In this document: positions 1 to 64,000 of the stretch, piece by piece | Numbering within the stretch: position 1 is the first letter of the stretch | How the letters are laid out: every line of letters begins with the position of its first letter | NCBI GenBank assembly: GCA_008360955.1 | Contig: LUCM01009167.1 | Span: 147,280 to 211,279, forward strand | DNA from: Fasciolopsis buskii | Lineage: Eukaryota; Platyhelminthes; Trematoda; Plagiorchiida; Fasciolidae | Length of the DNA stretch: 64,000 nucleotides | Direction of reading: 5' to 3' | The notes under the pieces: model-generated | What the model was told of the DNA's origin: nothing | What the model saw: the letters and a program-made list of their open reading frames with translations, nothing else | Database searches by the model: none | Program-made: the position numbers and the translations under genes

Positions 1-3000
1 TCCGCGTATACCAAATGCCAGCCCAGGTCGCCTCGTGACTCGGTTCGAAATCCGCCCGGAGTATGGTAGATATGCATTGGCGCCCAATGTGAACAAACCA
101 AATGAATCAGCTGATTAGGGCTTTCAACCGTTTATTCTTGAGTTGATAGTCGTTAGCGTGAGAATACCACCACTCGGTTTCATTTTCTGAGGTCAAATGA
201 GAGTTGGATTATCTTTTTGCAGGTAAAAATTTAAAGGCTATCATTGCACATGACTACCTCTTCAAATTTTTCAGTTGACTAGCCTGAATGGGGCTTGTAA
301 ATATCTCAGCAAAAACGACGCGGCAGAAATGCACCAACTCAACATTTGTCTAATTTCGTGCATCGCTAGAGAAAACATCTCAGAATGATAACACAGTTCA
401 AAATGTTAGAAAATCGGTTGGAATCTCATGTCGGTTGTGGACCCAAATTGGGTAAGTTATGGGTAACGGTTCTCCGCGGATCTTGGATGTCCGAATAAAT
501 GTAAAAAATTTGGGAGGATCATCTATTCCGAACAATTGGAATCTATCCCAATCCTGGTACACAACTGTGGTTTGCTTCACTTGATAACAAGCGCTTTAAT
601 TCAAGCCTACTCGAAACATCTGTTAAGGTTATTAATTTATTTAAAAGTTTGGTATATAAATATATATATATATTTACACCGGCCTGAAACCAAGCATAAA
701 GCAAACGCAACAACCGCGAAACCATTCGTAGGCTTCCGGGGAAAATTCTGGGTGAAATGCCCCATTTATAAAATAACGTGACAGTATTGCGACATAATTT
801 CAATGAATTCAAGTAGGAGCAAGGAGCACTAATTAATGTGAAGAATGAATGCAATTTTGACATTTTACTTTATACCTTTAATCTTTTGGTTCTTATTGTA
901 TTCTAAGGCAAAGGAGTGGTGGTCTTCTGATTCGGCCGACGCAGTTGACAAAATTTCATATACTTCCCTTTTCTTCGGTAGAAAACGACCGTTCTCCACG
1001 CGCGTTCTCATCCACGAAATATTTGGAATTTTTCGATTGTGGATTTTTCTCGAACTAAAATTCCTTAAAGGAACGAATGAGAAACCATTAGAATAATTCT
1101 AGTAGAAGCCCATAAGTAAATACCAAATTTACCTGACGCATACGAAAAAAGTTGTCAGAAACTGACTAGAGTCATATGACAGCGATTGTAGCGGTAAGTG
1201 TTGAACTGAAACGGTCGTATCAAATTGGAACTATCTGATTTCGTATTTGACAAACTGTTACTTTTAGGACCAAATGACTGGAAAAAGTAATTAGTGTAGG
1301 CCCAAATAGACCACCTGGTTAGGGTCCACGCGATCCATCGCCCTTGACAATCGCTAAAGGGCAGAAGTGATAGGGCTCAGTGTCGAAGTCATTGGCGTTT
1401 TGCCATTTAAAATTTGTCCTCTCCTTTATCGTTGCTCAAAGTGTTCTCCTGAAGTTGACATCTTAGCACCTCTCGTTGGCTGCTTTATTATTTTTTAGTT
1501 GGTGACTGATGACAGAGCAGACAAAACCAGACGCTAATATAAGGTTATCGGTTGCACAAATTGAATTTAACTGAAATTAGCCCAACCCATCCTTCACGAA
1601 GAGCAGTCTAGGAAAAGCAGCAATAATATAAGAGGCTGGGTACAGTGGGGATTTGTGAAGGTCAATTGCATGCTTTTTTACCAACCGAACCGACAGCGTA
1701 CTGAGCCCTCAGACGGCCTTTTCCGTATACTAGTAATGACTAGGGATAAAAGTACTGGTGATCTACAAAAAGAAAAAGACATTAGGACTGAAATGTCTTT
1801 GTGTTTTTCGTAGGCCTCATTACTTTTAGTTCATTTTATGGCAGTACTAAAACAAAACATGAAATTTTCAGAATGGACTTGCTGTCCTTCGAAACGTATC
1901 AAACAATAAAAATGCACGGCAATGAGAAGACGAAAAAGGACATCAGTACATGTCAAAAGGCCACGGATCAGTTAGCTTTAAGCAAAGTCGAGTCGGGTTT
2001 TGTTATCCTGATAACAAAAAATAGATAGTTGTTGATCATATTTGTACTCGAAAGGTTCAGTTGCCTTTAACAACCGTCAAGGATTGAAAACAGCTAAGGG
2101 CTTTCGACACAGACAGGATTTACCAATCCCGGTAACTAAACGTGTCTGCACTGTTGTTCAGACATTTTTACTACAAATAACTGACGTTTTACGATAATAA
2201 ATATTTATTTCTACTAACCCAGTCAGTCAACCAATCACTGTCTCGTTTAATCAGTAATTTATCATCGTTTCCAGTCGCACATTCACCTACCCGGTGACTC
2301 ACTTATATAGCCAACCAGCCAATTAACCTAGTCCTAGTAGAGCACTGAATTTGCTTGATCAGTAACCAGACCGTAAATCTGTTCGAAACCGAACAAGGTG
2401 TATAAATCATGGAGAAAAACACTGCATTGTGCGATGATTTCAATTATGTAACTTTTCAAGAGTCAGGGACGCAACGCCATCGTTGGTGAACATATACATG
2501 GCCGATGTTTCCGCTACCGTGGACGGCCCTTCCCTTAAAAACTCTTTTCATTTAAACCATCCTGAGTGGTACTTGTATGCCGAGTGACGTCACATGGTTA
2601 TTTGTCCATAAGTGTATATGGGGTTCACACGTACCTGACTGGCTTTGTGAGTTTTGTGTACATAAGTGGTTGGTTTCGCTAAATTAGGATACAGAGAAAC
2701 CGGAGACCTAGTTTTTGTTTTCATCGTCAGCGCTAACTGATGCTGCCAGTTATTTCGTTTTCGACTGACTTCGACAGTTCGGCTCAAATGCTGCAGCCTT
2801 CCACTCCTTTCGTTCCAGTTGATGCATGTGGCGAGGCCACTGATTTCCAAGTACTCTACGTACATGCATTCACGGTATCCCCGGCATTTCGTATTGGTAG
2901 TCTATTGCGTGTCTTGCCACTAAAACGTGGAATACGATCGCTGAGACACTTTCTGGGTGTGATAAAATCTTTCTGTCGTTTGGTAGTGCCCCTTTTTTCG

Positions 3001-6000
3001 TTTGTGTTCCGCAGTCCTTGCCTTTAACGTTGTATTCGCTTTGCCAGTCGCTGCAGCTGTTCTAGTGAATGGCGCAATCGTAGTCCGATGTGCGAATGGG
3101 ATCTTTTGTTCTGACCAGTTTTTTTTCATGGGGTACTACTCTCGTGCAAGTAAAATACGAATGATTTAGTCCTTAAGGCTCCCCTTATGATCTCCGATGT
3201 GCCCGATCCTCGCGATATGTCGAACGAAGCTAACCACCGTTGTCGCTTGTGGACCTGTTTTCTTTCTCTGGCTTTCACTCAGATTCTGTCAAATCAGTTG
3301 TGGCCGCTAGTAGTTAGTGTGAAAGGTACTGTTTAGTTGTCCATTTTCTTTCTGACGTGTGTTGCTGGCTAATGACAGAATCAGTGCTTGTTTAATGCAT
3401 TAAGAGTGAGCCGAATGATAGTTTTTGACACATGGTTGAGTGCGTGTCTTCCTCTTGAATGCCTACGGCAAGGATCTGAATAACATCTGCTACGAAATGC
3501 CGGTCTAGAAACTTTCCGGACTACGACTCCATTATGCGGTTAATCGAGTTGCACTGACAATTCTGCCAACGGAGAAAATCTTTCCTGCGTTTAGATTTCA
3601 TTATCAAAAATGCGTAGTCAGCCTATTTGAGGAAAATGTGTGAAGTCATATTAAAAGCTTTCAAGGATTTCTATTCACTAGTGCAACTGAAATTTTCAGT
3701 GATTGGTGATAAACGGGATACCGTGGGTACACATTCTGACGCACGTCTAAAAATGAAATGAGTAAAATTGCGACAATTAGACGTCAGGGATGATTTATGA
3801 AGACCCCCAGGTACAGCATTACCCTAATTAAGCGTCGGTACTCAGTGCGAACTGTCAATGTGTCTAGAAAGATCGCATTTAAACTCACCAGTTTCACCAC
3901 TTTTCTAGATTGTCGGACTTTACAGGGCAGGAAGAGTCGCTGACTTTAGTTCTCCTAATCTTTTCACACGGTTTCAGTATACTAGTGAAATAGCTAGGTA
4001 TGCAGTCGATAACTGAGTGGGTGGGTAGACCAGGCTTGTGAATTTTTGGTAGTCAGCACACAGACACAAATTCGCATTCAATTATATGTGAACCAAAACA
4101 GACATTGCACACGCACACACATACAAACTTACAGACTGCTCTCTGATACCAATTAGTTTGTAACTACCACCTAGGATTTAAAAACTGGTTTGAAAAAATC
4201 TGCTCACGTTATCCGAAACGTCGGTCATTTGCATCCTCTCAACCAAAAACACTGCGCTGACGACTTCCGGCAAATCGCACCAATAAACCCGCTCCTCTGT
4301 TCGTCACTTTCTTCTTGTGTCCGATATGTAAACAATTTCTCAGATTGCTTGGAATCAATTAAATCTTCACAAACACCATATTTCGTCTATGAATGCATTA
4401 TGTTTTCCATCTTTTCTTTATATGTCAGACTTAATAATTTTCTAAATGAATCCCACGGACACCAGTTTTGCTGTGAAACGTGAGCTTGTTTGAGTAAACA
4501 AGTATACTGCCCAACTCATCCTCTTTTAAAAAAATATTTTCACACAGAAACTGCCTTATTTCATTTGCAGCCCTGGTTGAAATTTTCGCCGTCTGCTTCA
4601 TCATTATCCTTTGATTGAAGTGTGTTCGTCTGGTTTTATAACCTAATCCCACGCAAAGCTCACTAACCAGTACAGACGAAAATATGCCATCGATCGATAG
4701 TGAAAGACAATGTCTGGTTCCATTCTTCGTTCGATAATCGGCCCACTTGTTCATTATCTGCGCGAAGCAGCTCATAAAACTAGTTCAACCCATTGGGCTG
4801 ATCGTTGAACGGAACGAGCCGCGGAAATAAATATTTTCGATCAATATTAAGGATAAAAGTATCCGTGACAAATGCAATCACGTGGGTAGCGACGAACACT
4901 GACTGACGGAAACTTGGTACTAGCTGCTTTTGATTTTCTTCGTGTACGCTCATGACCATGGGACAAGAGAATCGAATTTGTGACAGGCAGTTTCCAGTTC
5001 TCCCTTGCAGAAAAAATGCCCGTGCTTTAAATGAGTCGGCAATCACTCCTGAGCTGCTGGTGGTCAGCCAGAACTTTGTCCAACTATGAGGTAAAAAGCA
5101 TTTTCTCCAGAATACTGGCGGAACATTTTGGGTAAAGTCAGGACTACCACTTTCCGAAACCGAAATCCACTATCGAAAACAGCTGACATGATCAGGTGAT
5201 TATTAAATAAATTCATCAGGACAAATACTTTGAGCAATTGCAAAAATAACTTTGTTTTCAAAAATAGTCCAATGCAACCAATTTTCCGGGTAGCCTGAAT
5301 TGCCGGCCGCCTGATCCGCCAACTAGTAGTACACGAATTTCAAAACGAAACTTTCCGGTGCAATTTTATAATTCTGCTTAAATAACTAAGTTACTGAAAC
5401 GGCATAAAAATTACTGGTATTCTCTTTCGTGTTGCCTTTGCTTTAGTGCTTAATGAATTCGCAGCATTGCATGATGATTACCACTAGTGGAAGACTACCA
5501 AAGGCGGAAATGACCGATGGTCTTGGGAACAGAATACGCGTTTAGGCCTTGAAACCTCGATCGCTTCATGACTCGAAAAGTTGATTTTCGTAGTTATCTA
5601 TATATAAATTCGTACTTTAAAACAAAGCAACCTTTGTTTTTCGTATGTAAAATACTACAGCTTGAACTGGGATCCTAGTCCTTCATTATTTGACCAGATG
5701 TTCGGTGACTTCTTCAGAATAGATGAAGCCCCCACTATTTAATTTCACTGTGTTAAGTGACACCAAATTGCCCGGGCTGTGCAAAAGCACTCCTTCACTC
5801 TTATTGGCCTCACATTTCACGATAGGGTAACCACAAGATTTGAAATAACTGACAGAATAAAATCATGAGATTGTAAAATGATTCCATGTGATTATCGAAC
5901 GGCTGCCCAGAGTAAATTAGTGCCGATGGATACAACCACTTTACTGGACTCCAAAATCAGGAAAACTTGGCCACCAGTTCATTACTGTGCTCAGGCACCA

Positions 6001-7689
6001 CGTTCGCCACAGTTTTGCTTACCCCACCGGTGAGCAACGAAGTGATTTGTTTGCAACCCGATTTTAGAAAAGATGACATTTAGAAATCGAGACTTTGGCG
6101 AATTCCAAACGTATTCATAAACATGGATTTAGTAAATCCTGAATACTTTTGTGGGCTTTTTTATTATTTACTATAAAAGTGTGGACTAATTCATCATCCA
6201 CATATAGCCTGCATTTTACATCAGACTATTGTCTGGCACATTAGAAATCTGTTCCAAGTTCCGGCTGTCAGAAAAGACAGCATTTATTAGATGGAACCGG
6301 TAGATGGGCCGACCAGTACGATTGTTCTAATCGAAAGCTATCGGTCTAACAGCTGTTTAGTGCAACCGACTCTCAGACCCTAATGGGTCAATGTTGTCTC
6401 GGCAGCGACTTACTGCTCTTAACTTGAGGTAAAATGTTTTTTCAAGTAACACCAAACTGAAACGGTTCAGAAAACCGAAGTGGTCGTACTACTATTGCCA
6501 TTGGGATCCATGACAGAACCTTTTCCTTCTACCAAGTGAACGTATCGGTCGAACTATTCACAAATATATGAGCTATTTCGAACGTGCTGCAAACCGGACG
6601 CAAAACTGATCTTGTCCTTTATTATCAGGAATGAACTGATCACAGTTATAACCATCGTGGTATTCTGTCACAGTGTTCACTTGTTTCCGAATTGTGTTCT
6701 CATTTTTTAAAAATCGAAAAGCCAAAAAGCAGAAGTTCGAGAACTATGCTCAAAAAGAATATTTGCTCAGTGACACCTAAAATGTGATGAAAAGCGCCCG
6801 CAACTCGCGAATTTACGCACGGATTAGCCCAAATGTACCCCAACCACTTTGAAAGTGATAGTCAGAAACATAATGGGAATCTCTAACAACACCATTTGGT
6901 GCTTCCCCTTCCGATTTCCCTAAGGGATGTTGATTTTATTTTTCATCAGTATCTTGAAAAACAAGTGATCTTCAGCCAGATTCTGTATCACTAGTGTGGT
7001 TGCAAATTCGATCGATCATCGGATGTTGTTTTGTTCTATTCAAACTATCTGATCGACGCTTACTGCGTGTTGAACAGTGGCGATAAGATTCTTAACTTAG
7101 CAAAGTGTCCATTGCTGACTGGCCTCTCCATTATCGACAACCTCATTGGAATTTCGGCGGTGGTTACACAGACGCAAAATCACAGTTAGTATTTCATCCC
7201 CTGTGGATTCTGATGTAACCAATCTACGAAGCTAAAATGAATCCTGTTCTCCTCAATTTCTTCAATATTTACTCAAAACACAGTTGTACGTTGACCTCGT
7301 TTTCGACGGCATGGTATTTACCGACAAACACATTCTATTACGCGTGTATCACTTGTGATTTAGAATCCGAAAACAAACATAAGCATTACTTTTTACTCAT
7401 CAGGTGTTGCAGAATTTCTGTTTGATATTCACCAGCAAAGCAAACTCCCAATTTCAAATCATTGCGGCGAAATCCTCTGGGTTTCGGTAGAAAATAATGT
7501 AACTAATCGATTAATTTGATCCAGCACTGCTGGCTTAGTATTTCACAAGCGAAATTATTTCGTAAAACTGGTTAAACAACGGTGACTGATTATTTATGGT
7601 TTGACATTTTATTCCATTATGCGGTAGTTAACTGGGAATGAACATCCCAGATCTGTTCATATCAGGCCTGCACAGAACATTCTTCTGAG
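1..7689. other. Unassigned AT-rich DNA, no recognisable gene
   Basis: I recognise no conserved protein domain, RNA gene or transposon here on either strand. Open frames are short and overlap on both strands, as expected by chance. Two local points are listed separately: a TA tract near 650 and a run of three minus-strand ORFs between 4431 and 5261. A Pol III B-box-like string (GGTTCGAAATCC) lies at about 43-54, but any matching A box would fall at or before the window edge, so a SINE fragment there cannot be judged. Intergenic or intronic sequence is the simplest reading. Confidence 0.6.
652..674. repeat. Short TA microsatellite
   Basis: An alternating TA tract of about 23 bases with one interruption. 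It is the shortest of three TA tracts in the window; the others are at 48.22 and 50.42 kb. No transposon boundary was recognised beside it. Confidence 0.8.
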
Positions 7690-7859
7690 TACCCATAACA
7701 AGAGATTACGACTTGTTGGACATAAAGTCGAATAAAGTCAAATAAAGTGCCAAAAAGAGACGGGATTAAGCTTTTTAGATCGATCGAACAAAATTGGTCC
7801 GCAGGCGATATCGGATGGATTGACCAACAGTGTTTTGTTCCACAGATAGATAAATTTCA

Positions 7860-7954
7860 TTTTCATGAAATAATTCACCATGTGATATGATCGGTCAACT
7901 GAGCATAAAGAAAGGATGGAAGCACTGTACAGCTCTTTCATCCTTGATAGGAAT
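7860..7954 (-). repeat. SINE-2 tail, copy near the tRNA-like head
   Basis: This copy of the approximately 95-bp tail matches the one at 8261-8359 in the same orientation, with only a few differences. One difference is CATT, present once here and repeated in the other copy. Both contain GTACAGTGCTTCCATCC on the minus strand. The repeat period is about 401-405 bp. Confidence 0.85.
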
Positions 7955-8260
7955 GATGAGCAGTGCTGCATGTGAACCGCGCCCGAACTGAGACGCGAAC
8001 CCGGGACGAACGATTCTGAGTCGAACGCCTTAGCCATTTCGCTACCGGACAGGCTCTGAACGGTTTGTTGAACTTCACCACATGATGTTGCACCTATCCG
8101 TGACTGATTTACACGGTTACTGTCCGCTAGCTCACAGCGATCGACCCCTACTCCTACTGGTAGATGACTTCTCTGCAGGTAGCCTAAGTACGACGAAGGC
8201 TTTGGATATGACCAACAGAGCTTGATTACTTGGTACATGTTAGTAGTAGGAGATTGAATG

Positions 8261-8359
8261 TTTTCATGAAATAATTCATTCACCATGTGATATGATCGGT
8301 CAACTGAGCATAAAGAAAGGATGGAAGCACTGTACAGCTGTTTCATCCTTGATGGGAAT
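8261..8359 (-). repeat. SINE-2 tail, second copy of the direct repeat
   Basis: This copy lies upstream of the tRNA-like head when read on the minus strand. It ends where the sequence changes to unrelated DNA after GATGGGAAT. Together with the copy at 7860-7954 it makes a direct repeat framing the tRNA-like part. That arrangement fits a tandem dimer of an approximately 400-bp unit whose first monomer is truncated. Confidence 0.85.
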
Positions 8360-8360
8360 T

Positions 8361-10849
8361 ATCCTTTTGGTGTACCTCGAATGCCTTACAAATGATAGTA
8401 TTTTCACGCTTCCACATTGCGAAGAAACTAACTGAACATCGATGGTCGTTATAGCTCTACCAAATCAGTTGTTCTCTTCATACGCTGAACGACAAATTTA
8501 CACTATTTGTTCAAAGATTAAGTTTGCTGGTTGCTCACCACATGGGACACCGATTAGAAGCTGCAGAAATCACATCCCCGAGGATGCCAAACTTTCGGTC
8601 ACCAGTGTTCAGTTTTATTGCTGGGTTTTTAAGTGAATTGCATTTATTACGTAAGCAAAAGAAACGCGCATTAACATTTGGGACATCTCCAACGAACACT
8701 GAACGATCGTTGGAAAGAATATTGGATTACTGAATTGCCAGTGTGAGCAGTAGAATATAATAATCTGTGCGAAATTATTAGTCATAGTAAGTGGGAAACA
8801 ACCGTGCAAAGCTTACATGGATTCTCAAAGGTGAGTTGAATTCTACTACCGCTGAGTGAACGTGTCAAATATTGTTGACAAATTTGCAGTTGGACTCAGC
8901 CGAGTAATAAATACAACTTATCTAGTGAAATTTACGCAAATTCCACACGGATTTGTTCGTATTATCACTTGGCTGACTGTAAAAGATTCACTTCGTCAAC
9001 GTAACATTTCCTAGCGAGACTCTTGAACCCAACCTATTTTACAAACAGAAGCCTGTTTGTAAAATTTGGTAAGAAAAACTATTCGTCCTTTTCTTTCTCC
9101 CCACCCCGTCAACTGTTGTAGTTCTTCCAGTGCGATGCGTATTACGGTACAATCCATTTTTTTCGGTAGAGCTATGTAATTTGTGTCCTTCCTTGCAAGA
9201 CGTTTGTCTAATGAGCAATGCTGGGATAGCAAATGTATGTTAACCATCAACGGTCGGAAGAAGAAAAATCTCAAAGCCATGATTCGGTAGGGCGAATATA
9301 CATAAAAATCTCATCCAAATCGGATTTTGAACATGAGTTTCTGTAGCGTTTACTTTCGCCAATTGTCCTCGACCATCGACTCATTTTCCGAACGCATTCT
9401 GATTAACCCTGAGGCATGTTGTGAAAATTTTGGTGAAGTAAAAACAGACTTTGTCTGTGTATGTCTGCGCGCGTTCGCTTGAAGTGATTCAATGTGACGA
9501 GTTTTCTCGAACCTTATTACTTTCTCGGTCTTTTTAAGGGACCAGCTCTAGCTTTAACCGAATGAGCGTCATTGTAACAAGTCGACATGCGTTCGTATTG
9601 TGTTGGCGTCCAGGAATGAGACACTTAGTGGGATACGTGCGTGTTTCAAACGTCACTAGAATGCATGATATCGTGCATATCACATGCCGATGAGTCCGCA
9701 ATTCCATGCAAAGTTATCCTACGGATTAAGGTGGTGGTGACAGTGTGTGTCGATGTTGTTGAGGTAATCAAAGAAAGCATCCGGGTCGTGATGGAATCCA
9801 TTTGTGTAACGCCCCTGCACAAGCTAGCGCATTGACGACATCCATCGAGTTCGGTAGCTTTTCAAAGATAAACTAGGCATGCGCTTTTTCGCATGCGCGT
9901 AAGGGTTCTGTTCATTTATGATTAGGACAGTTGTATGATCAACAAGGAATCGTCGTCTTGAAACCCACCACTTGATGATATCACTGGATAGCAACATTTA
10001 GACGTATATGGCGGTACCAACCTCCCTCTAATTAATCAAATCATAAACTGTAGCTTCGATCATATCGGACCAGTTCAACCCTACGAGAGCTTGTATGGCC
10101 AAACATTAGTTATTTACTCAATGACTTTTTTTATCTGAAAACAACTTAAAATCTTAAATCAATACTTTAGATAAATATTTGCATTATCCAAGCCTCTACT
10201 GATCACGGTGGGGGTAATGTGAAAAATAAACTCATCCGGCGCATCCATTTGGTTGAATTATCATCTAATTTGATATTCTTAAATGAGCACCAATCACAGT
10301 TTCCGCAATCAAGTCCATCTTTAGAATGTCCTGGATTAGACGAAAAACAGTTATTCCTCAATAAAATTATCACGGGCCAGCAAAATTGTTCTTCCTGTTT
10401 GTTTAGTTTTACTCAAATAAATAGAAAACACTACAGCATTATTCAAACAGTGTGGTTTACAACGGAGGTCTTCCAGGGGCAGCACTAAAATAGGTCTAAT
10501 GAACTACAGCTCATTTGTATTCTAGTCCTGTGCACTGAGGCCAGTCGCTTACGAACCTTTGTAAGATGAAATCCGCAAACTCTTACAAACATTTTGTTGA
10601 ATCCTTACAGATTATTTTGATGTCACAGTTAGTAGCAAATAAAAAACAATCTTTTCCACGTCCTGTTTATCTGAAGTTATGTTTTGTGACTAGAATTTCA
10701 AAGTCCGCCCTAGAGTAATGCCATCGGATACTGCCACTTTCCAGAACATAGCAACTTTCGGTTGAATATTTTTGTTAACCAATAGGAATGAACACTGCCG
10801 AACAACCATACTGATCATGATGACGCTTCTCATTTCGCAGTTGCTAATA
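8361..10849. other. Unassigned DNA, no recognisable gene
   Basis: No conserved domain, RNA or transposon was recognised. Short frames at 9011-9280 (minus) and 10219-10488 (plus) look no better than chance and have no recognisable motif. A small perfect hairpin with 7-bp arms (GCATGCG and CGCATGC) lies near 9880-9899 and has no assigned role. Confidence 0.55.
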
Positions 10850-10854
10850 TCCCT

Positions 10855-11037
10855 AATACTAAAAGTAGTACTGGTACAACTACTTAAACTACTATCAATA
10901 ATATTAATGATAATGCCACTACCACTAATACTAACATTGCTAAAAACACCACTGTTAATGTTACTACCACTAACACTTACACTATCACTAGTATTACCGC
11001 TACTATGAATACTAACACTAATACTAATGTTCGTTAG
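10855..11037. repeat. Degenerate ACT/AAT trinucleotide array
   Basis: About 180 bases are built mostly of ACT, AAT and CTA triplets with many substitutions, so this is an old microsatellite. It produces a misleading 166-codon minus-strand ORF rich in Ser, Ile and Val, and a Leu-rich plus-strand ORF. Neither is a gene. Confidence 0.75.
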
Positions 11038-12177
11038 ATGAGATCTCGTGTAAGTAGTAAATAACGTCCCATGGCAGCATGCCTTTTGAAGTGAGATTCC
11101 GGAGAGAAAAATGACTGCAATAGAAAGATTTGAAAACAGTAGCCCAAAACGTAAGATTAGCATTGCACTTTCAAAGAAATTGGAACGCAAATAAGAAGAG
11201 GAGAGAAAATTACATGCAACAGCTCAAATCGCTGCCTGTCATGAACAAAACTGGAACACGAACCGCAGGTGCAGTGCTTCCGCTAAATTTATTCTGAAAT
11301 GAATGCAGTCATATTAATGTTAAATTAACTACAAAGGGAGAAGACTTGAATTTTTAAATGCCGCTTTCTGTGAATCTAAGCAAAAAAGAATGGGAGACCG
11401 TGGATTAATTAGTTCTACGCGGCAAACAACAACCTTGTCGCCTGGGTCTCTCACCTCTCAACGAAACACGAGGATACCATAGCTTTGTTCACCCCATCCA
11501 CGACTGGTCACCAGTTCAGATTCACTTGCAATGATCGTTTGGTAGGTCGGAGGACAGGGCAGCTATATAAAGACCCACTCAAGACCAGGTCAAGCTGGTA
11601 TAAACATGAGAAGAATGGGACGATCTCAAATCCACTTGTTTTACAATTGGTGGAGGCAGCCAATTCAGGTGACGCCTGAATTAGTTCCTCAACTGCTTAC
11701 CAAGTGGCAAAATACGTGCCAAAAGCAGGTAGACTTCGGATAGTGGGATCTGCGGAATTCATTATCACTCGTCTATCCAAGCCCGAAATTACGGTCTCAA
11801 CGAAAATTATTCCAGACATTATCATTGCCCTGGTCGACGACCGACTGCGTGACGCCGACAACTAAGAGTGACGCAAGATAATTAAAGCATCGACTCGGTT
11901 TTTTGTACGACAGTACCTGATTCGTACACAGCCTCCCTTACTTTTCTGTTTGTACCGATTGAATTTGGCGAATACAAGCTAGTTTTTATCCCTAATTCGC
12001 CTTAGGAATTGTTTTCATGCAAATGTGAATGAATTGGCCGTAATTGGAAGCTCGCCTACAAACTGCGCTTTGATTTTTATAGTGAACTTAATTCACCTGA
12101 TACGATGTAATACGCAATCTGACAAATGTCTCAAATCGTTGGTTTCTATCACTCATCCAGACCACCAAGCTTCTGCT
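11038..12177. other. Unassigned DNA between two ACT arrays
   Basis: Nothing recognisable was found. A 64-codon frame at 11485-11679 shows no known motif. Confidence 0.5.
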
Positions 12178-12180
12178 GCC

Positions 12181-12185
12181 GCTAC

Positions 12186-12224
<39 letters not shown>

Positions 12225-12241
12225 TACTGCTACTACTACTA

Positions 12242-12276
<35 letters not shown>
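12181..12276. repeat. ACT trinucleotide microsatellite
   Basis: About 32 near-perfect ACT/CTA triplets with a few ACC, AAT and GCT variants. The frame running through it would encode polythreonine, which is typical of a simple repeat and not evidence for a gene. It is younger than the degenerate array at 10.85 kb. Confidence 0.9.
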
Positions 12277-12277
<1 letters not shown>

Positions 12278-12278
<1 letters not shown>

Positions 12279-15200
12279 ACTACGTCTAATGACCTTACAG
12301 TATTAACTTCGTAGGACACTGTCCAGCACATTTTACCAGTACGAAATCGAAGACGAGAGTAAATCTACCATGCACAAATGTGTGTCGAGGTTGAAACAGA
12401 GGAAACACGATGCGACTGCGACATTCACAATGACCTGAAAAATTGTTTGTTGTTGTGCCCAAGGGTCTGATCACTAGTTTCGGCTGCGGGAATTTCATTA
12501 TTATGACCAATGTCAGTGTCATCTCGATCGATGCCGGAACATTTCTGCCCCAAACCCCAAAGGTGAACGTCAGAACCCTTTGACTGACACGTCAGGATTG
12601 GTGATCTTTAGACGTCCAGATTGACCAAATTTGACTAACCATTTTGTGACTGATATTCACTGAAGGAGAATTTCAATGGAAACTTACATATTAAGAACTG
12701 AACGGGCAACTGAAATAGACGGTATTATATAGTCAGCCCTATAGAATGCTTTCCTGAGGAGAACGAAATCATAATGGAGGGTTTGCAAGCTATCTTCTTG
12801 CAAATGCCTTATCACAAAGCTCATGCACTGTTGCTCACAGTAATAAGCGGAATGGAAAGAACATGGCCGCAGAAAGAAACCACTGAAGCAAATAATTCTT
12901 TGGGTTTACCTGAGAAAATGAGGAATGACGAAGAGGAACGTCCGTAAAAAAGCCCCCAACTGATGAGGGACTAATTCTGGAAAAAATAACGAGCAGCACT
13001 CAAATTTTCGGATTTGATTCAAATTGCATTTCGGAGCAAAACGATGATGGAAACGAATTACACTCGTCAAATTCACGCAGTTTTAAAAATTTGGCACAGG
13101 ATAGAAGAGCCAAGTGAGTGACGAGTGAATATTTTGAGAAAGGAAAAGCAGACAATAAAATAGTACATTTAGGCGAATTGACGGCACTAAGCAAAAGACT
13201 GGCTTGTGGGGAAAAATAAAACTTTGGACAGTAAAAGCTAAATTACCGAAACCCTCATTAGTTGATACAAAACACACCACGGTGGTAATCAGCACGTAAA
13301 CAAATCTAGTTCTAAGGAAGTAAAAAACAAGAGTAAGTAAGACGGAGAGGTGACAAAACAATGAAGGAGATTAAAAATTAACATTCATAATTGGAAGATT
13401 TTCCGGCGAACTCGATGGTTAAGGTGCTTTCAGAAAGGTAGGGGAGCCAGAAAAGTGACAGACAACCGAAGAACAACGAGAAAACGCGTATCCAAGGGAA
13501 TTAGTTGACTTATCTGAAGATATTCCAACGGATGCTGCGACAACAAAACATCTCTTTATGCAAACCGGAGGTTGTAGAAAGCTGATGTGTCCAGTTACTT
13601 AGAAGAAGAAAAGCACGATTTCGTCTTTCAGGCACGAGAACGTTAAACATTCCCCTAGATATCTGGATAATAAGTGTGCTTTTGAATAATTCAAATTTCG
13701 CTGTATATGTGGGGTTGCTTGGCAAACATGCGCTACTTTCAACGACCCCATGAGCACGGTAATTGAAGGCCACATTTCCAGAACAGATGTGGTTGTAATC
13801 TTGTCTATTTAAGACATTCAGGATGACTTTTCCCGTTGTCAATGCCATCAGGAAAGTGATGTTTCGGAGAAATGGTCAAAGTTGAGGGAGTGAACAGAAA
13901 GTCGAGACGTCTCAAGCAAACCCGTCTTTAGTTTTTCCATAGATAGAGCCTCGGAAAAACAGGAAAACCAGTCACAGAATTCACCGAATAAGCAAGTTCA
14001 TACAGGGCTGACGAATGCGGAAGAAAGTGAAAACAGGAGCGCGTTGTGCCCGCAGCTTGACCAAGTGCACCAAGAAGTAAAATTCCAGTGAACAAAATCA
14101 TAGTGATTTAAACGATGGTGACTGTACAAGTCCAAAGCTTGACGTAATAGTCGCCGCCTAAAAATAAGTGGCTGTCTTACTGAATAAGTGGAGAAGTGTC
14201 CCCTAGGTAGTCTATTTACTTTTCTCTGGATCTGTACCAGTTCGCCTAAGGGAGCCATAAATCAACCAGAGTATTAATAAAATTATTGATGGGAACCGTT
14301 TAACGGGACAGAGAGGATAGAAATCGCTGTAACGTTCTGCTGAAGACTGACTGAGTTACTGTGAAAGCCATTAACCACGGATCACCAATACGACAGAACC
14401 TAAGGCGGCAGTTAGGGAAAAAACCGTTCATTCAGCTACAGGAACAAGTAGAGTGATAGTCGAATTACTGCGCCATGATGAATTAGTCCTAATAGTACAG
14501 CCTACACGGCTATTCTTCAAGCATTGTACGCTGTCCCGTAGTAACTGCACATGATATCGCATAACTTGGTCATTTCGCATTCTGTTGAGAATGATGACAA
14601 CCTGTTCTTGATCCCCACACAAATTTAGGTCTCGCAAAGATTCCGTCAATTTGACACATGCGCAACTAAGCAGACACACGCACACGCACTCATAGAAGGC
14701 CTTTTATTAATAACCGATGCTGTTAGCTTCAATTTTTTCAACTAGGAGTACCCAGTCCACCTAGAACCAGCAATTTCTCAACCGATTAGAGGCGGATAGT
14801 ACAAGACAAGATTGTTCTATACGGCATAGTATGGCCTCTGAAACAACTGCTACGGGCAAGCACACAGTTAACGAGTAGAATATCTTGAGATTATTGTCAG
14901 TAGATTAATCCGTTCTATGCAGTTTGTTAAGCCTGAGGTAGTTAGTTAAAGGAAACAGTTTCAAGGCGCTTATAACAACTGGGATAGTGACTCCATTGTA
15001 CGGCTGTGTGATCTTTGTTGAGGTTCACCAAAAGCGCCCATGCATTTCACTCCTGCTGTGACGGGCAAAAGGAGCGGACCATTTGGTGCTAATGGAAAGG
15101 CCTGGAACAAACTCGGTCCAAAATCAGTTTTTATTCGCACCGATCAAGCTATCAAACACCCTTTTGTTGCAACCACCGTTCTGCAGACAAGTCTTCCGTC

Positions 15201-18200
15201 AGCACCTGTGAGGGCTCAAAACCACGCACATAAAACTGGTGCGTGATGTAGTTTAGTCGGTCACAGATGAACCATTCCTGTGGCCTATTCCAACAATAGC
15301 TGATTATTTCTAACCAGGTCTAACTATTAGCGAGAGGTCTAACTATCCCCGAAAAGCGTAAACCTAATCGATTTCTTATCACTCACCGTCAAGTTGCTTT
15401 TCAAGTGTCTTTGCTGATTATCAAAGCTCGTTTTCTAGACAGAATAGAAATAGAGTCCTGCAGAAACAACCTTACGGTAAAATTCACTCGTCTGGTCACC
15501 AAAACAAGTGTCAGTGGCATATCGGTACTGTTTCTCGTTTCTTATGACAGATATTTTACCGAAAAATACAGTATATTGGGGTTGAATGTGAACAAGGAAA
15601 GTTCGAGGACAGAACGGGTTGCACAGATGTGATTCATTTCATCCTCTGTGTTTGGTGCAGTGAATTCACTAAAGGAATATTGATACCAGAAGTGAATTTA
15701 ATAGACACGCATGCTAACCTTTAAATGACTACTAGGATATCTCAATGAGTAGTGGCATGCACGGTAAAAATTGCCATGTTGTTAAGTGCACAGGGATGAA
15801 CTAAAACGGAGTGCACGAAACATGTATTTGAATGTATGTGCTTCGAATAAGTCAAAAGCAATCCGTGGCAGTGGAACATATGTCAGCCGTACCATAGCAG
15901 TCCAATAGTCGGTCTAAATTCCCCCTCCCTGCAACGAGCGCAACGTAATTATATCACGTTGGAACAGCAAACTGATAATTTTGGCCGAGTTCAAACAAAT
16001 CACTGATTTTCGACAATGATACAGTCACCGGAAATTTTCGTCATGCTGCGTTGACTAAAATTGTCTCGTTAGGTTTTAGTACGCGACCGTCAGGTGATGG
16101 AAAGTGGAACATTTCGGTCTGAATTCAAAAGTTTTTGCAATTTTTTTCTAAAGCAGGGCACAGCTGCCGATCAAAAACGGATATTTCGGGAACACGTCTC
16201 CGGGGTGTCCACTATGCCACGGTGTTAAAAGCCGGTGTGTCGGACATGCACTGCAAAATGATCCGGCAAGCTTGAGAATAGCGGAAGAATTCTGAGTTTA
16301 TTAATAGATTAAGCCTAAATGTACTAACTTCAACAAATACCAGTTCTGAAGACGGGTTTGCTCAAAGGAACTGAACATTGCACATTTTTGAAATGACGAT
16401 ATTCGGCCAGGGTCCCAGCAGCAAACTCCACAAAATGCTTTTGCATCTGTCGCGATTAGACTATTCTTTTTCACGCATCCTAGTTTGTCTCATTATTTGG
16501 AAGCGTGTGGGACTTTAAAAGATAATTGAATTCTGCCAGGTCCTCGGCAGAAAATTTCAAAATCTGACATCCAGTGTGCATTCCGGTTGTACATTGGAGA
16601 TGGAGGAATACGGGAAGCTTTTAAACCGCCCACGAAAAAACAATGCAATCAGAGTAATGCTGCTTGTCGCAATAGTTTATGACTAGACATTAAGGACCAA
16701 TCAAGTTTAATCTTTGTCTGTCTGTCCCTAATGCCAGAAAAAATGGCAATCGCACTCGGCAGCGAGATGGGTTCCCTGTGAAGGTCCCAGGTCGATGGGA
16801 GTATTTTAGACCGCTTATTTCTGTCCCGGTTCAGTCTGTCACAGAAATCAACTCATTTATAACATTATCATTTCAGTTAATTCGCCATAAATGCCGACGG
16901 TCGTAGATCAGTCGCTTTGTCAACTGTGCACAAGACTGCACCTATGGAATTTCGCTGGATTCAATGGCTCCAACTGGTGCAATTCTGCACTTATTCGTCG
17001 AGCAACGCAGTCAAGATGCACCACATCTTCCCCGCACTTAGCACTATTCAGCCAAGTCTGAGTCATGACAAGTAGGAGACGACCGTTTAATTTCGTTGAT
17101 TAAAATAAACCACGCGCTCAAAATGATCAAACCACCAGTTCGACCTTCGATCAGCAGAACGAGGTGTAAGTGCATAAAAAGCCGAAACACAAGCTTGATG
17201 TCGATGGAAAATTGTCGGCACATAAACGGTCTTTTATTATTGAAAGTAGTGAGCATTCCATTGGGTAAAATTACGCCGACTTTCGAAGTCAAAATCTGGC
17301 TTTTAAAACAAGTTTGCTGTTTAGTTGTTAAGTTGCAGAGAAATCTGGGTGGATTATGCACGATCAGACTTTACAACCCTGCGAATCGATATTTCAGACG
17401 AATTCAAAACTGAGCCGAATTAACAGATCAGGTGTGCGTACGCATTCTCTTTGGTCGCTTCTATATCACACAAATCGATCGTCTACCAGCGATACCTGCA
17501 TGCGCCTGTTTTTAGGCCGGTCGATCACAAGTGACGCTTCCGTTCGTGTCCTTTTGACCAATCATCGAAGCTACAACAAACAGTTGTAATTTATGTTGGA
17601 TTTATAGCTTTCTTTGCCCGTTTTTACAAAGCTAATTTTAGTGTTATCGATGGTTAGGTTTTGAAGCTAAAACCCGCGGAATAACAGAATTTCGTAATGA
17701 TTTTGGGCGATCCCATGTCAAATGTCCCTTCACACAAGATTTCCACTCTAATTCCCACAGCTTCGTTTTCCTGCCCCCCGACAGGTTGTTACGACCATTT
17801 TGTTGTTGCGCTGTCTTGTGTTCCGATGGTCACAACGGCATAGCAACTGTACTGGTCTCGGTCATTCTCAGGCGTTCACTTAAAGACCGAAGATTATCGA
17901 CAAGAAGAATTTGTAATCGTTTCCGCCATTAATAAATGTATCGCACCGGCTTTATAAACATAATCTAGACAAAGACAACTAGAGAATGAAAGTTGAGTAT
18001 TCAGGGAGAACTCTAAGAGAAACAAATGAAATCTCATTGGCTAACGGATATATTAAAATAGAATGCGGTGCAGATAACAAGATGCTGTAAGTACGAAGCT
18101 GCAATTTGCAACGTCGACCGAGTAAATAATATGGCTCAAAATCACAGAATGCGCAACCCAAAAGATACCGACAATTAGAATGGTGAGCTTTGCACCTTAG

Positions 18201-18873
18201 GAGAGATCAATCTTACTAGAAAATAAAAACAGGTCCACATCTGTCGGTGGCCTGTCATTCAGCACTGTCTTCCCATTTCTGCGTTTGTGTTAAAGGAATA
18301 GTTTTTCCGTTGATAAGATAACCTAGCCTGAAATGTAACGTAATTAGTGGGGATTATGAAATTTTAGAAAGCTATTTTTGACTGTTAATGTCAGCTTTTC
18401 CATGAAATAAGTTCGGAAAATTTTAGAACATTCGCTGGTCTCATGTAGAACTCGGAATCAAAAGAAACCCACAGGACGGTTTTGCTAGAAAAATTTCCTT
18501 ACTATTTTGAAATGACGTTCTTATCTGTTTGGGCATTACCACAGCCTGGAAACAAATTGATCCGAGCGAAATTGTTTATGTATATCTATATCTGAAAATA
18601 TGACCACAGAACACACCCATTCCAATAGGCCGCATGTAATTTTGACCTGACGAGTTACATGCAGAGTTGCGAGTTTTCGTGCATTTTTGCTCGCAATCGG
18701 AGTACAATATTTTGTGCGCCAAAACCAGGTCATTCAGTAAAACTTAGCCTCATGAACCAACGCAATCGTTGCAACACATTAGTATTGCCTATCCTCTGTC
18801 ATACTCAGGGTGTGAGCCTGAGCATTCCAAATGTGAGGAGCGCGTGTGACGGATGTGTCACCGCCTCTCGTCC
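12278..18873. other. Unassigned DNA, no recognisable gene
   Basis: This is 6.6 kb in which no conserved coding block, RNA gene or transposon end was recognised. ORFs are under 120 codons, overlap on opposite strands and lack known motifs. The segment just before 18874 might include part of the neighbouring retroelement's 5' region, but I see no endonuclease block that proves it. Confidence 0.5.
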
Positions 18874-19271
18874 ACACAGTCTAACTGTACAAACGCACTC
18901 TTCCGGTCATGCTGATTCGGTAGAAAATTACACGATCGCCACTGCTCACGGTTCACTGACATATCTTTCATTGTCCCCAACCAACTTGTTAACGGGTCTT
19001 TCGGACCCCAACCACGAAGACGTGAGACACCTACTTTATCTAAGCTAGCTGTACATCTTATCATTTCACGTTGCCACGTCATCTGTTGACCTCCACGTGG
19101 CTTCTTCCATTCCTTGTGAGGAACCCAGAATAAGGTATGATATGGTAGACAAGTTTTTGCCATATGCAACGCGTGACCCAATCAGCGTAGTCTGCTAAGT
19201 TTCATACGCTGAAATAAGATATTCTGATCACAGGCGCCTAGTATTAGATTCCTGACCTCCACGTTACTCAC
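18874..19271 (-). mobile_element. Inverted near-identical copy of the RTE 3' coding segment
   Basis: The minus strand here matches plus-strand 21495-21892 over 398 bp with about five differences by eye. It encodes the same C-terminal block (GHALHMAKTCLPYH, PRGGQQMTWQREM, GWGPKDPLTSW). Homology stops abruptly at both ends: the RTE 3' UTR is missing at 18874, and at 19271 the sequence joins directly to the endonuclease part of the plus-strand element. Both copies carry the same TGA in place of the expected Trp in the RLRWLGH block. The duplication therefore arose from an already dead element, or the two have since been homogenised by gene conversion. Confidence 0.9.
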
Positions 19272-19274
19272 TCC

Positions 19275-19735
19275 AGTAAACTACAGCGATGACTCACAAA
19301 AAGACAAGTTTTATGATGAAGTCATCAGTCTTGTTAGAAAGGGCAAAAGTTCTGACGCTCTATGGGTGGCAGGTGATTTTAATGCACCAGTTCGAACGTT
19401 GGGTGCATCGGAGGTCTTGCCTGTTCAGCGAACAGAAAACGGGAAAGTTTTCTCCAATTCTGTGCGGATAATAACTTATTCCTATCTCGTATGAATTTCT
19501 GACACAGTTCGTGCTGCACGCCAAACATGGCGTTCTAACTCGGCAGGTAGTCTGAGTCAGATCGACCAAATTGCAGTAAGGCGCAGCTCTATCCAGAAAT
19601 GTAGATCGTACTAGACCACGTACGACGATTCGGACCATGCATTAGTTTTAATGCGATTTTTGCCACAGCTCAACGGCCATCGACGCAGGCCATAAACCCG
19701 AGTAGCCATCGAACGTCTGTCTGATTCAGCTGTTC
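19275..19735 (+). pseudogene. RTE endonuclease domain remnant (APE type)
   Basis: Translation from 19282 gives DSQKDKFYDEVISLVRKG followed by LWVAGDFNAPV. GDFNA (19372-19386) is the conserved block of apurinic/apyrimidinic-type endonucleases in non-LTR retrotransposons, the enzyme that nicks target DNA to prime reverse transcription. A frame change near 19455 is needed to read on into FCADNNLFLSRMNF, and a TGA follows at 19499. The N-terminal part of the domain, with its first catalytic residues, is absent because the inverted fragment abuts the 5' side. The remnant cannot encode an active nuclease. Confidence 0.8.
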
Positions 19736-20460
19736 GCAACAGCTACGAACAGAAACAATCCGAAGAACTAAGAACTCCGACTAGCAGCAATGTAGACGAG
19801 CATTGGGATCAAATTAAGCAGGCGATGCATTTGGCAGCAGATTTCGCCTGTGGTCCTAGGTCTAGCGTTCATCAAAGACACTGGATCTCGCAAGAGTCGC
19901 TGGGTCTAATGGAGTAAAAAGGCCAGCTCCCTAACTGCAAGGAAGTGAACAAGATGCGTTGACAGTTGTCGGGTCAGGTGACCAATAGCCCTAAGAATGA
20001 CCGTGAAAACTGGTGGGTTAAGTTGGCCGAAGAGATAGAAGTAGCGGCCCCTTCGGTTAACAGTCAAGGCTTATTTAAGCTTATACGTAACAGCGGTGGG
20101 CAGCGAAATTCGGTTAGCGAAGTCGTGTGCGTTAGGAGTGGAGAGCTCAGCCAAGACAACAAAATCTGGACCGTTGGGCTGAGCACTTCAAGGATCAGTT
20201 TAACTGGCCACACGCTAACGTATTTAGGCCGACGTCTGCAGCTGCGAACCCTCGGGAGGTGTCTGTTTACCCCTCCCCTCCTCAAAGAAAGCGGAGGTAG
20301 AGTCGAATAATCGGCTTCTAAGGAGGGGAAAAGCGACCGATCCCAGCGAACTTGCTACAGTTCCTTTTAAATTGGGTGGAGAAAACCTGATGAAAGCACC
20401 TACCTCCTTGCTTCGTGATATCTGGAACGAGGACAGCATTCCGTTATCTTGAGGCGAATC
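19736..20460 (+). pseudogene. RTE linker between endonuclease and reverse transcriptase
   Basis: The reading here keeps the character of the RTE linker: HWDQIKQAMHLAADFACGP, then HWISQESLGLME, and NDRENWWVKLAEEIEVAAP from the ORF at 19966-20310, followed by LFKLIRNSGGQRNSVSEV. At least two stops (around 19916 and 19960) and frame changes interrupt it. The linker has no catalytic function of its own but confirms that the flanking endonuclease and reverse transcriptase pieces belong to one element in one orientation. Confidence 0.75.
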
Positions 20461-20461
20461 A

Positions 20462-21290
20462 TTGATTGTACCCATCTTCGAGAAGGGCACACGAAGTGAC
20501 TGTAGCAATCATCGTGGGATTAGTTTAATTCCGATAGTTACTAAGGTGTTAGCTTCGATGAGGCTGCGCCACTTGACACCGATTCGCGAGAGTAACATCC
20601 GCGACCAGCAGACCGGATTTTGTCCAGGTCGAGGTTGCATCGACCAGAAACTCAGTCTCCGACACATACTCGAGGCGTGCCACACACGAGACCACCCTAC
20701 AATCGTAGTCTTTCTGGACTTGGAAGGCGCGTTCCACTCAGTGTATCAGACAATACTATTCAGTGCTCTCCACCGGAAGGGTGTGCCATCGAAGTTCGTG
20801 AACTTGTTGCGAGCATTGTACTTGCATACCCATGGTCGCGTGAGGGGTATACGGTGAATTATCAAGTTCATTCGAAACGGCTAGTGGCGTTCGACAAGGG
20901 TGCCCCATCTCTCCATGCCTGTTCAATTTCGTCACGGACGAGATGATGGAAGATGCTTAGGGAGGTCTCCAAGATGTAGAAGTCGAACGGGAAACTGAAG
21001 GGAAGCTGTGTGATCTAGATTACGCAGACGGCATTGTATGCCTTTTCGAGTCTGTGGGCCATGCACGACGCGCAATAGGTAGACTCTCGAGTTCTGTAGC
21101 TCTGTTTGACATGTGTTTTGCACCTCCAAAGTATAAAGTGCTCTTGCAGGAGTGGACGACAGCGGTACTTAACTTGGTACTGGATGGCGAGGAACTCATG
21201 ACTGTGGACCGTTTCACCTACCTTGGTAGCTACGTGTCCAACGACGGTAGCTCGGGAGTGGAGGTAAACACGTGTATCTTGAAGGCTTGA
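20462..21290 (+). pseudogene. RTE reverse transcriptase domain, catalytic motif degraded
   Basis: The reverse transcriptase would copy the element RNA at the nicked target. Visible blocks in order are VPIFEKGTRSDCSNHRGISL, QQTGFCPGRGCIDQ, motif A VVFLDLEGAFHSV (Asp codon at 20717-20719), motif B GVRQGCPISPCLFNF from 20889 in another frame, and motif C LDYADGIVCLF. Motif C reads YADG (21021-21032) where an active enzyme has YADD, so the second metal-binding Asp has become Gly. A frameshift lies just before 20847. Stops occur at 20958-20960 and 21288-21290, the latter where an Arg codon is expected before AAYDELKHMWRW. The domain is certainly inactive. Confidence 0.9.
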
Positions 21291-22025
21291 GCAGCTTACG
21301 ATGAACTCAAACACATGTGGCGTTGGGCTAATACTTCACTGAATTTGAAATTTCGTGTGCACTGCGCCGAAGTGCGTTCGGTTGTGTTGTACGGTTGCGG
21401 GACGTGGAGTATGCGTGTGGGCGATGTTCGTTGGTTGGAGGTTTTTGACCATCGATGTCTACGTAGTAGGTCTAGGATTGGATGCGGTGACCTGGTGAGT
21501 AATGTGGAGATCAGGAATCTAATACTAGGCGCCTGTGATCAGAATATCTTATTTCAGCGTATGAAACTTAGCAGACTACGCTGATTGGGTCACGCGTTGC
21601 ATATGGCAAAAACTTGTCTACCATATCATACCTTATTCTGGGTTCCTCACAAGGAATGGAAGAAGCCACGTGGAGGTCAACAGATGACGTGGCAACGTGA
21701 AATGATAAGATGTACAGCTAGCTTAGATAAAGTAGGTGTCTCACGTCTTCGTGGTTGGGGTCCGAAAGACCCGTTAACAAGCTGGCTGGAGACAATGAAA
21801 GATATGTCAGTGAACCGTGAGCAGTGGCGATCGTGTAATTTTCTACCGAATCAGCATGACCGGAAGAGTGCGTTTGTACAGTTAGACTGTGTTCCATGTG
21901 TTGGCTGCAGCAGCATCTTATCTTTTCCCGCCTGTGTAAGTCCACCCCCTGTTCCCCTTGGATATCCACTTTTTATATACTTCTGTAACCTTGGGGAAAA
22001 GGCAGCGATCAATGGGACTGTTTAA
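21291..22025 (+). pseudogene. RTE C-terminal region
   Basis: This region continues the reverse transcriptase frame: MWRWANTSLNLKFRVHCAEV, SVVLYGCGTWSMRVGDVRWL, EVFDHRCLRSRSRIG, then after a TGA at 21582-21584 LGHALHMAKTCLPYHTLF and PRGGQQMTWQREM. The pattern after the RT thumb is characteristic of RTE elements in parasitic flatworms. The last frame runs to a TAA at 22023-22025, but the true end of the protein is probably near CNFLPNQHD (about 21866); what follows looks like 3' UTR. The 21495-21892 part is duplicated in inverted orientation at 18874-19271. Confidence 0.88.
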
Positions 22026-22045
22026 CGCTGAATGCTGAACGATAA

Positions 22046-22061
22046 GGATGATGATGATGAC
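22046..22061 (+). repeat. GAT-repeat 3' terminus of the RTE element
   Basis: A short run of GAT triplets follows the RTE 3' UTR. RTE-clade elements commonly end in short tandem repeats instead of poly(A), so this marks the probable 3' boundary of the insertion. Confidence 0.7.
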
Positions 22062-23812
22062 ATGTAATTTCCAGCTGAAAATATCAAGTCTAAGCCAGGT
22101 GTGAGACGAAGACTGGGGACCGTTGATATGTGAAATGAAAACTCGAAATCCATGCTTCCCAGGTGTACGGTTGACCGGATAAATTGCAGTCTCAGCCTGA
22201 AAGTTGGTATCTGAAGTGGAGTCAGTCAAGACTATCAAACATAAAGACTATACACGAGGGCCTGTGAGATTTATACGAACCCCTAATTCACTTGAAGACT
22301 ATAAGTAGGTCAATTTAACTCCAGAATCTGCATCCGAAACCACAATCTGTGCACATGCTTGCTTATAGAACTTCCAAAATATAGCACATCACTCTCTTCA
22401 TTGGTTGGCGAGTGACTTAATCAGTAAGCTAAGTATATGGCATTTCCCCCCACTTATTCCAGTGACTGTCCTACCATTTTTGCGCTGCTCAAGGAACTTT
22501 TGCTGAAATTAGCACTGCTAGACTGCGTCATCAGCAGAGGAGTACAATTTAGATTACGACACCACGAGAAGATACCAATTGGAATTCAGTACTGCGCGAA
22601 AGTTTCGCCAAACAGGTGTGTTTCTGCCGTAATCACGCGGCCGAGGTTGCCCGGATTCCGGCGGCCCTAACCTCATTGACAAAGCATCCAAGAAGTCATA
22701 ATGCTAGCTAACGTCGTCACCATAGAACAGTACAGTGAGAAAGATAGAGAACTAATCAGACGCTCTTAGGTTCGACCTACACTCACATACACATATACAC
22801 ACAATCGTTGATATGCGAACATTTCCTCAGAGTTAACTGATTGCAAAAATTGACCTCAGAAGGGTTGGCTAATAAAATCAAATGCCGAAAAATTTGTTTT
22901 CGTCATTGTAACATTAACAACTGCTGTCGGCTCTTATTGTCTGATGCCTAGCCTTAAATTCTACCGTAAGCTGTGATTGAGACCTAAAGTGTGAAATTAT
23001 TTCAACCAGGGGAACAACGAAGTGCTGTGTAAATGTTTAGAATCAAGAAACTTTCACTAAGTGGAATAAAATTGCGCATTTCATTTGACTGTGCACAGCA
23101 AACAGAAAATGGGTTGAGAGAGCGGTAACGAAGCGCATTAGCAGTTTAAATAGCACTGATCGCAGTCTGCAAGTGTTAGTGTGCTGATCAAGTCATGCTA
23201 CCAGGCGAGTGGGCGGACCAATCATTAATATTTGTTCTTTACTAATTTCATGCAAAAAAATAGTTTATCCAGGAGTACCTTCAAAATGGAACTGTCTGGT
23301 TTTATCTTGTCTCGCAATCTTCCATTTTGGGACAATTTGGGTCGGTAGTTAGGACAAAACTCCCCTATGATGCCGATAGTTACTTACGTTTCTGGAAGGA
23401 TGATGAACCAATAGTTTACACCAAAAGTTGTCACTTATGGAATTGTGCAGCATTATCGAAATGCAACTGCCGGTCATTAACTTAACCGCAAGTAGTGCTC
23501 TAATGGTTGATACAACAGTGTTGTCCTGATCCTGCATAATCGTGCCGTGGAAAATTTGGTTTGGATCATTCTGATTTAATGACCATAACATGCCTAATCA
23601 TTTGACTGATCACGAACGCCTAAACCCGAGTTGTTCATGATTCTCAGAAATTATAGCCCTTTTTATTTGTTTGTGTGACCGTTTGGTACTATCACTGTAC
23701 CTTTTTACGCTTCATGTCTAAATCGTCAATCCAAAACAGCTAAGTCGATCGCCGTTGCACACTGCTTAGGTGTTAGCAGTGCACAATACGACTCCTACTT
23801 CCGACACTAGCA
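22062..23812. other. Unassigned DNA downstream of the RTE element
   Basis: No recognisable coding, RNA or repeat feature was found. Confidence 0.5.
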
Positions 23813-23899
23813 TCACTACTAATGCCGTTGCTACTACCACCACTACTACTATTACTACTACTACTACTACTACTACTACTATTACTACTACTACTACTG
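23813..23899. repeat. ACT trinucleotide microsatellite
   Basis: About 29 triplets, mainly ACT with ATT, ACC and GTT variants. On the minus strand it creates a polyserine ORF (61 codons), which is a simple-repeat artefact. Confidence 0.88.
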
Positions 23900-26800
23900 C
23901 AGAGAACCTTACTCTCAATAACACTATCTGAGAACTTGAATCTAGTTAAAATAATCAATTTATCAACTCGGTGTTATCACTGTGAAAAAGTTATGTAAAA
24001 TTCAATGAATTTTTCAAACAGATAGTAAAACTGAAGACATCAGTTGCTCAGTTTTTCTTAGGCCTTGCATTTCCTTGGTAGAACCACCTTTGGAAAAATG
24101 AAGAGCTCATGTGAGCCGGCCTTATAGAGCCAGCCGCGCGAATACTTCGTTAGAGATGTTCCATCACTTAATTGATTTTTATTAGCAGGTGGGGTCCTTT
24201 CGACCTCGACGCTTTTGGCAGTATGACAGAGATCGAAAGAACGTCCAAAAATTGCATATTACTTCGAAATTGCGAGGCCAATGCAACCTCATTAACATCT
24301 TTACGGGCAGTCAGTCTTGGCCAGTTAGCTCAGGTAGTTGCATTTCAAGTGTTTCTGCTCTCGATGTCATTTACCTATTCGGATAATCCCATCTTTTACA
24401 CGTAATCGGAGATGCAACTAGGTCGAGGATGTACTTCGCATTTTCCCTGGAATCGAAATCAGACAGCCGCGTCGCATTCACTGTTTATGTAGCATTTTCA
24501 CTGGCAGTTGGTGAATTTTTATTGCAGTGCATGCACCTTATTGCCAAAAACAAACAAAATAAGCGCGTCTGAACATTCATCACAGGTCCCATTTTCACAT
24601 GGTGGTAAAAACACCAGTTCCATAATGGCAGTTAACATGGGTCCGCTGGGGAACAACTCCCGCTAAGAAACTGCAGATGAGGCAAGTTGATCGACCGTTG
24701 TCTGGTAGAACAAATGTCAAGTGACAGCTCTGGATACTATAACATACCAGAGAGTCTGACTTTATCCTTAAAGGAGATGAGTTTTCATCACTACTACTCA
24801 TTCTACAAATATGTAACATGCCTCTGACGGCAAGCAATAACTTCTAGCTGGATAACGTTTATCGAATATCTTTTAAATTGCTGTGTAAAACAAGGAGTGG
24901 AAGAACACATTTTTCGGAAAACTTGCTACTAAGATTCCACAGCAAAAGACGGAATGTCTCTGAAGCAAACACTCCGCTCTATTAACTTCGACAACTTGGT
25001 TTTGTTGTCATCTGCGTATTCTGAAGTTAATGTGATCGGATGTGAATAACGTTCATTCGCGATATCCCCCCTGTGTTTACACCCAATAAATCGGATGCTA
25101 TTTCAACTTGTATATTATTCGCCATAAGTTCTGTCTTCAGTTATGTTCGCACAGTGATTACTCAGTCATTGTAATGTTCCATTTTTCAAATCTGTACGGC
25201 AATGTGCACCGGAAGTCAGAAACATTCGTGCTGCCCATAAAACAGACGTTGTTGCTGTTATTCTGAACACCAGTTACACTATTAGGATATAATTTGAAGA
25301 TTTCGAAGTGCCTTACTGTTCATAGGATGCAAGATTGTCGTGACCGAAAGTTTTGTTCTGGATGCTTAAAGTGATATATTGAGCCCCGAGGTGGTGAAAT
25401 TGTTGACTTTCCGGTCCGCGGTTAGTGCGAGGACCGCTAACTTCCGTCCATAACTAATGTCTGACTGTTCGCTGAAATGGTTCAGTTCACGACCGTTACG
25501 GTGCAGCAATTGTTCACTGTCCTGGTTTATCAGCAGCTTAGTGTTTCCCTCTCCAGAATGCGTTTAACTGTCTAACGATTTTCTTGCAACATTGAACCGA
25601 AGTTTATGAAGAATGAAATTTTCTACCAGTTCGTGCATAGAACAACTCTAGTTATTGATCCAGATAAGCTTCTCCGTGCATTCGACAACTGTGATCGCAT
25701 GATACAATGTGCCAACAAGCCGAACAGAGTGATACACGTTCTGCCCTTTGCTGGTTGAATGTCAAAGTCTTGCGGTTTGTAGCCATGTTTTCATTTTAGA
25801 GATGTCCTTTCTGTCTCAATTTTTATTCTTTTTCTGTATATCTTATTAAGTTTGTTTTCGCCTTCCCATCAGTGCTAATCAAAATCTCTCATCTTTCTAG
25901 TCTATCCAAAGAAATCAATGAAAAAAAAGATGGAAAACATTTTCCCCATCCATATCATTTGATTTTAATTAACTATCATGAATTAGAGCCGTACGATGGG
26001 TGAAAGTTAGTTCACGGTCTCCCGACTGTGGCTCAAGGACATCCTTCGTTAAAAGCTTTTGCTATTGAAGGTGTTCTCGGATTGTTAAACACATACCAAT
26101 CTATCTATTCATGAAGAGCTGATCTGGGTCACATGACTATAATGTCAGTCGATTAGAAAGCAAAGATTGCAACGAATTCAAATCAAACTAAACCTAATGA
26201 AGGCGCACAAATTGGGGACATTTAACATTCCGTGTTACGCATCCAGGGCGAATGCGAGAATGTTCTGTGGCCTGGTTGATGCGATCTGAGTTACCTCACC
26301 CAGCTCAAGTTGAAAATACAAGTTCCAGTGATTTCCTGGGCATTTCTCATTTTGAGGTTAAAAATGTTCATTTGAAATTTAACTGTTATGCTGCAGCTCA
26401 CCTTTTTAATAAACCTCGTGTGAGAAGCTCGTAAGTGAAAAAGTTACAGGCATGTGCAAATTGCAGACAGTCTGAAACATCCGGATGCTTGGAATAAACT
26501 ACCCGTTTGGTCTGATTCGCAGATGTGTCTGCTCCAATTGACAGGCTGTCTTCCACAAATGAAATTTGCCTATAATAAACACAGAGAGCCGGTTGATTGT
26601 TCATACCGGTCGAATTTCGACACACGTCCACAAAATTCATGATTAGCAAATGTCGGCAATGCCGGCCAAAACATTAGCAAACAAAAGCTATCTGTATTGG
26701 TCTCCTGAGGAGTACTTTCCAATATGCCAAGTATTTTCTCTTTTAATTGAATAAGAGTGCGAAACATAGTGAATTTGTGATTAAATTATTGCTTTTCATC

Positions 26801-29800
26801 CAGTCGGATCAAAGGCGAATAGCGTGTTTTCGTTAGCTTTTCTGTTAAATCACGTTTGCTGGTCAGATAGCCAGAGAAGTAACTGTAGGGGTGCGCCTGT
26901 GCGGATTTACATGACTCAACCCACTTGACTGTGACCACAGATCAGGCCAATGATTTTTCGGTGTCCAGTATCATATTAAGTCAATGCGAATCGGGACGAT
27001 TAGGACACCCGGGAATGCTCTTTCAAAGCGACACTACTGGTACTGATGATCTGAGGGCGTGTACCCGCTGTGGAATAAACAACTGTAGTAGGGGTATCTC
27101 TCAAATTTAATCTAATAGTGCCTACTTTTAGATGAATCTGCAAGTTAAACAGCAACATAAATTCATTCCCCTAACCTCAAACTTCTGAATTCACGTTCGG
27201 TTCGGCCACCGATTAAAAGTACACCTTGATTTCCAAGAGCAATGTTCATACCCTTCCCGAAATCATAGAGAAAATTTAGGGATAATAAAACGAAAAGCGA
27301 TCTAAGTTGTATTTCGTGTCCGTTTGTTCCTTGTTACTATGCTACCTGACTCAAAACACTAAATTGCCTCGCCATGATAAGTGTGATAAATGTGGAATTA
27401 TTGATCGAAGTGTGAAAAGTTCCATATCCTCTGAATTAACTGGCGTGGATGAAGGCGACGTAAGCATTTGTACTACCTGTTTTGTGCTCGCCGCAGCACA
27501 AGGGTGCACTGAAATAGGGTTATAAGGTTTTAAACTAAAGACTTAGTGAAAAGACTTTTGTCTCCCCACTGATAATTGTTTTATCACCTATTATCGTGAG
27601 TGGGAACATAGCTTCTTTTTGACAGAAAAGATATCAAACTGACAAATGGCCTCTGATAGGGTATTTGCCTTTAATTTGCTGGGCTTTAGCAACGCTAGGA
27701 TAAAAAATTCTCATCCATGCTATGCACTTAATTGTTTACCATCTAATTCCAAACAATTAGTGGATCACTGCCTATCCGCAGTGTTCAAGCCTAAGGGGAT
27801 GAAGTCAATAGTGTACGTGTGATTTGATCAACACACGAGCAATTGGGCGATTTGAGGCATATGGAGCCACATTGTTAGTGATAACCTACGAAAAGCTGCC
27901 GGAGATGCCAAGCACGTCTCTGTTATTCATAAGCAACATACCGGCTTTTCGGGACAGAGTAAATCCAATAACAATTTTAAAATAAAACTTTAATTACATT
28001 TACTCTCCTACTCAAATGATTAAACTGGAACCAGGGAGGTTTAATGACGAATAAGCGATTACAAATGGACCACGATAACCTGACCCGGTGTTTACGAGGG
28101 CACTTTTCGAAACTTCACACCTGTTTCAAGATTAGGTGAACTAGCTGATAGTTCTGAAATTGAATTTGGTTTCGAGACCAAATATCCCGCAAACAGCCTC
28201 CATAATCGAAACACAGCTGACAACGATGTTGTCCGAACTGCACACGATGTGCAACCCTTCGCGTACTAGAAAGGTCAAACAGCTTTGCGAAATCCAACCG
28301 TAGTCCCATCTCGTACACACGAGAATAAACGGCATGACAATCGGAGAAGCGATCATCGTCACGTGATCAGGTCATTCTGTCCTTGACCAACTTACCAGAC
28401 TTTATGTCCCGCCTTGAAACAATCGACTACTAGCGGCAAAACTCGATATTCGGCACAAAATGATCTCGAATGGAATAGTACATTCTGGTTAGAACGCACA
28501 GAATGCTTGGAGTGAAACATGCATTTTTGTCTAATACTGTCGTTCTTATGGTGTGGCAAACAGGAAAAAACAAATTTCGTCCTAGATGTTTATCTACTTG
28601 ACGATCCAGTTGATCTACTAATGTTTATTGTACCTAAACTAGATAGCAAAGGTTAAATAATTTATATCAGAACATTGTTACATTTTTTTCTATTTAGGAA
28701 TCACATACAAATGAAACCTTAATCCTGGTGATTGAAAGTCCGAAAAATTACAGTGTTACTTACTATTAGGGCCGAATGACGCAAGGAATGCATCGAAAAA
28801 TTGACGCACCATGTATTGGTCTTTAATTGTGAATGATATAAGGTTAATAACACAGCGTTGTCGGTAGATGGAATGTGCCAACGTGTCCACTAAGGTGGGT
28901 AGTCTTTCTCTTACTATTGCCTATGGTAAAAAATTGTCAATCAAGCATTATTGATCTAGGTATCATGTATTCTATCCATTTCATAGCACGTGGTATCTTT
29001 TCAAACTGGAGAACCAGTCTAGCCTACTTGTGACATGATACGAAATAATGAGCTGAATAACTCACAAATTACAATAAAGATGCTGTCGGTTAGTTATGGC
29101 AGTCACACTCTGGCACTGATTGCGCACATGCGGTAACACACTAAGCTGCTCGGATGAATAAATCGGTTGCCATGACGACCAATCATGACCCCGACCGAAT
29201 ACACCTTTGTGTTGTCGTTCCTTTTGCGAAAGCGGCCTCAGTCACTAGTAGCTTAGACCAACCTCACGCGTCACGCGTATTCACCGTTAACGCCCTTCAC
29301 ATTTTTGCCAACCATTTACAAGTAGACTTCGAAGTTGGATAAAATTTACCAAAATGTGCCGCTAATTTTCCTCCAGTAGCCGCAATCACTGTCAAAATTC
29401 ACTAAACACGGGGACCACAGTTTTGTTCCACCGTTTAAGATGAAGCTAGACTATGACAACGGCTGAACGATGAACAATAGAAAATACGTCCCCTTCTGAA
29501 ATTTTACTGATTGCTGAATTTATTTTGTTCTAATTCCTTTATTCATTGGCTAAAGTTCATCAGCTGTGTGCTTGTACGATACCTGTGCATGACTTTGATC
29601 AGATGATACAGACCTAACATGATCGCGACAGGTCAGAGAAGCAGGAGGCAGAGCGAGAATCGAAAACTGTATCACATGGTTTGCTTGAGTTCACTCGTTT
29701 GCGTATCAGCTTGGGTTCACATCACAAGACACGTGCTTTTCGTTAAGCGGCTTTATCGCGGGTAGGGTTTTCGTTTTCAACATTGAATCCGCAGAAATAA

Positions 29801-32800
29801 GTTTTCTTTATTTTTCAACTCAATTTGCTGATGAAATGACAGTGTGGAATTTTTCTAGAAACGGGGGGGGGAGCGTACAGCCGATGAAGAATTTCCCGGG
29901 AGGCTAGGGCCAGAAAAGTACAAAACGAAGCACCTGGGTGACGACCGTTTGACTGTGCGTTTCTGATTGTGAATATAACGCAATCATTTGCTGGCTGTTG
30001 TTCATGCGACCGTACTAGTAGGGTCCCTATAAATTCACACCCTATGGTTGGTCGGTTGTGAAATAACATTTAGACAACAACAGCCGAATGTTTCAAAAAC
30101 GTGTCACCTAATCAAGTGACGAAAAAAGTGAAAACTTTAGTGAAAAGGAACTTGCAAAAAAGACTGCACACACTCAGTCATACTAGTTCATGAAAAAAAT
30201 GGCTAGACAAATTTCGGCTTACCTTGAAAAAACGACCAGTACCTTGTTTGGTGTTTTCATTCCCGTAGATGTGTGTTTAAATCGATAGCGTGGACAACGA
30301 ATGCAAATGGAATTATGCTGGTCCCTTTGGTTTCTGGTTGACAATTTCTCATTGAAAAAAATAGTAAACTTGCACGGAAGTGCTTTCAGGTATTCTACTT
30401 AATGGGAATGATCTTGTGTATCACTGGATACTTGCTTCGGCTGCTTTGGTAGTCTAAATTTTAGCACAAAGTGGGCGAAATAGTACACAATGAAGTCGCA
30501 TGTCTGTAGATATCCCGAACGCGTGTTTGGTGGTTTTAACTTCGACGTGACCAACGATATGATGCTAGTGAGAAAAATGCATGATTCAGCAATAAAAATT
30601 TCATTAATGTAATTCATGTCCTCGCATTAGGGTGGTTTTCCACTCCCAGGATGTTATTGATCATAGAAAGGACGGAATATGGTTCCGGCAAGGAAATAGG
30701 GAATTAGGTTTCTTCCAATCTAGCTGCAGCCCACCATCGCATGAACTGATGCAGTAATTTAATGTCGGGCCATAAAACAGTAAGAGATTACAGTGGAACG
30801 ACGCCGAGATTTTGTGCTTAGTCACTAGATTATCGTCTCCTATTTTGCATGCCGGCATGTTCATCATGTTCTTCCTTACAGTTTCCTCATTATTTTTGTA
30901 GGTTTGCTAAAGGAATACTTCTCATAACTGCGCGAGAACGGTCAATCATTGATCGTATATACTTCATACCAGTAGGCCATTTATCTACCGAATTGTGCGA
31001 TCAGTTATTTGTCTGCGTGTGTGAAAAGTCTACTCAGGTGGTACCTTCAAGTCCCTCTCACACGCTACGCGACGGCAGGGCTCATGTATCCACACGTTCC
31101 ACCCTTAGTTCCATATCTTCCCGAGTTAATGTCTACAGGAATTCAACTGTCCCCTATCTAGCACATATTTCCGCTAGATCGAAATCCTGTCTTCGGTGAT
31201 TTTCTCGGCAACTCATCAGGGCTGACCATTATAATCTATTCAATGAATTTGTGGATGCCAATTTTTAGTGGTGATGAGTGTAGCCGTTTCTTTCCCGACT
31301 GGAGTACATACTCCGTGTTTCGGAAACATCTGTACAATACCATGTAATATAACTCAACATTTCACAGGACAGTATAGCGCAGTAATTCAGTTTTCTAAGT
31401 ACGGTACATGTTGATGACTGAATTGCTCCTGAAGAACTGCCGGGAAATCTAGTATTAGTGATAGCTGACATTTAATTTATTACAGAAAATCGTTTTGTAA
31501 AATGCCAACGTTAAGGTATTTCCCCTGGAATGATGAGTCATACGGAAACAGTTTGGCTTGACTCAGCCTTAACCCCTTCCAAAGGAGAAACCGATGTGAT
31601 TCTGTTTCGTTAATTCGATTACAATCGTATTCGTGATGATGCAGTACGCTCAATTGAGCAATTGCTTTTCCATTTGCCCATATTTCGGGTGCCATCGTTT
31701 CATGCTAAATTACGAAAACGGAAAATTAATTTTTGTGTAAACATTCAGCTCCCTTTGTCTCATTTTGGACGAGTGACCGCGAATGCTGCAACCGCAGGTC
31801 AGCTGACTTTGGTAAAACAGAGGCGACCGGCACATTTCGATCGGGTATGCTGCTGGTGATGATGATGATGATGATGATCGACACGTTCGTGGTGTTAACA
31901 CGCCTCTGGCCAAACAGTTACCAAATTGTGCTGAACTGTACTATAAAAAGTGTCAAGCGGTTTGTGTGGCGCCTACTTGTTTCTCAGATACGGTTCACTT
32001 ATTTGCAGCTAATCGATAGATAAATTAATGATCCATTCAATGCGAAATCCAATTGGACTAAATGTCTGGTACTGGAGCCATACGTTTTGGATTTATCTAA
32101 AATATTGCGGACATAACCGTAATTCGAACGAGCATTACCGCATGTTTTCTGAAAAGCATTCCATTTGTTCAGAGTTTTGCTTAAAATATTTAATTCAATG
32201 GAGAATATTTTCTTTCATCCAGATCATACACTGGAATTCACATGAGCAGATATGCAAAACGCCGATCCTAGATATCATTCGCGTTGTGGTCTATCTGACC
32301 AAGTCGCATGATTAGTCCAACAAACTCGTGATTACCTCGTGACACATGGAAAACTGTTTGCTATCTACATAGATTATGAGCGCTCAAAATTTGGAAGCCG
32401 TTGAAACTTAGCGCAACATGTCTCGGACAGATCAAATTCGTATGACAGAAGTGCACCTAGAGATAGTCGTATCCAATTCAAAATAACTGAAGAATAAACC
32501 GAAAAACCAAACGTGCTGGAACGACACTTTTGAAGTCCACTCCTGCTTGTCTTTTTCTCCACTCCTTGTGGCCTGCAGGATTTTGAAGACAAAATGCAAA
32601 CGCAGTTTTTGCCTTTGTAACTGGGCTCAGATTTTTGTGTCTACGTTTGTAGTTTGCAAGGTAAGGTATTTGTTATTCAATCAAATGGTACAGTCATATA
32701 TTATTTTCAACTTAACCATCATTACAAATCAACCACTTGTATTTTTTCGACCATTGGTTTCACCGACCGTTCCAAATTCCCTGCCAGTGTCAGTAATCAA

Positions 32801-35800
32801 GAAAACTCTTCAAGGAATTGTTGAACTAGCCTTGAATATAGTCCTTAGTATCGCACGTAGCGCCACTCATTCCTGTGGAAAATGGGCAAGAAAATGAATC
32901 GTCAACTTGGTAGATAAGTAAATGAAGAGTAATTTTCCGTTCACCTTCTTGGAAAGGGAACTCCAAGATTATTTCTGCATGCATGCTGACCTTGTAATGA
33001 AAGATGATGCCTCAAACTATGTGTTAAATATCCTTATTTGTTCCTTACATCTGAGCTGTCTGGAGAGGTACCCTGACCATCCGATTGTTTTTAAGTATTC
33101 CTCACCAAACCCGATGGTGTTAATGCCACTAAGAGCAGATTGTGGTCTTCTGCGGATGGGAATCATATTTCCTCCCCCCAGCTAAACTTATCTAGCTGGC
33201 CCCTTTCGTTTATTTGTCCTACTCCTGTTAATATTCTTAATGTATTCCTCTTTCGGGAGTGGTTTCATACAAGATTTGATGCGCGCAGATAAATTCACCC
33301 TCATAATGGACGAGAATACCAGGGGCCAAGTTTTATCGTCTATTTTGTCAAAATCCAAACTACGCTCCAAACTCCCTTAATCCTTTCAAGCGAAATTGAT
33401 TGACACGTGTATACTGATCACGACTTACTTTCTTTCTGCTTGATCAGCCTGTATGAATTTTGTCTTCCTACCGGCAGCATGACAAATCGCATTGGATTCG
33501 AAATAATGCTCCCAACACATACTGTTATTCAAACTGAATCTGTCATTTTACTTTGACTGAGCACCAATCGCTAGCCCCTCCTTGTTGCGGAAGTGTGCTC
33601 ACCTGCTTCGGAGTCCTTTTATTTTCGGTAAAAGTTTGAGTACCAGGTGTGTGCAGAGTGTTGTATGCCCACCTCAATGTAGTGATTTGTGAAGCCTGAA
33701 AAGCATAGAGAAATTTATTCTCAAGGGGTCTTGTAACGGGGTCAAAAGGGAAATCAGTGGTAGTAAAATGGTTATAAGTACCGTATCAAACAGAAGAAAA
33801 ATGGCACACAATCATATGGATGAGGAATATAAAAATTGACTGTTCACCCACACAAAAATAATCCAGCACTTTGAGAACCTCATCATACTAGACGCAGGTT
33901 TGCTCTTGGCGAGAAATAGTGTAAAATGAAGCTCAATGCCGAGGTCGAAGGTGTCAGTGCCAATTGTCATTCTGGTCCAAGTGGGACCCAAACATCCATT
34001 CCCGCCTTTGGTTTCACGTAACAAATTTGTCAGACAGCTAATCAGATTGCATTCGATTAAACATTGGCCGAAGTTTGAATCAGGGGCCTATCTATGACCC
34101 GGACTAAATGAGTGTGAGAAGAATTTCCGAGTGAATCATCTTTGTTGCCGCCAGGTTCTGTTATCTAAAACAGTTATTATCAAGCATCGCTCGCTTCGAA
34201 AAACCAGTGGTTCGGTTATTTATTTAGACCAGAGAGACTGAGATTGACATTTCACAAATGGCTGTCAAGAGATAGTAAAGAAGTCCTAATTCTCTTGCGG
34301 GTATAACGACAAAGTACATCGAATTTGTGCACCAAACTGGTGATGCACCCAATTACTATATGACTCGTGCGCTCTGTGCATCAAGCTGAAATACGGTATG
34401 TATTTCGCAGTGATGATTCCTGGTTCCTGCGCAATGCCTTATACTGGCTGCTAAGTAATAAAAATCTCATTTTTACTCATCTCATCCCTTACTCGTCAGA
34501 ATTTGTTAGTGCATTTCACTTCGGATTTTTCATATTTTAACTCATCGTGGTCTAGATCTGTGTACAAAATTGGGACAGGAAGCATACACAGCCGTTGGTC
34601 CTACCGGTAGCCTAGCAACTAGTCCCGGAAGAAGACAATATACACTTTCTATCGACAAAACGTTTATGACCACGTACGTCTTGTCACAAATATCCCTCTT
34701 GACTTAATCGCAAAGTCTTTGATCGTGACTAAAAAAGGCAGAAGAAAGCTCTGTTTGATAGTGAGTCCGCATTTTACCCCCAAAACTCGACCTCCAACTG
34801 ACAAATCTTGTCCATCTGTTCCGCGGAAATACAAGCCACGCATGTACAAGCTTGCCAAAATTATTTCCAATCAATGAAGCACAAGGGAGAAACCCAAACA
34901 AAAGTTGGATTCGCAGCGCCTCTTTCTTTTTGGACTGGTCCTGAATAAGCTGACGTGCAGTCTGACCACGCGAAGAACTAAAAAATAGTTAGTAATGCTT
35001 GATTACTTCAACCAGACAATTCCTGTCTCCGAATGAACACATATAGCTGTTTGGACAGTCTGGCTGTGGATGAAATTTTGTACTTTATACTCTCTCTGTA
35101 CCTAATATGGTTAAAAAGTAGCAAAATGCAATGCTACCATATAAACATTCAGACGGACTTCGAGAATGTATTGCTTCGTCGATTTGGAAACGGCACAATA
35201 CGTTCTTTTTTTATGAAACTCGACTCAAGTTAATTCCATTCTCACAGGAACACAGCGCAGTGGATATGCGTAGAATGAGAAAGCCTAACACCATCGACGT
35301 GACAAAAGAATTTCATTCAGAAGAAGTTTGGTGAATGCAATTGATCCTGTAGAATTCATGGATCTCGACCAATTAACTAACGGAGTTTGGTAACTGACCG
35401 ATTTCCTGTAAATGCTGTACCATTGATGTGTGATCTGGAATCGTTGCACTTTGGTTTTTTTCACTCAGAAGTTAACGGAATTAGAAATTGAAGTCCTAGA
35501 GACGGAAAAGAAAAACTCGGGAGATTTTTCAAATCTACCAGTAAATGGTTTGAATAAACAATGGCTGTATTGATTCACCTATCTCTGTTATTTCCATACG
35601 CGTTATTTCTCGGTCACTGGCCACCTTAGTTCTATTCAAATATATATGATCATCAGGAAAAAGAAGTCATTAGCAAGCGCGCACACACACAACAAATTAT
35701 CCCAAAACGAGACTGTCACAAAAACAAGCAATACACAGGGTCATATAGGAAATTTCCTAAGCGGATCTGTGCAACGTGTGCGCGTACCTGCCACTGATAT

Positions 35801-38800
35801 CAACTGAATGGACTACGCAATCGATACCTTCGGTGTGGACAACACACAATTAATAGGTCAGCTGACCTTTTTTATTATCCGAAGTGTAAATCGATCATAT
35901 ATGCCCCCCACCCCCGGAACACTGAGAAAATCCGACTATATTAACTAGCATATGTCTAGAACAAAAATGACTGACCGTATTGTAAAACATACCGCTGAAA
36001 ATGGAAGTGCATCGAATTCGGTGCCGTAAGTAACAAACCGGATCTTCATGTTTCATAGAAGCGATCGGGATATGTACATGAATAATGCGTGTAACTAATG
36101 TGATTCGAAGGTAGGTTCAAAATCTCTCACTATCCCATAGACATATTTCACGACAGCAATGAGATTTCAAACAAATGTTTGAAAACCTGCCAGAATCGCC
36201 TCTCACTTCGAATCACCTTCATTGGACTACTTGAAATTTCAAACAAAATTACAATAAGTAACAAGTGCTGTGACTTTTCAGATTAGCCCGAAAAGAAGAA
36301 ATTCGCTCTGATTACTTGCTGTCAGGGTGACATCGAGTAATTCATTTGCGATATTCTTGTATAGATATTATTCTTGTTTTTTTGCGGATAATCGCCGACG
36401 GCCCAAGTTAAGCTCCTCCCTCTGGGCTCTTATTCGGTGCAACTGACTGAAGTGGCTGAGTTAGGTACTACTGATGTCAGTCCAGCACTTATAAACCGCG
36501 TACTATTGGCGCGCACTGTACTTGACTCGAACAAAATCTGAAATGGACAACCATCCCATTACTTGTCTACCGTCCTCTCGATGAATGTCATTCTCTTTCC
36601 TCCTCTTAGATGAGCTTCGGAAGGCGATAACCACAGAAGGTTTGGACAATTTGAGATGAGGGTGCGGTACAGAGCTCAGTGGTGGGAACACTACTCTATC
36701 TGATGGCTTCTTGCACCTTGAATCGCTACAAAAACAAAGGGGAAAATACCGTGTGAAAATATTCTAAAGCACTGTTTACTTTTATCTATCTTTTTATTGA
36801 GACATTGTTAGGTATGTTTTTTTCTTATCTTGGTTCGGATAGGAAACCGTCTGGCTCCATACTAGTCTGCATTTATATTGGAATATCACCAACTGATCCT
36901 CATGTGTCTGTTAACGGGTGGAATTCAATCGAAATCAGCATTACTTTTCAGCACCGTCATAAAAATGTCAAATCTCTTTTGCAGCTCATTAGCCTCGACA
37001 GGCGCAAAGAACGCGATGACGCTGTCAATCAGAGCGTTGTTAGTTACAGTGTACTTTGCACGCATTCCATTTGCAGCGGGTCAGACAGGTACTTATGTGA
37101 ACAGAGACTAGGTAACAAAAAGGACCACAAAACTATTGTGAGAATCTGTCCCAGACAAATCTGATTTGAACTGGATCGATCACTGAGTTGAACGTCGTCC
37201 TGCGCAGTTGGCGGTCGGACGAATTGTCTGGTACAAAGAAATCCCAAAGCGAAAAACACTGATGCACATCGTTCGAATATTTGCAAATTCGTTAAATTTA
37301 ACTGTCATCACGAACTTAAGCGCATATTTAAACCTCACCGTAATCAAGCTTAACTGAATTCTAGGAAGATCCGTGTGGATTGACAGTTTCAATTAGAACG
37401 AGAAATGTGAACTGTTCTGCAGAGTTGATGAGAAGCAGTGAAAATTTTGTGCACTCAAAGTGAGCCTTTATGTTCTATAATAATAAAGCTGAAATTTGTT
37501 GTTCAAGTTTGATTCATGGCTTGCAGCTTTCGCCAACCTAGTGGGTGCCAACTGATCATCCTCAACGCATTGCACTGAAATTGATAACTCTGTCAAACAT
37601 ATTTTTGCCGACAGAATAGATTGAGAGAATGGGTGTTTAGCGAAAGGCAATGGTCTATCATTCAGGCGGATGCACATTAGCAAATGGTGCATTGTAAAGC
37701 TCACCCATTAATGACCAGCGATCCCAAATCTGACGCAGTTGAGCTCATTGGCCGAAATCCTTGTTCAACTACCGGATGCGCGTGAAATAAAGCAGTTTGG
37801 TATTGCAAAACTCGAGACGAAGCTGAATTGGTTATTCCCGCAGGAATTGTCGTGCAGTGGATCTTGTGGCCAAAATCGATGCTTCAGTAGAATGGCATGA
37901 GGTGGCTGGCCTCTTTCGTTCATTGTCGAGGTCAGCATCAATTTGCCAACGAGTACTAGTTCGTTCTGTGTAGACTGAATAGGAATTCCGGGGCAAAAGA
38001 GAGTGAAAGCGTCCAGACACATTTTCTCCACCTTTTACTATATGCTTGGTTATCCGGGATGGGAATTCAAAACGGCATGTGAGAACATTCTCGAACTTTT
38101 CTTCTCCCCGTTAAAAGACAAGAAAATATTTAACTCAACACGCTTTTTGACCAGTCCCCAGTAAACTTCACAGTGTGGTAACCCGATTGCTGTATACAAA
38201 ACTATCTGAATTTCCCCCGACCGGGATTAGTGGCAGAATCGTAGGCATGCGATCTAAACACAGTCTGCACGAAAGCTAGTATCAGCGGAATGAACTGGGG
38301 GTATCGTCCAATTTCCATCGATCGTTTAAAGCTTATCAGGAACTTTTCATCAGAAGGTGATTAGCTACAGAACGGTATTTTTGCTCTTGCGGTCGTTAAA
38401 AAAATTTAGTGCTTCTCGTTTGCGTATGATCTGGAATACTGAAGTGGCATCTCTTTTTCTGTTGTTTCACTGTAAGTGTTACTGCACTGGACGCATATGA
38501 GATGCGCTCTAATGAAAGCCTGCAAGAGATCAAAACTTGAAATGTTACACAATCAAGTGCCCCCAGTTTTTTAAAAATAATCTCACCCAGACTAGTGGCA
38601 ACTAGACTGATGACCTTGACGGGGCTAGGATGCTTGCTTTTAGTTGCAAATTAAAATTTCATTCTCCCGTTTGAAGAAGGTCACAATCCGGGAATCGGCC
38701 ACACTGACTGTTTAGATTCAATATGCACGTAACTGTAGACATTTTATTTGGTAAGCCGAAAGGAATCTGTTAAATGGAATTTATCCTACTGCACATTCGG

Positions 38801-40131
38801 TTTTCAAGCTGATAAAGTGGTTGTTATCATGTGGACGAAAGAAACACAGGCCACTTCTCCCCAAGCAGACTGATGTTTCAGTGTGGAGAAACAGAAACCC
38901 TCAAAGACATTCACGTCGATGCAGAAGACCACAGAAGAGTGGAGGAATAAACTGAACCACTGCAAACGGGTCAAAAGCCTGAACTCATATGCTAGGTAAC
39001 TGAACGAATTAGAGGAATAGTACATCCGAACTACAAGGTCATACTTAAATGGTTCGATAAATATCATCCAGCCACAACAATATTTTTTATTTCTTACCGG
39101 GTCAGAACGATGCGATCTTACATCGGGAGCAGCACAACATCCGTGTTTGCATGGAGCAAATACCCGAAACTGCTGTCAGATGTGGGCATAACAAAACTAA
39201 CCGTACAATACAGCTCTTAAGTCGGTTCTTCTGTGCGCAAGCATGTACGTGTATGTGTGTGTTTGCACGCGCTTGTAGTTCTCTATACATGTGCGCCCAT
39301 GGATATACGCAACAAATCACACGCCAAAAGTGTGTGAAACAGCATATGTTCGAAAGCGTTAAGATGGTCACGTGTTTATTAGAGGCATCTGATTTCTAAT
39401 CTGGATTCGTTCACACTGTCCGTTTGCTTTCGACATGCAATAAAGCCGTTTCAAACGGGCACATAACTAATGCTAAATAGATGAAGATAACTGGGTTGAG
39501 TGACATGGCTCTACAGGGAGGTGATGAGTCCACCTGAAGACGGAGGAGAGAATGGATTAGTTAGGGTTGATCTTCTGCTGAGTAATATGATCTACTGAAA
39601 AGGACACTTTTGTAAGTAACATCGGTTTAGGCCGGTAATAGTGAATAAGTTTGTAAGATCATTAGATGCAGTTACAGCTAATATTTGCATAAGGCTTGAG
39701 GGGAGATTTGCGGAATAAAAAAACTAAATCATCTTACTATCATTCAAAGTGGTTTTTCGTGAATTTCAGTCCCCTGCTTTCTTTCGTCAGTGTATGAGGG
39801 GATTGGCTAGTCATTTTCACTTTCTTTCATACATACGTACATGGAATAAATTATTCACACTAGATGAGAACTGAGCCAATGATTGACTTCCAATCTCGCG
39901 TGACGACCGAAAATGTGACACGCAAACACAAGGTTTCCGAATACACGAGAACGACTAAAACATGTCTGCTTTCTCGCCACCTCTCGGTGATCCAAAACTG
40001 TTCACGAATGATAATAAATGTGATCAAATAGGTTGCGATATTCAGCACAATTTACAGTGGTGGCTGTGAGACATGATAACGGATCCTTCGAAGAAAGATC
40101 GGATGATCTGTTTGTTCGTCTCGCCATCTTG
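23900..40131. other. Unassigned DNA, no recognisable gene
   Basis: This is 16 kb in which I recognise no gene. It includes a GAT microsatellite at 31856-31878, a G-run near 29867, a short CA tract near 35684, and one weak exon-like stretch at about 36949-37087 discussed among the findings. Many ORFs of 60-120 codons occur on both strands with no motif. Confidence 0.5.
31856..31878. repeat. GAT microsatellite
   Basis: Seven to eight perfect GAT triplets. The triplet matches the RTE 3' terminal repeat, but no RTE coding sequence was seen upstream of it, so it is more likely an independent simple repeat. Confidence 0.8.
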
Positions 40132-40584
40132 TTAACCTTCTTTTCGGAATAGCCAAAGTGCTTTAAAATAACATCTTCGCAAACGTTGAACTGGCCGTTC
40201 AAAGCTAATCCCAATCATCTTGGTTGTTGCTAGGAACCGTTCTCCAACTTCTTTTGAAAGGTTTTGTAGAGGTCGGTTGACGAATAGTCGCTTTATCTCG
40301 TGCTGGCTTGTATCACCTAGGATCTTGTCGGTGAAAGTAGTTAAGCTTCTGAGGCAGTGCTTCTTGGACCCTTCAGACAGACGCCTCGGCATGTTTTCCA
40401 CAACTGAGGAACAAGGGACAGGATTGACGCTACACAGGATCGAAAGATAAATCGGATTACCGATGCGATTGATCCGCAGCAACGGACGTGCGCTGAACAA
40501 AAGTGAATTTCTCTGACATGATGCAAGACTAGTGAAAACTTGGAGCTCCAGAAGCCTCATCATTTTGATTCCAAATTTGGACAT
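40132..40584 (-). CDS. Hypothetical ORF, 150 codons, possible first exon
   Basis: Apart from repeats and the RTE element, this is one of the longest ATG-started frames in the window. The start is ATG at 40584. The first 55 or so residues are rich in Arg, Ser and hydrophobics with few acids (SCQRNSLLFSARPLLRINRI), which would suit an N-terminal targeting sequence. The rest is mixed and charged (MPRRLSEGSKKHCLRS, LGDTSQHEIKRLFVNRPL). Just before the stop the minus strand reads AAGAAG then GTTAAC, a passable splice donor, so the frame could be an exon of a longer gene. A second, overlapping minus-strand frame (40002-40214) also looks coding-like, which could mean a frameshifted pseudogene. I recognise no family, so function is unknown. 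A chance ORF is the main alternative. Confidence 0.3.
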   Translation of the reverse strand: MSKFGIKMMRLLELQVFTSLASCQRNSLLFSARPLLRINRIGNPIYLSILCSVNPVPCSSVVENMPRRLSEGSKKHCLRSLTTFTDKILGDTSQHEIKRLFVNRPLQNLSKEVGERFLATTKMIGISFERPVQRLRRCYFKALWLFRKEG

Positions 40585-43500
40585 AATAAGTATATTCGTT
40601 TAGCGATTTTATTGACAAACGACCAGTTTCATTGGGTGATTTCACCAAGGTCAAATTTCACGAACAATGTTTAATTTTACTATTTGATTATAACGGCTTT
40701 GTACTCAGAAATATTTCAGTCCATGCTATCTTTGTAATTATCGAATAAAGACGTGATCTTTAGATATCCAAGTTCACTGTTAGTCATATTTCTAGTTGAC
40801 CTCATTGATTCTGTAGGTTAAGAACTGTTCACACTGAGAGTCGATGATATCCAAATTGTTATTTGATTGAAACTTCAGATAAGCTTACTCTTAAAATGTG
40901 CGCCTAGATCCTAAATATCACCAGCACGTTGGTTTTTGCTGGATGTGCACGTCGGATAAGACCGCGTCAGTGGTGGCGTCACGTGGTAGACGACAAGATA
41001 TGGCACATCGACGGTCAGTCATGTTTGCTCTATCTTTGGAGTTAGATTTGATTGACCAGTTACAAGTAAAACAGAGGAATAATCCATCACGAAAAATGCT
41101 TTAATATCACGTGTAAAAGAAATAAATTCTTGTATGTTCAAAAGTTTCTGGACCTGTCAATAATCCCTGTATCGATAGAGAAAGCTAAACCTGTATTTGG
41201 TCACAGATTCCTGTCGTTGGAAATCATTTGTATGATAGTTTGTCCTCAACAAAGTAATATCTATGCAAGGGCTGTCTTGGAGGAGCAGAACCGTTGATTA
41301 TGTAAGACCCCACCGAGGTAATGGTGTGTTCCATCATCAACGACTCCCTGCCCCCCTACACTTCTAGATCGCGTTAGTCACAACGGAGGAATCTATTGAT
41401 GATTGGTTAATCACATCCCCAGGGTGAACATTTTCACGTCGTTGTCGCCGTAGTGACAATTCGGTTTCAGAGAAAAAAACTGATCAGTTACTAGTTCCAG
41501 TCTAGGATTGTCCAATCCGAATAAATGACAAGAACCGGACAGACCTAGGGTTTGAAAAAAGTGTCAAAGAAAAGCCTGCCACTGGCTTTCAGGTAAACCG
41601 TCCGTTGATCTAGCAAACAGAAATCTACAGTTCAAGTATCTTAGAAAACTAATCGCTTGAACAAATTCCTCAAATTGATTTTTTTACTCTCAAACTGTCA
41701 AACACCTTTGAGTGTAAAGAAGGTCACGTGACATGTGGCCTACATTGATGGCAACCTGTTTGCATCACCAACCAAAGTGATCCAATCAAAATAAGATTGG
41801 AATCAGATAAAACGGAGTGCAGTGATTCAGATTTAACCTGGTTAGGCAGGCCCGTATTTGAACAGTAATAGGAAGTCCAACTAGCACAGTTGAACAAATT
41901 TTGAGGCATGCTGTTTGCACAGCAAAGGACTGAGCTTTACAACAGTAGCACCCAAGAATTTTTCGGTTTTATTCCGCAGGAGTGTGCGATTAGAACAGAC
42001 CGTAGTTTTATTGGAACTCAAGTGAATAAATTTAAAAAAAACTTTGGCGAAAATGTGCATGACCGTGTGCGACTGTAAGTACCGACCTTAGCGAAAAATT
42101 GTACTTTCAAATTTGTCATTTGATGGTGCTCACGATTCAGGATTTGTTCATCAATGCATAAAATAGTCAGAAACAATGTGGAAATAAGTGAACTTGGTAA
42201 TCGCTTTGGCAGCGCGCTTGTGATGAACCTGATTCGGTCGTTTAAGGTTTGTTTTTCCAAACATGGCAACTTCTCTAACTTTTCAGTGATTTTTCAAAAA
42301 GGACTGCATGAAGGCAAGTTGGAGTTATTTCTTTGTGACATGCAAATGCTCAGTTAACACCATCACAAATCCTCCCTAAGAAATTCAATTAGGCAGACCA
42401 GACTTACGACCGGAGTATAGGACCATAATGAGAGGACGGTCCGGGAAGAACTCTAGCCGTCGACATATCAAACGGTCGTGCTATAACAACTCTGGCTACT
42501 CACGTTTTGGCAGTAATTTGAGTGACATGTTGAAAATCTTTTTGTAGTGGAGACCAGAAACGACTGTCCGGCACAAGCCCAATCCTGGTTGCTATTTCCG
42601 ATGCCATAGTGAACCGAACTCAGTGACGGAAAGCACACTACCAACCTTGTGTGAATTTTGAACAGTTCTAACTTAAACCAGGCCAGCTATAAAAATAGTT
42701 CGGCCACCAGGAGTTTTTGCTCGTAGGTGGGAAAAACGAGGAAGCAACAAGCTACAGCTGTGTATGAAAATAGTTCACAGAAGTAAGAAATCAAACGACT
42801 GTAGTTGTAACGTGTGCCAGTCACGAGTTTTCATCACGATGACCATCCGTTTCTTGACCGTACGAACAGTCAGGAGGAATAGCATTCAGCCTGCCAGTTA
42901 GATTTAAAAACTGTCAATCGGAAACGTGTGGATGATTGCAAAAGTCTTATACAATTCTGGGTGACAAACGCAGTTGTCGCTCTTCAGAAAGGAGTGTGAA
43001 AAATTGACAAATCTGTCCAAATATCTGCCGATGAATGACAAAACAAGCAAGCAGAATTACTGCAAGATAAAAACAGTTTTGACTAGTTTGTGGTCAAAAA
43101 CTTCCCGTGTGCTTGCACAGAAATCTACTGGACATTACCGTTAGATGATAATTCAGGGAGAAACAAAGTGGTTGATCCAGTCAACTACAAACTCCTGTTT
43201 ATTTGCAGACTACGGGACCAGAACGGTATTTACCCCAATGCCACAGGCAGTTACAAAATAGTTGAAATTGTGTTGACCGTTGGAATGATTTTGTGGAAAT
43301 TTTTGAGATTCATTCTTCTTCGTGTTCATATTTTCAGAAGTTGATGCGTTTTCTTTGTGATTTCTATCGTGGCCACTACTCTGTTGGCTTCTGTGTTGTC
43401 TTCATTCCCAGTGATGCTATCTGTATTTTCTCACAAACACGAACTGCGGGCTCTTTGCCCGGACTTTAATCTGCATAGTAGCTAACGGCCGTTTTATTGC

Positions 43501-44093
43501 ATCGACCGACTTATTCCATTGTGTTTGTCCAATTATAGGCAGTTTTTGGAAACCCCGGTTAGGTTTCGAAACAAAGTCCAGAACTGCGTTCACTGTGATA
43601 GCCTGGACTGAAAATTCTAAATGTTTCAATCACAGTGACTACGGCCTACCATATTGAACGCATCAGATTTTTCAAATCTCCAGTCACGTGTTCGACGTTG
43701 AGAGGAAAACCGTGGGAGAAATTGAGTTGTTCCTTGACTGGGAAGGTCGTCGGTCACAAGTGATGTGCGTCACAGTCAATAAGGCGTTGGAACAAAACAG
43801 TGTGATTAATCCCAAAACTATATGGGCACAACTCGGGAGCAAGAGCCACTTCTATTTTTTCTATTTTTTATAAGATAACAATGACTACTCCACCATCTTT
43901 CCTTGTACTTGATGATTTCCACCAGAACAGGCATGCCGACTGCCTAACTGTCTATATTATCGTTGAAAACAGTCCTGGTGATAAAAGTAGAGCTGTTCCC
44001 TCGATCGGAAAGATGTAATGAACAAGGTCACTTATTTGCGCAGCAGTCTATAAAGTAAGAAAAAGAAAAATAATGAGTCCTGCACAATACACG
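40585..44093. other. Unassigned DNA, no recognisable gene
   Basis: Nothing could be named. Several frames (42154-42357, 43090-43344 and about 43643-43873, all plus) look mildly protein-like but carry no convincing domain. Confidence 0.5.
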
Positions 44094-44190
44094 TCATCCT
44101 TGTTAGGGTGAAACAGCTGTACAGTGCTTCCATGGTTTCTTTATGGTGAGTTGTGCGATGATATCACATGGTGAATTATTTCATGAAAAT
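44094..44190 (+). repeat. SINE-2 tail fragment, plus orientation
   Basis: This matches the tail of the 7.7-8.36 kb element in opposite orientation. It shares GAAACAGCTGTACAGTGCTT and TCACATGGTGAATTATTTC, with several substitutions between. No tRNA-like head is visible upstream, so this is a 5'-truncated copy or a free fragment. Confidence 0.8.
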
Positions 44191-46255
44191 GTGATATAGT
44201 TTGTTGTCTAGAGGTTGTGGAGTTTTGAATATGCCACCCACTCAAGAGTGCACTGACAGTGAGTCTCATCTTGGTGAATGCCTCAAACATTGCTTACTCA
44301 AATGCTGCAATCAAAGACACAACTCCATCAACTTCGAAGTTGTTAACTTAAGGTTATTCACTTCCCAATTTTACAAAATCTACGATAAGCGTACTGTCCA
44401 TTAGTAGGCCTTGTCATATACTCACTGATCGAATATTCACCGCTCAACAATTAACCCAGCACTGTTATGCGCATGGAAGACCAAGCATTCTTCTGATGCT
44501 AGGTACTGTGTTGGCTTTCTGCTACGTCGAGAGAACTGTACTAAAGCATCCATTATTGAGGAATGGTTCGTTTTTTCATGTATATTGTCCATCCTCGCGT
44601 TGCTTTTGAGCTGTCTGCGGTAGGCTGCTACAAAAATGTCTTATTCATTTCCTTTCCAATCTTCCACGGAACATTTTTTGTAGAATGTTTTCTTAATTCT
44701 AACCGACGGCAGAAGAGGACTCCTTTTAAAAAAGGATGCAGATTTAAGGTGCATCGATGATATCACCGTACTTAGTGACCGTGCACAGGTGGCTCGATGC
44801 ACTTTCAAATGTCTGATGATTAACCTATCCAGGGATGACAGAAATGTCGCTTTTTCAAAATACCAGCAGTCCCTTCAAGGTTAGCAGTGACTTGTAACTG
44901 TACTTTACTTTTGCGGTGGTTATCTGCTCATTTACATTTGGAGCTTCATTACACCTGAAGGAGTTGCAAGAACCAAATGCACATCTCTGCAGTTTGCTAC
45001 ACTCGTGATACCGCGGACGGTTTCTAGCTTTGTCACAAGCAATAAGATTCGATGTCATGGTTCGTGACAACTTGATGTAATTTTGAGTAGCATAATCTCG
45101 GTGGTAATCACGTGGATAAGGTCATGTCGTTTAGACATCATGCATGCCAGTTCCAATTCTCCCAAAGCCGGCCAAATTGCACGTGGTAATAACTCGTTTG
45201 ATGAAAACCAGGTTATGAAACTGATGTACTTTTTCCTTTAATAACGGAAAGAAAAAATAAACGATTAAACGATTCACACTGAGAATGCTCAGCGTCTGCT
45301 TACGTCCGACTATCAGTTTTTGACAGGAGTCGCTTGGTTTTTATGGGAACATCAGACAAACATTAACGTGGTATATGTTCGCGGACCAGATGATAATAAT
45401 CGATCTCATACTGAAGCATTCGATCTACACAGGGAGATGGCATATGTTTCCGGAACGTGTGTTCAGCTTCCGGCTCTGAATACTGTTTTTCCGAGCACTA
45501 GTGTACCAAGACGAAACGATACCGAAATCAAGTAATAAATTGGTCTCCAGTTGTAAAGAAGTCAGACTCGACTTCTCTAGTGTCTGGTGCTTTGGGGATT
45601 TGGGCCTGCAAGGGGGATAGAAATCTTAAGGTGAGAATGCTTGGACTGGTGAATCTTACTCGAATTCATTATCGCAAAAGCTGAACGATTTGCCTAAAGT
45701 TCAAAAGTCTAGTAAAAATATTCCCGGTTCGCGGTGTCGACGTTTTGGTGCAAACCCTAAACCGATAAACTCCAACTGTTGTGAAAGATGTTTGTATGGC
45801 TATGAAAAGAAAATATCCTTATTTTTGTTAAAGTCTTGAAAAAAGCTAGTGATGGAACAAGGATTTCTTCCCACATTGTTTTTCCTCACAAATAATCTAT
45901 GCATATTAAAATGTTGGTTGGTTTTTAGTTTCTCTTTGCCGTCCCGTTCCGCTGAGTTCAGGTACAAATCTATCCAATCATAATTGGACAAATTGCCTAT
46001 TTGGTCACACCTAATTTGCCGGGACCCTTAACGGATCAGCGGGTTTTGTACGACTTCGATGTTCAGTCAGGCAATAATTTTACGCTGCGGAAATCGGAAC
46101 GGCTTTCGTACCCGCACATTTTTGCCGGGGTGGGTGGGTTTTGCTTCATACAGTCTTTTCGAATGTGACAGATAAAATAGGATGCTAAGGTGAGGTCAAG
46201 CATTCTACGAGGCAATTTTACATCCCACACAAATAGCTCAAAATGAATTCGATAG
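44191..46255. other. Unassigned DNA, no recognisable gene
   Basis: No recognisable feature was found. A Cys-rich frame at 44201-44404 and a frame at 45320-45535 are short and unmatched. Confidence 0.5.
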
Positions 46256-46411
46256 TCTGAATCTGAAATTCGGACTACTCGATCGATTGTAGTACGAGAG
46301 CCGATCGAACGTAATAACCGACTCCGTGAACTGGCACGGTGCAAGCGATATCTGCCTGAATGCAAGAAGGAAATTGAAAGAATACGCGATGCCTCTCGAC
46401 AGTTAGCTTAG
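46256..46411 (+). CDS. Possible 3'-terminal exon with a coiled-coil
   Basis: This open stretch of 51 codons has no ATG. It follows a TAG at 46253-46255, which could itself be the AG of a splice acceptor, and ends at the stop TAG at 46409-46411. Its protein has the blocks REPIERNNRLRELARC and KRYLPECKKEIERIRDASRQ. Leu, Cys, Leu, Cys, Ile, Ile, Ser and Leu fall at residues 26, 29, 33, 36, 40, 43, 47 and 50, an unbroken a/d heptad pattern with charged residues between, as in a coiled-coil. The weak point is the acceptor, because no clear polypyrimidine tract precedes it. Chance or an old pseudogene fragment are alternatives, and I recognise no family. Confidence 0.35.
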   Translation, partial: SESEIRTTRSIVVREPIERNNRLRELARCKRYLPECKKEIERIRDASRQLA

Positions 46412-47651
46412 GTAATCGGAATTGTTTAAAGCCTGTCTTTTCTGTAGAATAGACTTATTCCATTATTCCAATCCATCTTTCACCTTACAGTTTTCAGTGG
46501 CCTGCAAACGAACGCCCTGATGTTCATCGACGACTAAGTTGCGTATTCGTCGGGCACCTGATGAACTGTGAGACAATGGTAAATCAATAATATTGAACCA
46601 ACTAAATATGACGTTAACAGTTTCAATTCTCCCATACTTTTAGTGTGAGACCTTATGTTACCATCTAGTAAGTTTTCCAGGTCGATCTTTTCACGCACTG
46701 AGCTTCGGCTCACCAGGTCTCCTCTTCCCAACATTGCAAATTCGCACACCTGAACTCTCCGTGGGGAGCACTGATTAAACCATACTAAAAAATATCACTT
46801 TAAATTTGACGGGGAAAAATGCTAGTAACAACTTAAAACAAGCTCTCATTTTGACGAACGACAGCATGTTAATGCGTAGTTAGTTTAAATTGCTGCACAT
46901 CTGCAAAAATAGTGATTTCGTGCAATAATCTACGAGGTTTGATGTCCGTCGAAAATTGCTCTGATCCACTAGAGGCATAAATTTTGATAGCATGTCTGTT
47001 AATTAAGGCTAGACTGCATAGCCCAAAAAGGGGTCATTTGAAGAACGGATCGAAGAAACACATCTTCAGTTGATTTCTTGAAAAATAGTTGACAAATTAT
47101 GAAATCCAGATGTTCACTTCATGCAGTTATTTCAGTCAACGTTTAAATCCGCGTGATGGTATGTTACTTTCAAAAACGATGGCCCTAGTTACATTGATAT
47201 CATCGAGATTTGTAGCCCGCGCTGAACCATCGGTCGACCGTGTGTTGGCGATCAAAATGCACGCGCGAAACGATTAGTAATCAACACGGTCGCCTAATTA
47301 GAACAAGCGGTTAGCCGGCGACTGACGAATACACTAGGGGCAGTTACGCGATTACAGTTATCCTGATCGATAGCAGCATATAATAAATAAAAACAACCAT
47401 CATCGTTCTTTCCCTCTATCATCACTATCAGCATCATCTGAATCATCATTTATCATAGTCGCTACTAATCAAATCATAGGGAACGTAACCACCTGCGACC
47501 TCGTTATCAATCAAATTACAACATTTGAAGAATAAAAGCCATGATAGGCAAATTAATCATCTATAGATAGAGAAAAACCTACTCAGTAGTATGATCTTCA
47601 TCAACTGCGCTATTACCTACTCTTTCGACATTTTCTTTCTCCCTTTTCAAG
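46412..47651. other. Unassigned DNA, with a degenerate ATC-rich stretch
   Basis: No gene was recognised. A degenerate ATC-rich tract lies near 47398-47460. A pyrimidine-rich tract at about 47620-47650 leads into the candidate exon that follows. Confidence 0.5.
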
Positions 47652-47891
47652 TGTGCACCAGTGACGCTTCTCGCACCATTTACCGTTCATGCTGCGCAAT
47701 GTCCACCGCAATTCTGCTGCAATATTTTTCATGTTGTCGACCGTTTCCTTCCACAGGACCGGTTGGTGTGCAACTTCTGTCAGCCTAATTTCGCAGCTGA
47801 AGGGTGCATATTAATGGATGAGCGCGTGCGTCATTCCCTCGTGGACTGGATGCGCGTTACGCTGAATTGGTGTAGAAGGCTGAAACATTGA
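47652..47891 (+). CDS. Possible Cys-rich terminal exon
   Basis: The tract TTTTCTTTCTCCCTTTTCAAG, ending at 47651, is a good splice acceptor. The frame that follows is open for 79 codons to a TGA at 47889-47891. It contains clustered cysteines (CAPVTLLAPF, CPPQFCCNIFHVV, LVCNFCQPNFAAEGC) and then a charged end (MDERVRHSLVDWMRV). Base composition is richer in G and C than in the flanks. I recognise no domain. The SLVDWM string resembles a cyclin-box fragment only superficially and I do not claim it. A second frame over the same bases is also open, which lowers confidence. Confidence 0.25.
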   Translation, partial: CAPVTLLAPFTVHAAQCPPQFCCNIFHVVDRFLPQDRLVCNFCQPNFAAEGCILMDERVRHSLVDWMRVTLNWCRRLKH

Positions 47892-48150
47892 CTCTTTTGA
47901 TGATCCAAACGCGGTACCCTGCACCAGTGCACATCACTAAAACACAAACCAGATAAAACAACAACCAGGAAATTTGATAAAATGTTTCGGGTTGTAAAAG
48001 TGTGGCATAGTTTGAATGGACGAAATTAGGTCCGCAGGAACAAACCGGCTGACCTTGTTTGCACAACTGTGGTTAATCGTTCTCTGTCCCCGTTATAGAA
48101 ATATATATATCGAAGCAGGAAGTAGTATCTGGATGCGTGAACAAAATTTG

Positions 48151-48208
48151 CCCGGGAGCACACGACCGGTTTCGCGGTTATCGTCGCTCGTCAGGTATGC
48201 GAACCCGA
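48151..48208 (-). ncRNA. Type I hammerhead ribozyme, small dimer-forming variant
   Basis: On the minus strand the order is as follows. Stem I 5' strand: CGGG, TTC, GCATAC. Core: CTGACGA (48194-48188), fitting CUGANGA. Stem II: GCG and CGC around an 8-nt loop. Core: GAAA (48173-48170). Then CCGG, and TC with predicted cleavage after C at 48164. Stem I 3' strand: GTGTGC, T, CCCG. GCATAC pairs with GTGTGC over 6 of 6 positions (one G-U), and CGGG pairs with CCCG beyond a small internal loop. The stem III segment is only ACCGGT, self-complementary and too short for a hairpin. Such minimal stem III variants are known from Penelope-like retroelements, where they act as dimers, and could process element RNA. 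The fold is inferred from pairing by eye; activity is not shown. Confidence 0.8.
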
Positions 48209-48219
48209 TGCTCTCTTTT

Positions 48220-48221
<2 letters not shown>

Positions 48222-48255
<34 letters not shown>
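48222..48255. repeat. TA microsatellite beside the hammerhead
   Basis: About 17 perfect TA units. It lies 14 bp from the 5' end of the minus-strand hammerhead. A short TA tract (48104-48113) lies on the other side, so the ribozyme block is bracketed by TA repeats. Confidence 0.9.
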
Positions 48256-48258
<3 letters not shown>

Positions 48259-50414
48259 GGACGGCAAGTAAATAACTGTCAACTTCTTCAGGGATGGATT
48301 CACAGCATCGTTACTTTGGGTTTTTGAGAATTCTTTTTTTTGATTTCTCTCCAATATAAACTTGTTTTTCTGATTGAGCAGATGAAAAGCATTGCAGCAT
48401 ACGATTGTATTCGGAATTCTTACCTGCGCATAACAAAATATTAACTGCTTTCAAGAAACAGATAAAAACACTTTAAAATAGACAACAAAATGTAAAGTCA
48501 TTTGTGATACTTGTTTTTGCCTTGCCAGTAGGATGCATGTCTGTGACATCTATCTCACCACGATGAACGAAACTAATACCGCTCAGAAGTCGGGCGGACA
48601 AGTCGACATTTTTGCGTAGCCTGGAATAAACTCTCAAACAAACCGCGCCAGCAGGTGGCTTACGTGGATAAATCTGCTTGATTGTTGGGTGACCTGAAAC
48701 TGGAATGTGCTGAGTGGTGCGACTGCCGGCCCTGAGATTATGTTTTATATCCCATGAGGTCCTAAGATTTTCGTTTGCCCTGGGCAGGACGTCCGTCCGC
48801 AAACCGTCGTTCGACTGCACTAGAAGTGCTTTCGAGTTAACAATGCATAAATTAAGTCTATTGAAACTGCCAACGAGTTTCTCCCACTATCTCTATTGCC
48901 TACCCTATAACATCTCCCAAGCTGGCAGAAAATCATTACAAAGTTTCTGTCAGCAAGAAAGTAGTGTTTACTCTACGGAAAAAACGCATAGTGCTACCAA
49001 AACTGCTCGGTAGCTGAGGCGAATGTGAGAAAATCACAAAACTCGAAGAGCTCGATTGCACTCAATTTTATCTCCAAATTAATAAAGCCTGGAGAGGAGA
49101 AATCAAGAATAAGTATTACATTAATCTGAGCAGAACTCAAGGATTGCCATCTACCAGGTCAGCACAGTTCAAGCCCAGCTGAAAGTGCAGCCACTGTCTA
49201 AAACAAGCGTCATTGATGATAACACAAGCAGTTTGGCAGACGGCCAAGTAAACCGGTCTCAACCAAGTTTCCCGCGCAATCCGACCAGTCCAGAATGTAG
49301 ACTAATAGGAGAAGTTAAGAGATCGTTATGATTCGAGGTGCCACCAGTAGATATATTCAAATCGCAAAAACATCGATATGAACTAACGGAGAGGAAGGCC
49401 CAATGGGAGTTAAGCAGAAACGTGAACCATGCAGGAGTTAGGCAACAAAATTCAGCAATCAGTGAAATCAAAGCCATCGGAACAAATGAAAGTGGACGGG
49501 TACACTAGATTCCATAGTCACAATTCAGATTCGGCTGAAATGGACGCGTTGCCTTTATCTTGTCGAAAATCTTTCCATTTGCAGTCCTTAAAATGAATCG
49601 CAAAAAAAACCATCTTTGTCAGTCGATCAATCTGGTTTAGCAATCGTTACAGTGCTCACTCTACGGTTAGCCAATCTAATGTCCACTTTCGTGTACAGAG
49701 TTTAGGGAATCGTTATCATGCTATTCAGGTTTCCGAATGTTCTTGTTATAAAGAACTCTTCTGTACCTACGTTCTATGCTTCCTTTTGTTTTCATTCTCC
49801 TCTACTTCTCCACTAATTTTCCTGTCCCTCTCAAAGCTATCATTACAAGTCCGAATTTCAGCCTCAGTTTTAATCTTTTCGCCCTGGAATAATGACCATT
49901 CTCTAAAAGCAGAAACGGTAATGGGATCACTGCTTGTTCTCAGAACCCGCAGTGGTAAATCCATCTTCCCATTCTTGGTGTGTCTTAGAGTTCCCATCAG
50001 TCAAATGAACTGTAAAGTATACGTGAACATTGGTTATGTGACGGAAGATGGCTACCACCATCTCGGTCATCATTGGCTGTTCGCATTCTATTACGAATTT
50101 CTATGTTCTGGGTATAAATCTGCATGCTTACTTCCCCACAGTCTAAAATAGCAACCAACTCCAGATTAGTTCGCTTAACTTTGCACCTTACAATAAACGG
50201 AAATCCCAAACGATAATTTTGCTTATTTAGCACATGACGTTGCAAGATCGAATATGCTTGTAAACTGTTGTTCACACCTAGTTCACTGGACCACTCATAA
50301 ATCAGCTGCTCTCGAAGTCTGTTCACTTATCACGGGGCTATTCGGTTGCTTTTTGTCCAGCTTGCAGTCATAGACAAATGATCAATAATCTGCAAGGTAA
50401 ACTTTTGTGCTTTG

Positions 50415-50417
<3 letters not shown>
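48256..50417. other. Unassigned DNA between two TA tracts, with coding-like stretches
   Basis: I recognise no gene in this 2.2 kb. It does contain plus-strand stretches free of stops at about 48985-49126 and 49125-49508 (the latter with one internal TGA), and minus-strand frames at 49767-49997 and 49997-50326. Their composition looks more protein-like than the surrounding DNA (for example YELTERKAQWELSRNVNHAG on plus and GEKIKTEAEIRTCNDSFERD on minus). None matches a family I know. No Penelope-type reverse transcriptase or GIY-YIG motif was seen. Confidence 0.4.

Positions 50418-50448
<31 letters not shown>
50418..50448. repeat. TA microsatellite
   Basis: About 15 perfect TA units, 2.2 kb from the tract at 48.22 kb. 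A decayed SINE-2 copy begins shortly downstream. Confidence 0.9.
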
Positions 50449-50451
<3 letters not shown>

Positions 50452-50514
50452 TTGGATTTCTACGAAGTAATTATTTGGCAAAATGAAAACCCAACATATA
50501 AACAATTTGATACC

Positions 50515-50690
50515 ATGTCATTACGGGAAATGTATAACCCGGATACTACAATATTCAATTCACAATCTTTCATCCCCAGTTTCGATCCCGGTTTGGGCGC
50601 CATGGGTGTAAATATGAAACAGCTGTGCAAAGCGCCCACAGTCAGTTTATAGCGAACTGGAAATTCGCGTCGCTCAGTGAAGCATGGCCT
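50515..50690 (+). mobile_element. Decayed SINE-2 copy, plus orientation
   Basis: The order matches the SINE-2 head and tail. A degraded A-box region (ATTACGGGAAATGTATA) is followed by a B-box-like GTTTCGATCCC (50579-50589), then GGTTTGGGCGCC corresponding to AGTTCGGGCGCG of the 8-kb element, then GAAACAGCTGTGCAAAG corresponding to GAAACAGCTGTACAGTG. Divergence is high, so this is an older insertion. The 104-codon minus-strand frame across it is not a gene. Confidence 0.6.
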
Positions 50691-53635
50691 CAGTGAAGTA
50701 TGAATAAAATCCCACGGTCGACTGAAATGAACGTACCGAACGACTCGTTCAGGCAAGATATTCCCGTTTTCCAATACTCGTACACAAAATCAGCTTGAGC
50801 ACATTCATCTCCGGTACAAGAGTAAAATTGTCTTCAACACAGTCAGCGCTCTGGTTTCTTGCTGAACATGTTTGTGCAGCTTTTTTAAGCCCCAAACAGA
50901 ATAGATTGCCTCCTATTTCCTGGAGCGATATCGCACAGGCATTACAAGTGATGTGAACGACCATCGCCTAACTTGGCCTGATAGACAAATATCATCTGTT
51001 AAGTGCAACCTAATGAAAAAACTGGAAAACATAGTTCATAATTCCACGGTTACTTTGGACAACATTAATTGCTGTGAGTCTAACAGTGGCAGATCAGCTG
51101 GCTTCTTCGGCAATAAAAAGCAAAAGATTATTGTTAATTTTATTAATCCATTATAAATGGTACAGATCTTTCTGCGGTGATGTCCAGTTTAGGAGTAGAC
51201 CACGTGAGTGAAATTGTCCGGTCATGTTGACTGGTCGATAATGAGTGAGCGATCACCTCTTTTGTTTTCTGATGAGGGTCGATTAGCTGTAAATTGCTTT
51301 AAAGGTTTCTTACTAATCCATTTGTTATAGCAAATTGTTTTCTAGCACCGATGTTCTACTAATTAATTATTCTTTGTATTGACCAGTCATTTTTTTCTCT
51401 GTCTAAATAGTTTGGTTGCGTGTCATCCTGGTGACCAAAATGAGAAATCTCTGACAGCAGTCCAGAGGTGGGCTGATTTCTTACACAATAGCTGAACAAC
51501 GAAATCATTGTTATGCCCACATAATCCCATAGAACGCAACATTTTAGATTCATTCTGGTTCTGGATAACCATTTCCTTCTGATATGAACATCTCATGGAT
51601 AACGAAATGATCGACACTCACGTCTGCAGCGCTAATCATTGTTTCTCTGTTCGAAACTCAAACTGTTCGGGATTTTCTGTCCCATTCCGTGTCATCTAAC
51701 CATATTTTCTGTGTACACGTATGGATCACTAGTTTGGTGATCCTGTAAGCTGGCACGCATGCGTAAACTGTTTGGAGCACTTGCAAAGATCCACGTGTTC
51801 CGCTAACCACACCAGCGATCGCTTCAAAGTCTTTGATCGAAGGACGACATTAGAACTGGACTAAGACGAAATCGAATTTTTCCACTGATCTGAGTAGAGC
51901 AAAATATCGATTAACAAGTCTGGAACGACTGAGGTACCGGGTACAGTGCAAATTTGATGTAACATGTGATATTTTAGATGCATGCAATTTTCCCAAAAGT
52001 TATGAATTTAACAATTTCAGTGTTCCATGTAACTGGCCGACGCTTCGGCTACTTCAGATAGCTTTCCTCAAGAAACGTTTTTTATTGGAATTTTCTAAGA
52101 TATTAGAAACATTGCAATTACACCGCCTTTCGACATCTTTGTTAGGGACGGTAATGGACAATTACGGGCAAAGTATGAGTTTTCACCGTCTTATTCGGTC
52201 CAACCTAACTGATGCTGAAAGCTATTTAATGAAAACTTGTGGAAAATATGAATTTTGGTACAACAAGATTGGATAGATGAGGTAGTCAAGGAATATGGTA
52301 GATGACAGATAGATGGATGGTTCGGGTGCAAAAAACTCTAACCTTCTCCCAGACTTCAATCATTCTGACAACATTTGGACCAGTGCATCTTAGCGAAACT
52401 CTTCGAGTGGTTCTTGAGTTTTCCATTTGGCTGTGTAATTGTTCCAAGCTACAATTGTTCATGTTCTGTAACCTTCACGAATTTGAAGAATGTGAAATAA
52501 ATAACGAATTCATTTTCTGTCCTAAATCATCCTGTGGTCATGTAACTCTGAAATTACAGAACTAGAAAAGAATAAACTTGAACCAAGGGCACCTCCAGTC
52601 ACATCTAACTGCAGTAAACTGAGAAGTAGAAAATCAATCATACTGGCAATGTACACACGTGACACGTCCTGTTTTGGTACGGTGTTTGCGAATAAACGAG
52701 CCACATGTCCTCAATGGCCGCTCAGCCGGGGAAGGTGGATAAAGCAAGTCAAAAGGCAAACTAATCGTGAATATCCTGATTCACGAAACTAACACACTTC
52801 ATTGGGTTTGGGCCCCTCTGATTATTATTATAAAATCCCGAAAAATAGTTCGTCAGATCAGATTACGTCATTAGCATTACAAACGACAACATTATCGCGT
52901 TGGTCACAAGAGGTTTCCAGCGTGCTGAAGGAGGATGAATTTTGCAATAACAAAGTTTCCCGGGTAGAGAATCCAGAGAATTTCAACAGTTTCAACGGAG
53001 TTTATCCGTGATATGGATTTGTCACCTTGCCTCTTCCGTATCAACCTAGAGTGAATGCTTTTGGTTAATGTCTCTATACGCTAAAGAATTCTTCAGCACC
53101 CGTTTTACTGCACATTCGAGATTTCGAAGAGTCGCAATATTCCATGAACAAATATTTTTCCACAAATCAGCATAAGATAAACTTTCGTCACCAGTTCGGC
53201 TGTGAAATGCACGCCAACCAGGTTATTTACCGAAATTGCTGTTACGGTGTTCTGTCTTCCGTTCACTCAGATTCTCAAAATCATCATCTTTGGAAATTAG
53301 TCCTTCAGCGTTCACGGATTTTGATATTGTTGATTTTACTCATTAAAACTCTTGGCTAAGGTTTATACATCGAAGAGATCTGACCACACGTTGTGGCTTA
53401 GAAATTGTAAATCACATTTGGGCAAATGGGGTCGTGGCTTAGGAAATGTGCGCCGCGATTAAAATGTTGCAGGTCGTGGTTGAATTTTTATAGAAGGATT
53501 ATTGACGGAGATAATTACACTTTAAGTTCACCAACGCATGATGATCATTTATTCCGTAACCTCAAAAACCCAGTCATTCTAAATTAGGGATTAGTTAGAA
53601 CTACAGCCTATTGGTCATTCCCGTGTCTGTTAGAA
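50691..53635. other. Unassigned DNA, no recognisable gene
   Basis: No coding domain, RNA gene or transposon was recognised in this 2.9 kb. Confidence 0.5.
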
Positions 53636-53890
53636 GCAAGAGATTACGCGGTTTGCGACATCATTCGCCACGTGGTACAATCGCCCAATTCACCATTAAG
53701 AAACCATGGAAGTAAGACACAGCTGTTTCATTCTTGTCGTGAATCATCAATAAATAATATCCACCGCGCTCTAACTGGGCGAGAAGGTGAAAGCTGCGAT
53801 TGTGAAACGAACTTCATAGTCATTTGGTAAACTCGACTGGCTCTCAATCGCTTTTTGGACTTCATCACAGCCCAAAGCACCGAGTTTTTT
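53636..53890 (-). mobile_element. Decayed SINE-2 copy, minus orientation
   Basis: Compared with the 7.7-8.1 kb copy, the same parts appear in the same order: AGAGATTACG near the outer end, the tail (ACAGCTGTTTCATTCTTGTC), the tRNA-like region, and the segment ending GACTTCATCACA (GAACTTCACCACA in the other copy). Substitutions are frequent and the Pol III boxes are lost, so it is old. The minus-strand ORF at 53771-53971 is only the translated repeat. Confidence 0.65.
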
Positions 53891-54011
53891 ATAAACTATA
53901 CGGTCATGGTCGGTGGAGCTAAGTGCATGACACCCAATGGCGGATAACTTTTCGGCCGGTATCAAACACACTAAGAATGGTTTGAAAAAAGTCTACAGAG
54001 TTGACTGTGCG

Positions 54012-54105
54012 ATTCCCAACAAGGACAAAACAGCTGCATAGTTTTCATGGTCTCTTATTGGTAAACTCAGCGACAACACTGCAAGTCGAATAATTTCGTA
54101 GACTT
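54012..54105 (+). repeat. Decayed SINE-2 tail, plus orientation
   Basis: ATTCCCAACAAGGACAAAAC and the 75 bases that follow align with the SINE-2 tail (ATTCCCATCAAGGATGAAAC) up to the segment corresponding to GGTGAATTATTTCATG. It faces the copy at 53636-53890, so the two tails form an imperfect inverted pair. Confidence 0.65.
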
Positions 54106-55211
54106 TCTTATTTATTTTGAGACAAATGTCTTGTCTTCCAGCGCAAACTATTTTGGTAAGCATAGACTGCTTTAAACCCATCAACAATAGAAAAGCCAAT
54201 GTATTTACTTGGATGACTGGAATTAAGTGAAATACACTTACCAGGTAAAAGCAAGACACATTCACGTTTCCCTTTGTGAATACTATTGAAATCTAGCCCG
54301 GTGGGATGTCAAATCTGGAAGTTGCCATTAGATGCCCATTTTCCCCTGTACTCTCCAGCCCAGCTTGACAATCTCATTATAGTTTTGGGCAAGCAGAAAT
54401 TTTCTGACAGTAGTTTTATGGTCAAGAGAGTTGAGGTGAGTCTAGAACAAAGCAAAATATGACTATAATGAATTTGACGAATACAACATAATCAATGTTT
54501 TGTAAATTTTCATGAAAGACATTCCTCGAAGAATCGGTTTCACCGGATGGATTACTTCGGTTTACTAGCAAATATGACGAGTATTAGTTTGTACTCTGGC
54601 CTGATCCATTTTGTTTTTTTCACTAGTCAACCTAGTGGAAAATTTCTATCTCGTAGTTCTCGTCAGTTCAGGGTAGAAAAATCGGGATAGGATTAAACCA
54701 AATTCCTGCTCAAAATCAATCTGAATTTTTCCGAATAAACTAGAAACTGGATGGATAGTCATTTTCCTTTTCGAACGAATTCACCAGGTGGAAACGTGTA
54801 TCAAAAATCTGTCATACTTGGGGTCTGGGGAGATTGCATTCTGTCACTCAACCGTAGCTGACGTGATCCCACCACAACTTGTTAGATTTCTCAAGCGCAA
54901 ACATTCTGACAAACGGCCAAGGAAGTAGCACAAACCATCAGTGGAAAATCAAGCTATTCGGTTCCACTGCAATCTTTTTTCTACCGAAATATATGATTTT
55001 GTTCGTTTGGAAATATAAATCAGATGATCTCCTTCACATATTCGTGATTTAGTCATTGTAAAATCGAAGTCCTATCAAGTGTTATTTTTTGTCTAATTGA
55101 CAGGCCGATCCCAATTAAGCTTAAAAAGCATCTCTCCTTAAAACTTTTCGAAACAGAGTCGCACTTCACTTTGCTTTCTTCCAAACCAAACGTTAAAGCA
55201 AGCGGTTCAAG
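54106..55211. other. Unassigned DNA, no recognisable gene
   Basis: Nothing recognisable was found. Confidence 0.5.
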
Positions 55212-55300
55212 GCAAGTTGACCGCTGCCAAGTGTGGAATTGGAGAGGGGTCCGTACCCGGAACCTTCACGTTGAAGTGCCCGAATGTTGACCGCCTGATC
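55212..55300 (-). repeat. Decayed SINE-1 fragment, minus orientation
   Basis: On the minus strand, GGCGGTCAAC is followed by a B-box-like GGTTCCGGGTACGGACCC (55264-55247), then CCACACTTGGCAG. The intact 61.84-kb copy has the same succession: GGCGGTGGCCAA, GGTCGCGGGTTAGAATCC, CCCACTTGGCAG. Only the head and the first part of the body are recognisable. Confidence 0.55.
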
Positions 55301-57788
55301 ACTGCGGGTCAAAGCGCTTTTTCCAGAGATGGAATCCTAACCCACGTCCACATAGCAAAATGGGACAAGAAAGCAGAACCATAAAATCTTTGACCATCAG
55401 AGCTCTAGCTTGCACAGGCAATTTGACTGGTTGGTAGTCACGGAAATTACGATATTGATCTGTTTCTCCATCAGCCTCCATTCCACCTTTGGCACTGATT
55501 TCATTTGGCATCACATAACTTATCTGAATACGAGCTGTTCTCTTTTTTTGTCCGGAATTCCATCTGGGTGCTTTGTACCGAGGCCTCCCATTTCGGAGTA
55601 ATAAGTTGAATTCTCTGGGAAAGGACCCAAGGATGTAGCATATAGTGGAATTAGCATATCAAATAATCGTTCATGGGCGAAATAAGAAAAATCGTTACAA
55701 TTTTCCATAAAATTCGATCCGTTCGCCCGACAATGTAACCGTCACGTGTTTGGACAATAGAAGCGAGGTTTTCGTAAGCAAAACTATCCACTTTGCCGTG
55801 CCTGAGAAGCGCATTCTGTAATTAGAAATCAATAACATAAACAGATGATCAGGTGAAAAGTTGCATTACGTGCCTAGAAATCTAGACTTACCAATAGAAA
55901 GTTCTGAACAACAGTTGACCGTGTGCATCGACTCGACACACCTACTCGTGGTGAAAATGGAACTCTTGCTCCTCTCACTCTCCCAAGATCCCCACCCCAT
56001 CAGTGTTCTCCTAAGATCCGCTGAAATGGAACATCTGGCAAACTAAACAAAAGCTTTTAGAACTGGAATTAGCCCTGAATGATCGAATGCTTGGAACCAC
56101 CCCGAGAATCAAACGTTCGGAGATAGTTCTCGTCAAATTTCGTTTGAACCTAACTGTTTTCTGTCAGATAAAAATCCCCAAGTGGGTTTGATTTGATGCT
56201 CGCTGATGGCCAGAAAGTGATTTTGGACTGCTTTTTCATAAGAACGAAATTTAGGGTCACGGAAAAATTACCATTGTCGTCGTTCACTTTTCTGCATAAA
56301 ATTACATTCTTCTTTTAGTCTATCATAAAATTCCCCGTGACCCATATAATCCATTTGTGAACTGAATTTTTTTAAGTTCACTGCCGACGGTTTCGCACCG
56401 GGTACGGTAAGAATTTTTTCGAGCATTGAAAAAAGGTGTTTTTTCTGTTGTGAGTTAATTAAGAAAGCGATTCGTCCAACATTTTAAAACAAAAAGGATA
56501 GCGTAAGTGCGCCAGGGATGGCTTACATTTTCGTAAAATTCTTTCTCTTTCTTTAGTTTATCAACGCTATCCTTGGTCGAAAAACCTTTCGACTGAGCTG
56601 AAATCAAAATTGACGTTCCAGCCCATGTTATGCCATTCTCTCGGGACTATCCGGTTTCCACAGGCCGGAGCACAGAAGGAGCAGAGAAAGAAAATATCTA
56701 CAACATATTTATGTTTGGTCAGCGACAAGTAAGGCAATAGACGTTTGCTCATTTGGTCTGGGCTTATCAGTGGTGTTATCGATCGGAAAATCTCTGTCTA
56801 AGTATGCAACTCAGGTTGCAGGAAAACCCGAGCACTGCAGGTTACGCAGAATCCGTGCGCATTTTTTGCTACCAGAGAAGTCACACGTAAAATTTCTATA
56901 CGTACATGAATATTACAGTTTTCGATATCGCAATCATTTTAGAGTGTCATTCAGTTCTTCGCTCGCCTCATCACAATAAGAGATATCTAGGAAATCAGAT
57001 CAATCACTATTATCGCCGGATAATTGTTTCCATTTAATATTAGAAAAATGTCTGACTGTGATTGCGCACCCACAAAAGTAGCCAGCTGTTTGAGTAGTTT
57101 TAAGTAGAGCAAATTTCATCTAATTTCTTATTGATTAATTTGACGGTATAGGCTCACTGGTAGGAACGACGGGAGTTTTGAAAATTTAAGTATTTCATGT
57201 CGCGAACTATCAGTAGGACGTGTCTATCAAGTTTGAACTAGAATGACGATTCGAGACGAATGATGCGCAAACAAAAATCATGAATGCCGCGATATTCGGG
57301 AAGGTTGTCTGTGGTTCAGTCGACAACAACCACATCGCATCATAACCTGTTCATCCGTTTTGCAGTGCCTACTTTGCAAACCTCTGTCATCAGTCATCTT
57401 ACTAGGGAACACAATCGTACTGCCTTTCGTTGTCTGGATGATCTCGAGAATGGCCATTGTCGTTAATTTTATGTTACGACTGACGGTGAGGAAAATTTTT
57501 GTAGAATCCCTGAAATGATTATAAGCTAAAGAACTAGCAATGGTATTATTACTAGTTCACTTTTGTTCATTGTAGGATAAATTTCCAATATCCCTGAAGA
57601 ATGCTTCAATCGACAAGGGGCGAACAAATGGTGAAGTGACTCACGGCCGAGTAATTCGAACTCATGATAATTATGTCCAGACGCAGGTACACGTGTGATT
57701 GTTTCGAACTTGAAGACTAGAGCGGATAAAGTCAGGTAACGCCGGCGTGATGGACTATTGATTTTCAGTCATAAAGTAACAAGAGTGA
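55301..57788. other. Unassigned DNA, no recognisable gene
   Basis: No recognisable coding or RNA feature was found; ORFs are under 75 codons. Confidence 0.5.
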
Positions 57789-57958
57789 CCGGCGGTGGTC
57801 AAAAGGATTAGGTCGTAACGTTCGGACTTGAACGTGGGAACCCTCTCACCGTCGTCAGTTTCTTCGTTTAGCAACTCTGTGTTGGGCACCGCCCGTTCCT
57901 GAAAAATGGTGCGCACTGTCATTTCAATAATGGAGGAAGTAAATTATTAAAGATAAAG
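57789..57958 (+). mobile_element. SINE-1 copy, moderately diverged
   Basis: This starts with CCGGCGGTGGTCAAAAGGAT, has a weakened B box (GTGGGAACCCT), a body with GTGTTGGGCACCGCCCGTTCC and a 3' end GGAGGAAGTAAATTATTAAAG. Each part lines up with the 61.84-kb copy. The terminal pairing arms are partly destroyed. The A-rich end is retained, so this is a full-length insertion older than the 61.84-kb one. Confidence 0.75.
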
Positions 57959-60900
57959 AGATAAAAAGATGGATGTGAGTTTTCTGGCCCACACTAATTA
58001 AACAAAAGCCTATTGGGATGAAGTCTTCGAAATTAAAGTGTCGCGGTAGTTGATCATTATTTCTAAAAACGGTCTAAGTTTCAGCTGGCTTGTCACTGGG
58101 CGTTACTAAACGAATTCAACCTGCAGTTTCATCTCAAGAGTTTCTGATAGCATCCCCAAGTCATCCAAATCCCGGTTTCGATGGCATATATATGTATATA
58201 ATGTTCAAACCAGGACGGTCATGCGGAAGATGATGACGATGGCTTCGATGACGTTTAGGATGATTACTCGGATGACGGTGATAATGATGCTGACGAACAA
58301 TGTTGGATTTTTCAACCTTAATCTTGCGATAATGATTTCTGTGTCGCAGGAAGTATGAAGCATGAGCACGCTTGAAGGTAACTTTAGTCGGCTCATCTAC
58401 AGTTTTCCAAACCTGATCATAGTCATGGATTCAATGAGCTTCGTTTCTTTGGATAGCTTGTCTAATTCTCTTAAATAGTCTTTCAGTTGCCAGGTACACA
58501 CTGTGCATTTAATCACGTCGCTTATTCTGGCATACTTGTCGGATTTACCTATAATAACAAAATCATTTTTCCACTGCATACTTCCAGTTTCAGTAAATAT
58601 ATTTCAGTCATTTAGAAGCCTGCCCATCTCAATCTCCAGCGCACGCCCCCTGAAAATCAAAAGTGTGGATGACTGTTCAGATAGCCACTAAGGTCAAGCA
58701 GATTAAGTAGGAACTAGGATCTTTCTTTAATCTCACAGGGACGAATGTGGCCCACTTCTTCGTGGGGATTTGTCATACAAGAATTAACAACTTAAAAGTT
58801 GATACTGACAGGAATCCAAGTTTCACATTGATGTTATCTCTTGTGCACACAGCGAATAAGTTGATTCCCCTGGCGGAAGATCAGTTAGTTCGTTCACTGT
58901 ATTTGACCAGTTTCGACGCGTGATATCCATCCTCCAGTCTATTCTGCTCTCGGATACACACAATTCGGCGGAGTAACAACCTAAGCAGATATCAACTGTG
59001 CCCGAGACCGATTGTTGTTCTAATATTCATGCACGTACCAACTCAGACGGAATAGTCTTCCAATAGTCTTCCCGACATCGTAATATGCCCGCCTACGTTT
59101 TGTGCACACGGACAAACAACTAGGCAGCGTGAAACCTTCACGGCTACAGAGATTGCCAATTAGTCCACCGGCTGGTTTTCGTCGGTAACAATGAAATCAT
59201 ACAAAGGGAAGTTTATCCAACGAATTATTTCACAACAAACAAGAAATTTCCGTACCTCTCGTGAACCATTATCTCAGAAAGAAAAGGCAATTACCCTAAT
59301 CCTTCCAGTTTTATAAATTTTGATCCAATTCTTATTGCATTTGAAAAAAATCAAGAGAGATGCATGAGTACAAGTGTTTCCTTGGATTTTATTGCTCATT
59401 GAATCTTGTTTTTCTAATTTCTAGCCGAGACGATTTTTTTCCGGATCGGGAAGAGTGAATGGAGTTTACGCATCTACTAATCTTCACCACTTTATTTTGT
59501 TCACCGCTCGACTAATCGTGAAATCAATGCTCAGTTATGCTTGAATTTGACGGAGAATTTCGCCAATTACAAGTGACTACTTAACGATTAATCATCAACC
59601 CTCGATGCAATTGTTATTACGATGCAAGATTATCCCCTACATCTCATTCAGCATCACAGTGACAAAGTAGAAATCTTTCATGCAAGTTTGTGGGAACTGA
59701 GGGCACAGCGAAAGTAGTTATTCTGATAAAATATATCATAAATATTTTGCCAACGTAAGATCGGGCAGTGGCGAGTAGTCACCGAGATTTTGGGCCTACT
59801 GGGTTCATAAAACTGTCATTAGTTCTAGACTAAAAACGAACAATACCACAACACAGGACTTGCGCGATTACAAAGAAACACGAACGGTTGGTCCAAGGTT
59901 CCTTCGGAGTACATGATAGAAGAACAACTGTTTGAAATAGGGGAACAACACTAAGGGTGAATGTACCACGCTGTGTCGTTTCCATGTACTTTAGGTGTTA
60001 GCTTTTGTATTCCTATAGGTCCCACTCTCATGGGCAGCGGCCTAAAAAATTTCCTGGACTCTGAAGTACACGATATATCGATTTAAAACTGCTCCAGCAG
60101 ACGCCTTAACTCTTTTCGCTATCGATTGTGGCAAACGTCTCACATCATTTTCAGTTAACTGAACATGATTTTAATGTCCACATTTTAATTTTTCCTGCAA
60201 AGCATCCGCAAAACACTTTTCATAATTGCTGTCTTAATCCATTTCTTGACTAAACGTTACGTTGCATCAGAGATTTCTCGCCTGGTAGACTAATATCCTG
60301 TTTGACTTTCCGTTGAATAACCGAGAAACTGTGGGCATGGTCACACTTAGACACTTCCCGTTGACTTCCGATTTGCAATATTATTAGTAAGAATATTTTC
60401 ACTATTCATTATAGACGGTCTTAAAACCTAATTGTCAATTTGTTTGCATTATTCTAACTGCATTATGATCACTGTGACCGAATCGGCATATGCGCTTTAA
60501 AGGTTTGCGATGGTCAAGTGCTGATTCGAAAATTACACGTTTCTCATTCATTGTGTATATATGCGTAACGTTCGATCCTGGTTGTACCTAAGCATGTGTA
60601 TACTGGCCAACCTCCCATCATTAGCTCGTTCTCCTAACTGCACGTATGATGCACTTGGGCGATATCATTTCCTTGCAGAATCGTCAGTTTCGACATGGCC
60701 ACTGATTTACCCAGGAGAAAAGAACTAACTAAAATTCTGCCGTCATGTGGGTTAAATTTGAGTCCTTTATTAGCATCCATAGCAAATCATTCCAGCTGCA
60801 TCTTGCTTGTAGATCGAGTGCCTGACTGTACCGTTCTATTGTTTGCGACTGATTCGATGCAGTGCCCTACTTCCATCACCAGTAGCGGCATCTCAGAATC

Positions 60901-61837
60901 TCAAACAAGTATGGTTGTAAACAACCGTTTCTGTGCAATCAACATCGCTTTCCAGCGGAGGAAGACTGCAAGACTAAATGTTATGCTGGTGATACCTTGA
61001 TGTAACGTGACATTCCTGGGAAACGTACGAGGAGCCTGATGTAAAATAAAATGAAAAATCCACTTTCATCTTTTCCATTAGAAACTGGCCGTTATCACCT
61101 AAGACACTATAAGTTTGACGTTCACGTCACCTCAGGCAAATGGACGGTCATCGTTTCCATCCCGCCTCCTAGCATCGAATCAAAGTAATTCAAAATACGT
61201 TTGAACTGTGTAATTTGTTAATCCCTAGTGTTCCATTGGTCATTAGAGGTGAGGTGTAAATAAACCGTAAAACATCTTTGACATGTCATTAATTGCACAC
61301 TTCTGGTTCCGAATTCCCGCAAACATTTCTAAATTTCCAAGCATTGTTCGAAAGACTATCAATGAATCTCCCCAAATACGGTTGCAAGGTAAGCTCGTTT
61401 AATTTCGTGCCCTTTCTGAAACCCCTTTGGTTTTTCCTTAGTTATATGATCATTAAAATTTGGATTTTTTCCTGATTCCTGGAATTCCTTCATTGGCGCA
61501 TTCAGAAGACCCGCGGAACTGGGTTACGTGTACGGTCGAAAAGTAATGAAGCATTCGAATAGCTAAGGAAAATGAAAAACAAACCCATGCATCACGCACT
61601 TGGCAATTTGCAGACATGGATTCCCATTCAAAGTGAGCACTGTCAATAATCGAATTCCCGGCTGCTCGCGGAATTAATCTGGAACCAACGATGCTAAACT
61701 CAGAACACCAAATTCCTTCGCGCCGGGTTCAAACTCAAAAGGTCAAAGTTATTTGAGAGGTAGAATTGAAATCTGTGACTGTACGGCACTGCGGTCAAAT
61801 AAGTCTATACACTAACGGTATCATTGCCTCCTAAAGT
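57959..61837. other. Unassigned DNA, no recognisable gene
   Basis: This stretch contains a degenerate GAT-rich stretch at about 58218-58292 and a 60-codon minus-strand frame at 58397-58579 (MQWKNDFVIIGKSDKYARIS) that looks protein-like but is unmatched. A B-box-like string GGGTTCAAACTC lies near 61729 without a clear A box. A string resembling a SINE-2 B box (CCCGGTTTCGATGG) near 58171 is followed by a short TA tract; this is too weak to call. Confidence 0.45.
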
Positions 61838-62009
61838 CCGGCGGTGGCCAAACGGATAAGGTCTTGGCGTTTGGATGTGAAGGTCGCGGGTTAGAATCCG
61901 CCCACCGCCGGTCAACTTCCCCACTTGGCAGCCCTCTGTTGGCCGCGGATCCCTTCCTGAATAAAATGTGCACCGTTATTTCGTTAATAAAGGAAGTAAA
62001 AAATAAAAG
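61838..62009 (+). mobile_element. tRNA-derived SINE (SINE-1), best-preserved copy
   Basis: The 5' end is tRNA-like. A-box-like TGGCCAAACGG lies at 61845-61855, and a B-box-like GGTTAGAATCC at 61889-61899 sits inside a T-arm (GCGGG and CCGC around TTAGAAT). CCGGCGGTGG at 61838-61847 is the exact reverse complement of CCACCGCCGG at 61902-61911, an acceptor-stem-like pairing longer than the usual 7 bp of a tRNA. A body of about 70 bp and an A-rich end (GGAAGTAAAAAATAAAAG) follow. Such elements are transcribed by Pol III from the internal promoter and moved by a partner LINE. A possible 5-bp target duplication (AAAGT) flanks it but merges with the A-rich end. It is not a functional tRNA gene, because a body and tail are attached and relatives occur at 55.2 and 57.8 kb. 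Confidence 0.8.
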
Positions 62010-64000
62010 TTCTGCCGTTAGAGTCTTACGAAAGTCATCAATCTGAGCTGTGAACGACGCCTCACTCCCTGTTTCGCATCTACTAGTAGAAAAGCTGTAT
62101 CTTCTTCAGGTTGCGTGCGACCAAATCCAACTAGTGGTTTGGATCAAATCTGAATATTCTATCGCGATAGCCCGAAAACTGGCTGATTGATTCCCAGCCA
62201 TTTTCCTGGTTGTCACCCAATCGTTTATGTCAACTGTTAGAAAGCGATTTCATCTGTTCCGCCACTGGTTATTTCGTTTACCTTTAGGGATAACATTTAC
62301 CGCATGACGTAAAATAAAACGGTTCTTGTAGCGTCTTTTCTCCAGAAAGACCGTTTTAATAGGGGACAAGGAAACAGCTGACAAAACCCTATTTACTTAA
62401 TTAAAATAACTAAAATAACTAGCTTAGGCGGAATCATCATTGAATATAGTGAATGGGAAAGATCTTTCGTTGAAGTTCCATAGATTTTCCGTACTTTCCC
62501 CTTAAAATTTTTTTTTACTTCGGTAAATGGACCGGTAGTGTCACATCATACACGAAACACGCTTACTGGTCAACTTGGCTAGTGCATTTTTATCTTCTCT
62601 TATCGATCCGTAAATCCCGCGCAGTTGGGGCTGTTCATCAACGGATAGTTTGCGCACAACACACATCGGACAGACAGTGCCGATGAGGAAATTGCTGCCC
62701 TTGTATTTATGTCTGAACATCCATTACATTAATTATTCCAACTTACATTTTATCTTTGCTGTAAAGAAACAGAACATCATATCTTGTCAAAAATTGGACA
62801 GTGGAAGTTCGTACTAAACTATGTCAGATAAAATGGACATTTCAAGGAGACATAAATAGACTGCCATCTAAAGTGAATTAGACAAACTGAACGAAAAAAG
62901 GTCGCTAAACAAATCAAAGATCAGAATAAATCATTTTTGTGATTGAATTCGAATTCCTTTCGGACAGAACAAACACGGTACTTGTGTCACGACGGGAGCC
63001 CGGAGAAAATACGCGAGCCAGTGACCGAAATATTCTTCCGGATTGGGAAAAATAAGTACATTTTTCACTCAGAATAATTGAGCTACTTTTCGTTGCCAAG
63101 AGGAGTTTTTCTCATTCACTATTAGCCCAATGCGGCGAACTTGGTGAAACCAAGCAATTTTGTTTGGCGATAGATTTCTTTCAAACACGAACAGCTTCTT
63201 GTGTATGATCGACAAAATATGTGGACGTTTGTGTAGCCACTGAAAGAGAAAAGGCTTGAAAGTGAACAAACCAATCGGTAAACGGACTGCTAACTCTGGT
63301 TTGCAATAACCACAGTTGTTCTGTCGGTTCGATTGTCATCAAAATGCGCCTCCCGGGTCTAGTTGGTTAATTACTCTTTGCTAGTTAAAGTATTTCCCGA
63401 TTTCTACTCATCTATGATGTATCCACTGTCCCCAAAGTGACCTTTGAGAGCAAAACATTAATTTGGATAATTCATGCTTAAACTGATAGGCGCAGTTGTG
63501 GTCCCAGTCCTTCGAACAGTCTTTTAGCAATGAATTGTGGATCATCTTAATGGCAACAGTTGTTTTTTCCCTCCTCTCCGGAACAGAACTAACAAAGAGT
63601 AGCAAACACTTTTTTTTACCAGAATCCGTTCCAGCTCTCGTCGCTTAGGTATACTTCGTTGTTTTGGGTAATGTCTTAGCACTGAGGTATCACCAGACCG
63701 TAAATTTCTTAACAAGTCTCTTCATTTGTGGTAGAGAGCCTTTCAGAAGTGAGAACCGCCACCAACCTCTTTTAATCAAAAATGTACAGATCGGTCAAAC
63801 CTTTTCTCCAGCGAACATGACTCCAACCTTATCATTGACGGGGTTATAGCATCTTCTAGATTTCGGTACGTCACATTCTTGTCGAAATATACACCAGTCT
63901 GACTAAGAATGGAAGGTGAAATAAAACAGCCTTGGCGACTGGGCAGTAAAGTAAACTCTGAGAATTCGCATCTAAGGCAGAGTGAAGAATTAACAGAAGC
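62010..64000. other. Unassigned DNA to the window end
   Basis: No recognisable gene, RNA or repeat was found. Confidence 0.5.

Follow-up and report, generated by a model that had tools for sequence, protein, structure and literature searches.

Metazoan non-LTR retrozymes, as far as the accessible text of Cervera and de la Pena (2020; PMC7229834) goes, carry a type I hammerhead in head-to-tail units of 170-400 nt and give a self-paired predicted circle, and platyhelminths are named there among their carriers. The accessible part of a review (PMC7761336) reports for them no conserved motif which would point to an autonomous helper element. In Schistosoma mansoni, SMalpha and the W-elements have active type I hammerheads, with an extremely short stem III in the W-elements (PMC8490949, accessible text). 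Amphibian satellite 2 and axolotl HHR_Amex1 have a helix III of one pair with a palindromic tetraloop, and are described in part of PMC7229834 as weak alone and efficient as dimers. Passages of PMC6155905 and PMC7761336 describe dimer action of helix-III-poor hammerheads in newt and propose it for PLEs. Meanwhile, reverse transcription of an Anolis PLE is reported to begin internally in its RNA, and its insertion sites to be AT-rich (PMC11167929, accessible text).

A repeat family in the genome of the fluke Fasciolopsis buskii fits the published metazoan non-LTR retrozymes, judged by its sequence, and resembles the accounts accessible to us in hammerhead type, unit layout and predicted circle. 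It differs from them in a helix III without a loop, a trait which the search pattern imposed on the copies counted. It also differs in 3' ends which lie in TA microsatellites, at two unit positions, and in inverted twin arms, features undescribed in the accessible text of PMC7229834. Like amphibian satellite 2 and HHR_Amex1, in the portion describing them, the fluke motif has a single pair in helix III, closing a palindrome, albeit in a different host. SMalpha and the W-elements are likewise trematode repeats with type I hammerheads, a likeness of description rather than of sequence, and unlike the fluke family they are not linked to TA targeting in the accessible part of PMC8490949. The copy from which the fluke family was recognized lies in the window, by which is meant the whole 64,000-nucleotide stretch analysed here. 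Minimal hammerheads of PLEs reportedly have a diminished helix III and have been proposed to act as dimers, and in these two respects the fluke motif is like them; in contrast to PLEs, no PLE reading frame or pseudo-LTR was found with the fluke's 317-bp units in a partial search.

The features of the window which concern this family are the following.

48153..48207, minus strand: type I hammerhead ribozyme motif with minimal helix III (sequence, structural descriptor, simulations, sub-threshold Rfam HH9 match of 25 bits)
48195..48200, minus strand: 5' strand of stem I, GCATAC, pairing with 48158-48163
48158..48163, minus strand: 3' strand of stem I, GTGTGC, pairing with 48195-48200 (for both strands, 261/288 inner pairs form in 48 distinct genomic hammerheads)
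48174..48187, minus strand: stem II, 3 bp with an 8-nt loop (sequence)
48165..48170, minus strand: ACCGGU palindrome at the place of helix III, proposed to form a dimer helix (sequence; the dimer is not the lowest fold by energy)
48164..48164, minus strand: C preceding the predicted cleavage (hammerhead anatomy)
48111..48221, minus strand: probable 5'-truncated single retrozyme copy, TA tracts excluded, unit phase ~259 to 52 (BLAST, genomic copies)
48222..48255, no strand: (AT)17 microsatellite at the 5' end of the element, its proposed target (repeat and AT-run scans)
48101..48110, no strand: (AT)5 at the 3' end of the element (AT-run scan, family statistics)
708..747, plus strand: 3' half of a related hammerhead repeat, now decayed (87.8% identity to locus L201 across 41 nt, E 8e-9)

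The first-pass annotation described a complete compact hammerhead ribozyme on the minus strand. Sequence inspection finds the core elements where it had placed them and in the right order: CUGACGA at 48194-48188, stem II formed by GCG (48187-48185) with CGC (48176-48174), GAAA at 48173-48170 and the predicted cleavage dinucleotide U48165-C48164. Its two long-range helices are present as well, stem I pairing GCATAC (48200-48195) with GTGTGC (48163-48158) and the outer helix pairing CGGG (48207-48204) with CCCG (48156-48153). Having CUGANGA, stem II, GAAA, a cleavage UH and an open-ended stem I, the motif is by sequence a genuine type I hammerhead, and its exact core pattern occurs 1,220 times (632 + 588) in the 703-Mb genome, whilst the reversed pattern occurs 0 times. 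Complete is an overstatement, however, as helix III is represented by the loop-less palindrome ACCGGU and the status of a stand-alone ribozyme is unsupported. Since GAAA is followed by CCGG and then UC, helix III of the monomer is limited to one A-U pair. The hammerhead fold of the monomer is calculated at -16.2 kcal/mol, against -23.6 kcal/mol for the best fold, which pairs ACC with GGU and so disrupts the core.

The self-complementarity of ACCGGU suggests action as a dimer, in which, by analogy, two copies could pair over 6 bp as helix III and build two active sites. Given its loop-less palindrome, the window motif would probably need a second copy in order to cleave, and no second hammerhead copy lies beside it. 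The energies do not support the dimer: the modelled double hammerhead, at -41.7 kcal/mol, is less stable than the best cofold (-48.4) and also than two unassociated monomers, each at its minimum (-47.2 together). As a ribozyme, the lone copy in the window is probably idle or nearly so, and it probably serves no function for the host.

That core and helices would seldom coincide at random, as had been claimed, is borne out by a structural descriptor which matches the window at this site alone and gives nothing in 300 simulated windows, the descriptors having been composed after the motif had been seen. A relaxed descriptor gives eight matches in 80 Mb of simulated single strand (~0.013 per window, both strands), and a stricter one demanding 2 bp of helix III gives none in 80 Mb. 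Taken by itself the core says less, as CUGANGAG..CGAAA arises by chance in 17/100 shuffled windows. In a control collection of GTDB contigs the sequence core was matched 14 times, with a stem I of at least 5 bp in 0/14 and of 2 bp at the longest. Viral contigs yielded at least 120 stretches with a loose pattern, of which 3/120 among the matches listed pass a weak structure test, and 0 matches with two specific hammerhead patterns.

A covariance model and covarying genomic copies had been proposed as checks on the motif. The former gives a match to Rfam HH9, albeit one below threshold (25.0 bits against a gathering score of 52; E 0.073 for the window). No Rfam match in the window reaches the gathering score, and an Rfam search of the sequence labelled copy B returned no hammerhead. 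Covariation is absent among the genomic copies, where 1/13 pairs shows a double change in 49 sequences, and in a formal covariation test on these sequences that single double change was equalled in 430/500 shuffles. The inner stem I pairs counted above come from 48 distinct hammerheads among 68 found in 60 loci, and slid versions form 18 to 180 pairs; stem II and helix III are held fixed in the genomic copies by the search pattern. Because the pairing of stem I is kept by descent, it gives no independent proof of the fold, and as the copies vary like decaying insertions, covariation speaks neither for nor against it. The low Rfam score and the missing covariation would both be expected of a chance motif without ancestry, but that reading is refuted by the 1,220 exact cores against none reversed, and its probability is negligible.

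A 91-nt query returned 930 genomic candidates, and the best 40 scored are 97-100% identical over the full query; the window itself is one of these 40, leaving 39 other genomic copies at 97% or above over 91 nt. The family is arranged as a head-to-tail repeat, mostly of 317-bp units with one hammerhead per unit, within the ~170-400 bp of retrozymes, the window copy itself being single. The 317-bp spacing recurs on several contigs, with single spacings of 287 and 719 bp also seen, and one locus (L136) holds six hammerheads at 317-bp spacing. Copies found by pattern are biased toward intact cores. One unit, folded as a circular monomer, reaches -101.4 kcal/mol against -79.5 (sd 5.2) for its shuffles, 0/100 of which are as low (z -4.2), a stable self-paired predicted circle such as retrozymes have. 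Open frames on this circular unit, followed over two laps, are at most 129 aa and hence too short for a reverse transcriptase. Unit pairs within arrays (n=12) are 0.997-1.0 identical in ten cases and 0.991 and 0.968 in the others, the last, in L194, fitting a single event poorly, whilst pairs between loci (n=108) have a mean identity of 0.967. Unequal crossing-over could be an alternative maker of the arrays.

What the first-pass annotation overlooked is that the motif is part of a mobile repeat, present here as a truncated copy with TA microsatellite tracts on either side. The window copy is ~111 nt long, one shortened unit which begins at phase 259 and terminates at the first of two 3' sites favoured by the family, with (AT)17 and (AT)5 at its flanks; BLAST aligns it to a real 317-bp unit (L153) at 95% over 122 nt, TA included. 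The claim that no other such motif exists in the window stands for intact motifs, but a decayed half of a relative occurs at 708-747 (plus strand). This remnant scores 21 (60 resampled windows reach 15 at most), has an AT run upstream at 660-673 and is closest to the sister family described below. We consider it highly probable that the window copy, truncated at its 5' end, belongs to a non-autonomous retrozyme, a small retroelement whose units, mostly of 317 bp, each contain a minimal type I hammerhead. This degree of confidence covers the whole explanation, that is, the retrozyme identity together with the inferred self-cleavage, circularisation and TA-primed reverse transcription.

An earlier idea was that the motif is the remnant of a PLE, a pseudo-LTR hammerhead left by a heavily 5'-truncated insertion; it was set aside when the 317-bp arrays were found and now appears highly improbable. 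In its favour, PLE hammerheads too are without helix III and may work in pairs (PMC6155905 and PMC7761336, accessible passages), the Anolis PLE combines AT-rich insertion with an internal start resembling the one proposed below for the fluke family (PMC11167929, accessible text), and a GIY-YIG fragment exists in the genome (L226). Against this, the repeat unit is just 317 bp, and no Pfam match at E 0.001 was found in any of 51 frames (55 aa or longer) from 44.5-52.5 kb of the window. A genome search for GIY-YIG gave two weak matches, L226 and L225 (150 of 212 candidates scored, intron-less model), and L226 has no hammerhead match or TA run of 10 within 3.1 kb. Nor was a frame with reverse transcriptase and GIY-YIG and a pseudo-LTR hammerhead found for the window copy or the 317-bp units. 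The GIY-YIG reading frame of L226 (1387-1827, plus strand; Pfam 28.6 bits) presumably resembles a PLE endonuclease, to go by its motif, and has one unnamed protein as a relative (52% over 77%) among five candidates of a protein search. L225 contains a hammerhead-family sequence with a damaged core (2084-2197, minus strand) ~0.5 kb from its weak GIY-YIG match, and a weaker hammerhead-family piece ~0.7 kb from that match.

Elsewhere in the window, a reverse transcriptase fragment (20453-20854), 58% identical to a Schistosoma haematobium protein and so suggestive of trematode DNA, is flanked by a 398-nt inverted repeat (18874-19271 / 21495-21892; 99% complementary), and a protein search with 21585-22022 gave no match. 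Trinucleotide arrays of (CTA)n occupy 12182-12276 and 23831-23898, with similar material at 10826-11031. Another dispersed repeat, ~70-94% alike between copies and present in both orientations, occurs at 7868-7957, 8273-8362, 44105-44198 and 53657-53747.

The ends of the insertions were followed in 60 loci, the first 60 distinct ones in contig order among 100 listed places of the 1,220, each mapped onto one real unit; in L172 and L184 the contig stops within the locus. Division by hand gave 53 loci of the family to which the window copy belongs (family-1) and seven of a sister family. In family-1 the 3' ends have two preferred sites, ~45-75 and 205-226 nt past the cleavage site: 44/53 fall at phase 45-75, four at 205-226 and five elsewhere. 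A TA run of at least 8 is met at 45/53 of these ends and is absent in 8/53, compared with 10/1,952 random positions in the same loci. The count was repeated at 12 or longer (40/53), because at the first site the unit's own TATATATA can already account for a run of 8. When all arms are counted, the ends touch TA in 48/52 cases at the first site, 15/17 at the second and 3/12 elsewhere.

The 5' sides are less uniform. An inverted second arm, joined 5' to 5' (head-to-head), is found in 15/53 loci, a TA run in 19/53 and neither in 19/53, and of the last group two border N and two have an uncounted arm, too distant or too short (L203, with an 18-nt gap, and L175, with a short arm, were left out of the 15). 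The 38 copies without an arm have 5' ends scattered over phases 2-283; 19/38 have a 5' TA run, and 16/38 have TA on both sides. Copies range from 94 to 1,242 nt (median 257), with 41/53 no longer than 317 nt and 11/53 longer than 337 nt. In one locus (L186) a 292-nt retrozyme fragment occurs twice, at 1311-1602 and again 1.45 kb away at 2762-3053; the two copies share the 45 nt shown past each end and may reflect a local duplication or an assembly artefact. In L180 and L220, a 5-nt duplication (GTGTCGTGTGC) lies in stem I directly after the cleavage site.

These ends bear on what the TA tracts are. They might belong to the element as a tail made by slippage rather than mark its target, which would suit a unit that itself bears TATATATA at the first 3' site and the 19/53 loci whose 5' end shows neither TA nor an arm that was counted. 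A point against the explanation we favour is that the 3' TA tract of the window copy is 10 nt long. Against a slippage-made tail, half of the non-arm loci have a 5' TA run, most of these on both sides, and ends at the second site enter TA in all but two cases though the reference unit offers only AUAU at that place and lacks a TA run of 8. Such a tail is considered unlikely.

Truncation on the 5' side, favoured 3' ends and second arms inverted 5'-5' are what target-primed reverse transcription combined with twin priming usually leaves behind, as in L1. They tell against satellite-like amplification by unequal exchange and extrachromosomal circles, with TA repeats as recombination hot spots, as does the prevalence of copies of one unit or less; tandem arrays of near-identical units would be in keeping with such amplification, which we rate as very unlikely. 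A further alternative takes the family for an SMalpha-type SINE, which would be moved by pol III transcription and LINE machinery with an incidental ribozyme. In its favour, schistosome SMalpha is SINE-like and has a type I hammerhead (PMC8490949, accessible text), the host group is similar, and a putative B-box-like GGTTCGCATACC was spotted by eye in stem I. The (AT)17 upstream of the window hammerhead would leave little room for an A box, however, and the tandem units and stable circular fold fit retrozymes. We regard the SINE reading as rather improbable; SMalpha and retrozymes may be of the same kind, so that this rival is partly a matter of naming.

The sister family (7/60 loci) has diverged from family-1 and shares its hammerhead. 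Inspected by eye, five of its seven 3' ends lie ~56-59 nt past the cleavage site at ..GAGAAG or a variant, and two loci extend to the place matching the second 3' site; a TA run of 8 near these ends occurs in 0/7. TA motif and TA target thus appear paired in family-1 and both absent in the sister family, in a small sample (n=7).

Returning to the retrozyme explanation, multimeric transcripts would self-cleave, neighbouring hammerheads pairing through the ACCGGU palindrome, and a host ligase would circularise the unit-length RNAs. With a reverse transcriptase supplied in trans, and a circular or multimeric RNA as template, a nicked (TA)n target could prime by pairing with UAUAUAUA or AUAU in the RNA. 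The enzyme may exceed one lap, giving arrays, or halt early, giving truncation. Since (TA)n is self-complementary, both target strands could prime, leading to twin priming and inverted arms. The chances seem to us evenly balanced that UA tracts at two reverse-transcription start sites of its RNA direct this retrozyme family to (TA)n microsatellites, that a circular template and a self-complementary target yield truncated, multi-lap and twin-primed copies, and that the sister family, without UA tracts, is not TA-homing.

In open-licence literature, mostly judged by title and the start of the abstract, we recognized no description of TA-targeted or twin-primed retrozymes. The hammerhead itself is of a known sort, and the integration pattern is the useful part. 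If the proposal is true, the target choice of a retrozyme would be readable from its RNA and could be checked against candidate helper enzymes. The preferred 3' ends at UA tracts, the TA targets and the inverted arms provide a concrete, testable fingerprint for the helper and for a circular template.
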